IMG/VR virus record: IMGVR_UViG_3300043639_000058
Location: 1-38,351 of that record
Strand: one strand, 5' to 3'
Origin: a virus
Length of the DNA stretch: 38,351 bases
Shown here: positions 1 through 38,351 of the stretch, piece after piece
Position numbering within the stretch: position 1 is the first letter of the stretch
How the letters are laid out: every line of letters starts with the position of its first letter
Made by a program: the position numbers and the translations under genes
Notes under the pieces: generated by a model
What the model was told of the DNA's origin: nothing
Databases searched by the model: none
The model's input: the letters and a program-made list of their open reading frames with translations, nothing else

Positions 1-147
1 GAGCGCACGTCGGGATTGAGCGCGATGGCGAGCTGTGGCGTGAATGGCTGCACGCGCAACGTCAGATCGATCAGCTTCGTCTCGCCGCTTTTCGTTTTCT
101 CGACCCGATGCCCGATCGCATCGAGGGAGCAGCCGACGTGTTCTTCG
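1..147. repeat. Left copy of terminal direct overlap (circular map)
   Basis: Bases 1-147 are repeated at 38205-38351. The only difference I see is position 127 (G here, T at 38331). An open reading frame continues across the join, so this is most simply an assembly overlap of a circular or circularly permuted genome. A short genuine terminal repeat is not excluded. Confidence 0.93.
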
Positions 148-161
148 TCGAAGAAACGCAT
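1..161 (-). CDS. Conserved phage protein of unknown function, 5' part (gene crosses the join)
   Basis: The ATG at 161-159 is preceded by a strong AGGAGG ribosome binding site (ACAGGAGGACGGACATG). The frame stays open to base 1 and continues at 38204 on the circular map. The complete protein is about 169 residues and begins MRFFDEEHVGC. I recognise no catalytic motif; the length and position between small early genes fit a phage accessory or replication-region protein. The base difference between the two overlap copies changes the twelfth residue from Ser (here) to Tyr (right copy). The start lies 91 bases inside the end of the upstream gene. Confidence 0.72.
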   Translation of the reverse strand, partial: MRFFDEEHVGCSLDAIGHRVEKTKSGETKLIDLTLRVQPFTPQLAIALNPDVR

Positions 162-394
162 GTCCGTCCTCCTGTCACGAGCCCCCGGTAATCGGTCGCA
201 CACCACGCCAACGCTTTCGCCGCCTGCCTGCGCATGTAGGTCGGCACCTTGCCCGTCTCGCGGATCATCAACGCGCCCGCTTCATCGGTGAGCAGCGCCA
301 ACAGCATCACGCCTGGGCGCTCGCGCAACGTCGCCTCGACGCCCACGAGGTGCGGCTGGTCGGCGACCGGGATCTCACACTTCGGCTTCGGCAT
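71..394 (-). CDS. Hypothetical early protein, 107 aa
   Basis: The ATG at 394 overlaps the preceding stop codon as TGATG, the operon's usual junction type. The protein begins MPKPKCEIPVADQPHLVGVE and has a helical middle that contains TYMRRQAAKALAWC. I do not recognise a family. The last 30 or so residues overlap the start of the next gene by 91 bases and are basic and low in complexity, which is unusual for this tightly packed operon. The real C-terminus may be shorter if there is a sequence error, since no frame evidence supports the tail. Coding up to about base 165 looks good. Confidence 0.6.
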   Translation of the reverse strand: MPKPKCEIPVADQPHLVGVEATLRERPGVMLLALLTDEAGALMIRETGKVPTYMRRQAAKALAWCATDYRGLVTGGRTCVSSTKNTSAAPSMRSGIGSRKRKAARRS

Positions 395-738
395 CACTTC
401 TCGCCGGTCACGCGCAGCTCGCGCAGGCCCTTCGTGTAGGTGTTCACTTGTTCCATGAAGTCGACGAAGCCGACGATCGGCTCGCCGTGTAGGTCAATGA
501 ACAGACCCGCCACGACCATCGCGACGGCAGCAATGGCGTGCTCGCGTCGACGGGCAATCAGGACGCGATCGAGTTGATGGGCGAGGGCAACCACCAGATC
601 GCCCTCGCCCGCCCGCGCCAACGTCGCATCGGCGATGTCGTGCCAGTCGCGCGCGTGCTCGACGATCGCCTGCGTGTGTTCAGCCACACTGACGGACGAA
701 ATCGAGGCGGCGCACAACGGACAGGCCCATTGCAGCAT
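394..738 (-). CDS. Small putative C2H2-type zinc-binding protein, 114 aa
   Basis: The ATG at 738 lies five bases after the preceding stop codon, and the protein ends in a TGATG overlap with the next gene. The N-terminus has a zinc-finger-like pattern: CPLC at about residues 5-8, followed by histidines at about 22 and 29. The rest is hydrophobic and helical (EHAIAAVAMVVAGLFIDLHG), possibly one buried or membrane helix. A role in nucleic-acid or protein binding is inferred from the cysteine/histidine spacing alone. No obvious ribosome binding site is visible, so the start is less certain. Confidence 0.62.
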   Translation of the reverse strand: MLQWACPLCAASISSVSVAEHTQAIVEHARDWHDIADATLARAGEGDLVVALAHQLDRVLIARRREHAIAAVAMVVAGLFIDLHGEPIVGFVDFMEQVNTYTKGLRELRVTGEK

Positions 739-742
739 CACG

Positions 743-1459
743 TCACCGATGTTTGTGATCGGGCATCCGCAACACGAGCACCGGCACCGGCTCGCTGCTC
801 CTGGCGCCGCCGCTCTCGTCGATCGGGGCCGCCGGGTAGTACCACAGGTCGAACTCGGGCGGACCCGCGAGGTTAAACACCGGCTTCGCTTCGGCGCTGA
901 CCGACGAGAAGATGATGTCGTAAATGCCTGCGTTGCATCCCGGCACATTCAACGCGAGGTGGACGGCATCGACCGCGTGCTCATTGAATTGATTTTGTCC
1001 TGGCGTTTTGCGCACGTGCCCCCAGTACGCCGAGTGGCCGTTATGCAACGCGGTGCAACAATCCTCCGTGAATTTGCCGCAGCCCGCGTGCGTCCAAAGT
1101 TGCGGCTGGGTGGTCGCATACACGTGGTTGATGATGTCCATCGGCGAGCTGCCGGCCGGTGGCGGGGTCGGTGCCGCGGCGAGCGGCTTCAAGTTGGCAT
1201 CGTCGACCTCGAGCCGCGCGATCATCGTGTCGGCATAGAGCTGCAAAAAGCCGCGTGCTTCCCACGGCTCGTACCCGTCAGCGGTGATCTGTAACAACGC
1301 GCCCTGCTTGTTCGCGGTGTTGTCGTCGAGATACGCGCACCCGCCTTGCCGTCCGTCGGTGTAGGTGTAGGGCACGCTCGTGAACGCGCCGCCGCCATCG
1401 GGCTTCACGACGAAGGACGCGTTACTCGGGTCAGGGTAGAACACGAAGGAATACGGCAT
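743..1459 (-). CDS. Unknown phage protein with Cys/His C-terminal domain, 238 aa
   Basis: The start ATG at 1459 has an AGGAG ribosome binding site. The N-terminal half (1-90) looks like a beta-rich structural or binding domain, followed by a Pro/Ala linker at about 94-103. The C-terminal domain contains Cys127 (GCGKFTEDCC), His161 (NEHAVDAV) and Asp181. This Cys-His-Asp order resembles cysteine hydrolases of the papain/CHAP kind, but I cannot prove catalysis. As the genome shows no classical endolysin, this is one candidate for a cell-wall or surface-active enzyme. Alternatives are a non-catalytic fibre-like protein or an unrelated fold. Confidence 0.75.
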   Translation of the reverse strand: MPYSFVFYPDPSNASFVVKPDGGGAFTSVPYTYTDGRQGGCAYLDDNTANKQGALLQITADGYEPWEARGFLQLYADTMIARLEVDDANLKPLAAAPTPPPAGSSPMDIINHVYATTQPQLWTHAGCGKFTEDCCTALHNGHSAYWGHVRKTPGQNQFNEHAVDAVHLALNVPGCNAGIYDIIFSSVSAEAKPVFNLAGPPEFDLWYYPAAPIDESGGARSSEPVPVLVLRMPDHKHR

Positions 1460-1461
1460 CG

Positions 1462-1899
1462 TCAATTCTCCTCTTGAAGGGCAAGCGGCATTCGGCCGCT
1501 GCTGTAGGACTCGGCGATCTGCGGCAGGATCATGTCGGCGACGGTGCGATCGTTGGGCATCACGATTTGCGCGAGGAACTCCTCCTCGAATGTCGAGATT
1601 CCCGAGGCGACGGCTTCGAGCTTCGCCTTGATGACCAGCAGCAACGAGCGCCAGATGCGCCGCTCCTCCTGCTCGCGCGATGCCTCGAATTTGAACTTCT
1701 TCGGGTCGGGCAGACTGACGACGAAGCGCACGATCCGCTGATGGGCGGTGAACTGCACGCGCGCTTTGAGCGCCATGTAGTCGACGGCGGTGCCGAACTG
1801 GAGGCACTTGTATTTGCCGAGGAGCCGCTCGATCTCCGACCGCGACTGCATCACCGGCACTTTCGTCGTTTCGGCAAACCGCTTCGCAGGCTTCGTCAT
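1462..1899 (-). CDS. Conserved hypothetical phage protein, 145 aa
   Basis: I chose the ATG at 1899 because it follows a GGAGAA ribosome binding site at good spacing and overlaps the upstream stop as ATGA; an in-frame GTG at 1917 is possible. The protein begins MTKPAKRFAETTKVPVMQSR. It has a beta-rich middle (RIVRFVVSLPDPKKFKF) followed by a long charged helix and a C-terminal segment mentioning neither metal nor nucleotide motifs. Its position two genes after the RusA-like resolvase suggests a DNA-metabolism accessory. Function unknown. Confidence 0.75.
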   Translation of the reverse strand: MTKPAKRFAETTKVPVMQSRSEIERLLGKYKCLQFGTAVDYMALKARVQFTAHQRIVRFVVSLPDPKKFKFEASREQEERRIWRSLLLVIKAKLEAVASGISTFEEEFLAQIVMPNDRTVADMILPQIAESYSSGRMPLALQEEN

Positions 1900-2186
1900 C
1901 GGCGCGGCTTTCTCCACTGCGTGGCTTGTGGACAGGTCGCGAAGTGGGACACGGCGGTCGTCGTGTTGATCACCGACAACGTCCGATTGCCGTCGCGACG
2001 GTCAATCGGTTGCGCATCGAGCGGCGGGTTGTAGGGATGGCGGCGACCGTTGTCGACGCGCTCGACCCAGACGATCGCGGCCTGACACGAGCGGCACAGC
2101 CCCGTCGCGTAGTCGCGATAGATTTCGATTTCCATTGGCCCGTACCCCACAATCTCGATGAAATTTTTTCTAAACCACCGCGCCAT
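1896..2186 (-). CDS. Small cysteine-containing protein, 96 aa
   Basis: The start overlaps the stop of the RusA-like gene (TGATG at 2188-2184) and the stop overlaps the next start as ATGA. The protein begins MARWFRKNFIEIVGYGPMEI and has a CRSC pair at about residues 32-35, with a further Cys near the C-terminus, so a single zinc site is possible. The body is a compact beta-rich domain of unknown function. Translational coupling to rusA points to a shared expression time and perhaps a DNA-related role. Confidence 0.7.
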   Translation of the reverse strand: MARWFRKNFIEIVGYGPMEIEIYRDYATGLCRSCQAAIVWVERVDNGRRHPYNPPLDAQPIDRRDGNRTLSVINTTTAVSHFATCPQATQWRKPRR

Positions 2187-2668
2187 CACAGCACCCCACC
2201 CTCGAACAACGGGATCGGCACGGGCGGCGCATACACCGCGTTGACGCCGTTCGTCACCTCGACCCGGATGGTCACGTGCGGCGGGTCGTCGACGTCGGCG
2301 TAGCGTTTGACCGCCAGCAGCTCGACGACCTGGCTGTCGTCGTGCCACACGACCGCCGTCAGCGCATCGAGAATGCAACGCGCGAGTTTGTCGAGATCCG
2401 GCGCGGTCAAATGCGGGCGCGCGATCCCGCGCTTCATGAACTTTTTCGGGCGTGGCAGGAACACGCTGAGCGAGACGCGAATGGGACCGGCCTGTAAGTG
2501 CGGACGGCCCTGCTCCTCAAGCGCCCGCTTGGCCTCGTGGGCGACGAGCTGCGACCACGACCGCGCGTTGCGATTACTGTCGGTCACGATCGGGAACTTC
2601 ATCCCCGGCGGCATAAAGGCGCGCATCGAGCCCTTCGGCTGTGCGACCCCGTAGACCGTGAAGCTCAC
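2186..2668 (-). CDS. rusA: RusA-type Holliday junction resolvase, 160 aa
   Basis: RusA family enzymes are dimeric, metal-dependent endonucleases that cut four-way DNA junctions made during replication and recombination. The N-terminus (VSFTVYGVAQPKGSMRAF) is the usual beta strand and basic loop. The catalytic acidic cluster is clear: DLDK at about 91-94, Asp101 in ILDAL, and DD at 110-111 before SQVVEL; the conserved Lys121 follows. The length is normal for the family, about 120-160. GTG at 2668 is preferred because it overlaps the stop of the tiny upstream membrane gene as GTGA; an ATG at 2716 would overlap that gene completely. Confidence 0.93.
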   Translation of the reverse strand: MSFTVYGVAQPKGSMRAFMPPGMKFPIVTDSNRNARSWSQLVAHEAKRALEEQGRPHLQAGPIRVSLSVFLPRPKKFMKRGIARPHLTAPDLDKLARCILDALTAVVWHDDSQVVELLAVKRYADVDDPPHVTIRVEVTNGVNAVYAPPVPIPLFEGGVL

Positions 2669-2745
2669 CACAGCGCCACCAGCAGCGCCACGATGGACAC
2701 GATCAGCGCCGTCCATGCGAGCGCCCGTTCCGATGTCGGCGTCAC
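2665..2745 (-). CDS. Very small single-helix membrane protein, 26 aa
   Basis: A GTG at 2745 follows a strong GGAGGA ribosome binding site, overlaps the preceding stop as GTGA, and ends overlapping the rusA start as GTGA. The peptide has a short polar start (VTPTSERALAW) and one hydrophobic helix (TALIVSIVALLVALW), so it should be a membrane peptide. Its strong ribosome binding site and four-base junctions at both ends argue it is a real gene rather than an untranslated gap. Function unknown; a lysis-related or regulatory peptide is only a guess. Confidence 0.62.
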   Translation of the reverse strand: MTPTSERALAWTALIVSIVALLVALW

Positions 2746-2909
2746 GACTCCTCCGTGAGTTGCTGCAATTCCCGGAGCATCAGAATCATTTCCTGCACGA
2801 GGGTCTGGAGTTGCCGGACTTCCGCGCGCGCCGCCTGAATCTCCGCTGCGCCTCGACGTAACTCCGCCCGCATCTCGTCGGCTTGTCGCACAAATTCCTC
2901 GGGCGTCAT
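2742..2909 (-). CDS. Short coiled-coil protein, 55 aa
   Basis: The ATG at 2909 follows a strong GGGGGAGGT ribosome binding site and overlaps the upstream stop as ATGA. Almost the whole protein is one amphipathic, charged helix (MTPEEFVRQADEMRAELRR, then repeated Ala/Glu/Gln heptads to LRELQQLTEES), predicting a dimeric or trimeric coiled coil. There is no catalytic motif. It sits between a zinc-finger replication-type protein and a membrane peptide. Function unknown. Confidence 0.72.
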   Translation of the reverse strand: MTPEEFVRQADEMRAELRRGAAEIQAARAEVRQLQTLVQEMILMLRELQQLTEES

Positions 2910-3355
2910 ACCTCCCCCTCGAAATCCTCGATGGGTGCCACATAGTGCGAGTCGTCGAGTTGAAACCGCATCCGCACGAGCGCGGGCCCGCCGCGCCGGT
3001 ACACCCGACCGGCATCGCATCGGCAGATCGCCAGGTCGAAGGGCTCGCCGGTCTCGTAGTCGACGCGCACGAGCCCGCGTCCGCCACAGCGCGCGCAGTC
3101 CGACAGCGCACAGCCGCCCCCGCGCAACTGTTCCACCGCCCGCGCCGCCGCCGTCCATTCGGCCACGGTCGGAAAGAACTTACGCGACCGCGTCATACGG
3201 TCGGCGCTCTCGCTCAACACATCGAGCGGAAACTTCTCGATGAGCGTTGAGCGGTAGGCATCGAGACTGCCGCGATCGAGGCCGCGCGGCTGGAAGCACC
3301 GCACCAATCGGTGGAAGACCTCCGCGAACGCGTCCGTGGTTTTCGCAATCTTCAT
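2906..3355 (-). CDS. Replication-type protein with C-terminal zinc finger, 149 aa
   Basis: Residues 1-75 are helical and contain SRKFFPTVAEW, a pattern seen at the end of helical domains in phage helicase-loader and replication accessory proteins. The C-terminal half has cysteines arranged as CALSDCARCGGRG (about 82-94) and CRC (about 111-113), a DnaJ-like zinc site. Helicase loading or replication assistance is an inference from this architecture and from the winged-helix replication-type gene just upstream. The ATG at 3355 overlaps the stop of a doubtful upstream frame. No ATPase motif is present, so it is not a DnaC-type loader. Confidence 0.75.
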   Translation of the reverse strand: MKIAKTTDAFAEVFHRLVRCFQPRGLDRGSLDAYRSTLIEKFPLDVLSESADRMTRSRKFFPTVAEWTAAARAVEQLRGGGCALSDCARCGGRGLVRVDYETGEPFDLAICRCDAGRVYRRGGPALVRMRFQLDDSHYVAPIEDFEGEV

Positions 3356-3567
3356 CGTGGATCTCCAGTGCCGCAGCTCGGGGTCGCGCGCGCGATCAGG
3401 CGGTACGACGTACGTACGGCCCTCTTGTTCTTCGTACGTACGTACCTACGGAGTACGGATCGCGCGTGATCCCGCGAGTCCTCGATGTGTCCCACTGGCG
3501 TCCGCGCGGACAGCCTGTGGAATGGGCCTCGCGCCATAGACACGAGGTGATCAGCGTTCGCGTTCAT
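3352..3567 (-). CDS. Doubtful 71-aa frame across the inverted repeat
   Basis: An ATG at 3567 opens a frame that overlaps the upstream gene by 17 bases and ends in an ATGA overlap with the downstream gene, exactly the operon's usual spacing. Against it, the frame runs through the CGTACGTACG inverted repeats, has no clear ribosome binding site and has an unremarkable basic sequence (LRRYVRTKNKRAVRTSYRL). It may be a real small basic protein or only the reading of a structured regulatory region. Confidence 0.3.
   Translation of the reverse strand: MNANADHLVSMARGPFHRLSARTPVGHIEDSRDHARSVLRRYVRTKNKRAVRTSYRLIARATPSCGTGDPR
3389..3466. repeat. Nested inverted repeats with CGTACGTACG cores; possible origin or operator
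   Basis: An outer arm pair CGCGCGATC (3389-3397) and GATCGCGCG (3458-3466) encloses an imperfect inner pair: GGTACGACGTACGTACG (3402-3418) and CGTACGTACGTACC (3433-3446). The inner arms are made of the self-complementary unit CGTACGTACG. It lies directly downstream of the winged-helix replication-type gene in the only sizeable gap of this part of the early operon. Phage origins often lie in or next to the initiator gene, so an origin is one reading; an operator or RNA hairpin controlling downstream translation are others. Confidence 0.5.
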
Positions 3568-3904
3568 GGCGCTTCCGATCCCGATCCCGCTTTCGCTTTT
3601 CTTTTACCGAGGCGGCGCTCGGATTCCCGAAGGCCGCGTAGTCGTGAATCAGCCACCCGTGTCCGTTTTTTTCCCACAAGCCCGCCTTCGTGAGCGCCGC
3701 CGCGATGGTGATGGGTCGGGCCACATGGCGGAAATTGCGCACGACGGCGGACGGCAACGCGCCATCGGATAGGTGTTTGTTGCACCAGAGCAAGCCGACT
3801 GTATAGAACCCGAGGGCGATGGCGGGTCCGTTGCGCCCGATGAGTTCGCCCGCGTGAAAAATCTTGCGATGGTCGATGAGTTCGTCATTCAACTTGGCGT
3901 ACAT
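3551..3904 (-). CDS. Winged-helix replication-initiation-type protein, short form, 117 aa
   Basis: The protein begins MYAKLNDELIDHRKIFHAG and continues with LGFYTVGLLWCNKHLSDG and AALTKAGLWEKNGHGWLIHDY, the signature of the N-terminal winged-helix domain in many phage replication initiators and replisome organisers. It ends in a highly basic tail (KEKRKRDRDRKRHERER). Full initiators usually carry a further C-terminal region; here only the DNA-binding part and tail remain. The start overlaps the upstream stop as TGATG. An inverted-repeat region follows immediately, consistent with an origin-binding role, which remains an inference. Confidence 0.8.
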   Translation of the reverse strand: MYAKLNDELIDHRKIFHAGELIGRNGPAIALGFYTVGLLWCNKHLSDGALPSAVVRNFRHVARPITIAAALTKAGLWEKNGHGWLIHDYAAFGNPSAASVKEKRKRDRDRKRHERER

Positions 3905-4602
3905 CAGCGCACCGGGTCGTCCACGTAATAAATCTCCACGCCGGGAATCGACCCGGAGCCCTTCATCGCTCGCGCATACGCGCCAATCTTTTTCTCGTCG
4001 GGTGTCAGGAACTCGCGCGGCAGAAGTTTCATCGCGCGCGCGATCCCGCCCGCGTATCGCCACAGCCAGCGTCGGGTGAACTTCAGCCCGCTCACCTGTC
4101 GCGTGACATCGGGCAAGGCCACGACCGGCGCCGGCGTGGTGATGGCTTCCTCGAGCACCGCCGTCGCGAGCTCGCGCTCGCCTGCCCGCTCCAGTGCCGC
4201 CGCTTCGTGCGCGGCCGCGGCATCACGCTCACGCCGTTGCTGGTCGGCGGCGACCCGTTCGGCCTCCAGGCGGATGCGGTCCTGTTCGGCCTTGAAGACG
4301 GAGATGGCCTCGCGTTTCGCTCGGTCCAGTTGCAGCAGCGGTCCGAGGATTTCATTCTCGCGATCACAGAGCGCCTTGTGCAGCCGATGCGCCATCGTCT
4401 TCAGCGGCGTGAAGAAATCGGCCACGCGCTTCGTCGCCGCCCCAAGCTCCTGCCGGTCGTGGACGGCGCGTTCGAGTTCGTCCATCGACGTGACCCGACA
4501 ATCCGCCAGCATCAGGGCCAGTGCGGACGTCGAGACTGCCAGCTCGCCGCCGACACTGTTCGCCGTTTCCGGCCGCATGACGTCGAGGGCTGGTGCGCTC
4601 AT
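3904..4602 (-). CDS. Long coiled-coil phage protein of the recombination region, 232 aa
   Basis: The N-terminal 60 residues are mixed, followed by a long charged helix at about 65-155 (FKAEQDRIRLEAERVAADQ and neighbours) that should form a coiled coil. A folded C-terminal domain (about 165-232) contains LKFTRRWLWRYAGG and ends in MKGSGSIPGVEIYYVDDPVR. This layout occurs in phage proteins near RecT/exonuclease modules; its biochemical job is not known to me. ATG at 4602 overlaps the methyltransferase stop as ATGA, with a GGGAGG element about 12 bases upstream. Confidence 0.78.
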   Translation of the reverse strand: MSAPALDVMRPETANSVGGELAVSTSALALMLADCRVTSMDELERAVHDRQELGAATKRVADFFTPLKTMAHRLHKALCDRENEILGPLLQLDRAKREAISVFKAEQDRIRLEAERVAADQQRRERDAAAAHEAAALERAGERELATAVLEEAITTPAPVVALPDVTRQVSGLKFTRRWLWRYAGGIARAMKLLPREFLTPDEKKIGAYARAMKGSGSIPGVEIYYVDDPVR

Positions 4603-5573
4603 AAGTTGCCTACGTCCTCCCGATCGACGCGCGCCCACACATCGCCCAATGCGGCAAAGCAGTCGCAAAATTCCCGCACGTCCTCACCGAGGAAGAACAC
4701 CGCCGAGGGAAACGGTGCCGGGTCCTCGTTGCCGATGAACGTCAACCGGCCGGTGATGAAGCAGCAGTAGTACTCGCGCAGACGTTGAAACCATTGCGTG
4801 TCGGTCCGCGCAGGCAGGAGCGCGATCGCCTCGACGACCTTGCCGGTCGTGTACTCGGCGACGAGCTTCGCCACCCAGTCGTCGATCTCGCGGCCATACG
4901 GCGGGTTCATGTAGACGCGACCGGCCCACGGACGCGTCAGGCCGTTATCGCGGATGGTGAAGTGCGCGGCCGCTGGCACGTTCGGCTCGCCTTCGTTGCT
5001 GCAAGGGTCGAGGTCAATTTCGCCGAGGCAGTCGATCGCGGCGGCGATCACCACCTGCGGCGTGTAGTGTTCGGGCGTCTCTGACGCGTGATGGACGGCC
5101 ATCTTGGACGGCCGCAATACATCCGTCGTGACGCGCTCGCCATCGTGCGCCGCCCGATCGCGCCAGGACGATACCAGCGACTCAAACTTCGGAGCCGGGA
5201 CCGCTGCCAGCGAACGCGCCCGATCGGCCAGATGTTTGTCGATGCCAGCATCAGCCAATGTGGGTCGAGCATCGGGACGAACTTTGACCCGATGCTGATT
5301 ACTTCCCGGCGGCTTGGCGAGTCCGACCCCTTGACGTTGTTCTGCGATCAACTCACCCACTCGCCGCTCTGCCCGGATGCGGATTTCGGCCGCATCGATC
5401 TCCAGTTGGCGATTCTTCGCCTGCTTCGCATAGGCGCGCAGCATCACCGCTTGATTGCGGATACGGCGCACCTCGTCGGTCGTGCGTGCGCGGCTCAGGG
5501 CCCGGCACGCCGCCGCATAGACGACTAGCTTGGGGTCGTCACGATTGCTAATTTGTCGACGCGCAAGGCCCAC
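4599..5573 (-). CDS. Phage DNA N6-adenine methyltransferase, 324 aa
   Basis: The C-terminal two-thirds match the phage Dam-like N6-adenine methyltransferase family: HHASETPEHYTP at about 161-172, DLDPCSN at 187-193 and the catalytic NPPY at 223-226. It would transfer a methyl group from S-adenosylmethionine to adenine in DNA, protecting phage DNA or altering regulation. Residues 1-85 form a separate helical, charged domain (CRALSRARTTDEVRRIRNQA) often found at the start of phage proteins. GTG at 5573 was chosen because GGAGGAG lies eight bases upstream; it overlaps the end of the upstream nuclease gene by 49 bases. Confidence 0.9.
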   Translation of the reverse strand: MGLARRQISNRDDPKLVVYAAACRALSRARTTDEVRRIRNQAVMLRAYAKQAKNRQLEIDAAEIRIRAERRVGELIAEQRQGVGLAKPPGSNQHRVKVRPDARPTLADAGIDKHLADRARSLAAVPAPKFESLVSSWRDRAAHDGERVTTDVLRPSKMAVHHASETPEHYTPQVVIAAAIDCLGEIDLDPCSNEGEPNVPAAAHFTIRDNGLTRPWAGRVYMNPPYGREIDDWVAKLVAEYTTGKVVEAIALLPARTDTQWFQRLREYYCCFITGRLTFIGNEDPAPFPSAVFFLGEDVREFCDCFAALGDVWARVDREDVGNL

Positions 5574-5947
5574 GAGATGAACTCCTCCAATGTGTAAACG
5601 CCGACGAGCTGCTGCCCGTCGCAATGCATCCGCAACCACGCGAGCGCGCCTGGCCGACAGCCGCCGCCATGCACCACCACCATCGCGGGCAGCGGGTACT
5701 GCCGATAAATGTTCTCGACGAGAAACGGGAACTTCTCATCGATCGAGCCGCCCACGTCCTGCCATTTCGACTCGACCGCGATGCCGCGCGGAAAGGCCAC
5801 GATGTTCCGAAGCACGAAATCGACGCGTAAGTTCGTGCCGTAGATCGTTTCGCCGAGCACGCACTGCCGCTCGAAGGTGATGCCGATGCTCCGAAGGGTC
5901 GCCGCCAGCATGTCCTCGGCGAATTGCCCGGACTGATTCGCCTTCAT
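5525..5947 (-). CDS. PD-(D/E)XK nuclease-like protein, 140 aa
   Basis: A compact single-domain protein with the PD-(D/E)XK pattern intact: an N-terminal helix (QFAEDMLAATLRSIG), Asp43 in RVDFVLRN, and Glu59-Ser-Lys61 in AVESKWQ. These are the residues that bind metal and cut DNA in this superfamily. The conserved continuation GGSIDEKFPFLVENI follows the strand as in restriction-type and Vsr-like nuclease folds. It starts in an ATGA overlap with the RecB-like gene. A DNA end-processing or structure-specific nuclease role is inferred. Confidence 0.82.
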   Translation of the reverse strand: MKANQSGQFAEDMLAATLRSIGITFERQCVLGETIYGTNLRVDFVLRNIVAFPRGIAVESKWQDVGGSIDEKFPFLVENIYRQYPLPAMVVVHGGGCRPGALAWLRMHCDGQQLVGVYTLEEFISWALRVDKLAIVTTPS

Positions 5948-6600
5948 GCGACCTCCCGCAATGGTCGACGCGCCGCCACGATGCGTTGCGCCTCGACGAG
6001 AATCCGAAAGTGGGACAGGTCACGCGGGTCCGCGTAGGCTTCCAGCACGAAGGTACCGGTGGCGCGGAGCTGCACCCCGTACCGGCGGATGACCGGGTGG
6101 GCGGCGAGGAAGGCCGCGAGCGGCACGTCGTGCTCGGCCCACTCCTGCGCGAGCGCCAGATACCCGGCGGTCTGAAGGTCCTTGCACACGTCGTCCGGTC
6201 GGCCGGTGGCGAAGTCGAGCAGCACCGCCTGCCCATCGAGCAACCCGAGGCAGTCGATCGTGCCCGCGACCTCCAGGCGGTCCGAGTACACCCGATGCTC
6301 ACTGAGCACCGCGACGAACCGACGCTGCTGGCAGAACGCCATCCACGCCCGCAGGTACCCGATGTAGTCCGGGAAGTCGCGCTCGAATTGCTCGACGTCG
6401 AGGTCGTGCTCGTTGAAGAAATGGATCGCCTGATGGACGGTGGTGCCGCGCTCACGGGCGCGGTCGAGGGCGAAGGCGGGCACGTGCGCGAAGTCGAACA
6501 GGTTGGCCGTGCGCAGGACCCCGGTGACCGATCGGCGGATGCGTATACCGTCGACCGCATAGGTATGCGTCTCGGCGGCGAAGTCGATCGCGCGCTTCAT
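5944..6600 (-). CDS. RecB/Cas4-like PD-(D/E)XK family protein lacking the catalytic lysine, 218 aa
   Basis: The fold is recognisable from ERGTTVHQAIHFF (about 50-62), VAGTIDCLG (111-119), LLDFATGR (127-134) and the downstream LQTAGYLALA helix (142-151). These match motifs of RecB-type exonucleases used with phage annealing proteins. The usual signature is D-x-K-T-G, but here it reads DFATG, so the catalytic lysine is alanine. Either another lysine substitutes, or the protein binds DNA or partners without cutting. It lies in the same operon as the RecT-like gene and next to an intact small nuclease. ATG at 6600 overlaps the upstream stop as ATGA. Confidence 0.85.
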   Translation of the reverse strand: MKRAIDFAAETHTYAVDGIRIRRSVTGVLRTANLFDFAHVPAFALDRARERGTTVHQAIHFFNEHDLDVEQFERDFPDYIGYLRAWMAFCQQRRFVAVLSEHRVYSDRLEVAGTIDCLGLLDGQAVLLDFATGRPDDVCKDLQTAGYLALAQEWAEHDVPLAAFLAAHPVIRRYGVQLRATGTFVLEAYADPRDLSHFRILVEAQRIVAARRPLREVA

Positions 6601-6806
6601 GACTGCACCCGCTCGACGTCGCGTTCGAGCTGCGCGCGATACGCGAGCCCGTCCCGGCACTGCGGACAGGTCGGCTCGTTGGTGTGCTCGACGCGGCGGA
6701 TGTAGACGCCGCAGAGCGCCTTGACCGAGTGGCGACCGGGTTCGTCCCAGTCACAGTAGTGCGTCAGCGTCGACGGACGCGGGATCGGCGGCGGTTGCCC
6801 GTGCAT
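6597..6806 (-). CDS. Small zinc-ribbon-like protein, 69 aa
   Basis: The protein begins MHGQPPPIPRPSTLTHYCDW and contains CDW...ALCGVY and then CPQCRDGL near the C-terminus, a pattern consistent with one zinc site. It starts nine bases after the stop of the RecT-like gene and ends in an ATGA overlap with the RecB-like gene. Small zinc-binding proteins of this type are frequent between phage recombination genes; the function is unknown. Confidence 0.7.
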   Translation of the reverse strand: MHGQPPPIPRPSTLTHYCDWDEPGRHSVKALCGVYIRRVEHTNEPTCPQCRDGLAYRAQLERDVERVQS

Positions 6807-6814
6807 GGCCCGCC

Positions 6815-7753
6815 TCAGTGCGCGATGGCGAAGCCGCCGGGGACCAACCGCCACGCGCTCAGCTCGCGCACGACGGTGAACGTCAACGCGTGATCGGTGC
6901 CGACAAACTTCGCCAACTCCTTCACGTCGTCCGGTTCGCCGACCCACACCTGCACGCCGTCCGCCAGCGTGGCACACGCGCCGCCGAGGAGCTGCTCGAC
7001 CTGGGTGACCGTGAGTGGGCCGAGGGTCGTCGTATCGGCCGGCGGCGTCGTGGCCTCCGCCACCGTCGTCGTCGGCTCGACGCGGCGTTCCGACAGGCGC
7101 TGCACCAGTCGCGGCTGCGGCTGCGGCTCCGCTGTCACGGTCGGCATGTCGCGCGCTTCTTCGGCGGTGTGGATGCCGCGCAGGAGATCGGGGAAGGCAT
7201 CACGTGCGGCGAACCCGCGCGCGCGCATCGCCAACATGCGGTCGGGATATTCCTGCCACGGGCCCGGCTTCGACCACAGGCCCGCCTTCTTCGCCTGTCC
7301 CACCGAGAAGCGACGGACGACCGGTGTCGCTTTGCCCCGGCGCACGAACGAGCAGATCGCCGTCGTCGTGTCGGCCTTCAGGTCGTCGAGCACCAGGCCG
7401 TCGCGGCGCTGCCCGCCGACCTCGAAGTACTCGTCGTGGTCCTGATAGAGCGGCGACGACACGATGAGCGCCAACACGGCATCGCCCCACAGCGAATACC
7501 GTCCGTTGATGACCGCGCCGCCCTGTAGCGCCTGCATCGGCGGCAGGCCGATCTCCGCGCCGATTTGCATGGCGACCAGAATGTCTTCGGGATGATTGCG
7601 GAAATTTTTCGGCGGCAGGTCGGACTTCGCGAAGATGTTGGCGAGCCGCCAGCCTTCATCGACGGACGACGGCATGACGCCCAACGACACCGGCACTTTT
7701 TCGATCGCCATTGGAGCGGTAGGAGCAGCAGGCTTGGCGGGCGCATCAGCCAT
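6815..7753 (-). CDS. recT: RecT-family single-strand annealing protein, 312 aa
   Basis: Phage RecT proteins coat single strands and pair them with complementary DNA during recombination-dependent replication. The diagnostic core is present between about 25 and 200: a helical start with EGWRLANIFAKSDLPPKNF, AMQIGAEIGLPPMQALQG, INGRYSLWGDAVLALI, a central segment with RRFSVGQAKKAGLWSK and YPDRMLAMRARGFAARDAF. A Pro/Thr-rich linker at about 205-245 leads to a small C-terminal domain of unknown role. ATG at 7753 follows a GAGGT site. Its expected partner exonuclease is the RecB-like gene two positions downstream. Confidence 0.88.
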   Translation of the reverse strand: MADAPAKPAAPTAPMAIEKVPVSLGVMPSSVDEGWRLANIFAKSDLPPKNFRNHPEDILVAMQIGAEIGLPPMQALQGGAVINGRYSLWGDAVLALIVSSPLYQDHDEYFEVGGQRRDGLVLDDLKADTTTAICSFVRRGKATPVVRRFSVGQAKKAGLWSKPGPWQEYPDRMLAMRARGFAARDAFPDLLRGIHTAEEARDMPTVTAEPQPQPRLVQRLSERRVEPTTTVAEATTPPADTTTLGPLTVTQVEQLLGGACATLADGVQVWVGEPDDVKELAKFVGTDHALTFTVVRELSAWRLVPGGFAIAH

Positions 7754-7773
7754 CGGTCACCTCACGTCGCGGT

Positions 7774-7917
7774 TTACAGAATCTCGAAACAGGTCAGACA
7801 GCGGCGGCAGACGAGAAACAAGCGGCGCGTCGAGGCGCGGTCCCACACCAACTCGTGCCCGGTCGGGCACCAGAGCAGGCGGCGCAGCCACCGCACCCAG
7901 CAACCGGTCGGCTCCAT
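7774..7917 (-). CDS. Small double-CxxC zinc-ribbon-like protein, 47 aa
   Basis: The ATG at 7917 is one base after the upstream stop (TGACATG). The peptide begins MEPTGCWVRWLRRLLWCPTG, has paired features WCPTGHEL and CRRCLTC, and ends in FEIL. The cysteine pattern resembles a short zinc ribbon, and the many Arg residues suggest nucleic-acid contact. The function is unknown; the neighbouring RecT-like gene suggests an early role. Confidence 0.62.
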   Translation of the reverse strand: MEPTGCWVRWLRRLLWCPTGHELVWDRASTRRLFLVCRRCLTCFEIL

Positions 7918-7918
7918 G

Positions 7919-8293
7919 TCACGCCTTGTCGTTGGCGACGGCGCGGCCCGCGAAGTCATCGACGTAGATCCGCTCCGACGGCAACGTGACGCCTCGGCGG
8001 CGGCGACGGATCGCGGCGGCGCGTTTGCGGGTTTCCTTCAGATGGAAGTGGAAGCGGACGATGTTCAACTTCGTGAGATAGCGGGGGCGATGACGCGGCG
8101 TCTCGTTCGCCTTGATCGCGTCGTCGTACGCGAACAGGTCGAGCAACGTGCGCGCCGGCACTTCACACCCCGCGGCGCGCATGTGCGCGGCGAGCTTGGG
8201 CAGCGTCAACTTGTGGTGCGCCCGATACTGCCCCACCGCCTTGATCGCGGCGGCGATATGGCTTTCAACTTCGCGCGGCGAATAGATGAGCAC
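7919..8293 (-). CDS. First gene of the early leftward operon; possible helix-turn-helix regulator, 124 aa
   Basis: GTG at 8293 follows a GAGGT ribosome binding site. The segment HHKLTLPKLAAHMRAAGCEV at about 26-45, followed by PARTLLDLFAYDD, has the helix-turn-helix rhythm of a DNA-binding domain, and the C-terminal half is strongly basic (KETRKRAAAIRRRRRG). Being the promoter-proximal early gene, a regulatory role is plausible but not shown. I recognise no exact family. Confidence 0.65.
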   Translation of the reverse strand: MLIYSPREVESHIAAAIKAVGQYRAHHKLTLPKLAAHMRAAGCEVPARTLLDLFAYDDAIKANETPRHRPRYLTKLNIVRFHFHLKETRKRAAAIRRRRRGVTLPSERIYVDDFAGRAVANDKA

Positions 8294-8594
8294 GGCGTCT
8301 ACCTCGGTCCAGAGCTGCGTTACTGCCCCTCCACTTTGGGGAAGGGCGAAACTTACGCCTCGGATACGACGCGGTCAACAAATCACGCACTTCGCGCGCT
8401 GACGCCCAACGAATGCACGATTTTTTACTCTCGTCCGAGGGGCACCGCGCAGGCGGCCCACGCGAATGGCGCACTGTCAACTGGGAAAAGTGCCGGGGGA
8501 CCCTGTCAGGATTAGACCTACGTATGGACCCTTATGAAACCTGAGGTGTGGTGCGCTATGCTTTGCGTGGGATATAGGTGAGTGGGAATCCCTC
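8294..8594. other. Divergent intergenic control region
   Basis: This 301-base gap separates the divergent early leftward operon and the rightward gene cluster. It is less G+C-rich around 8415-8428 (ATTTTTTACTC) and near 8500-8580. It holds the putative leftward promoter at 8350-8378, two GGACCCT copies (8498-8504 and 8526-8532), and a weak rightward -10-like TATGCT near 8557. I see no convincing gene on either strand. Confidence 0.5.
8350..8378 (-). promoter_or_regulatory. Putative sigma70-type promoter of the early leftward operon
   Basis: Reading leftward, TTGACC (8378-8373) and TAAGTT (8355-8350) are separated by 17 bases. Transcription would start near 8343, leaving about 50 untranslated bases before the GTG at 8293. 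The match is good at the -35 and moderate at the -10 box; the host's sigma preferences are unknown. Confidence 0.45.
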
Positions 8595-8804
8595 ATGGAA
8601 CAATCCGTGCTTGTGAAGCTGCCTGCAAAGCCGTTTGTCAAGCCGATCATGCGCATGGGGTTAGAGTGCCAGCGGTGCGGCCACGAGTGGGTGCCCAAGG
8701 TCGCCGGGTATGAACCCGCGGCCTGTCCGAAATGCAAGAGCCCCTATTGGAAGCGGCCGCGTCGGAAGCCCGCCCGCCAGCGGTCGCACAAGACTCCGAA
8801 ATAG
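8595..8804 (+). CDS. Zinc-ribbon protein with basic tail, 69 aa
   Basis: A classical zinc ribbon occupies the middle: CQRCGHEW at about 25-32 and CPKCKSPYWKR at about 44-54. It is followed by a strongly basic tail (RPRRKPARQRSHKTPK). Such small proteins bind DNA or RNA, or act as adaptors; the target is unknown. This is the first gene of the rightward cluster. The ribosome binding site is weak (a GTGGGA element upstream of ATG 8595). Confidence 0.78.
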   Translation: MEQSVLVKLPAKPFVKPIMRMGLECQRCGHEWVPKVAGYEPAACPKCKSPYWKRPRRKPARQRSHKTPK

Positions 8805-8845
8805 CGCGGCTCCGCGCCGCCGTCCTTCGGGCATGATGGGCACCG

Positions 8846-9193
8846 ATGGATAGACCTGACTACTACGTCCTCGACGAACACGGCGAGCCGCAGCCCTGCG
8901 CCGACATTTTGGTTTGGGGCGCGTGGTTCGAGCGGTCGCAGCGCACGGGCGAACGCGTGCTCGCGCATGATCGCAACGAGCGCCGCGATCCCAGCGAGCC
9001 GGAGATCTTCGTGTCGACGGTGTTCCTCGGCCTCAACTCCAACTGGTGGAACCCGGCCGGGCCACCGATTCTCTGGGAGACGCTGGTTTTTGGCGGGCTG
9101 CTCGACGGCGAAATGGACCGCTACGCGACGCGCGCCCAGGCGCTCGCGGGGCATCGCGCGATGTGCGTCCGCGTTATGGAGAGTTTGCAATGA
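8846..9193 (+). CDS. Conserved phage hypothetical protein, 115 aa
   Basis: The protein begins MDRPDYYVLDEHGEPQPC. It contains VSTVFLGLNSNW and ILWETLVFGGLLDGEMDRYA, a combination I associate with a widespread small phage protein family of unknown function that acts on neither a visible metal nor a nucleotide site. It starts at ATG 8846 with GATGGG just upstream and ends in an ATGA overlap with the following membrane gene, so the pair is probably co-translated. Confidence 0.8.
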   Translation: MDRPDYYVLDEHGEPQPCADILVWGAWFERSQRTGERVLAHDRNERRDPSEPEIFVSTVFLGLNSNWWNPAGPPILWETLVFGGLLDGEMDRYATRAQALAGHRAMCVRVMESLQ

Positions 9194-9465
9194 CCACGCA
9201 AACGTTGTCGTGGATCGTGATCGGCGCGAACGCGCTCGCTGCCGGGTTCAACGCGTTCGCCTTCTGGCGGTATCTGTCCGGGTGGAATCGCTGGAAACGG
9301 GAGGCGGACGCGTTGCAGCGACTGACCAGCGACACGCTGAACCGCATCGCGAACGGCGAGATCCTTGTGACGACGGACGACGGCGTCGTCGGCACGCTGG
9401 TGATCACGCCCGAGGGCGGCGGCAATCTGCGCCTCTCGGTCGAGCCATTGGAGACACGCCATTGA
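9190..9465 (+). CDS. Small membrane-anchored protein, 91 aa
   Basis: The N-terminus has one hydrophobic helix (TLSWIVIGANALAAGFNAF, about 5-23), followed by a helical charged stretch (WNRWKREADALQRL) and a small beta-rich C-terminal domain. The topology would be an N-terminal anchor with a soluble domain. Start and stop both overlap neighbours (ATGA and TGATG). The function is unknown; a spanin- or holin-like job is possible but without specific support. Confidence 0.72.
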   Translation: MTTQTLSWIVIGANALAAGFNAFAFWRYLSGWNRWKREADALQRLTSDTLNRIANGEILVTTDDGVVGTLVITPEGGGNLRLSVEPLETRH

Positions 9466-10196
9466 TGATCGACGAGGTGGCAACCCGGTATGACTTCCGC
9501 CGGCGGCGCTGGAATGAATCGCTGCCCGCGTATCGGCACGCGCTGATCGAGCACGTCGAGGCGCGCGACTTCGCCGCCGCCCACGAACTGCGCATCGGCC
9601 GCGCGCAGGCCGACTGGACGCCCGAGGACGTCGCCGCCTTTCACGCGCGCATTACGAGCTTGCCGGGTGCGCGTCGGGAGTTTGATCCCGACCGCCCGTT
9701 CGCGTTGCGGGTGATGATGGACCCCGGCCCCTACGCGACCACCGACGAGAGCCTGCTGGCGCTCGCGCGCCGCGTGGTCGACCTCCACTGTGACAAGCGT
9801 GTCGCGCAGCCCCGCGAGGAATTGCCCATCGTGGCGGGCGTCCTCATGCAATCCGGCGAAGTCGCGTACACGTTCGTCGATCGCGGCGAACGCATTGCCG
9901 TCCTGCGCGCGTTGGCGCGCACGCAGCCGGTCTATGGGTTCCTGTTGGCGTTCGACGCGTTCGTCCACATGATCGACACCGCCACGAAGCGCGCCACGAA
10001 GCGCGATGCGATCCTCTGTCAGGTCGGCACGCGTGAAATGCGGCGCACGCTGCAACGGATCTATCGGGTCGAGGATGACCGGGCGATTTTCGATCCGACG
10101 TCGCCGGATATTGAGGGCAGTGATCTGCGCAACGGTGTGGACCCGTACGCGGACATCTTCGTGTCGGTCCCGCCGCCGACCGGTGCGCCGTCATGA
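9465..10196 (+). CDS. Hypothetical phage protein, 243 aa
   Basis: ATG at 9465 overlaps the upstream stop as TGATG. It has a helical N-terminal part (RYDFRRRRWNESLPAYRHAL) and a mixed middle with GVLMQSGEVAYTFVDRGE and PVYGFLLAFDAFVHM. Its C-terminus is acidic. I recognise no conserved motif. The middle segment resembles proteins acting on small soluble substrates only in general hydrophobic pattern, so no function is assigned. An ATGA overlap joins it to the next gene. Confidence 0.72.
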   Translation: MIDEVATRYDFRRRRWNESLPAYRHALIEHVEARDFAAAHELRIGRAQADWTPEDVAAFHARITSLPGARREFDPDRPFALRVMMDPGPYATTDESLLALARRVVDLHCDKRVAQPREELPIVAGVLMQSGEVAYTFVDRGERIAVLRALARTQPVYGFLLAFDAFVHMIDTATKRATKRDAILCQVGTREMRRTLQRIYRVEDDRAIFDPTSPDIEGSDLRNGVDPYADIFVSVPPPTGAPS

Positions 10197-10411
10197 CGAC
10201 CAATCGCCAGTTCGATGATGCCGAAGGCTACTTCGGTGGTTGGACCGCGTCGTCGAAGAAGTGTCACGTGGTCGTTCCGATCAGCGGCTTGCCGTGCGGC
10301 CATCCAGTTGAGTACCGGGTGTGGGAGTCGAGTGACGGCGCGTATGAGGACGAGCAGTACCGTTGCCTCGGTGGCGGACATACGTGGTGGGTGGACGGGA
10401 TCGATTCATGA
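10193..10411 (+). CDS. Small protein with paired Cys residues, 72 aa
   Basis: ATG at 10193 overlaps the upstream stop, and the stop overlaps the following ATG. The protein begins MTTNRQFDDAEGYFGGW and contains single cysteines at about 24, 35 and 58 with nearby histidines (GLPCGHPVEY, RCLGGGHTWW), so one zinc site is possible. Aromatic residues suggest a compact beta-rich domain. The function is unknown. Confidence 0.68.
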   Translation: MTTNRQFDDAEGYFGGWTASSKKCHVVVPISGLPCGHPVEYRVWESSDGAYEDEQYRCLGGGHTWWVDGIDS

Positions 10412-10797
10412 GCACGATCCGACCGAGCGGCCACTGCTTCGATGACATGCTCGCGTTCTTCCTGTCTCGAGCGGGAACGGCGGCGGTGCTCGTCCACGGC
10501 ATCCTCGCGAGCGACGGCACCCGCTACGCCCATGCGTGGGTGGAAGAAGATGGACTGGCGTGGGAGAGCGGCATCGACCCGGACGGGCGGCAGATGTTCT
10601 ACGCGGTCGCGGCGCTCGACTTCGTCCTCGGGCGGCACGTCGAACGCTGCACGCGCTACACCTTCCTCGACGTCGTGCGCGAGAACCGGACCCACGGCAC
10701 TCACGGACCGTGGGACCCGGACTATCGCGCGCTCTGCGGGCGCGGCGGCACGATCCTCGGCAAGACGCAGACGCGCGTGCTCAAGGTCGCCCGGTAA
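10408..10797 (+). CDS. Phage protein with transglutaminase-like Cys-His-Asp arrangement, 129 aa
   Basis: The order Cys10 (GHCFDDMLAFF), His42 (YAHAWVEEDG) and Asp58 (SGIDPDG) is that of the transglutaminase-like cysteine hydrolase fold, where HAWVE and the following D are typical. Catalysis is inferred, not shown. It could be an amidase or protease acting on the wall or on a host protein. It is the last rightward gene and meets the structural operon tail to tail, with 17 overlapping bases and no visible terminator hairpin. Confidence 0.72.
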   Translation: MSTIRPSGHCFDDMLAFFLSRAGTAAVLVHGILASDGTRYAHAWVEEDGLAWESGIDPDGRQMFYAVAALDFVLGRHVERCTRYTFLDVVRENRTHGTHGPWDPDYRALCGRGGTILGKTQTRVLKVAR

Positions 10798-11050
10798 TCT
10801 CCCACCGATTCGCCGCACAGGTGTAGCCGCAGATCCCCGCGTCACACGACAGCCCTTGGATGATGAACACCGGACGACCGTCCGAACACCCGCCCAGCCC
10901 CTCGCGACAGGACTTCGGCAAGGCAAGCGTGGCCGAGTGGTGCAGGGAGACGCCGCAGCTCGCGAGCGCCGCCGCCGCGATCACCGCCAGGACGATCCTA
11001 GCGGCGTCGTTCCTCCTCACGACGAGGCGGCTCCTCGTCAGGATGATCAT
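10781..11050 (-). CDS. Phage lipoprotein, about 89 aa
   Basis: A basic N-terminus (RSRLVVRRNDAARI) precedes a hydrophobic stretch and the lipobox ALASCG, so signal peptidase II should cleave before the cysteine and lipidate it. The mature part is short, Cys-rich (CREGLGGCSDG, CDAGICGYTC) and probably disulphide-bonded outside the inner membrane. Start ATG 11050 overlaps the upstream gene; a GTG at 11020 with GAGGAG upstream is an alternative giving a shorter signal. As the last structural-operon gene it could be an outer spanin or superinfection-exclusion protein; neither is shown. Confidence 0.75.
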   Translation of the reverse strand: MIILTRSRLVVRRNDAARIVLAVIAAAALASCGVSLHHSATLALPKSCREGLGGCSDGRPVFIIQGLSCDAGICGYTCAANRWEITGRP

Positions 11051-11495
11051 CCTCACGCCGCGCGCCCGCGACGGTGAAGGTGAAGTCCAGCGCGTTACTC
11101 TCGGCTCCCCCGAGCGACCGCACCGACACCGGGACCGCATCGGGCCCGAGCCAGTACTCCATCGCCACGCCCGTCGTGAGTTCCGTATCCGACACGAAGG
11201 TCGCGGGCTCGTGCCGTCCGGCGAAGATGATCGCGTCCCCGTCCGCGAAGCCGGTCCCGTAAACGTGCAACGTGAAGTCCGGCGAGCCGAGGACCACCGT
11301 GTCCGGCACCAACGACGAGAGCACGGACGGCTCACCGCCGCCTTCCTCGACGGCGGCTCCCCGTGTCGCGCTCACGATGGGCGTGCTGCTGTTGATCAAC
11401 GTGGCGAGCGACGAGCCGAGCACGACGCGCTCCGCGCCGTCCTCGTATTGCAGCCGCCAGGTATACAGGCGATCGGCGAGATGTACTGTCGGCAT
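10998..11495 (-). CDS. Virion-type protein with IPT/TIG-like domain, 165 aa
   Basis: Residues 1-55 form a small strand-rich part (MPTVHLADRLYTWRLQYEDG). The central 65-150 resembles an immunoglobulin-like IPT/TIG fold: PDTVVLGSPDFTLHVYGTGF, then ADGDAIIFAGRHEPATFVSD and later SLGGAESNALDFTF. Such domains decorate phage tail tips and capsids and can bind surface sugars. The C-terminus is highly charged (DDHPDEEPPRREEERRR). A related domain ends the Gly-rich protein just upstream, suggesting domain exchange or duplication. Confidence 0.75.
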   Translation of the reverse strand: MPTVHLADRLYTWRLQYEDGAERVVLGSSLATLINSSTPIVSATRGAAVEEGGGEPSVLSSLVPDTVVLGSPDFTLHVYGTGFADGDAIIFAGRHEPATFVSDTELTTGVAMEYWLGPDAVPVSVRSLGGAESNALDFTFTVAGARREDDHPDEEPPRREEERRR

Positions 11496-11520
11496 CACGA
11501 CTCCCTTGGTAGATACGGTG

Positions 11521-11664
11521 TCACTTGACAAACAACACGATGAGTTGCGCGAGCGCGAGGAACAACACCGCGATGGCGAGCGAGGCGTACCGCACCCCGG
11601 AGAGGTTGCCAATCGTGATGCAGAACGCCGCGACGGTAAACGCGGTGACGAGTCCAATTCGCAT
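11521..11664 (-). CDS. Small two-helix membrane protein, 47 aa; holin candidate
   Basis: ATG at 11664 follows an excellent AGGAGGACAAG ribosome binding site that overlaps the stop of the upstream fibre-like gene. The protein has two hydrophobic helices (IGLVTAFTVAAFCITIG and YASLAIAVLFLALAQLIVLF) separated by a short polar turn with NLSGVR, and a single Lys end. Size and topology fit a class II-type small holin or lysis peptide, and its place after the tail genes fits too. The assignment is an inference from topology. Confidence 0.68.
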   Translation of the reverse strand: MRIGLVTAFTVAAFCITIGNLSGVRYASLAIAVLFLALAQLIVLFVK

Positions 11665-11673
11665 CTTGTCCTC

Positions 11674-12903
11674 CTAGTGCGGCATGACGATAAACATGCC
11701 GGAGCCCGAGGATTTCACCTCGAAGTACACGGGCGCGCTTTGCCCGGCCGGATTGGTGACGCGCACCTCGTACATGCCGAGCACGGCATTCGGTGGAATT
11801 GTTAGATAGCACTGACACCACGTACTCGCGCCCACGCTAAAGCTCGATACCGGCAATGCGCCCGCCCCCACCGAGAGCGATGTCCCCGCGCTCGTAAAAT
11901 TTGTGCCCGCGACCTGAAAGTAAAACGTGGTGCCCTGAAAACCCGAGGGGACCGAAATCGCGGTGATGGTCGGCGCGATGATGGAGAGCGTGCTCGAGGC
12001 GAGGAACGTGTGGACCCGATATCCGTTCGTCGCATCGATGATCGTGCCGCCGCTACAGAGGACCGCGTCGGGCGGGTACGGTGTCGGATACCGCACCATC
12101 ACGATCCCTGAGCCGCCGTTCCCGCCGGGACCATACGGGCCCGCTGGTGATCCCGCGCTCCCACCGTAGAGCGCGCCGCCACCGCCACCGCCGCCGCCGG
12201 TCCCGTTGACACCGTTCCCGCACGAGTTCCCGCCGGTCGTCCACACGCCCACGGGCGAGGGCGGGCCGCCGCCTGCGCCGCCGCCATCGTACCGACCGGG
12301 ACCGCCCGCGCCGCCGCCCGCGTAGGGTTTCGAGGTGCCGTCGAAATCCGAGTAGATGCCGGGACCGCCGAAGCCCGCGACGTTGTATTGCCCGCCCTGA
12401 TAGTTGATGAACGGCGCGGTGCCCGGTCCGCCGATGCCGCCGCCGCCACCCGCTGACGCCTCGAACACGTCGAGATAACCGGGGCCGCCGTTATAGCCTT
12501 GCCCCCCTGTGCCACTGCCGCCGGGATTCGTCGCGCCGTACCCGGGCACGGTGCCCGTGCCGCCACCGCCGCTTCCGCCGTTGTACCCGGTGCCCAGTGA
12601 TGGTGACTGCTGGTTGTAGTACAGCGTGCCGCCCGCGCCGCCGCCGAGTCCCCATCCCGGCGTGATGCCATAGATCGCCGAGCCGCCGCCGTCACTGCTC
12701 CGGCCCTCGGGCGCGGGATTGTAGACGCCGCCCGCGCCCACCACGACGCCGTAATCCCCAGGCGGCGTGTCGGCCGACGTGCCGATCACGAGGCCGCCCG
12801 CGCCGCCGCCGCCGGTTCCGGGGCCGGTGTTGACGGGCGGATACTCGATGATCCCACCGCCGCCCGCGCCGCCGCCGCCGAGCGTGAAGTACTCAACAAT
12901 CAT
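11674..12903 (-). CDS. Gly-rich tail fibre-like protein with C-terminal IPT/TIG domain, 409 aa
   Basis: From about residue 8 to 250 the protein is built of Gly-rich stretches such as GGGGAGGGG and GSGGGGTGTVPG, typical of phage adhesin tips that form polyglycine helices. A short linker then leads to a C-terminal Ig-like IPT/TIG domain (about 310-405) with SVPSGFQGTTFYFQVAGTNF and YEVRVTNPAGQSAPVYFEV. It probably helps recognise the host surface. The start MIVEYFTLGGGG is supported by the abutting upstream stop at 12906; no strong ribosome binding site is seen. Confidence 0.8.
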   Translation of the reverse strand: MIVEYFTLGGGGAGGGGIIEYPPVNTGPGTGGGGAGGLVIGTSADTPPGDYGVVVGAGGVYNPAPEGRSSDGGGSAIYGITPGWGLGGGAGGTLYYNQQSPSLGTGYNGGSGGGGTGTVPGYGATNPGGSGTGGQGYNGGPGYLDVFEASAGGGGGIGGPGTAPFINYQGGQYNVAGFGGPGIYSDFDGTSKPYAGGGAGGPGRYDGGGAGGGPPSPVGVWTTGGNSCGNGVNGTGGGGGGGGALYGGSAGSPAGPYGPGGNGGSGIVMVRYPTPYPPDAVLCSGGTIIDATNGYRVHTFLASSTLSIIAPTITAISVPSGFQGTTFYFQVAGTNFTSAGTSLSVGAGALPVSSFSVGASTWCQCYLTIPPNAVLGMYEVRVTNPAGQSAPVYFEVKSSGSGMFIVMPH

Positions 12904-12905
12904 GG

Positions 12906-13454
12906 TCAGGCGCGCGCGAGCGCGACACAGAACCAACAATTGTGGGGCGCGCTATATCGAAACGCGATGTGCATGATGGGTCCGCCGCCGCCACCCGGCG
13001 TCGCGGTCGGGAGCGGGATTCCGAACAGTGGATAAAAAACCGCGTTCCACACGAGCGGGACGGATGCGCCCGCGTCCCAAATCCGAAACACCAAACTCGC
13101 TTCATCGAACGGCGCGACATTGCCTGCGTAACTCCACGTCGGCGCGTTGATCGTGAGCGATTGATTGAGCCCCGCAATCACGACCACCTCGTATGCGCTC
13201 CGGTCGACGGTGACCGCCGGGACGCTCACCACCGACAACGTGCGCACGGCGGCGCTATCGCGCAGCATCCCCGCGAGATTCGCCGACGTGACCACGCCCG
13301 CCGGGAGGACCGGGAATTGGGCGACGATAGCCGCCGAGAGCGTGTCGATCCGGTTTTGCAAATCCTGAAAGAGCGCGTTATTGAGCGGCGTCCCGGTCAG
13401 GCCGGTGCCGTCGTCATCGGTCAGCACCAAACGGGAGATGACAGGGGCAGCCAT
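12906..13454 (-). CDS. Tail fibre or tip-associated protein, 182 aa
   Basis: It begins MAAPVISRLVLTDDDGTGL, then a short trimeric-coil-like helix (NNALFQDLQNRIDTLSAAI). Beyond about residue 70 it is beta-rich with hydrophobic strands (SVVSVPAVTVDRSAYEVVVI). An N-terminal attachment helix with a beta-rich distal domain is the usual layout of short fibres. It sits between the tip protein and the Gly-rich fibre. The fold is inferred from pattern only. An AAGGA element precedes ATG 13454. Confidence 0.72.
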   Translation of the reverse strand: MAAPVISRLVLTDDDGTGLTGTPLNNALFQDLQNRIDTLSAAIVAQFPVLPAGVVTSANLAGMLRDSAAVRTLSVVSVPAVTVDRSAYEVVVIAGLNQSLTINAPTWSYAGNVAPFDEASLVFRIWDAGASVPLVWNAVFYPLFGIPLPTATPGGGGGPIMHIAFRYSAPHNCWFCVALARA

Positions 13455-13457
13455 AAC

Positions 13458-15173
13458 TCAGTCCTTGGAAGTCTGCATGATGTCGAGCAAGTCGGCGTGC
13501 TTCGTGGTGCCGCCGGTACAGTGCCGCCGAGGCGCGTGGTTCGACACCGGCCAGGTGATCTCGCTCGTGAGAATTGTGAACGAGGTGGACAGCGGGTCCG
13601 GGGCGTCGAGCAGCACGACTTGTTGCCGACCGACGCGCGCATTCGGATCGTCGGTGTCCCACTCGGCGGTGATCGCGACGTGGTCGAAGTCCGCGAGCTC
13701 CGACAACGCGCGTTCGGTCATGCCCGCGAAACTGTAGCGCCCATCTTGAATGAGATGCTCCACGTTCGGCGGCGGCCAGCTCCCGTAACTGGTCGGCCAG
13801 CGACGGACCACGCCGACCACGTCACTGCCTGCGGGCTGCGCGCGAATTGGCTGTGGCCCTGATTGCGCCGTGGCAATGCTGGTCTCGCCCTGCAACGACT
13901 GGAAGAACGCGAGTCGCGTCACCGTCGCGCCCGCTGTGACCGGCGCGTGCAACGCGGCATAGTAGCCGTCGACGTCGGCGTCCACGAGCACCGCGATGTA
14001 CCCGCCGTAATTCATCACCAGCGTATATTGCTCGCCGATGAGGACCCATGCGTAGGTGTATATCGGCCCCGATAACAGGTCCGCGAGAAACGCGCCGCCA
14101 TCGGTAAACGTGATCGGTATCCACGACAGCCCGCCGAGCACGATATCCGCCGCCAGCTCGCCCGCGCCCCCGAGTCCCGCAGGAATCGCCGCGCCGACAC
14201 CCGATACGCGCACGCGTTGCGAGCCGATGCGCGCCTCGAAATTTACTTGGCCGCGAAACATCGTCGCATCGGCGATGGGGATTCCATAATCGAGCGTGCC
14301 CGCGGCAGCCGATGTAGTGGGACTCGACGCCGGAAGGCCAAAGGGTGCGGTCGTGCGTGGGCCCTCGACCACGACCACGGTGCGCGCTTGCGAGCCGTCC
14401 TCCAGATGCGAAAAGGATTTGAGCGTGAGCTGCGACAGTTTCAAGGGCGCGGGATCGGGATAGCCGGTCTCTGCGCCGTTCGCCCACGCGTGGAGGTCGC
14501 GCCCTGGCCCGATGTAAAAGCCGCCCTTGGACAGGTTCACGATGCGGCGGACGACTTCGCTCGCGCGCCCGTTCACCACCTCGAACCCAGCGATCACCGG
14601 CAGATCGGGCTTCACGCCGAAGGTGGTAAACGGCTCATTGTGCTGGCAGAACAAATTGACGACATCGAGGATCGTCGTGCTGCCTCCCTGCGACGGCCAG
14701 CTCATATTCACGAGCCGCTGATCGAGGTCCGGCAGGTAGTCCGTACACATCACCTGAAGGAACGGCGGCATCGACCGCACCGGGTCCGACCGCGACTCGG
14801 CGGGCTCCCGCTGGTGCTGGATGTTCACGATGCGTCCGCCAAACTCCAGATTCTCGATGGTGCCCATGCCGATGCGGACGATGTCGCCGACGTGCGGCTG
14901 CGCCGGGATGTCAGGCACCAGCGTGAAGCTGCACGTGTCGGGTTCATCGTTGAGCGCCTCCGACACGTGGAGCGTGCCGTGCAGGATCGCGCCCGAGAAA
15001 TCGACGCCACCGATGTCGATGACGACGTTGAGATGCGCGTAGTAATCCGACCGCGACGCGCCGGAACGCCCGATGCCGGCGCGTGCGTCGAGCCACGCCA
15101 CCAACTGGATGTAGTAGTCGAGCCGAAAGGCATTGAGCCGAGAGCCGAGGCGACACTGTGCGGCGTACGCCAT
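13458..15173 (-). CDS. Large tail tip/baseplate-type protein, 571 aa
   Basis: Position after the tape measure and size suggest a tail-tip or hub component. The middle (about 50-250) contains hub-like segments: VVIDIGGVDFSGAILHGTLH, then a strand-rich region with DTCSFTLVPDIPAQPHVGDI and IVNIQHQREP typical of proteins interacting with tail tube ends. The C-terminal half is beta-rich with many Tyr and Gly. No peptidase motif was found. ATG 15173 lies three bases after the upstream stop. Assignment as tail protein is firm by context; the exact role is not. Confidence 0.8.
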   Translation of the reverse strand: MAYAAQCRLGSRLNAFRLDYYIQLVAWLDARAGIGRSGASRSDYYAHLNVVIDIGGVDFSGAILHGTLHVSEALNDEPDTCSFTLVPDIPAQPHVGDIVRIGMGTIENLEFGGRIVNIQHQREPAESRSDPVRSMPPFLQVMCTDYLPDLDQRLVNMSWPSQGGSTTILDVVNLFCQHNEPFTTFGVKPDLPVIAGFEVVNGRASEVVRRIVNLSKGGFYIGPGRDLHAWANGAETGYPDPAPLKLSQLTLKSFSHLEDGSQARTVVVVEGPRTTAPFGLPASSPTTSAAAGTLDYGIPIADATMFRGQVNFEARIGSQRVRVSGVGAAIPAGLGGAGELAADIVLGGLSWIPITFTDGGAFLADLLSGPIYTYAWVLIGEQYTLVMNYGGYIAVLVDADVDGYYAALHAPVTAGATVTRLAFFQSLQGETSIATAQSGPQPIRAQPAGSDVVGVVRRWPTSYGSWPPPNVEHLIQDGRYSFAGMTERALSELADFDHVAITAEWDTDDPNARVGRQQVVLLDAPDPLSTSFTILTSEITWPVSNHAPRRHCTGGTTKHADLLDIMQTSKD

Positions 15174-15176
15174 ACC

Positions 15177-15482
15177 TCACGCGGGCGATACTTCGGCATC
15201 CGCCCGCGTCTCGCCGTACCGCGCCTCAAATTCAATCGTCGTCATGACGGCGATTGGTTCGCCGGAATAGGGATCGGACACCACCCAATCGGTGACGTTG
15301 ACGACCACCCATCCGGTGGAAAGCGGCACGCGCGGTTGCCCGTCCGAGTACAGCGGCATCCCGGCGACGATGGGATCGATGACCGCGCCGACGGGTAACG
15401 GTTGCCCCTCCACATATTGTTCGCCGTACACCTTGAGCGGACGCTCGGTGTATGGCGCTTGCCTACCGGCCGGTTGTCCCAT
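15177..15482 (-). CDS. Small tail-module protein, 101 aa
   Basis: ATG at 15482 follows an AAAGGGG ribosome binding site. The protein begins MGQPAGRQAPYTERPLKVYG and is beta-rich with many valines (TGWVVVNVTDWVVSD), suggesting a single small sandwich domain. It lies between a fibre-like protein and the tail tip protein. No specific family recognised. Confidence 0.68.
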   Translation of the reverse strand: MGQPAGRQAPYTERPLKVYGEQYVEGQPLPVGAVIDPIVAGMPLYSDGQPRVPLSTGWVVVNVTDWVVSDPYSGEPIAVMTTIEFEARYGETRADAEVSPA

Positions 15483-15492
15483 CTGTCCCCTT

Positions 15493-15963
15493 TCAGTCGG
15501 TGTAGTACTCGCCCTGGAAAATGAGCTGCAATCCGCTCAGCGTCGAGTTCGGCATTGGCCCGCCCCCCGGCGCGAGGACATAGAACCAATCGTTACTGAT
15601 CGCCAGATGGAGATTCGCCGCGATCCCGTACGAGACGTAGAACCCGACATACATGTCGCCGGTGTTGTTGAACGGCAAACCATTGATCATCGCGCCCGCG
15701 CCGTTGGCGGTCGCCGGATACGTGACGTGACCCCAGACGTAGACGCGCTTGTCCGTTTTGCAATAGCGCCCCTTCGCCGTCGAGAACACGAGGCCCGCGC
15801 CGCTTTGATCCCCCGGTGTCCACACGCCCCACGTCGGCAGGATCGCGGCATCGACCGGATCGAGGATCACGTCCTTGATCTGCTGCTTGTTCCACGGCGT
15901 GCCGTCGGCGTTGTTGCCGCTGTCGTCGATCAGCAAGTCGTATGGGGCACGATTGATCGGCAT
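15493..15963 (-). CDS. Fibre- or receptor-binding-like beta protein, 156 aa
   Basis: ATG at 15963 has an AGAGGA ribosome binding site. After a short N-terminal helix (INRAPYDLLIDDSGNN), residues 45-156 resemble phage fibre head domains: TWGVWTPGDQSGAG, GRYCKTDKRVYVWGHVTY, INGLPFNNTGDMYVGFYVSY and a C-terminal GLQLIFQGEYYTD. The 'knob'-like GLPF motif is often seen in such domains. It follows the tape measure gene, so it may contribute to the tail tip. Confidence 0.72.
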   Translation of the reverse strand: MPINRAPYDLLIDDSGNNADGTPWNKQQIKDVILDPVDAAILPTWGVWTPGDQSGAGLVFSTAKGRYCKTDKRVYVWGHVTYPATANGAGAMINGLPFNNTGDMYVGFYVSYGIAANLHLAISNDWFYVLAPGGGPMPNSTLSGLQLIFQGEYYTD

Positions 15964-15971
15964 GAGGTCCT

Positions 15972-18900
15972 CTAGGCCGCGCGGATTTTGTTCGAGAGCC
16001 CGTAGCGCGCGGTCAGCGCCCGCGACACCTTGTCCGCGAGCCGCTGTTGGCCTTCGGGGGTATCGAAGAATGCGCCCTGCGCGTTGACGACCACCGTCAG
16101 TGAGGGCGCGGCGGCGGGCGCCGATGGCGGCATCAGCATCGGCATCTCCGCGCTCGAACCCGAATCGGGTTTCGGGACGACGGCCTCCCACCCATGCAAG
16201 ATGACCGGCGTGCCCGCGCCCCAGTTGCGGTAGCCGTCGGTGCCGCGCGACAGTCCTTCGAGCGCCTCGCTGCCGCCGGACTTGCCGGGGTCCTCGCCGC
16301 TGACGGTGCGGTGGAAATCGACGTTGACCTTCAGGTCTTTGGGGATGCTCTTGATCTTGCTGTTGGTGTCGTCGAGCGCGACGCCGAGCGAGCGCGAGAT
16401 CACGTCGGCGAGTTTGTCCACCGAGGCGATCATCTTCGTGAAGCCTTCGGTCATCGTCAGCGAGAACTTCACACCGGAGTCGGTCAGATCGGTGATCGCG
16501 TTCCCGTTGGCGTCGGTCAGCTTGCCCGCCTTGACCATGTCCTCGAGCATCGGCTGCATGGCCGACGGGACTTCGACGCCCATCTTGATCGCGGTGTTGA
16601 TGTACTCGGAGGTCGCCCCGCTCATGCGCGAGATGATGGCGACCGAGTCGATGCCCGCCGCGTTCAAGACCTCGAAGTCCTTGAACAGGTCCTGCGCCTG
16701 TTGTTCGAGCGCCTGCCGCTGCAAGGCCGGACCGAGCTCCTCCAGCGTGAAGCCGTATTTCTGCGCGGTCGCGTTCACGTCATCGAGCGCCGCCTTCTGA
16801 AATTCAAAAGATGCCTGTAATTGTTCGAGCGCCGCCTTCGCCTGGTCGGCCGTCTTCGCGCCGAGCAACGCATCGAGCGACGTGCCCGCCTTGTATGCCT
16901 GCTCGTTGACCGCTGCTAACCCGCCGCCGAGGTCGATAAAGTCCTCGCGGAGTTTGTTGGTTTCTTTCCGGTCCTTCGCGGAGGCGATCAGCTTCTTGAT
17001 GCCGTAGTAGGCGAATACTGCCGCCGTGCCGATGCCCATCGTGGCCGCGCCGAGGGCGATTGCGCCCGTGGTCATGCCGCCCATCACGGCGACCGACATG
17101 CCCATGCCCGCGACCGAGCCGATCGATTGCCCGACCGACGCCCCGCCGGCCATCGCGCCCACCCCCGCCATCGCGCCCGCCGCGCCCGACTGCGCGACGT
17201 TGGTCCCGGTGAAGACGCCGCCCGACCCGGAGAGCTTGGCGGCTTTAATCCGTTCCGCCACGGCGTTCGCGAAGTCCTGGCCGATCTGCGAGCCGAGCGC
17301 GATCACCGCGCCCGACAGACTGCCGCCGCCTTTCATCGTGTCGATGATCAAGTTGGGAATGTTGCCGAGCGTGGACTGAATCGACGACGACAGGGAGTGG
17401 GAGTAGGCGGGTCCGGCTTCGCTGCCGATCTGCGCGGCGGCTTTCGTGATGTCGATCTCCTGCAACGGTTTGAGCAACGCCGCAAAGACGGGCGGGCCTT
17501 CCTTCCCGAGCGTCTTGATCGCGTCGAGCAAGTTGCCCGTCTCGGTGACCGGCTTCAGCGTGGCGGCATAGATGCGATACATCTCCGTCTCGGCGACCCC
17601 GCCCATCGCTTCGTACGCGTCGATGGCATCGCCCATCACCTTGTTGATCGCCGCCTGCTGGTCCGCCGTCATCTGCGAAATCGGGATACTTTTCTTCAGC
17701 GCCGCGACCCACAGGTCGGCTTTGTCGATCAGCCCGCCGCCGGAGAATTGGTCGACCAAACTCGCCAGCGATTTGTCGTAGGCGTCCGCCGATTTCTTGA
17801 TGTCGTCGACCGCTTTTTTGCGGTCCTTGTCGGCTTGCGTGGCCGCGTCATCCCGTTTTTTGTACTCCTCCAGAATCTCGGCGGCGGTCTTATGCGCTTT
17901 GCCGTGTGCGTCGACCGCCTTGGTGGTGGCCTCGACGGGCGCTTTCGCCTTCGTCGTCGCTTCCGTGGCGGCAATCTGCTCGTTGATCCATTTCGTCTGC
18001 GCGTCTTTCCCTTCGAGCGTGACGATCTTCAGGTTCGTCCAGAAGTTGCCCCACGAGGCAAAGATCACCGACCAGTTTTTCATCAACGTGCCGATCATCT
18101 CGCCCGTGACGATCGTCACCTTGTCCTTGAACGCTTGCCACGCGTCGCCCGCCGCCTCCAGGCGGTCGACCGTTTCGTTCGACATCACTTGTTGGGCATC
18201 GGCGACATCGAGGAAGCCATCGCGAATGGAGGGCAGCAGCGCGAGCCCGCCCTTGCCGAACGCCTGCACCGCCGCGTCCGCCTGTTGCATGGGGTCGGCG
18301 ATGCCCGCAATGGCGGTGATGATCTGCCGGAAGGCGGTCTCCGGGTCGAGCTGCTGAAGATTCTTCATGCTCAAGCCGAGCGACTCCATCGCGGCTTGGT
18401 AGTTCTTCGAGCCCTCGCCCAACTGCTGTTGCATCTTGCCGAGGGCCTTGCCGACATCCTCGGCCGACGAGCCGGTCAGGACGGCGGCCTGTGAGAACTT
18501 CTGTGCCGCCTCCGACGACACGCCCCACTCTTTCGCCAGGTCGTGGACCTTGCCGGCGGCATCGAACACGCTGGCGATGAAGCCGACCACCGCCTGCGCC
18601 GAGAAGGCGATGCCGATGGTCGCCGCCATGTTCGTCAGCGTGCCCATCCAGTCGATCGAGGACTTGTTGACGTTCTTCGTGGCGTCGGCGATCCGCTGCA
18701 TGTCCTCGGGGACCTTCTCCCCGATCGCGCGCATCTTGGCAACCGCCTCGTTCATCGTCGGCCCGATGCGGGCCAAGTCCTTCTCGGTCAGTTTCGCCGC
18801 GCCGCCGACCTCCTCGATGGCCTTCGCCATCAGCGTGGCGTCCTCAATCAACTTGCGACCGGAGAACGAGTCGACCATCTTATTGAGCGATGTGCCGATC

Positions 18901-19001
18901 TTGCCGGTGTCTGAGGCGAACTGCACCACCTTCGCGTCGGCCTTCTGGACCGCGTCGTAAAAGGAATCGAAATCCGCGATGAACTTGGCAGTTAGGGCCA
19001 T
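15972..19001 (-). CDS. Tape measure protein, 1009 aa
   Basis: The tape measure sets tail length and is ejected ahead of DNA. It is the longest gene, sits directly after the frameshifted chaperone pair and is mostly helical with coiled coils. It has a strongly hydrophobic Gly/Ala-rich segment at about 600-690 (GAIALGAATMGIGTAAVFAY), expected to insert into the host membrane. By the usual rule of about 0.15 nm per residue the tail would be near 150 nm. The C-terminus is probably processed or folded. The start ATG 19001 lies inside the end of the frameshift product, so translation is coupled. Confidence 0.95.
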   Translation of the reverse strand: MALTAKFIADFDSFYDAVQKADAKVVQFASDTGKIGTSLNKMVDSFSGRKLIEDATLMAKAIEEVGGAAKLTEKDLARIGPTMNEAVAKMRAIGEKVPEDMQRIADATKNVNKSSIDWMGTLTNMAATIGIAFSAQAVVGFIASVFDAAGKVHDLAKEWGVSSEAAQKFSQAAVLTGSSAEDVGKALGKMQQQLGEGSKNYQAAMESLGLSMKNLQQLDPETAFRQIITAIAGIADPMQQADAAVQAFGKGGLALLPSIRDGFLDVADAQQVMSNETVDRLEAAGDAWQAFKDKVTIVTGEMIGTLMKNWSVIFASWGNFWTNLKIVTLEGKDAQTKWINEQIAATEATTKAKAPVEATTKAVDAHGKAHKTAAEILEEYKKRDDAATQADKDRKKAVDDIKKSADAYDKSLASLVDQFSGGGLIDKADLWVAALKKSIPISQMTADQQAAINKVMGDAIDAYEAMGGVAETEMYRIYAATLKPVTETGNLLDAIKTLGKEGPPVFAALLKPLQEIDITKAAAQIGSEAGPAYSHSLSSSIQSTLGNIPNLIIDTMKGGGSLSGAVIALGSQIGQDFANAVAERIKAAKLSGSGGVFTGTNVAQSGAAGAMAGVGAMAGGASVGQSIGSVAGMGMSVAVMGGMTTGAIALGAATMGIGTAAVFAYYGIKKLIASAKDRKETNKLREDFIDLGGGLAAVNEQAYKAGTSLDALLGAKTADQAKAALEQLQASFEFQKAALDDVNATAQKYGFTLEELGPALQRQALEQQAQDLFKDFEVLNAAGIDSVAIISRMSGATSEYINTAIKMGVEVPSAMQPMLEDMVKAGKLTDANGNAITDLTDSGVKFSLTMTEGFTKMIASVDKLADVISRSLGVALDDTNSKIKSIPKDLKVNVDFHRTVSGEDPGKSGGSEALEGLSRGTDGYRNWGAGTPVILHGWEAVVPKPDSGSSAEMPMLMPPSAPAAAPSLTVVVNAQGAFFDTPEGQQRLADKVSRALTARYGLSNKIRAA

Positions 19002-19542
19002 TCGACAGGATCAGGCAACACGGGTTTGCCGGTCTCGGCGTGTTCGCGTTTCACTTCCTCGACGAGCACGGCGTACACCTCTGCGGGCAGGTCGAGCAGC
19101 TCGTCGTACGTCCAGTGCATCAGCCGACAGAGACGGAGGTCGCTGACGACGCCATTGCGCCAGCCCGGTCTTTTTTTTCCGTCTCGCGCACCGTGCGCAT
19201 CGCCTCGTCGTGCGCGGTAATCGCGTCGTTGATTTCGCCGTACTTCTCCGGTTCGAGGTTCTCCAGGGCGGCGGCGACTCGCTCGACCGGCTGGCGGCGA
19301 ATGAGCACCGCGTTGCCGTCGGCATCGAGAATCGACCAGTCAAGCAGGTAGGCAATGATGAGCGTGATGCCGACTTGCTTGGGGTCAAGCTCCACCTTCT
19401 CCCCCGGCGTCATCGTCTTGATCATCCGCGCGAACAGCTCGCGCTGTTCTCCGGCGGTCAGATGGCGCTTCACGACAATCCAGTCGTCGTCATTCGGCAG
19501 GACGATCCGTTCTTCCTCGGGGCGGCGCATTCGGGACGGCAT
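18992..19542 (-). CDS. Frameshift product of the tail assembly chaperone (G-T fusion), about 183 aa
   Basis: A -1 shift at the A8 run (19178-19171) joins the first 124 codons of the G-like gene to a second open frame of 59 codons that begins RPGWRNGVVSDLRLCRLMHW and ends PVLPDPVEWP. The second part contains the typical DELLDLPAEVYAVLVEEV helix of the long form. In lambda-like phages the long form binds the tape measure during tail assembly. The second frame has no good start of its own at its beginning and overlaps the tape measure start by ten bases. Confidence 0.85.
19120..19542 (-). CDS. Tail assembly chaperone, short form (G-like), 140 aa
   Basis: ATG at 19542 follows a strong GGAGGG ribosome binding site. 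The protein begins MPSRMRRPEEERIVLPNDDD and has the helical, acidic pattern of phage chaperone G proteins (HLTAGEQRELFARMIKTMTP, then ITLIIAYLLDWSI). It ends without shift at 19120, shortly after the slippery site. It lies between the major tail protein region and the tape measure, the canonical place. Confidence 0.9.
   Translation of the reverse strand: MPSRMRRPEEERIVLPNDDDWIVVKRHLTAGEQRELFARMIKTMTPGEKVELDPKQVGITLIIAYLLDWSILDADGNAVLIRRQPVERVAAALENLEPEKYGEINDAITAHDEAMRTVRETEKKDRAGAMASSATSVSVG
19171..19179 (-). promoter_or_regulatory. -1 ribosomal frameshift site (A-AAA-AAA)
   Basis: In the chaperone gene, codons GAA AAA AAA GAC contain eight consecutive A residues. Slipping back one base at A-AAA-AAA moves ribosomes into the frame of the 59-codon extension. 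I did not identify a clear downstream pseudoknot. The location, the overlap and the extension's family-like sequence make this the standard programmed shift of siphophage tails. Confidence 0.85.
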
Positions 19543-19552
19543 AACCCTCCGT

Positions 19553-19810
19553 TTAGATTTTGGGACCGAGCCGCCCCATGAGGAGCGGCCCGGTATAGGA
19601 CACGTCGAATAGGCGACGACGAAACGGCGGACGACCGCCATTGCTGATCTCGAACACGAGCGGCGACTGCGTCAGATGGAACGCGTTGGCGGACACGACG
19701 CGCGCGCGCAGGAACCCGTAGCTGATTTCAAACGGGCCCAACGCGGCGGCGACGTGATAGCCCCACGTCACCTCCGCCTGGACGCCGGTCATCGAGAGCG
19801 ACGACGACAT
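19553..19810 (-). CDS. Small tail protein between major tail protein and chaperone, 85 aa
   Basis: The protein begins MSSSLSMTGVQAEVTWGYHV and is beta-rich with aromatic residues and a basic loop (GGRPPFRRRLFDVSY). Its position between the major tail protein and the chaperone is often occupied by small completion or minor tail proteins. I recognise no specific family. ATG 19810 starts four bases after the upstream stop. Confidence 0.75.
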   Translation of the reverse strand: MSSSLSMTGVQAEVTWGYHVAAALGPFEISYGFLRARVVSANAFHLTQSPLVFEISNGGRPPFRRRLFDVSYTGPLLMGRLGPKI

Positions 19811-19814
19811 CGGG

Positions 19815-20312
19815 TCAGCGCCGACCCGGTTCCGGCGGATGCGGCATCAGGCGACCCGCCGCCTCGAGCAACGCCGCCGGCGGCGTGCCGGATGGCGTGC
19901 GCGTCCATGCGCCGTTCGCCGTATAGGTGCCGTCGATGGTGACCGCCGCCGACACGCCGCCCTTGATGGAGACGTCGAGCCACGCCGGACCCTTCAGGCA
20001 GAAGGCGTTGTTGATGTCCGGGTAAATCTCCATCTGGACGCCGTCGACCGATTCCGCCGCGTCGAACAGCGTGTCGTCGGTCGAGTCCCACTGTCCGGTG
20101 AACGTGCCCTTACAGTCGTCGAGGCCCTTCACGTACGTTTTGTTGGTGTCGCCCAGTGCGGTGGTCTCCACCTTGTCGGATGTGCGGTCGTTCGTCCATT
20201 CCGTGATGAGCGCGACAGGTGCCACGGTGCCCGCTTTCGTCGTCGACACGCACACGAGGCCCGTCTTGCCGTGGATGGCTGACGGATTCACAGGAGGCAC
20301 AGGATTCGGCAT
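19815..20312 (-). CDS. Major tail tube protein, 165 aa
   Basis: ATG at 20312 follows a GGAGA site. The sequence has the tube-protein pattern: GKTGLVCVSTTKAGTVAPVA, WTNDRTSDKVETTALGD, then TYVKGLDDCKGTFTGQWDST and a C-terminal Ig-like part with VSAAVTIDGTYTANGAW. The segment 'DVETTALGD..K.YV.GL.D..G.F.G' is shared by many siphophage tube proteins. Polymerised rings of it form the tail. Length and order (tail terminator upstream, chaperone downstream) agree. Confidence 0.9.
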   Translation of the reverse strand: MPNPVPPVNPSAIHGKTGLVCVSTTKAGTVAPVALITEWTNDRTSDKVETTALGDTNKTYVKGLDDCKGTFTGQWDSTDDTLFDAAESVDGVQMEIYPDINNAFCLKGPAWLDVSIKGGVSAAVTIDGTYTANGAWTRTPSGTPPAALLEAAGRLMPHPPEPGRR

Positions 20313-20331
20313 AACGGTTCTCCTTCAGGGT

Positions 20332-20760
20332 TTACGTGCGGGGGCAGATCCAGACCTCATAGTGCCCGCCGCGATGTTGCCAACGCTCGTTCGTGGTGCT
20401 GTCGAACTCGGTGAACCGGACCCGGCGGACCCGGTTGATCGCCATCGTCCGGTAGTAGCCGGTGGGCGTGAGCGGCACGTCCTGCATCACGTCGTGGATG
20501 CGCGCCGCCGCCTCCTTCACCGGGTTGCCGCTCGACCCGCGCATCACCGCCTTGACCAGATACGTGAACCGTTCCCACAACACCGTGCCCGGCAGCGTGT
20601 ACGTGTCCTCGTGCGCGATCGACGAGACGAGGACGAACTGGGTCGCCCCGTCGGCCGCGACGTCCCAATAGACGCCGTTCGGCATCAAGAGCGCCAGCTC
20701 CGGGTCGTTCTGAAGCCGCGCGATCACCGCCGCATCCACGTCGGAGGGATCGGCGTGCAT
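20332..20760 (-). CDS. Tail terminator/completion protein, 142 aa
   Basis: Residues 5-20 form the usual first helix (DVDAAVIARLQNDPELALL) followed by NGVYWDVAADGATQFVLVSS and, further on, TYLVKAVMRGSSGNPVKEAA with DVPLTPTGYYRTMAINRV. This alpha/beta layout and the place between the gp10-like protein and the tube protein are typical of the tail terminator group (lambda gpU type, DUF3168-like). It should cap the growing tail tube. Confidence 0.82.
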   Translation of the reverse strand: MHADPSDVDAAVIARLQNDPELALLMPNGVYWDVAADGATQFVLVSSIAHEDTYTLPGTVLWERFTYLVKAVMRGSSGNPVKEAAARIHDVMQDVPLTPTGYYRTMAINRVRRVRFTEFDSTTNERWQHRGGHYEVWICPRT

Positions 20761-20761
20761 G

Positions 20762-21202
20762 TCAGTCCGCCTGCGCCTCCGCGCCGCTCACGTGGAAGCC
20801 GTGCGCGCGCACCAGATCCACCAGTTCCAACTTCATCAGCCCTCGGTGCTTCATCGCGATCGGGATGAACACGTGACCCGGCGGCATCTTGCCGCGCGAG
20901 GAGACGTGCCCGTTGTTGTGGTAGTAGCGCGTCGTCTGGGTCCCGTTCTCGAAAATCCACGCGTGCGGAGCCCGGTTGCGCACGACGCCGCGCGCGGTAT
21001 ATCCGGCGCGTTGAAACTCCACCTGGACCCCGTCGCGCAGGTTGCCGGTCTTCTCGGGATAGGCGGCGATGATCTCCGCCGCTGCCTTCATCGTGTATTC
21101 GGTGACGATCACCTGCGCCTCAGACGTCACCTCCGCGGGCAACTGCCTCAACGCCTCGCGCAATTCCCCCACGTCGAACTCCACTCGGTTGTGTGCGCCC
21201 AT
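20762..21202 (-). CDS. HK97 gp10-like head-tail protein, 146 aa
   Basis: ATG at 21202 has an AGGGAG site. The N-terminal helix FDVGELREALRQLPAEVTSE and the central AAYPEKTGNLRDGVQVEFQR followed by VVRNRAPHAWIFENGTQ are the usual signature of the gp10 neck protein family, in which P.(R/K)TG.L..s and the HA..fE.GT motif recur. These proteins join the capsid connector with the tail. The stop precedes the terminator gene by one base. Confidence 0.87.
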   Translation of the reverse strand: MGAHNRVEFDVGELREALRQLPAEVTSEAQVIVTEYTMKAAAEIIAAYPEKTGNLRDGVQVEFQRAGYTARGVVRNRAPHAWIFENGTQTTRYYHNNGHVSSRGKMPPGHVFIPIAMKHRGLMKLELVDLVRAHGFHVSGAEAQAD

Positions 21203-21590
21203 CGCTGGCTCCCTCTGCCGATGCGCCGCTCGCGGCGGCGGTCGCATGTTCCTCAACGAGGCACCGCAGCTCGCGGCGGGCCTCCTGCACGTCGAACACA
21301 CTGCGCACATCGAAGGCGCGTCCCTTGAACACGATGCGCGTGGCGGTGGTGATGTCGGGTCGCCAGTCGCCCGCGATGACGTGGGTAATCGACGTCTGCA
21401 CGACCACCCCTAACGTCTCGGTGCCCGGTGTGGCGGTCTCGATGGCGGCCGACCACGTCGCCGGATTGAGCGGCACCATCGGGCTCTCGACGTAGCCGCC
21501 GTCGCCGTCGGGTTCGAGCGTCCCCGGCACGAACAGCGCCACCAGGTGCCGCCGCCTTGAGATGCTGGTGCCGCTCGCAATGAAGCCCAT
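21120..21590 (-). CDS. Head-tail joining protein (stopper type), 156 aa
   Basis: The protein begins MGFIASGTSISRRRHLVALF and has GTLEPDGDGGYVESPMVPLN with a later ITTATRIVFKGRAFDVRSVF, a pattern of the small beta-barrel head-tail stoppers (SPP1 gp16 / phage_H_T_join type). The core ends at about residue 115, close to the usual length; the extra Ser/Gly-rich C-terminal 40 residues overlap the next gene by 83 bases. The ATG overlaps the connector stop as TGATG. Confidence 0.78.
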   Translation of the reverse strand: MGFIASGTSISRRRHLVALFVPGTLEPDGDGGYVESPMVPLNPATWSAAIETATPGTETLGVVVQTSITHVIAGDWRPDITTATRIVFKGRAFDVRSVFDVQEARRELRCLVEEHATAAASGASAEGASDGRTQPSGVRRGGIARGVEAVARGGDV

Positions 21591-22162
21591 CACGGCACCC
21601 CGACGAGGCGATACGGCGCGACCGCTTCCGCATACCCGGCGACCGTCGTGCTGATGATCGTGCCGACGGTCGCGAGGTCCCGGCCGACCGTCAGGTAGTG
21701 CGCCGCCAACAGGCCGACCGCATGCACGAGCAGCGGCGGCAGGTGCGCGACGTCCGGCCAGCCCGCGACGTATTCGATCTCCACTGCCGCCGCGCCCATG
21801 CCGCTGATGAGCACGCGTCCCGGCGCGCTCACCGTGTCGACGACATACAGCGACGGGTCGAGGACGGACGTGCCCTCGGCGGTCTGGACGGTCACCTTCG
21901 TGACCGCCTGAAGCGGCGGCCACGGCACTTCGATCGGCCCGTAGGGCGCGACGACGACCGCGCGCCACGTCTGCGTCAGCAGCGCCCGATCGGTGTCCCG
22001 CTCGACCTGTTGCCGCGCCGCCTGGATGAACCCAAGCAGCAGGGCATCCTCGTCGGTCCGGTCATGCCGCGCGCGCAGCTTCAAGTCCTCGAGCGAGATC
22101 GGCTCGATGGCGGGCGGCGTCACCAGCACCGCCGACACGCGCGGGAAGGTCCAGTCGGTCAT
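21590..22162 (-). CDS. Head-tail connector/adaptor protein, gp6-like, 190 aa
   Basis: It has the recognisable pattern of the HK97 gp6-type adaptor: EPISLEDLKLRARHDRTDED, FIQAARQQVERDTDRALLTQ and RAVVVAPYGPIEVPWPPLQA, then a C-terminal helical part containing PPLLVHAVGLLAAHYLTVG. Twelve or thirteen copies form a ring below the portal. The ATG overlaps the preceding stop as ATGA and the length is in the usual 110-190 range. Confidence 0.88.
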   Translation of the reverse strand: MTDWTFPRVSAVLVTPPAIEPISLEDLKLRARHDRTDEDALLLGFIQAARQQVERDTDRALLTQTWRAVVVAPYGPIEVPWPPLQAVTKVTVQTAEGTSVLDPSLYVVDTVSAPGRVLISGMGAAAVEIEYVAGWPDVAHLPPLLVHAVGLLAAHYLTVGRDLATVGTIISTTVAGYAEAVAPYRLVGVP

Positions 22163-22401
22163 CGAGGGGCTTTCTTTCGGCCGCGATACGTCTTCACGTT
22201 GATGATCTCCACCGTCGCTTCAGGCGGCGGCGGCGTGACCGCGACGGCGGACAACTGCTGGCGGCGCAACAGTTGCCACACCGCATCGGGCATCTCGATG
22301 GGCACCACGACGCCCTCGCCGCGATAGTCGGCGGACACGCACGTCGTGTGCGGTGCGTCGTCGACGGGACACGGACCGGGGTCGCCGTGATGCCACCACA
22401 T
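22159..22401 (-). CDS. Small hypothetical protein after the capsid gene, 80 aa
   Basis: ATG at 22401 follows a strong AGGAGG site. The protein begins MWWHHGDPGPCPVDDAPHTT and later contains GVVVPIEMPDAVWQLLRRQQ and a basic end (KTYRGRKKAPR). A single Cys/His cluster at the N-terminus may bind metal. It is in the position where small head proteins or assembly helpers occur. Function unknown. Confidence 0.7.
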   Translation of the reverse strand: MWWHHGDPGPCPVDDAPHTTCVSADYRGEGVVVPIEMPDAVWQLLRRQQLSAVAVTPPPPEATVEIINVKTYRGRKKAPR

Positions 22402-22412
22402 CGCCGTGCCTC

Positions 22413-23684
22413 CTACGCCAGCGCCGACACGGTGCCGAAGCCCTTCGGTCGGTAGACCGCGAGCGCCAGCCGTTCCTCGGCGCGGATCGCCACGAGGTTT
22501 TTCACGAAGTAGTCCTGATGCGAGTTGGACGACTCGACGCGAATGCCGCCATGCCGGAAGATTTGCGCGGCCGTCTTGAACGCGCCGACCAATCCGGTGC
22601 CCACCGTGATCGAGGGCGTGACCGCCACGGGCAGACCCCACAGCGATGCCTGTTGGAGACTCGACGCGAACGGACTGCCGATGAAGTACGTCCCCTGCGA
22701 GTTCTTCAGCAGGACGGTGCTGCCCCAGTTCGTCGGGTGCAACACATAGCCGTCCGGCATGAGATACGAGGCCGCGAAGACGAGCATCGTCTGCTTCGCG
22801 AGGACGTCGGCGTTGGTTTCCGGGGCCACCGCTTTCGGCAGGTCCGGCGTGAGGCCCGGTGTGGCGAGAATGCCGAGCAGGTGAGGCGCGACGCCGCTGC
22901 CGTTGAGCAGCTCGTTGTCCTCGGCGAGCTGCACGCCGAGCGACAGGCGCGCGTCGATGTAGCTCTGAATCTGCGGCGCGTCTTCGAGCATTTCCTCAGT
23001 GACCGGGAGCCAGTGCGCGATCTTGCGGACGGGCGAGGTCGCCGCCTCGAACACCAGCGCCGACTCGGGCTTCGCCGCCCCTTCCGCCACCGCATCGGCG
23101 GCGTTCGTCCACGTCTTCTCGCGCATGAACGAGACGAGGTTGGACGCGGTCGTGCCGGGGGCCAACAGGTCGGCGATGACCAGCGGGCGCGTCGGCAGTT
23201 GCAGGATGCCCGTCTGGTAGTCCGGCGTCACGAGCACGCCGCCGCTGGTCGGGTCTTCGGTCAGCGTCGTCGCGTTCATGTGCCAGTCGCGCGGAAAGAG
23301 TTCCGACACGGGCGACCGCCACGCGGACCCGGAGCGGTGTCCCTTCTGTTCGTGAAACTGCCACGCCTCCGACGCGAGGAACTGCTGCCCGAGCGACAGG
23401 CCACGCGCACGCGCCGACTTCGCGGCGGCGGCGGGCGTCATGCCGGTGCCGACCGGCTTCGCCAGCGTTTCGAGTTCGCGGAACAGCGCCAGGTCGGAGC
23501 GGTGCAAGTCGAGGAGATCGCGCGCGGCTTTCGCCTCGGCGCCCTTCGCGTTGATCGCGCCGCGTTCCTCCTCGGTCATCACGCGGTTTTCTTTTTCGGC
23601 GGTCTGCATCGTGCGGGCGAGCAGACTCTGCGCGGCGTCCGCCTTGCTCTGGACGTCGCGCTCAAGGGCGGCAATGTTCAACAT
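22413..23684 (-). CDS. Major capsid protein, HK97 fold, 423 aa
   Basis: The N-terminal 1-110 is a charged helical 'delta' scaffold domain (KADAAQSLLARTMQTAEKEN, ARDLLDLHRSDLALFRELE), normally cleaved by the head protease. The mature domain begins near residue 125. It has the HK97 hallmarks: SGGVLVTPDYQTGILQLPTR, ASNLVSFMREKTW, WLPVTEEMLEDAPQIQSYI and a C-terminal AIRAEERLALAVYRP strand. The order portal, protease, capsid agrees. Shell size cannot be told from sequence alone. Confidence 0.95.
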   Translation of the reverse strand: MLNIAALERDVQSKADAAQSLLARTMQTAEKENRVMTEEERGAINAKGAEAKAARDLLDLHRSDLALFRELETLAKPVGTGMTPAAAAKSARARGLSLGQQFLASEAWQFHEQKGHRSGSAWRSPVSELFPRDWHMNATTLTEDPTSGGVLVTPDYQTGILQLPTRPLVIADLLAPGTTASNLVSFMREKTWTNAADAVAEGAAKPESALVFEAATSPVRKIAHWLPVTEEMLEDAPQIQSYIDARLSLGVQLAEDNELLNGSGVAPHLLGILATPGLTPDLPKAVAPETNADVLAKQTMLVFAASYLMPDGYVLHPTNWGSTVLLKNSQGTYFIGSPFASSLQQASLWGLPVAVTPSITVGTGLVGAFKTAAQIFRHGGIRVESSNSHQDYFVKNLVAIRAEERLALAVYRPKGFGTVSALA

Positions 23685-23702
23685 GGTCCTGTTCCTCTCC
23701 GG

Positions 23703-24686
23703 TTAGAGCGTCAGGCGCAACAGCGTGGCTTCCGCCTCGCGCGCGAAGGCTTGATTTACCTGCAACCAATCCTGGCCGGTGGCCTCGAGCGGCTCCTGCG
23801 GCGTGTCGGCGGCGGGAAACAAGCTGCGCGCGGGGGTGCCTTGCGTGAGGCGGCTGATCGTTTCGTCGAGCGTGTTGACGCGGTCGATCATTCCGGCGGC
23901 GAGGCCCATTGCAGCGGAGAGCACGCGCCCCTCGCCATAACCGGCCTTCACCGCCGCCGTCGAGAGGCCGCGCCCCAACGCGACGTCCCCGACGAACTGT
24001 TCGTAGGCTTCATCGACGAGCGCCTGTCGGTGCGCGAGCGCGTCGGCACTGAGCGGCCCGGTCTCGTTGCCTTCGACCTTGTATTTGCCGGCCGAAATGA
24101 AGGTGACGGCCACGCCTTCCTGATCGAGCGCCTTTTGCAGGTTCTCGTGCATGGCGTAGACGCCGATCGAGCCGACGTTCGACTGCGGGGCGGCGACGAT
24201 CTCGGTCGCGCAGGACGCGAGCCAGTAGCCCGCCGAGCACGCCGAGTACGCCACCTGCGCGATGATCGGTTTCTGCGCGCGCGCGGCGAGAATCTCCCGC
24301 GCCAGGCTGGTCGCTCCCGCCACACTGCCGCCGGGGGTGTCGAGGTCGAGAATGATCGTGCTCACGCTGGCATCGGCGACGAGCGCCCCCAGCTCGCGCG
24401 ACAGCTCCTCGTACGACGCGCCGCCACTGAACTCGCTCAGGAGATTGATGCGCGGCGACAGCACGCCGTGAATGGGCAGGATCGCCAGCGACTTCCCCTT
24501 CACGACCGGCGTGGTGGTCGGGCGCGGCGGCGGTCCGGGCGGCACGCTCCACAGTCCGTCGTGGGAACGACCGGCAATCCGGCGCGCGAGCACGGTGGCG
24601 ATCACCGAGAGCATCGGCGGCGTGATCGCCCACGGGGTCGCCAAGACGGTATCGGTGACGTGATGGAGTCGGTGCGCGTCAGACAT
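23703..24686 (-). CDS. Head maturation protease, S49/SppA-like, 327 aa
   Basis: The SppA-like serine protease core lies at about 67-215: SLAILPIHGVLSP, IILDLDTPGGSVAGA and the nucleophile Ser151 in AYSACSAGYWLAS. NVGSIGVYAM and the lysine-bearing ISAGKYKVEGNETG (about 198-210) follow. It should cleave the scaffold part of the capsid protein. The first 60 residues are Pro-rich and variable. The start was set at ATG 24686, which overlaps the portal stop by eight bases. Confidence 0.92.
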   Translation of the reverse strand: MSDAHRLHHVTDTVLATPWAITPPMLSVIATVLARRIAGRSHDGLWSVPPGPPPRPTTTPVVKGKSLAILPIHGVLSPRINLLSEFSGGASYEELSRELGALVADASVSTIILDLDTPGGSVAGATSLAREILAARAQKPIIAQVAYSACSAGYWLASCATEIVAAPQSNVGSIGVYAMHENLQKALDQEGVAVTFISAGKYKVEGNETGPLSADALAHRQALVDEAYEQFVGDVALGRGLSTAAVKAGYGEGRVLSAAMGLAAGMIDRVNTLDETISRLTQGTPARSLFPAADTPQEPLEATGQDWLQVNQAFAREAEATLLRLTL

Positions 24687-26223
24687 CGGCGACCTCTCGC
24701 GCGGCGGGGAACGGGTCCTCACCGGCATCCAGCAGTTGCAACGTGCGGGCGTTGACACGGCCCGCCATCCACGCGGCGACACGATCGGCGGATTCGGCAG
24801 AGTGGCCCAACGCTCTGTAAAGGGGCGCGAGGTCGGCGGCGAGTTCGGTATCCCATCGCGCGAGGTACGCCGAGAACGCGCGGGCGTGATCGGTTTCTGG
24901 CAGACGGGCCAGCCATGACGCCTGCCGGAGCCAGGTGGCCCGCAGGGTCGGCGCGAAGATCGCCGCGCTCGCGTTCGGGTCGAGCGGCTGTTGCTGACCG
25001 GGCATCCCGACGTTGTACGGCTGCGCGAGCTGGTCGGCGGTCGCGTCGTCCTTGATCGACGGCAGATTGAGACGGGCCCGCCCTTCGTTGGCGGTCATGA
25101 TGGGACGCCCGACCGACGACTGCAACGCCGCCGCCTGCTCCTCGAAGGACCCCTTGAGTTTCTCGGCGATGTTGAACTCGGTGTAGACGCGGTCGGTGTC
25201 GCGGCATTCGACGAGACATTGCCGCTCGACTTCTTCGGAGATCATCCCGAGCCACGGCCCGAGCGTGTCGGCATAGAGCTGCTTGTGTTGCTCGCGGATG
25301 TTGCTGAAGGTGGCGTGGTCGAGAATGCCGACCATCGGCGGCGGGATGTGGTATTCGTTCGCCACTTCCTCGCGCGTGAGTTTGCGCGCGGTCACGTACT
25401 CGGAGTCCCGCATCGAGAAGGCGGTCGCCTTGAACGTCATGCCCTCCTCGAGCACGGCGGTCAGGCCCGCATTGGCGGCCCCGGCTTGCCGCTGCTGCCA
25501 CTGTTGGCGGAACTGGTCGCGTTGGTCCTTGTTCCACTTCGGCGCACTGAGCGGGCGTTCGATGACGCCCTCGTGACGGGCGGCGTTGCGCCAGTAGGCG
25601 GACCGATAGTCACCCGCCGCCGCGTACTCTTGGAGCCCCCGTCGCAGGGTCTCGATGGGCGAGAGGGCGGCGAGCGGATTCAGCGGGTTGTAGCCGTTGA
25701 AGTAGGCGACGTCGCGCACGTCGAGCGGAATGATCTGGCCGTTCGGGGTCGTCCACGCGAAACCGATCGGTTGCAGCCAGCCGTCCACGCTCATCGTCTC
25801 GGGCGGCAGGCGCACGAAGCCGATCACCTGGCCGTCCGGTCGGCGCACCTTCAGCCAGTAGGCGGCGAAGTAGATCCCGAGGTCGCCCATCAGGGACTCG
25901 AACAGGCGGTAGCGGGTCGTCGAGGGATTCGGCTGTGCGAGCCACTGCGCCAGCTCGTGATCGACGAGCCGTTCCCGGTCCGTGTCCGAGACGCGGCGGT
26001 AGATCGACAGCGTCAACTGCGCAATGTTGCGCGCGAGGAAATCGACGCACGTGCGGACGGCGGGCTGTTCGGCGTAGATGCGCGCATAGACGCCGCTATG
26101 CATGTTCGTGTAGCGCGGCGGCGTGATGCCCGCGGGCACCCAGCTCGCGGCCGACGGCGGCGGCGGCGTCAGCGCGCGACTGTCGAACCGTTGCAGTGAT
26201 CCAAAGCTACTGATCACCGGCAT
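24679..26223 (-). CDS. Portal protein, HK97 type, 514 aa
   Basis: Twelve copies form the DNA entry channel. Key segments are AEQPAVRTCVDFLARNIAQL with LSIYRRVSD, ELAQWLAQPNPSTTRYRLFE, YFAAYWLKVRRPDGQVIGFV and LREGLQ-like GLQEYAAAGDYRSAYWRN. Further on are REEVANEYHIPPPMVGILDH and NIREQHKQLYADTLGPWLG, all typical of this family. A C-terminal part of about 100 residues (LPETDHARAFSAYLARWDTE) is predicted helical. ATG 26223 lies inside the end of the preceding gene by 17 bases. Confidence 0.94.
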   Translation of the reverse strand: MPVISSFGSLQRFDSRALTPPPPSAASWVPAGITPPRYTNMHSGVYARIYAEQPAVRTCVDFLARNIAQLTLSIYRRVSDTDRERLVDHELAQWLAQPNPSTTRYRLFESLMGDLGIYFAAYWLKVRRPDGQVIGFVRLPPETMSVDGWLQPIGFAWTTPNGQIIPLDVRDVAYFNGYNPLNPLAALSPIETLRRGLQEYAAAGDYRSAYWRNAARHEGVIERPLSAPKWNKDQRDQFRQQWQQRQAGAANAGLTAVLEEGMTFKATAFSMRDSEYVTARKLTREEVANEYHIPPPMVGILDHATFSNIREQHKQLYADTLGPWLGMISEEVERQCLVECRDTDRVYTEFNIAEKLKGSFEEQAAALQSSVGRPIMTANEGRARLNLPSIKDDATADQLAQPYNVGMPGQQQPLDPNASAAIFAPTLRATWLRQASWLARLPETDHARAFSAYLARWDTELAADLAPLYRALGHSAESADRVAAWMAGRVNARTLQLLDAGEDPFPAAREVADV

Positions 26224-26449
26224 GGAGCACCTGTAGGAAAGCCACGTTGTCGCGATGGACGATCACTTCGCCATCCATGCGGACGGCCGGTGAGTTGTCG
26301 TCGCGCACGAGGAACACGTTGCGCAGCACGAGCCACGGACGGCGCGTGTCCCAGAGCACGCCCTTGAGCGCGGTCTCGGTCTCGGACTTCAGCGTCACCA
26401 AGACCGTGTGGCGCAGACACGGCGGCGGCGGGTCGAACCATGTGAGCAA
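26207..26449 (-). CDS. Small conserved protein before the portal gene, 80 aa
   Basis: The core (about 15-78) is beta-rich and LSM-like: VLVTLKSETETALKGVLWDT, RPWLVLRNVFLVRDD, then RMDGEVIVHRDNVAFLQVLH. Such short strand-rich proteins occur just before portal genes in related genomes; the role is unknown. The start is uncertain: a TTG at 26449 is the only start that gives the Pro-rich N-terminus, without a clear ribosome binding site. Confidence 0.68.
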   Translation of the reverse strand: MLTWFDPPPPCLRHTVLVTLKSETETALKGVLWDTRRPWLVLRNVFLVRDDNSPAVRMDGEVIVHRDNVAFLQVLHAGDQ

Positions 26450-26504
26450 TGCCCGCCAGTGTGGACAGCAGGCACCGGCCGCGACGACTTTAGAAATCTT
26501 TTTG

Positions 26505-26684
26505 TTACTTGGCGGGTTTCTCGCGGTCGACGGCGCGGCGAATCAGGTCGGGCACCGTCGTGCGTTCGGCATTCGCGCGGCGATAGAGATCGTCGACGTC
26601 GCGTGACGGGAATTTCACGGTGACATTCACCGACTTATCGTCGGCTCTCAGCGGCGGGCGCCCTCGGCGGGGTTCGTCGCTCAT
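26505..26684 (-). CDS. Ribbon-helix-helix-like DNA-binding protein, 59 aa
   Basis: It begins MSDEPRRGRPPLRADDKSVN, with an AT-hook-like GRPP, followed by a beta strand (SVNVTVKFPSRDVDDLY) and two helices (RRANAERTTVPDLIRRAVDR). This is the order of ribbon-helix-helix regulators. It may autoregulate the packaging operon or bind DNA as a terminase partner. The gene lies between terminase and portal, 23 bases after the terminase stop. No clear ribosome binding site. Confidence 0.7.
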   Translation of the reverse strand: MSDEPRRGRPPLRADDKSVNVTVKFPSRDVDDLYRRANAERTTVPDLIRRAVDREKPAK

Positions 26685-26707
26685 AGGGAAATGGAAACGC
26701 TCGGATT

Positions 26708-28387
26708 TTACACCGTCATCAGGTCGGGATCGTCGGCGAGGATCTCGACCGGCATTCGGATGGCGAGGTTCCAGGCGATCGCCGTCGCCATCACCGGGTC
26801 GATGCGGCCGCGACTGCGCTTCTTCACCGGGTAAATATTGTCCTTGCCGTCGCGTTGCACGACCGCATTGCCGATGCACCACTCGACGAGCGTGTGCCCG
26901 CCTGCGTCGACCTGGCCGGCGAGCACCGCCGCCTCGAACTGCTGGCAGCCGCTCGACATGCCCTGATAACTTTGCCGGACTTCGAGCACCTGCTCTGCGC
27001 CGAAGCCGTCCTCCTTCACGAGCTGGTCGACGAGCTGGTCGGCGTTCCACGGGTCGAAGCCGATGCGCTGGATGTCGACGTGCGTCCGCAGCTCGCGCAG
27101 CACGACGCGGATCTCCTGATGGTCGACGCGCGTGCCCGGTGTGGTCCGCAGGAGTCCCTCACGCATCCACCGTGAATACGGCGCGCGGTCGCGGTGTTCG
27201 CGGTCGATGAGCGTGTCGCCGGGTGTCCAGATCCAATACAACGCCCGCCAGCTCGTTCGCGTGGCGGTCGGCGGGAAGATGGCCGCCATCGCGCAGAGGT
27301 CCAACTTGGACGCGAGGTCGACCCCGACGAAGCACGGGTCGTGCGTCAGGTCGGCGAGGGTCCAACCGCTCGACTGCCCGCGCCGCCACCCGTCGAGCGA
27401 CAACCACGGTTGGCTCTGTTGCACCCACAAGTTCAGGTGCTTTTGTTTGTACGCCGCCGCCGCGTCGGGAATGCCCTGCGCCTTGAGCACCTTCTGCCGC
27501 AAGTCCTCGGGGTTCACCGAGATGCCGTAGTTGGGATTCGCCTTGCGCGCGGCGCGTTCGCTCGTCCAGTCGTCGTCGACGTCCGCATGAGCGATGAAGG
27601 CGAAATACCGTTCATCTACCAGCGTGCGCTCCAAAATCTGACAGGCGTAGGCGTGCTCTTGCCCGCAGGGGGACAACGGGTCCTCCCCCGCCGTCGTGAT
27701 CTTGAACAGAATCGGTTGCCGCCGCCCGCCGGTCGCCGTCTCCAGCACGTCGATGAGCCCCCGGTTTTTGTATTTGTGGATCTCGTCGAGGCTGATGAAG
27801 TGCGGATTCAGCCCGTCCATCGAGTCGTAATCGGCCCCGAGTGGTTCGAGCTTCGACGCACTGTGCGCCTGCGACAGATTGAGATTGAGCACGCGAATGC
27901 GTTTCCGCAACCCGCTCGAGAGGACGAGGCGCTTCGCGTCGTTGAACACCAGTTTGGATTGATCGCGCTTCGTCGCGGCGCAATACCCCTCCGCGCCCGG
28001 TTCGCCATCGAAGAACGTCGCGTAGATCGAGACGACAGCGTCTTCGAGCGACTTGCCCTGTTTGCGCGGCAGCTCGTTGTAACTGTGGCGGAACCGGCGC
28101 AGGCCGGTGTCGACATGCACCCACCCGAACAACGAGCCGAGGCGGAAGGCTTGATGCGGTTGCCAGTGAATGAACTGGCCCGCCCACTCACCCTTGTAGT
28201 GTTTCAGTTGTTCGCCGAACCGCAGGAACCGATCGGCGCGGACGACGTCCAGGCGGTAGGGAAAGCGGCGCGTGCCCTCGTGGTCCCGATCGCGGAGATG
28301 CCGCTCGCAGGCCAGCCGGTGATACTTCCCGGCGGGCACACGGCCGGCGATCACGGCGGCGGCATAGGCGTCGATGACATGCGGCAC
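26708..28387 (-). CDS. terL: Terminase large subunit, 559 aa
   Basis: The packaging motor has an N-terminal ATPase with deviant Walker A ELPRKQGKS at about 105-113 and Walker B FISLDEIHKY at about 198-206, where Asp201-Glu202 are catalytic. The C-terminal RNase H-like nuclease shows GVDLASKLDL (Asp356), GFDPWNADQL (Asp445) and GRIDPVMA near 530. The family is the HK97-type Terminase_1 group. The start is a GTG at 28387 directly after a triple GATAGGG repeat that supplies only a poorly spaced AGGG; a different start is possible. Confidence 0.94.
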   Translation of the reverse strand: MPHVIDAYAAAVIAGRVPAGKYHRLACERHLRDRDHEGTRRFPYRLDVVRADRFLRFGEQLKHYKGEWAGQFIHWQPHQAFRLGSLFGWVHVDTGLRRFRHSYNELPRKQGKSLEDAVVSIYATFFDGEPGAEGYCAATKRDQSKLVFNDAKRLVLSSGLRKRIRVLNLNLSQAHSASKLEPLGADYDSMDGLNPHFISLDEIHKYKNRGLIDVLETATGGRRQPILFKITTAGEDPLSPCGQEHAYACQILERTLVDERYFAFIAHADVDDDWTSERAARKANPNYGISVNPEDLRQKVLKAQGIPDAAAAYKQKHLNLWVQQSQPWLSLDGWRRGQSSGWTLADLTHDPCFVGVDLASKLDLCAMAAIFPPTATRTSWRALYWIWTPGDTLIDREHRDRAPYSRWMREGLLRTTPGTRVDHQEIRVVLRELRTHVDIQRIGFDPWNADQLVDQLVKEDGFGAEQVLEVRQSYQGMSSGCQQFEAAVLAGQVDAGGHTLVEWCIGNAVVQRDGKDNIYPVKKRSRGRIDPVMATAIAWNLAIRMPVEILADDPDLMTV

Positions 28388-28388
28388 C

Positions 28389-28415
28389 CCTATCAGCCCT
28401 ATCAGCCCTATCAGG
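28389..28415 (-). repeat. Three 9-bp tandem repeats (CCTATCAGC) before terL
   Basis: On the plus strand CCTATCAGC occurs three times in a row, the last ending in G. In the reading direction this gives GATAGGG three times just before the GTG of terL. It could be multiple weak ribosome binding sites, a protein-binding array, or part of a packaging recognition site between the terminase subunits. Confidence 0.7.
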
Positions 28416-28460
28416 CCGTACTAATCCTAATAATCCCAACCCGCGCCGGTCGGTTACGTG

Positions 28461-28952
28461 TCACTTGATCACACGTAACAACGGCAGCGGCGTGTCGAAC
28501 TCGGAGAAGGCATCGACCTCGCCGCCCGGTCCGGCCGTCGTGACCCGCGATCGACTCGACGGCGTCAGGCCCAGTTCCGGCCAGAGCTTCAGGCACCCGG
28601 CGAGCGCCTTCGTCTGGATGGAGAGCCACGGATTCGGCATCGCATAACCGCTCGGCGCTTTCACCACGCGGGGGTACGCCTTCGCCCGCGCCTCCAGATA
28701 TCGATCCCATTCCAGACAGAGCGCGAGCAACGCGGCGCGGTCGGCTTCGGTGACCTGTCGGCTCCGCCGCAGGATCGGCGCGAGTCGCCGCCATTCCGCC
28801 GCGGCACCGGCCAGGTCCGCGAGCTCCGGCGGCGGCACGTCGAAATCGGCCCCCACGTCCTGCGGCTTCGGCTCGTCGACGTTCATCGGGCGGTGACCCG
28901 GATTGCCGTCGAGTCGACGCACAGACGACGGCTTGGGCTTGCGTCCGCGCAT
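28461..28952 (-). CDS. terS: Terminase small subunit, P27 family, 163 aa
   Basis: The start MRGRKPKPSSVRRLDGNPGH is the classic P27-type N-terminus (RGRKPKP...LxGNPGxR). The central helices with WRRLAPILRRSRQVTEADRA and ALCLEWDRYLEAR follow the family pattern. It binds the packaging site and helps the large subunit. The gene begins the structural operon next to a bidirectional promoter region. The ribosome binding site is weak (AGGGG immediately before ATG). Confidence 0.92.
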   Translation of the reverse strand: MRGRKPKPSSVRRLDGNPGHRPMNVDEPKPQDVGADFDVPPPELADLAGAAAEWRRLAPILRRSRQVTEADRAALLALCLEWDRYLEARAKAYPRVVKAPSGYAMPNPWLSIQTKALAGCLKLWPELGLTPSSRSRVTTAGPGGEVDAFSEFDTPLPLLRVIK

Positions 28953-29013
28953 CCCCTATGGCCTTTCAAAAGCTATCGGTTTACTCAATGTTTCCATGGG
29001 TTCCTAGATTTCC

Positions 29014-29060
29014 TTGCAATATCTGAGCGGTCCGATAGTATTGATGGAGTTCGTCGTCAA
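29014..29060. promoter_or_regulatory. Overlapping face-to-face promoter pair between terS and the rightward cassette
   Basis: Rightward: TTGCAA (29014-29019), 16 bases, TAGTAT (29036-29041). Leftward: TTGACG (29060-29055), 17 bases, TATCGG (29037-29032). Their -10 elements overlap, so firing of one would hinder the other. The region is visibly richer in A+T than its surroundings. These are pattern matches, not proven promoters. Confidence 0.42.
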
Positions 29061-29100
29061 TAGGGACGACGAACGAACGAGATGGAGTTTGCAAGTGCCG

Positions 29101-29628
29101 ATGACGCCCCAACAGATTGCCGCCGCCGCTGCGAAGCGGGCCGCGACACAAGCCGCGAACCGCGCGGCGGGGATTCCCACCGTCCGTCAGATGCGCGCGG
29201 CGAAAAAAGCCGCGAAGGCCGCCGCGCAGGGACAGACGTCGACGCCGCCCCCGCCGCCCCCGTTCTCCTCGACGCAGTCCTCCTCACGTCGTCGTCGCGG
29301 GTTCGCGTCGTCATCACAACGGACGCGCCCCGCGTCGTCGTCCTTCGGTGCATCGTCGCCGACCTTCGCCGCCGCACAGACACCGCCCGTCTTCGCGCCG
29401 CCGCCGACCTACCGCGCGTTGAAACTCGCCGCCCTCGCCGCTCTCGAATCCACGTTCGTCGCGAAGTTGCAGGAAACGGGCATCACTGACGACGTCCGCA
29501 ATTCCTACGCGACTTACAAAAAGTTGAAGGCGCTCGCCCTCGGGCCCGCCGCCAACAGTGCCATGCAGACGGAAGCCGATTCCGCCCTGCGCATGGCGAC
29601 CGCCGCTCTCGTGAAACTCGCTCTGTAA
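29101..29628 (+). CDS. Ala/Lys-rich, Ser/Pro-linked protein, 175 aa
   Basis: The N-terminal 1-45 is an Ala/Lys/Arg helix (AAAAAKRAATQAANRAAG, KKAAKAAAQG) like a histone H1-type tail. It is followed by a disordered Ser/Pro/Arg linker (residues 46-105) and a helical C-terminal domain with YRALKLAALAALESTFVAKL and a GITDDVRNSYATYKKLKAL segment. DNA binding is an inference from charge. ATG 29101 fits a transcript starting near 29048; in-frame ATG 29044 and TTG 29014 also exist. No known family recognised. Confidence 0.66.
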   Translation: MTPQQIAAAAAKRAATQAANRAAGIPTVRQMRAAKKAAKAAAQGQTSTPPPPPPFSSTQSSSRRRRGFASSSQRTRPASSSFGASSPTFAAAQTPPVFAPPPTYRALKLAALAALESTFVAKLQETGITDDVRNSYATYKKLKALALGPAANSAMQTEADSALRMATAALVKLAL

Positions 29629-29665
29629 CCCGTTAACCATTTTCAGAAAAAAGGCAGAACACATC

Positions 29666-30295
29666 ATGAACACGAACACCACCACGAAGACGACCACCGC
29701 GACGACGACCACCACGCCCGCCGAGTCGATGGACCTCGCGACCATCGAACGCAAGGCGCTCGACTCGCTCAACCGCTCGATGGCGAAGTCCGACCTCGAC
29801 GACCTCCTCGTCGGCGCGCGTCGGTCGCTCCTCCTCGTCGACTGTTCGTCCTCGATGCACGCGCGCACGATGGGCGGCAAACGGCGCATTGATGCGTTGC
29901 GCACGATCGTCACCGACTTGCGCGCGACCCACCCCGTCCCCCTCGCGGCGTTCGGCGGCAACGACCAAGTGGAAATCGTCGAGGCCCCCGTCGAGCCGAC
30001 CGGCGGCACGCCCCTCGACATCGCGATCGACTTCGGCAAGGAACAGGGTGCCAACCATCTCGTCGTCGTGACTGACGGCGAGCCCAACTCGGAACTGACC
30101 GCCTTCGCCGCCGCGAAACGATTCGGCGGTCCGATCGATGTGTTCTTCGTGGGTGACGCGTTCACGCGTGGCGCACAGTTCGCGAAGGAACTTGCCGAGA
30201 TGACGGGCGGCACGTCGGGCGTCTCGTCGCTCGACGCGCCCAAGGAACTCACGTCGAAGATTGCCGGTCTCCTCGGCGACGGCGGTGCCCTGTGA
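29666..30295 (+). CDS. von Willebrand factor A domain protein with intact metal site, 209 aa
   Basis: After a Thr-rich leader of about 20 residues, a vWA domain begins near 50. The MIDAS metal site is complete: Asp59-Ser61-Ser63 (LLLVDCSSSMHA), Thr115 (EPTGGTPLDIA) and Asp137 (VVVTDGEPN). vWA domains bind protein partners through a divalent metal, often as part of a larger machine such as a chelatase or a ternary complex. It starts at ATG 29666 behind an AAGG element and overlaps the next gene as GTGA, so it is probably co-expressed with the zinc-ribbon protein. Confidence 0.86.
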   Translation: MNTNTTTKTTTATTTTTPAESMDLATIERKALDSLNRSMAKSDLDDLLVGARRSLLLVDCSSSMHARTMGGKRRIDALRTIVTDLRATHPVPLAAFGGNDQVEIVEAPVEPTGGTPLDIAIDFGKEQGANHLVVVTDGEPNSELTAFAAAKRFGGPIDVFFVGDAFTRGAQFAKELAEMTGGTSGVSSLDAPKELTSKIAGLLGDGGAL

Positions 30296-30504
30296 AGGCA
30301 CCGTCCTTCGTGATTCTCGTCTGCGCGGACTGTCAACAGAAGAACCGGGTCCTTGACCCGGTTCCCCTCGGCAAGGTCGCGCAGTGTGGCAAGTGCAAGT
30401 CGCGTGACCTCGTCGACCCCGACGACGACGACGACATGGACGACGACGACATGGACGACGACGACATGGACGACGACGACGAGGACGACGATGGCGGCAT
30501 CTGA
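30292..30504 (+). CDS. Zinc ribbon with acidic repeat tail, 70 aa
   Basis: GTG at 30292 overlaps the vWA stop. The N-terminal 40 residues form a zinc ribbon (CADCQQKNRV and CGKCKSRDL). The tail consists of Asp-rich DDDDM repeats encoded by 15-base units, about 25 residues almost entirely acidic. Acidic tails mimic DNA or bind basic proteins and metals. The pairing with a vWA protein is unusual. The start of the next gene lies inside the tail's coding region. Confidence 0.72.
   Translation: MKAPSFVILVCADCQQKNRVLDPVPLGKVAQCGKCKSRDLVDPDDDDDMDDDDMDDDDMDDDDEDDDGGI
30436..30480 (+). repeat. 15-bp tandem repeats encoding the acidic tail
   Basis: ATGGACGACGACGAC recurs with ATG at 30436, 30451 and 30466, a perfect period of 15. 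The repeats keep frame, so copy-number change would only lengthen or shorten the acidic tail. Confidence 0.85.
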
Positions 30505-30964
30505 CGTCATCCTCACGCCCCACACGGTCGACGTCGAGGGCGGGATCGTCGCGGGTCTGTTAGTGCGGACCAAGAGTCGACGCGACCTCGGATACATCTG
30601 GCGCGCGGGGTCCGTGTGGCGATGGCGCACCGTCAATAACAGTTCATACGGGGAGCGGTACTCGCAACAGGCGGCGGTCACGGTCCTGCGGGACATCGCC
30701 CTTGTGATGACGCAGCCGGTGCCCGTCGTCTCGTCCTTGCCGATGAAGGACCAAGACATCCTCGCGATGTGGCGTGAACGCGCGAAGGGGTCATCGTCGA
30801 CCCCGCGCGCGACTGCGCCGCCCTCCACCCCGCGCGTCGTCGCGAAGACGACGCCGCCGCCTGCCACTCCTGCACGACGCATCGTGTGGGACACGACGAA
30901 CACCAACGCGCACGACTTAACCGCCGCGATCGGTGCGGCCCTGAAACGAGAGCAAGGCAAGTAG
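30491..30964 (+). CDS. Hypothetical protein with Pro/Thr linker, 157 aa
   Basis: ATG at 30491 lies 14 bases inside the preceding gene. Residues 1-80 form a compact domain with YIWRAGSVWRWRTVNNSSYG and YSQQAAVTVLRDIALVM; then a Pro/Thr/Ser-rich linker (about 98-125) leads to a short C-terminal motif (RIVWDTTNTNAHDLTAAIGA). The architecture resembles an interaction protein. No family recognised. Confidence 0.66.
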   Translation: MAASDVILTPHTVDVEGGIVAGLLVRTKSRRDLGYIWRAGSVWRWRTVNNSSYGERYSQQAAVTVLRDIALVMTQPVPVVSSLPMKDQDILAMWRERAKGSSSTPRATAPPSTPRVVAKTTPPPATPARRIVWDTTNTNAHDLTAAIGAALKREQGK

Positions 30965-30966
30965 TG

Positions 30967-31374
30967 ATGACTGTTGACCGATTGAGAACTCACGCCCACG
31001 AACTCGCCCGCGCGTTCCACGTGCGACTGTGCGAGTCGACGCAGATCAAGCCCGATGAGGCGTTCGCCCTCGGGAGTGGTCTGCGCCTCGTCGTCGTCTC
31101 GCCCATCATCGACGAGACGACCTATGCCGTCGCGTTGCACGAACTCGGACACCTCGTCTCGCCGATGGGCATGTTGCGCGCGCACGTCGACGGCAACCAC
31201 GCGCGACTGTCGCGCGACGAGGAAGACGCCGCATGGACGTGGGCCGAACACGTGGCGCTCCTGTGGACCCCGCCGATGGCGGCGGTCCGCGCATGGGCCG
31301 AGGGCACGTATGCCGACAAGCCGCTCTCCGCGAACAAACCAAAACAAAAAATTGACTGGAAGATGTGGAGTTGA
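30967..31374 (+). CDS. Zincin-like metallopeptidase-type protein, 135 aa
   Basis: The motif HELGH (His58, Glu59, His62) in AVALHELGHLVSP is the zinc-binding and catalytic helix of zincin metallopeptidases; an acidic RLSRDEEDAAWTWAEHVALL at about 80-99 could supply the third ligand. Size and layout resemble phage ImmA/IrrE-like proteins that cleave regulators. Target unknown. Starts two bases after the previous stop. Confidence 0.78.
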   Translation: MTVDRLRTHAHELARAFHVRLCESTQIKPDEAFALGSGLRLVVVSPIIDETTYAVALHELGHLVSPMGMLRAHVDGNHARLSRDEEDAAWTWAEHVALLWTPPMAAVRAWAEGTYADKPLSANKPKQKIDWKMWS

Positions 31375-31375
31375 A

Positions 31376-31729
31376 ATGACTGTGAAGATTGATTGGAACA
31401 CGACGACGACGACGCAATCGGTCACCGTCAAAATCCTGCCGTCGGACCGCCTGGTCGCCGGCAAAATCGCCGACGCCGAACTGCACTTCACCGATGGCGC
31501 GCTCGTCGGACTGAAGTTGATCGGGTTCTCCGTGTGGGAACGTCGCGGTGATGCGAAGACCCGCAACGTCACCTTCCCCGCGCGATCGTATGCCGTCAAC
31601 GGCGAGCGGCGGTCGTTCGCCCTTCTGCGACCGCAACAGGACGTCCGCGACAGTGACCGCATCCGCGATTTGATCCTCGCCGCATACACCGTGTGGGAGC
31701 AGGCGCAGGCGGAAGGGGCGCAGTCGTAA
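31376..31729 (+). CDS. Hypothetical protein, 117 aa
   Basis: It begins MTVKIDWNTTTTTQSVTVKI and is beta-rich with GALVGLKLIGFSVWERRGD, followed by a helix (SDRIRDLILAAYTVWEQAQA). The ATG is one base after the preceding stop and the next gene's ATG overlaps its own stop (TAATG). Small ssDNA-binding-like or adaptor folds would fit the pattern, but I do not recognise it. Confidence 0.7.
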   Translation: MTVKIDWNTTTTTQSVTVKILPSDRLVAGKIADAELHFTDGALVGLKLIGFSVWERRGDAKTRNVTFPARSYAVNGERRSFALLRPQQDVRDSDRIRDLILAAYTVWEQAQAEGAQS

Positions 31730-32001
31730 TGGCCCTGTTCATTCCGGCGCAGGGGGCAGCTCGCGAGCTGCACCCCGCCCACGGCGACGGCTTCAGACTC
31801 GACGAACTCCAGTCGCTCGTCGGCGGGTTCATCGAGGTCCGACGTCTGCACGACGGACGACTCCTCGTGATGAACGAAGACGGCAAGGCGCTCGGCCTGC
31901 CGGTCAACGCCGCGGCGACCGCCCTGTTTGCACGATCGGCGGCATGGGCCGACGTCGTGGTCGGTGACGTCGTCATCTGCAACGACAGGGAGATGCAGTG
32001 A
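31729..32001 (+). CDS. DUF3846-like protein, 90 aa
   Basis: The segment LDELQSLVGGFIEVRRLHDG, then LLVMNEDGKALGLPVN and ATALFARSAAWADVVVGDVV, matches the pattern of DUF3846, a small domain common in phages and mobile elements, often near DNA-modification or antirestriction genes. The molecular role is unknown. It overlaps both neighbours by one to two bases. Confidence 0.8.
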   Translation: MALFIPAQGAARELHPAHGDGFRLDELQSLVGGFIEVRRLHDGRLLVMNEDGKALGLPVNAAATALFARSAAWADVVVGDVVICNDREMQ

Positions 32002-32201
32002 TGGGCGCGTCACCGCGTCACCACGACGACGTTTGTCCGTCCTGCGGGGGCCACGTCGTCCTTGTCACGGACGGCTTGGTCGGTCGCCTGATGTGTCCCA
32101 CATGGTTCGTCATCGGGCGGAGCGAGACGTACTGGCGCATGGACCCGGTGCCGTTTCGCGCCTGCACGGCGTGCGAGTTCTGTGAAGAGGTGCGGCGATG
32201 A
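32001..32201 (+). CDS. Small zinc-ribbon protein, 66 aa
   Basis: ATG at 32001 overlaps the preceding stop as TGATG; a GTG at 31998 is possible. The protein has CPSCGGHVVL near the N-terminus and CTACEFCEEVRR at the end, enough for one zinc site. It lies in a run of co-translated genes. Function unknown. Confidence 0.68.
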   Translation: MGASPRHHDDVCPSCGGHVVLVTDGLVGRLMCPTWFVIGRSETYWRMDPVPFRACTACEFCEEVRR

Positions 32202-32629
32202 TCGGCTATGATTCGGAGCGGTCTGATATGGCACCCACCACGAAGAAAAACCGGGCGGCGCAGTCGCTCGGTCGGCTCGGCGGACAGGCGGGCACGAAAA
32301 AACAAAATGCCGCCCGCAAACAGAACGCGCAGCTCGCGGGTCGCCCGCGTCGAGTCTGCACCACCTGCGGCGAGCCGGTCGTCGGCGGGCATGTCGATCG
32401 CCGCCTGGACGACTCCTGCGGCGCGCACGGCTGGCGATGGCAACAGAAGCGCCACCCCCCGACCGTCGAGTCGTTGCGCGAACAGATTGAGGCGCACCAT
32501 CGCGCCATCGTGTCGCTGGAACAGCAACTCGCGACGGCGACCATCGGCGCGCTCCACGCCCGCGTTGGCGACGACGATCCCGATTTTGAAGCGCGCGCGT
32601 TAGCGGTCCTGCGAAAAAAGGATCGCTAA
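32198..32629 (+). CDS. Basic protein with zinc ribbon and coiled coil, 143 aa
   Basis: The N-terminal 45 residues are Lys/Arg-rich (TKKNRAAQSLGRLGGQAGTK). A CTTCGEPVVGGH segment at about 54-65 with CGAHGW after it forms a likely zinc site, followed by a helix with LREQIEAHHRAIVSLEQQLA. This combination suggests nucleic-acid binding with self-association. ATG 32198 overlaps the preceding stop. Confidence 0.68.
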   Translation: MIGYDSERSDMAPTTKKNRAAQSLGRLGGQAGTKKQNAARKQNAQLAGRPRRVCTTCGEPVVGGHVDRRLDDSCGAHGWRWQQKRHPPTVESLREQIEAHHRAIVSLEQQLATATIGALHARVGDDDPDFEARALAVLRKKDR

Positions 32630-32631
32630 TC

Positions 32632-32976
32632 GTGCTGATCTTCATCAAGGGCCCCTATCTCGCACAGATTGTCGACGGCTCGAAGACGTCGACGATCCGC
32701 CCGTGGAAGACGTGCAAACTCCTACCGGGTGGGTCGTTGACGTTTAACGGCAAGGTGCGTGTGGTCCTGACGCACGTCGATCGCCGTCGACTCGGCGACC
32801 TGACCGACCTCGACGCACGACGTGACGGCTTCGTGTCCGTCGCCGCCTTCCGCCGCGCCTTCCGCCAGCACTATCCCACCGTCACCGCCGACTCCTCCGT
32901 CGTCGTCTTGCGCTTCGCCTCGCCGTCCCACAAGGCAAGGGCGCAGGCGCGATCCCGCCACGGCTCCCCGACATAA
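32632..32976 (+). CDS. ASCH-domain-like protein, 114 aa
   Basis: The start LIFIKGPYLAQIVDGSKTST followed by IRPWKTC fits the ASCH fold (K.pY...I..G.KT.T.R). ASCH proteins bind RNA or modified nucleotides in translation and nucleotide metabolism. The C-terminal 30 residues are basic and low-complexity and overlap the end of the convergent ABC-GNAT gene by 106 bases. GTG at 32632 is the start, three bases after the previous stop. Confidence 0.77.
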   Translation: MLIFIKGPYLAQIVDGSKTSTIRPWKTCKLLPGGSLTFNGKVRVVLTHVDRRRLGDLTDLDARRDGFVSVAAFRRAFRQHYPTVTADSSVVVLRFASPSHKARAQARSRHGSPT

Positions 32977-34049
32977 CGAAACGTCGCGGTCAATCGGAAC
33001 TCCCGAGGGAATCGAACCCTTCGGGCGTTGCCTTTGGGCCCCCGACTTTGCGGCGCGTTGAAGCCGGGACGTCGGGTCATCTCCCACGATCGCGAGCGCG
33101 CACGGGCGGCGATGAACGCCGGGTGGCTCGTCGTGCTGTAGTAGTCGCCGCCGGTCGCCGCGTTGACGACGGCCGCCACCAGCGCCGATTGCGCCATCCC
33201 GATCCCGACCCCCTGAAACTCTGGCAGACAGACCGTCCGATGTTCGCGCCACCGCCCCTTGAAGCCGGTGACCGGCAGCACCGCGGTGAAGCCGACCGGC
33301 ACGTCGTGCCAGGTGGTGAGGAAACACCGGGCGCTGTGGTTCACGGTGCCACTCAGATAGTGATGGTCACGGAAGCGGGGCCACTGCGTGTCGTCGGTGC
33401 GCGCGATCCGAATCTCGATGGCGGGGCGGGCTTGAAGTTCCCTCCAGTGGAACGTCCGCAGGTGCGGCGCGTACACCCAGTCCGGTTGCAGCCACGGCTC
33501 GACGTCTTCGTGACAGGTGACGGCGACGAACTGCTGCCCGTCCCGGCGCACCGTCTTCGCCAGCGCCGCCGACCCAATCTGCGCGACACGACGATCGACC
33601 ACGGACGTGAACTCGTCGAACACGGTCACCCGCTTGCCTGCTTCCGCCAGTGCGCGCGCGAGCGTGACCCTGAACTGTTCGCCGGTCGACAACACGTGGA
33701 AGGGCCGCAGCCAGCCCGGTGGCGACGAGAAGCCGACCGAGGACAGCAGCGCCGTGATGGTCTTGATCGACATGCCGGTCGGGAAGCCGTCCACGAGGGC
33801 ACGGCCCGCCGGCCAATCGAAGCCGGTCACCAGCTCGGTGCCGAACAGCTCGCGGGCGATCGACGACTTGCCCGACCCCGAGGGGCCGACGATTAAGCCG
33901 ACCGACCACGGACGGTCCTCGATCGGCAGGTCGACGTCCCACACCAGCGGCGCGCGCGCGCTCGGCGGCAGGTCGAAGTACCCCTCCAACTGCACGACAC
34001 GCGGCGACCGGGGGACGTTCGACGTTCTTACGACACGACCGCGCGGCAT
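32871..34049 (-). CDS. ABC-type ATPase fused to a GNAT acetyltransferase domain, 392 aa
   Basis: The N-terminal ABC ATPase has Walker A GPSGSGKS (55-62), signature LSTGEQ (120-125), Walker B VTVFDEF with Asp145-Glu146, and the switch histidine His180. From about 205 a GNAT-like acyltransferase follows, with YLSGTVNHSARCFLTTWHDV and the acyl-CoA loop LPEFQGVGIG (275-284). There is no membrane domain, so it is not a transporter. It could modify DNA or protein; Mu Mom, which modifies adenine, also has a GNAT fold. The C-terminus overlaps the ASCH-like gene. ATG 34049 has a GAGGGG site. Confidence 0.87.
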   Translation of the reverse strand: MPRGRVVRTSNVPRSPRVVQLEGYFDLPPSARAPLVWDVDLPIEDRPWSVGLIVGPSGSGKSSIARELFGTELVTGFDWPAGRALVDGFPTGMSIKTITALLSSVGFSSPPGWLRPFHVLSTGEQFRVTLARALAEAGKRVTVFDEFTSVVDRRVAQIGSAALAKTVRRDGQQFVAVTCHEDVEPWLQPDWVYAPHLRTFHWRELQARPAIEIRIARTDDTQWPRFRDHHYLSGTVNHSARCFLTTWHDVPVGFTAVLPVTGFKGRWREHRTVCLPEFQGVGIGMAQSALVAAVVNAATGGDYYSTTSHPAFIAARARSRSWEMTRRPGFNAPQSRGPKGNARRVRFPREFRLTATFRYVGEPWRDRACALALWDGEAKRKTTTEESAVTVG

Positions 34050-34732
34050 ACCAGCCCCTCTCCCATCAGGCGCGTGAGGAGTTTCGCCTGCGCGTCCTCG
34101 TCGTCGCACGTGATGATGATCACCCACTGCGAACTGCCGCCGGTCACGCCGACCGGCCTGGTGCCCGGCGGCGCCAGCAGCGCCTCGAGCTCCTGGTCGA
34201 AAAAAAACGGCGTCAGGTCGGCACCCGCCGCGAGGTCGGCCTGCAACTGCGTCAGGTTCCACTCCGCGAGTTCGGCGGTGCGGTTGTCGTACATCGCCAG
34301 TTGCCGCTTCTGGTCAGGCGTCAGCCCGGTACGGCGAACGGCGACGAGGGTGTTGCCGTCGGTCTCGACGACGTGGAGCTTGGTGATGCCGACTTGCGCG
34401 GCGGCCGCGAGCACCCCGTTGCCCGCCAGCACCTCGTTCGACTCGTCGATGACGATCGAGCGCGCGGCTCCCACGTGTGACAGGGCGGTGGCGAGCATGT
34501 CGACGTTGCGCGCCGGGTGACTGCGCCGGTTGTGCGGGTCTGTCACGAGGTCGGCCGTCGTCGGCTCGGCCGTGCGCGGCGCGTCTGACGGGTCGAGGGA
34601 AACGAGGGGGGGAGGAGATACAGACCCACGCGCTCGGGCCCCGGTCGCGCCCTGCGCAACGCTAGACGGCCCCTTGCCTGTTCCTCGTGCGTGAGTCGAC
34701 TTCCGACGTCTTTTGGGTTTGGGCTGAGCCAT
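34028..34732 (-). CDS. ParB/sulfiredoxin-fold protein, 234 aa
   Basis: After a basic, Pro-rich leader (about 1-60), residues 62-170 show the ParB-like fold: DPHNRRSHPARNVDMLATAL, AARSIVIDESNEVLAGNGVL, then AQVGITKLHVVETDG and VRRTGLTPDQKRQLAMYDN. Such domains are found in partition proteins, nucleases and DNA-modification operons. The C-terminal domain with QWVIIITCDDEDAQAKLLTR is ferredoxin-like. It overlaps the ABC-GNAT start by 22 bases, so the two likely act together. Confidence 0.84.
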   Translation of the reverse strand: MAQPKPKRRRKSTHARGTGKGPSSVAQGATGARARGSVSPPPLVSLDPSDAPRTAEPTTADLVTDPHNRRSHPARNVDMLATALSHVGAARSIVIDESNEVLAGNGVLAAAAQVGITKLHVVETDGNTLVAVRRTGLTPDQKRQLAMYDNRTAELAEWNLTQLQADLAAGADLTPFFFDQELEALLAPPGTRPVGVTGGSSQWVIIITCDDEDAQAKLLTRLMGEGLVCRAVVS

Positions 34733-34834
34733 AGATTGCGGACTATTCCGCTACCCCTTGTTCAATTTCGCGACCGTTCGCGCGGGGGACTGAGGCGGTT
34801 TGGCCGGAGGGTCGGCGGCAGCGATTGCCGACCC

Positions 34835-35293
34835 CTATCCCCCTGTCGGTCGTTTCCGCCGTCGCCGGTCGTCGCCGCCGATCGCCGCCGAGTTCGGCAT
34901 CGGATTCCATTCCGAATCCGCCGCGAGGTCGGCGGCAGGTGCAGCAACAACACGTCGAGTCGTCGACGACGACAGTTGCTCCCCTCGGGTCTTGCGCGCA
35001 TGGCAAGCGTGACACAACGCCTGCAAGTTCTCGACGTTCCAAAAGAGCAGCGGCTCCCCACCATGTGGGATGCGGTGGTCAACGTCCGTTGTCCGGCGCG
35101 GCAGCCCGCGCTCATGGCACGGTGGGCACCAGGCGGTGGCCGCCAGTACCTTGGCGCGAAGGGCACGCCATCGTGTCGACCGATACCACCGCCGGACCTT
35201 CCAGTTCTCGCGGTCCCGTTCCTTCGGTTCGTGTCGGACGCAGTAGCCACGCACGACGACGGCGGGACAGCCCGGTCGGGCGCAGGGTTGCAT
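34835..35293 (-). CDS. HNH endonuclease with zinc-binding cysteines, 152 aa
   Basis: The HNH core is at about 70-102: TDVDHRIPHGGEPLLFWNV with Asp72-His73, Asn89 in ENLQALCHAC and His98 with KT. Cys56/Cys59 and Cys94/Cys97 bind structural zinc. HK97-type phages often use such an enzyme with terminase for cos cleavage, but here it lies far from the terminase, next to the integrase and attP. Start ATG 35293 has no clear ribosome binding site. The last 40 residues are basic and disordered. Confidence 0.86.
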   Translation of the reverse strand: MQPCARPGCPAVVVRGYCVRHEPKERDRENWKVRRWYRSTRWRALRAKVLAATAWCPPCHERGLPRRTTDVDHRIPHGGEPLLFWNVENLQALCHACHARKTRGEQLSSSTTRRVVAAPAADLAADSEWNPMPNSAAIGGDDRRRRKRPTGG

Positions 35294-35342
35294 ATCACTT
35301 TTTTTTGGGCGAACAGGGGGGGGTCATCTGCGGTGGAAAAAA

Positions 35343-35365
35343 ATGTGGTGTCCTTGTGGTGTCCT
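35343..35365 (+). repeat. Left att-flanking repeat (two GTGGTGTCC copies)
   Basis: A 23-base segment with two TGTGGTGTCC units lies about 140 bases left of the tRNA-like core. The same 23 bases with one change recur at 35624-35646. A related CGTGAGTGTCC lies at 35379-35389. The arrangement resembles integrase arm-type sites around a phage attP core. Confidence 0.72.
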
Positions 35366-35502
35366 TTAGTCGGATTTCCGTGAGTGTCCCGGAAAACGCC
35401 TGCGTCCTCGGAAAGTTGAGTTGGACCCCGTAATCATTGGGCCGAAGTGAAGACAGGGCCAGCGCGGGTCAGGAAGGGACAGACGCGGAAAAGAGGTCGA
35501 TC

Positions 35503-35552
35503 AACGACTGAAAATCGTAGTGTCGACGGTTCGATTCCGCCCCTCGCCACCA
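35503..35552 (+). other. attP: attP core: 3' half of a tRNA gene
   Basis: The sequence from about 35503 reads as the 3' part of a tRNA. It has an anticodon arm ACGA-CTGAAAA-TCGT (anticodon GAA, Phe-like), a variable region and T arm with the loop TTCGATT (35530-35536). It then has the acceptor strand CCTCGCC and the end ACCA (35549-35552). No 5' half (D arm, GGCGAGG) precedes it, so it is not a working tRNA gene. It lies just downstream of the integrase stop, the classic place of attP for integration into a tRNA gene. Confidence 0.85.
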
Positions 35553-35575
35553 CACTTAAATCCTTGATAAACAAC

Positions 35576-36964
35576 CTACTTACCGCCTTCCGCAGTCCGC
35601 GCACCCGCGAGGACACCACCGCGATGTGGTGTCTTTGTGGTGTCCTTGCGACCGGTTTGCGACGGGCGCTGCTTCCACCCGAGCGCGTCGGCGAGGCGGG
35701 TCGTGAGGTCCTGCGTGTCGGCGAGCTGGAGATACCGCTGGGTCGTCTGCAACGTCGAGTGACCGAGCAAGAGCTGAATCGTGCGCAGGTCGAGCCCCTG
35801 CTCCCACCAGCGAGACGCACACTCACGACGCAGGTCCCGTAACGACAGGTCGATCGCCTTGATGCCTTCGGCCTTGTAGGCGAGGGTGACGAGGACATCG
35901 TCGGGGGCCGGGAGCCAGCCGTGTGCCGTCAGGTTCACGGTCACCCAGGCGTGCCGGAAGTTGGCGGCGCTGGCCTTGTTCGCGTCGAGGGCGGTCCCGT
36001 CGTCGTTGCCGAAGGCGAAGTTATGCGGGAACTTCAGAAACCGGCGGGGGCGGATGACGAGGTCGAGGGCCCCGCCCGGCTCGAACGGGACATACCGCTT
36101 GTCCTGCCCTTTCGCCTTCTGCTTTCCTTTCGGCAGACCGATGAGGCAGTTGGCCCAGTCAATCTCGGTCGTCCGCACCCGGCACAGTTCGCTCTGCCGC
36201 AGCCCGCACTCGATGACCCCTCGCACGACCCGCTCCATGACCGCCTTGCGGTAACGGTGCTGCTTGTCGTCGAGCACGTCGAGCGCCGTGATGAGCGCGT
36301 CCTCCTCGCCGTCGTGCAGGCGGCGGGTGCGCGGCTCCTCCTCGCTCGTCTTGATGACCATGCCGTAGGCGTGGAAGGGGGACCGCGTCAGACGCGCGGG
36401 CTTCTGGCCCTGCGCCCACTCGACGACGTTGCGCCACCGGGTCAACAGGCGATTGACCGCGATGACCCCTCGCCCCTCGCCCGGTGCCGCGTCGAGGTCA
36501 GGTTTCCAGCCTGCGCGCAACGCGAGGGCATATTCCGCCACGCGGCTTTCGTCCTCGAGCAGCGCCACCGGATCGGCATCACTGAAGAACCCGCGCAGGT
36601 GCTTCAGTTCCGACCGAGGGGTCGCCGTCTGTCGCAACGCCGGGAGCCGCGCGCCCGTGTAGTCGTCGAGGAGCTGCTTGATGGTGTCGACGACGACGAC
36701 CGCCGGGGCCGGCGGCGGCAGCCGGGGGTCGCCACCCGCCTTCGCGAGGTCGACCATCGCCTGCTCCCAGCGATCGGCATCGCGCTTCTCCTTGACGTGC
36801 GCCGGTCCCCCGCGCGTCACCGCGAAGTCGTCCACCCGGATGACGTACCGGGTCGTGAGGCCGGATATCTTCGGTTTGACCTTGAACCGGGCGACATACG
36901 AGTGGGCGCAACGGTGGTTGGCGTAGGCGCAGCCGCGCGCGCCGCATTCTTTCGAGACGCTCAT
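35576..36964 (-). CDS. int: Tyrosine recombinase integrase, 462 aa
   Basis: The catalytic domain (about 215-420) has Arg256 (GLRQSEL), a second box RDLRRE with Arg379, His402 (LLLGHST) and the nucleophile Tyr411 (TTQRYLQ). In the second box the usual His of HxLR is Arg376, a variation found in some phages. The N-terminal 60-180 is the core-binding domain, preceded by a short Cys/His-rich arm-binding-like region (KECGARGCAYANHRCAH). It inserts phage DNA at a tRNA gene. The last codons carry the right-hand arm repeats. ATG 36964 overlaps the excisionase-like stop as ATGA. Confidence 0.93.
   Translation of the reverse strand: MSVSKECGARGCAYANHRCAHSYVARFKVKPKISGLTTRYVIRVDDFAVTRGGPAHVKEKRDADRWEQAMVDLAKAGGDPRLPPPAPAVVVVDTIKQLLDDYTGARLPALRQTATPRSELKHLRGFFSDADPVALLEDESRVAEYALALRAGWKPDLDAAPGEGRGVIAVNRLLTRWRNVVEWAQGQKPARLTRSPFHAYGMVIKTSEEEPRTRRLHDGEEDALITALDVLDDKQHRYRKAVMERVVRGVIECGLRQSELCRVRTTEIDWANCLIGLPKGKQKAKGQDKRYVPFEPGGALDLVIRPRRFLKFPHNFAFGNDDGTALDANKASAANFRHAWVTVNLTAHGWLPAPDDVLVTLAYKAEGIKAIDLSLRDLRRECASRWWEQGLDLRTIQLLLGHSTLQTTQRYLQLADTQDLTTRLADALGWKQRPSQTGRKDTTKTPHRGGVLAGARTAEGGK
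35611..35646. repeat. Right att-flanking repeats at the integrase 3' end
   Basis: The 23-base segment 35624-35646 repeats 35343-35365 with a single T/C change and contains two GTGGTGTC units. An inverted copy GGACACCAC sits at 35611-35619. These lie within the last codons of the integrase gene, about 60 bases right of the tRNA-like core. Confidence 0.75.
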
Positions 36965-37212
36965 CGACGCACCGCCCGCACGCTGGCGGCGGCCGGTAAC
37001 GGCTGCTCGTCGGTCCGTCCGCCTGCGTCCATCCACTTCATCAACTCGGACCGCTTGATGCGGATGCCGCGGCCGGTGCCGAAGCGTTGCACCACCAGGT
37101 GGCCGTTCATGTAGGCACGGCGGATGGTGTGGAGTCCGACGTTGGCTTCGCGCGCCGCTTGGTCGGTCGTGAGGCGCGGGTCCGGGTTGTCGGGTAGTGG
37201 CTGCTCGCTCAT
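36961..37212 (-). CDS. xis: Excisionase-like MerR-type helix-turn-helix protein, 83 aa
   Basis: ATG at 37212 follows a GGGAG site. The winged-helix motif LTTDQAAREANVGLHTIRRA with a later GRGIRIKRSELMKWMD is the HTH_17/excisionase pattern. The stop overlaps the integrase ATG by four bases, a normal xis-int arrangement. It may bind the GTGRNTGTCC repeats just upstream and control excision and int expression. Confidence 0.85.
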   Translation of the reverse strand: MSEQPLPDNPDPRLTTDQAAREANVGLHTIRRAYMNGHLVVQRFGTGRGIRIKRSELMKWMDAGGRTDEQPLPAAASVRAVRR

Positions 37213-37230
37213 CTTTCGTCTCCCTCGTCG

Positions 37231-37278
37231 TATCGTGGCTGTCCTATGCATATCGTGAGTGTCCTCCCATGCTCACGA
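37231..37278. repeat. Direct and inverted repeats upstream of xis (putative operator)
   Basis: Two copies of TATCGTG-NN-TGTCCT start at 37231 and 37251, exactly 20 bases (two helical turns) apart. The second overlaps an inverted repeat TCGTGAG (37253-37259) and CTCACGA (37272-37278). The 11-mer CGTGAGTGTCC at 37254-37264 is also present near attP at 35379-35389, so the same protein may bind at both places. Confidence 0.7.
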
Positions 37279-37309
37279 CTATACACAAGAGGGCGCAAGC
37301 CGTCGGCTT

Positions 37310-37456
37310 TCATCGTCGCCGCATCATCTGCACCGCCACCCGTTCGATGGCGTGGTTGATCGCTTCCAATAGGTCACCCACCCGCCGCAATTCCAGACAC
37401 AGCACCGTGCCGATCAGCAGCGCCACGACGACTGCCGCGACTGTCGCGACGGTCAC
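37310..37456 (-). CDS. Small membrane-anchored protein, 48 aa
   Basis: A GTG at 37456 follows a very strong AGGAGG site five bases upstream and overlaps the preceding stop as GTGA. The peptide has one hydrophobic helix (VATVAAVVVALLIGTVLC) and an amphipathic helix after it (VGDLLEAINHAIERVAVQ), ending MMRRR. It closes the early operon before the xis control region. Function unknown. Confidence 0.68.
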   Translation of the reverse strand: MTVATVAAVVVALLIGTVLCLELRRVGDLLEAINHAIERVAVQMMRRR

Positions 37457-37869
37457 CGCTTCCTCCTGCCGGGTTTCCTTCTCGTTTTGCCGCTCGGTTT
37501 GGAGAGCCGCGCCGCCGCGAGCGCCGCCGGGTTGCCGACGGGAATGCCTTTCGCGCGCTTCGTCGCCACCGCCTGTTGTGCGCCACGTCGACGGGTCTGC
37601 CCGGCCGCTCGGTCGCGCGCACGATTCATCGCCGCCGTGACTTCGGGCGGCAGCACCATGCGGATGGAGCTGTCGGCGGTGATGCGTTGCAGGAAGACTT
37701 CCTCGTTCGCCTCAATCCGAAACGTGTCGAGGACCCACGTCTCGTTGCGGCCGTAGAAGTCGATGCGGTTGATGGTCGACGAAGCGCGCGCGGCACCGGG
37801 ATTGTCGATCAGCTCGCGCAGTCGTCGCGAGAAGGCGTCCGTGGGCAGCACCGTTTCAACGTCCGGCAT
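37453..37869 (-). CDS. Hypothetical protein with basic C-terminus, 138 aa
   Basis: ATG at 37869 lies 14 bases inside the preceding gene. The first 75 residues form a mixed domain (NRIDFYGRNETWVLDTFRIE, EEVFLQRITADSSIRM). The C-terminal half is rich in Arg, Lys and Ala and ends GKTRRKPGRRKR, which suggests nucleic-acid contact. I do not recognise it as a repressor and see no helix-turn-helix. Confidence 0.7.
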   Translation of the reverse strand: MPDVETVLPTDAFSRRLRELIDNPGAARASSTINRIDFYGRNETWVLDTFRIEANEEVFLQRITADSSIRMVLPPEVTAAMNRARDRAAGQTRRRGAQQAVATKRAKGIPVGNPAALAAARLSKPSGKTRRKPGRRKR

Positions 37870-38351
37870 GGCTGGCTCCGGCCCCGGCGAAGTCGAGCGC
37901 CGGTTGTTCGGGCTGGAAGGTGACGAACCGCTGTTCCGTGTGCCACGCCTGGACGAACTCGAGCTCGTGGGAGCCGAGCGCCGCGACGGTCAGGCGGCAG
38001 ATGAACGCGAAGCCGTCCACGTCCTTCTCGGTCCGCACGCGCGGCTTGGTGATGTCGACGGCGAACAGCGACAACGCGCCCGCGTCCCCGAGCTGCTGCT
38101 CCGGCAGGAGCCGCACGACCAGGCGCTGCTTCGGCACGGCAAACGCGAACTCGCATTTCTTAATCAGCGGCTTCGGGTCGCCGCTCCCCATCGTGAAGAT
38201 CAGCGAGCGCACGTCGGGATTGAGCGCGATGGCGAGCTGTGGCGTGAATGGCTGCACGCGCAACGTCAGATCGATCAGCTTCGTCTCGCCGCTTTTCGTT
38301 TTCTCGACCCGATGCCCGATCGCATCGAGGTAGCAGCCGACGTGTTCTTCG
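37856..38351 (-). CDS. Conserved phage protein of unknown function, 3' part (gene crosses the join)
   Basis: This is the main body of the roughly 169-residue protein whose start codon lies at 161 on the circular map; inside this window the frame is open from the right edge to the stop at 37856. The sequence is mixed alpha/beta in character, with segments such as LIFTMGSGDPKPLIKKCEF and a hydrophobic C-terminal half, and has no signal peptide or membrane segment. The stop lies 14 bases beyond the start of the next leftward gene (ATG at 37869), so the two are probably co-translated. Function unknown. Confidence 0.75.
   Translation of the reverse strand, partial: EEHVGCYLDAIGHRVEKTKSGETKLIDLTLRVQPFTPQLAIALNPDVRSLIFTMGSGDPKPLIKKCEFAFAVPKQRLVVRLLPEQQLGDAGALSLFAVDITKPRVRTEKDVDGFAFICRLTVAALGSHELEFVQAWHTEQRFVTFQPEQPALDFAGAGASHAGR
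38205..38351. repeat. Right copy of terminal direct overlap (circular map)
   Basis: This is the second copy of bases 1-147, with a T at 38331 where the left copy has G at 127. Joining base 38204 to base 1 restores a complete leftward gene with a good ribosome binding site. Confidence 0.93.

Follow-up and report, generated by a model that had tools for sequence, protein, structure and literature searches.

A recurrent phage gene core that combines a vWA-domain protein with a compact zincin and is linked to DNA metabolism

The usual partner of vWA proteins is MoxR. Among the systems that resemble parts of the locus described here, IrrE and ImmA bring about repressor cleavage after DNA damage, and some phages encode Ku/ATP-ligase end joining, as exemplified by the Ku of Corndog and Omega. 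The closest published case found of a phage vWA domain combined with a metallopeptidase is that of the group 2.2 jumbo phages, which carry MoxR together with a vWA domain fused to a metallopeptidase and for which a role in virion assembly has been proposed (PMC7824862). In the current study, a vWA gene and a zincin gene were found as separate members of a small core that recurs in phages, often beside a DNA ligase gene.

The window, meaning the whole stretch of DNA analyzed, is IMG/VR record IMGVR_UViG_3300043639_000058 (38,351 bases), from an uncultivated phage. A direct repeat of 147 bp at the termini (99% identity) makes it most likely that the genome is complete, at about 38.2 kb. The structural operon is on the minus strand, and because a tyrosine integrase is also encoded, the phage may be temperate. 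Ten tightly packed ORFs (g1 to g10, Table 1) occupy positions 29101-32976 on the opposite strand, separated in order by +37, -4, -14, +2, +1, -1, -4, -4 and +2 bp, in agreement with the inverted ten-gene cassette with tight overlaps described in the initial annotation. The block does lie between the two flanks given there, with the correction that the supposed ABC-GNAT pair is one fused ORF. The block does not differ from the remainder of the genome in GC content, and Rfam gave no matches. A promoter of its own had also been proposed; no sigma-70-like consensus was found in 28800-33100. The DUF3846 and ASCH assignments both pass the Pfam gathering cut-offs (44.9 bits against 27.5 for g7 and 37.7 bits against 21.2 for g10), and the zinc ribbon with an Asp tail and the HELGH peptidase-type protein are likewise present as first described.

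Table 1. Genes of the plus-strand block and its two flanking genes in the window.
Feature	Description	Coordinates	Strand	Remarks
terS	Upstream flank of block	28461-28952	-	
g1	Basic Ala/Lys/Arg-rich N-terminal region and conserved C-terminal helical domain	29101-29628	+	20/26 zincin carriers
g2	vWA-domain protein, complete MIDAS, short N-terminal helix	29666-30295	+	
g3	Thioredoxin-2-like Cys4 zinc ribbon, Asp-rich tail	30292-30504	+	
g4	Unnamed family, GxxVR..GYxWxxGxxWRWRT..GER motif, usually adjoins zincin	30491-30964	+	
g5	Compact zincin, HELGH...EEDAAWTWA	30967-31374	+	AF2 model; nearest viral folds IrrE-like
g6	No family assigned; homologue in L047	31376-31729	+	
g7	DUF3846 protein, sporadic among relatives	31729-32001	+	Pfam E 1.4e-11; in L007/L009, L028
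g8	Small Cys-rich protein	31998-32201	+	Start GTG 31998 or ATG 32001; 58% identity in L006
g9	LGRLGG...QNAQ.AGRP basic N-terminus and CGEPV.GGHVD Cys motif	32198-32629	+	Start 32198 or 32228
g10	ASCH-domain protein	32632-32976	+	Pfam E 3.5e-9; closes cassette in most close relatives
ABC-GNAT	Fused ABC-ATPase/GNAT protein, single ORF; downstream flank of block	32871-33995	-	

A scan starting from the vWA gene yielded 25 loci and one starting from the zincin yielded 29, several of them in shared records; with identical phages counted once and the window included, 26 phage records carry the zincin. Both g1 and the vWA gene lie within 2.4 kb of the zincin on the same strand in 20 of these 26 carriers. 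Beyond these, two carriers (L028 and L063) are cut by contig ends and four (L054, L056, L057/L058, L059) have no vWA neighbor. The zincin-first search independently recovered g1 and vWA in L047-L050 and L060, as well as a vWA gene at the contig edge in L063. In close relatives (roughly 40-60% protein identity) the order terS, g1, vWA, (g4), zincin, (g3), g9, ASCH is largely kept, with ABC-GNAT and ParB following ASCH on the other strand. Reshuffling is local, the zincin preceding vWA in L005 and vWA preceding g1 in L010. In L010, L014-L019, L050 and L060, the three core genes lie on one strand even though the stretch covered contains no relative of the terminase or portal. Because the genes recur in largely kept order in independent contigs, chance can be excluded. 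The core of g1, vWA, often g4, and the zincin is real, conserved and undescribed.

The ten-gene block does not behave as a single unit: DUF3846, g6 and g8 occur sporadically, g9 and ASCH only in close relatives, and the distribution of g3 and g4 is intermediate. Genes g6-g10, which include small Cys-rich, DUF3846 and ASCH proteins, are branch-specific passengers. The synteny that the initial annotation proposed to check among relatives is thus kept by g1-vWA-(g4)-zincin and not by the ten genes together, and the vWA and acidic zinc-ribbon genes, the pair it proposed to search for in other phages, are less conserved in association than vWA with g1 or with the zincin. Most of the 80 TerL relatives lack the block, and where the flank suffices terS directly follows ParB or other genes; only L079 and L105, both already-known records, carry the module. 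This indicates an accessory insertion rather than a core set of the lineage, and the core is best read as an accessory module that phages exchange horizontally.

The g2 protein (209 aa) consists essentially of its vWA domain (residues ~54-205). All 25 relatives keep the MIDAS positions of its DCSSS...T...TDG motif (D59, S61, S63, T115, D137) unchanged, which bears out the earlier claim of a complete MIDAS. The single-sequence Pfam vWA match falls just below the gathering score; the family profile recognizes vWA among PDB chains (best E 2.7e-7, 4f1j), and by profile g2 recognizably belongs to the vWA domain superfamily. The family tree splits the clade associated with g1 and the zincin from another whose vWA genes sit directly downstream of a DnaJ-domain gene. 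Partner switching among chaperones and proteases would be expected of a vWA adaptor. In L015-L019 the vWA protein itself carries a fused Asp/Glu tail, while in the window's branch the tail is on the separate g3 protein (a Cys4 ribbon, then DDDDDMDDDDMDDDDM...), and this alternation suggests that the acidic tail may serve the vWA complex.

The g5 zincin combines HELGH with a downstream Glu, and H58, E59, H62 and E86 are invariant in 15 sequences, with E86 a putative zinc-site ligand. Its AF2 model (pLDDT 90, pTM 0.82) matches no PDB fold at E<0.001 (best E>0.3), and searches against PDB sequences gave nothing significant. Against BFVD the top matches are IrrE-like with probability 1.0, but at E 0.009-0.03 and TM 0.5-0.6. 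The family falls below all cut-offs in Pfam and PHROG, with a best PF06114 match of E 0.065, in one of 15 members. In L007 and L009 the usual zincin is absent and an IrrE-like M78 zincin lies between g3 and g9 (Pfam M78 E 0.0015). As hhalign found no homology between the L009 zincin and the A6 profile, these two loci are treated as cases in which a different zincin has probably replaced the usual one, and its presence in the same slot would imply that zincin activity matters. A scan of a genome collection recovered only cellular relatives of the zincin, none with a vWA neighbor, and no host was found.

In distant phages the N-terminus of g1 is a treble-clef-like zinc finger. The AF2 model of the L016 homologue (pLDDT 81, C-terminal helices >90) shows a helical domain at the C-terminus and resembles a zinc finger at the N-terminus. 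A PARP-type finger looked attractive by eye for this N-terminus and was set aside, having no Pfam match; Foldseek ranks RING, C1 and PARP together at E>=0.1, and only the description 'treble-clef-like' was kept. A g1-like C-terminal domain also adjoins vWA in the very distant L021 and L023 (hhalign E 1.2e-4); these proteins are missed by a profile built without them and are recovered only by profile-profile comparison. Homologues of g4 were found in L005, L006, L010, L011, L028, L047, L048 and L060.

An ATP-dependent DNA ligase (PF01068) is encoded near the zincin in 15 of 26 non-redundant carriers (L010, L011, L014, L015, L016, L017, L018, L028, L029, L050, L056, L059, L060, L063 and, as a partial gene, L019), always on the strand of the zincin and within 3.1 kb. 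The searched records of the other 11 carriers, some of which are truncated contigs, contain no ligase. Among the controls, no ligase was found in 30 whole records that have the same TerL family without the module, nor in nine vWA records without the zincin. Fisher tests gave p values of 1.6e-11 against 78 TerL flanks and, for the nine vWA records, 0.004; the carriers are related, so the rows are not independent and the counts are inflated. The ligases fall into well-separated clades with different N-termini, suggesting that the association may have arisen repeatedly. Ku adjoins the module in L014 (E 4.6e-28), the only carrier with both Ku and ligase; neither was found in the window phage. Other neighbors in distant carriers are SNF2 helicases, family A DNA polymerase (PolA), exonuclease, UDG and thymidylate synthase. 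Three further candidates were set aside. Inspection by eye suggested a WGR domain on the ligases of L015/L016/L063 and a SWIM finger on those of L011/L028/L029; Pfam returned neither where scanned, and they were given no evidential weight. A sliding-clamp-like gene in L001/L011/L012/L048 had no Pfam match where scanned. The ligase link and the replication and repair neighbors in distant carriers are the main grounds for favoring DNA metabolism, by an argument of guilt by association that supports the link. Host-takeover, antidefense and virion-associated roles had been suggested for the block; no positive evidence was found for these, and the neighborhood of ligase, Ku, PolA and SNF2 helicase points to DNA metabolism instead.

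The best single reading, to which we assign a probability of about 0.4, is that the core takes part in the processing or repair of phage DNA ends. Under this reading, g1 would contact DNA through its basic or zinc-finger N-terminus, the vWA protein would act as a Mg2+-dependent adaptor binding g1 and partners, and the zincin would remove or cleave proteins on DNA, be it at blocked ends, as roadblocks or in the form of a repressor. Where the module has its own ligase, that enzyme would do the sealing; in the window phage, with no ligase or Ku, the host ligase would take over. The position of the block in close relatives, abutting terS and away from replication genes, speaks against this reading, as do the lack of ligase and Ku in a window genome that looks complete, the 11 carriers with no ligase in the searched record, and the sub-threshold family matches of the zincin together with its lack of a PDB fold match at E<0.001. 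It is doubtful that the core goes further and forms a new repair machine, in which g1 would find damaged or free ends, vWA would assemble the complex on Mg2+, the zincin would strip proteins attached covalently or tightly to the end, and a phage or host ligase would then reseal; such a machine would be the phage counterpart of crosslink proteolysis acting together with end joining.

There are several potential alternatives to end processing or repair. In a regulatory or host-takeover module, an IrrE/ImmA-like zincin could cleave a repressor of phage or host origin, or else a defense protein, with the vWA protein presenting the substrate; the IrrE-like nearest viral folds, the M78-type zincin in the corresponding slot of L009 and the integrase of a possibly temperate phage are consistent with this. 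Nevertheless, the gene calls inspected place no repressor gene beside the zincin, no PADLOC defense family matches below E 0.01 and the ligase linkage is left unexplained, making this reading unlikely, if the strongest of the alternatives. Ranking after it, and also unlikely, is a module for virion protein assembly, with vWA as co-chaperone and the zincin as a possible maturation protease, by analogy with the MoxR and fused vWA-metallopeptidase of the jumbo phages (PMC7824862). Here the direct adjacency to terS-terL in close relatives and the sister vWA clade directly downstream of DnaJ-domain genes must be set against the lack of a convincing MoxR (AAA_5) in the 26 records, where only weak partial matches to the ATP-binding motif occur, the unfused state of the vWA and zincin domains, the location of the module among replication rather than structural genes in distant carriers, and the orientation of the block opposite to the structural operon. 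The least probable reading is that there is no single function and that the interval from parB to terS is a hot spot for insertions where unrelated accessory genes have piled up. The variable content (DUF3846, ASCH, g6 and g8 being sporadic) and the lack of a block beside terS in most TerL relatives with sufficient flank fit such a hot spot, which is plausible for g6-g10; for the core it is largely refuted, as g1-vWA-zincin recurs on the same strand with similar spacing where the terS/terL site is missing (L010, L014-L019, L050, L060).

The view that no system of this composition had been described stands after searches of Pfam, PHROGs, PADLOC, INPHARED and papers, including open-literature searches for the module. 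An annotated phage collection gave a single distant vWA match and no zincin, and this absence is why the module has gone unseen. The sole match to the PADLOC defense models is that of g4 to a specificity subunit (E 0.02). If the preferred reading of end processing or repair is true, a conserved core that shows no MoxR, spreads across structurally unrelated phages and associates with ATP-dependent ligase (and once with Ku) would represent a new kind of DNA-metabolism module in phages. Several families unnamed in the libraries would then gain functions open to testing, and the core would add a new vWA-protease partnership on DNA.

Compared to described systems, the locus shares single features with each. 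The vWA domain has weak similarity to TROVE/Ro60 (phrog_850; PDB TROVE E 6e-4), whereas g2 is a vWA domain essentially alone, with no Pfam TROVE match and no TROVE HEAT-repeat domain. Like Peptidase_M78 (IrrE N-terminal-like/ImmA), the zincin has HExxH and a downstream Glu in an E..AAW.WA helix; g5 differs in its length of 135 aa with no HTH or C-terminal domain, and in its own motifs D.TTYAVALHE.GH and W(T/S)..M. As in phage Ku/ATP-ligase end joining, ligase lies beside the module (15/26 carriers) and Ku occurs in L014, while the window has neither of these two components of bacterial-type NHEJ; to our knowledge, vWA, zincin and g1 are not part of any described end joining. The window has no MoxR-type match, and elsewhere there are only weak partial matches to the ATP-binding motif. 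Both this core and the jumbo-phage system pair a phage-encoded vWA domain with a zincin-type metallopeptidase; here, however, the two are separate ORFs in all loci read, and in place of a confident MoxR there is an adjacent g1 in 20/26 carriers and, frequently, a ligase.

The window record is probably a complete genome, because its termini carry a direct repeat of 147 bp at 99% identity. The ABC-type ATPase and GNAT domains lie in a single fused ORF, the 3' end of which overlaps the ASCH gene by approximately 105 bp, and this fused ORF is kept beside ParB in relatives.

Coordinates of the features discussed (L, loci of relatives)
Feature	Location	Basis
Direct repeat, copy 1	window 1-147	
Direct repeat, copy 2	window 38205-38351	
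Fused ABC-GNAT ORF	window 32871-33995	
Sliding-clamp-like cassette gene (example)	L012:11849-12862	'TDGHRALL' motif
Phage with Ku and ATP-dependent ligase	L014:11724-14491	

Among the relatives, the phage L014 encodes Ku and an ATP-dependent ligase, both no more than 4 kb from the g1-vWA-zincin core. L001, L011, L012 and L048 carry a cassette gene whose product has a basic N-terminus and a 'TDGHRALL' motif like that of sliding clamps; the copies scanned gave no Pfam match. Zincin homologues were also found in proteobacterial MAGs (L034, L038, L039, L040 and L044), where none is accompanied by a vWA gene and several adjoin two genes that are conserved as a pair, one glycosidase-like and the other ABC-F-like. 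Short vWA proteins in L002, L020, L022, L024, L025 and L027 form a sister clade, and wherever the upstream gene was read, a DnaJ-domain protein was encoded just upstream of the vWA gene (the domain being confirmed by Pfam in L020, L024 and L027).

Follow-up and report, generated by a model that had tools for sequence, protein, structure and literature searches.

What does a phage do with a ParB-fold gene that overlaps a gene fusing a soluble ABC ATPase to a GNAT acyltransferase? The pair lies in a 38,351-base IMG/VR virus record (the window, i.e., the whole stretch that we analysed), in which we identified integrase, terminase, portal and Dam genes. The original prediction had placed the two overlapping genes at 32871-34732, had noted an adenine methyltransferase in the same genome, and had proposed acyl modification of phage DNA. 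Both module genes were verified at these coordinates in the window sequence and by profile matches, as was the methyltransferase.

4599-5639, minus strand: Dam adenine methyltransferase gene (PF05869, E 9e-14)
32632-32976, plus strand: ASCH-domain gene, 114 aa (Pfam ASCH, E 3.5e-9), tail-to-tail with the ABC-GNAT gene, the 3' ends overlapping
32871-34049, minus strand: ABC-ATPase–GNAT fusion gene, 392 aa from the ATG at 34049 (PHROG_11143, E 5e-97, residues 7-363)
32964-33434, minus strand: its GNAT acyltransferase domain, residues 206-362 (domain model pLDDT 91.2)
33438-34049, minus strand: its soluble ABC ATPase domain, residues 1-204
34028-34049, minus strand: 22-nt overlap of the parB stop and the ABC-GNAT start
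34028-34732, minus strand: ParB/Srx-like gene, 234 aa (PHROG_620 ParB-like, E 3e-19)
34031-34132, minus strand: C-terminal tail domain of the ParB-like protein, SQWVIIITCDDEDAQAKLLTRLMGEGLVCRAVVS
34835-35293, minus strand: HNH endonuclease gene
35576-37036, minus strand: tyrosine integrase gene

The HNH endonuclease and integrase genes lie directly upstream of the ParB gene, and the phage looks temperate. The deposited genomes of Gordonia phages (L305, for example) begin with ParB, then ABC-GNAT and, one gene on, terminase; many IMG/VR contigs likewise start no more than about 700 bases from the module.

Codon-position GC favours coding of the module genes, and the reality of the ParB/ABC-GNAT pair is far beyond chance. 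The open reading frame listing starts the ABC-GNAT gene at a GTG (34262); we adopted the ATG at 34049, since the 22-nt overlap that it creates is the commonest arrangement among relatives (62 loci), recurring in Streptococcus, Oenococcus and Lactococcus phages. From its layout, this overlap would couple translation of ABC-GNAT to that of parB.

All ABC motifs are intact in the window protein (Walker A GPSGSGKS at residues 55-62, signature LSTGE at 120-124, Walker B DE at 145-146, and H180), its ABC_tran match exceeds the Pfam cut-off, and Foldseek recognized the N-terminal domain as an ABC nucleotide-binding domain fold. Because Walker A, LSxG, the Walker B DE, D152, R153, C179 and H180 are fully or almost fully conserved among 118 relatives, we regard the protein as a complete, soluble ABC ATPase. 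Its GNAT match is below the Pfam threshold (E 0.009), and 109 of the 118 relatives match the GNAT families Acetyltransf_1 and _7. The C-terminal domain carries HHYL (229-232) and LPEFQGVGIG (275-284), with an invariant HY and the QGxGIG acyl-CoA loop (models pLDDT 91-92; AlphaFold2 model of the full 392 aa, pLDDT 91.6, pTM 0.87). The boundary between the two domains is confirmed by Streptococcus, Oenococcus and Lactococcus phages, where they are separate adjacent genes.

Structure prediction had been proposed as a check on whether the GNAT domain resembles that of phage Mu Mom or other GNATs, and it gave a generic answer. The structural neighbours (RimI, Naa50, SpeG, EctA, PaiA and others) align at 7-16% identity with TM 0.5-0.7, and in a viral library the protein of Leptospira phage LE4, which belongs to the same family, matches best. 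Searches of the PDB by sequence and by fold, tried as a route to a functional subfamily, likewise returned generic GNATs only. Phage Rac acetylates RNA polymerase, and the presence of the protein acetyltransferases RimI and Naa50 among the best matches would suit a GNAT that acetylates a host protein, with the ParB and ABC parts serving delivery or regulation. We consider this quite unlikely: SpeG, EctA and PaiA match equally well so that no protein-acetylating subfamily stands out, and both the replacement by Mom and the linkage to PanD and CoA-transferase described below would be left unexplained.

The fusion belongs to one huge phage and prophage family, PHROG_11143, unnamed and without assigned function in PHROG. 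A tblastn search found it in 81 phage records, 44 of them covering at least 80% of the protein and some holding the ABC part only, with hosts ranging over Gordonia, Streptococcus, Leptospira, Aeromonas and Porphyromonas. Iyer et al. (2013) predicted DNA-base acyl modification for an ABC-ATPase–GNAT family, a prediction restated in 2021 in the passages of PMC7824862 available to us, which call the family uncharacterized; yet it is widespread, with at least 596 relatives among at least 600 IMG/VR pattern matches and 311 matches in species-level bacterial genomes (GTDB), the best 80 of these 311 being rich in planctomycetes and Nonomuraea, in addition to the 81 phage records. The homologue in Tenacibaculum phage pT24 (82% of the window protein aligned, 36% identity, E 1e-52) was found by tblastn and is placed by phage rather than by the accession cited in PMC7824862. 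Since pT24 holds this homologue, and the window protein has a complete ABC ATPase fused to a GNAT like other PHROG_11143 members, in which the two are fused or coupled, the window system is a member of the previously predicted kind, and the idea of DNA acyl modification is not new. The literature searched yielded no experiment on any ABC-GNAT member, and the passages found on the Leptospira phages LE3 and LE4, which carry the family, held no DNA-modification data.

The partner protein has its ParB fold at about residues 60-180; residues 1-55 are without counterpart in the nearest relative, and the ParB of relative L002 aligns from residue 61 at 64% identity. It matches no Pfam or NCBIfam ParB family, and a short tail domain follows the fold, which sets it apart from canonical ParB of ParABS systems, with its DNA-binding HTH and dimerisation domain. 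Relatives have been automatically annotated as ParB partition proteins or ABC iron transporters, so one might see here a partition or ordinary transport module that carries a GNAT by chance. This is hardly credible and already contradicted by gene content: besides the lack of an NCBIfam ParB match, there is no permease among the scanned neighbours (ParB, HNH, integrase, ASCH and others), the C-terminal fusion is a GNAT, and the ABC part is fused or adjacent to a GNAT throughout. The original prediction that the pair is neither transporter nor ordinary partition system was thus borne out.

ParB lies directly upstream in 154 of the 168 ABC-GNAT loci with enough upstream sequence, and all 108 nonredundant ABC-GNAT ParBs end in the short tail domain (consensus FEVLVECEDEAEQVELLERLTAEGLKCRALIS). 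For comparison we used 80 loci of one Mom clade, where ParB is adjacent in 69 of the 73 with upstream sequence and ends in a zinc ribbon. The tail was present in 156 of 158 ABC-GNAT ParBs vs. 0 of 75 Mom ParBs, by a profile trained on the ABC-GNAT set, and the CxxC of the zinc ribbon, a count independent of that training, in 0 of 158 vs. 75 of 75. When 50,697 phage records were searched for the tail consensus, there were 13 matches, every one beside ABC-GNAT. In P. gingivalis prophages and Pseudomonas phage Komp_PAO1_1 the tail stands alone, as a 42- or 49-aa protein before ABC-GNAT; because these phages keep only the tail, it is the tail rather than the ParB fold that looks like the obligatory partner.

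The two tail-less exceptions are of a plasmid or phage-plasmid type that lacks the GNAT, in Pseudomonas phage phiK7B1 (L017) and an Acinetobacter plasmid (L018). In these and in many of about 895 plasmid records, the genes after a GNAT-less ParB-ABC pair with tail-less ParB encode a small protein (thioredoxin-like in L018) and then a phrog_886 protein of ~300 aa; the common ParB-ABC core may drive another effector there.

The box-II motif of the window ParB reads GNGVL and is without the arginine required for nucleotide binding in tested ParB-like proteins (PMC12704722); roughly one in four relatives, of either kind, likewise has no clear box-II arginine. Phage ParB-like proteins paired with or fused to DNA methyltransferases (fusions are described in PMC12704722) offer a parallel, in that a ParB fold is tied to a base-modifying enzyme, and PHROG_498 matches the window ParB (E 9e-19). 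The window system differs in that its effector would be an acyltransferase with its own ABC ATPase.

How the module relates to Mom is best seen where one takes the place of the other. Arthrobacter phages EastWest (ABC-GNAT) and Martha (Mom) have the same gene order around the module, with identities of 65% for gp73/gp68, 80% for gp78/gp72, 45% for the sliding clamp and 55% for ParB over its N-terminal 132 aa. Two P. gingivalis prophages, 006a and 012a, share tail genes at 97% and 76% identity; what follows these genes is Mom in one prophage but ABC-GNAT with a formyltransferase in its counterpart. In Microbacterium phage Appa, ParB overlaps Mom. Since there are two independent swaps, one of them beside the same kind of partner, a shared role of Mom and ABC-GNAT is supported. 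Aeromonas phage PX29 (GU396103 / NC_023688) encodes both, a Mom homologue at 36309-36881 and an ABC-GNAT at 53239-54288, so the two are not simply redundant.

This probable common role does not extend to evident kinship. The original prediction took the GNAT fold to be that of Mu Mom: the GNAT fold itself was upheld by AlphaFold and Foldseek, without any specific resemblance to Mom. Profile comparison by hhalign was rejected as a ground for homology (E 0.15, probability 0.4%), and we do not claim membership; Pfam Mom (PF25680) was matched weakly by 1 of the 118 members (E 0.009). Mom and ABC-GNAT share the GNAT superfamily, an upstream ParB and the slot in Arthrobacter and P. gingivalis phages. 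Mom differs in having no ABC domain, in having the motif SFAD..G..Y.A.N and no QGxGIG acyl-CoA loop, and in a ParB partner whose C-terminus is a zinc ribbon, not the tail domain.

Which acyl group might be transferred is suggested, for some relatives, by neighbouring genes. Gordonia/Rhodococcus phage Jace has in one run ParB, ABC-GNAT, an aspartate 1-decarboxylase (PanD; PF02261, E 2e-33) and a short member of CoA-transferase family III, and six further loci have PanD and CoA-transferase downstream of ABC-GNAT or, in the case of L137, within the same locus. An independent viral search with a PanD alignment returned 33 contigs, 18 of them nonredundant: 10 had ABC-GNAT upstream and CoA-transferase III downstream, and the other 8 had neither. 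Viral PanD keeps the residues of the cleavage site and the active site (G23-S24, K8, Y21, R53, T56, Y57 and N69). A simple reading is a route from aspartate to beta-alanine, to beta-alanyl-CoA and to an acylated base. PanZ (PanM) is a GNAT that matures PanD, and the PanD-linked GNATs might act likewise, in a cluster for beta-alanine/CoA metabolism rather than DNA modification; we think this very improbable, as most ABC-GNAT loci are without PanD and the CoA-transferase is always present as linked gene.

Directly downstream of ABC-GNAT, 8 of 9 phage records of the P. gingivalis type and 10 Gordonia phages encode a formyltransferase (PF00551). Gut and Pseudomonas phages also have this gene after ABC-GNAT, and four human-gut records have a distant version (22-26% identity). 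Used as bait in IMG/VR, the formyltransferase had ABC-GNAT in 4 of 4 loci. Conversely, none occurred in the IMG/VR and GTDB ABC-GNAT loci searched, so the association is confined to few lineages. Such an enzyme could formylate a free aminoacyl amine. Next to the window module PanD, CoA-transferase and formyltransferase are all absent, and the acyl group used there is therefore not indicated. Two further neighbours were considered as functional clues and set aside as too few or uninformative: a gene for a PIG-L family deacetylase, convergent with ABC-GNAT, at four planctomycete loci, and a ~145-aa family (motif like GSGLMLAIMD; no Pfam or PHROG match) in eight loci, mostly directly downstream.

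The ASCH gene is the neighbour that the window does have. An ASCH gene lies just downstream in 20 of 105 nonredundant ABC-GNAT loci, convergently in 19 of the 20, vs. 2 of 84 loci over a comparable distance on the upstream side (Fisher P = 4e-4) and 0 of 70 Mom loci (P = 3e-5); these counts are lower bounds, detection having been iterated with our own profiles and not by Pfam on every open reading frame. The association recurs in Streptococcus, Oenococcus and Pasteurella phages (the last by our own profile, not Pfam). YqfB, an ASCH amidohydrolase with active-site residues Lys21, Thr24, Arg26 and Glu74 (PMC6972931), hydrolyses N4-acylcytosines and ac4dC. Like YqfB-type enzymes, the window ASCH has the GxKTxTIR motif, its GSKTSTIR matching K21, T24 and R26 in alignment; beyond this motif there is no reliable YqfB alignment at Glu74, and PDB matches are weak and to other ASCH-like proteins only. 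It would differ from YqfB in that its substrate would belong to the phage module. That it reads or removes an acyl mark is a reasonable hypothesis.

TmcA is also an ATPase-GNAT fusion. By that analogy the module could instead have RNA as its substrate, leaving an ac4C-like mark on tRNA, or else nucleotides of the pool; its ATPase would then work as the helicase part does in TmcA, and the ASCH protein would be the matching N4-acylcytidine amidohydrolase, a reading that the recurrent ASCH gene and the K/T/R residues of the window ASCH would fit. ASCH proteins do often act on RNA or free nucleosides, which also counts against a DNA substrate. We nonetheless judge it unlikely, because the pairing with ParB and the exchange for Mom both speak for DNA, the YqfB threonine is missing from most linked ASCH proteins, which are of the ENR type, and GNAT_acetyltr_2 (the TmcA type) was matched weakly, by 2 of 118 members.

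We thus return to acylation of a base in phage DNA, which we hold to be probable, if by no great measure, for the ParB–ABC-GNAT module; it is favoured by the ParB pairing, the slot shared with Mom, the tail specificity, the links to PanD/CoA-transferase, formyltransferase and ASCH genes, and the prior prediction. The GNAT domain would take an acyl group from a CoA thioester and place it on an exocyclic amine of a DNA base, and in some relatives this group is probably aminoacyl, with beta-alanyl and N-formyl variants. The fused ATPase may serve as an ATP-driven clamp, engaging or scanning DNA and acting as a gate for the transferase. The ParB-like protein would bind DNA and/or nucleotide and recruit the enzyme by its dedicated tail, although members that have the tail by itself show that the ParB fold can be dispensed with. 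Modified DNA would be shielded from host nucleases, as by Mom in phage Mu, and the ASCH protein might act on the acylated base or nucleotide. Of the original prediction, acyl modification of phage DNA is accordingly the best-supported function, through Mom replacement and the accessory genes; sequence kinship with Mom, and adenine as the base modified by analogy with Mom, found no support.

More tentatively, and on balance doubtfully, ABC-GNAT may constitute a separate class of DNA hypermodification, beta-alanyl with PanD/CoA-transferase and N-formylated aminoacyl with formyltransferase, in which the portable ParB tail is an adaptor that the enzyme cannot do without and the mark is read or removed by ASCH proteins. 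Relative to PMC7824862, whose available passages make no mention of the ParB tail, Mom replacement, or the PanD/CoA-transferase, formyltransferase and ASCH links, the new content is the tail, the replacement by Mom and the acyl-supply genes. Through the PanD/CoA-transferase and formyltransferase links, the loose notion of an 'acyl modification' becomes a set of definite masses (beta-alanyl, formyl-aminoacyl) that can be sought in named cultured phages, and the enzyme-specific tail provides a direct handle on the role of the ParB-like proteins that stand beside phage DNA-modification enzymes.
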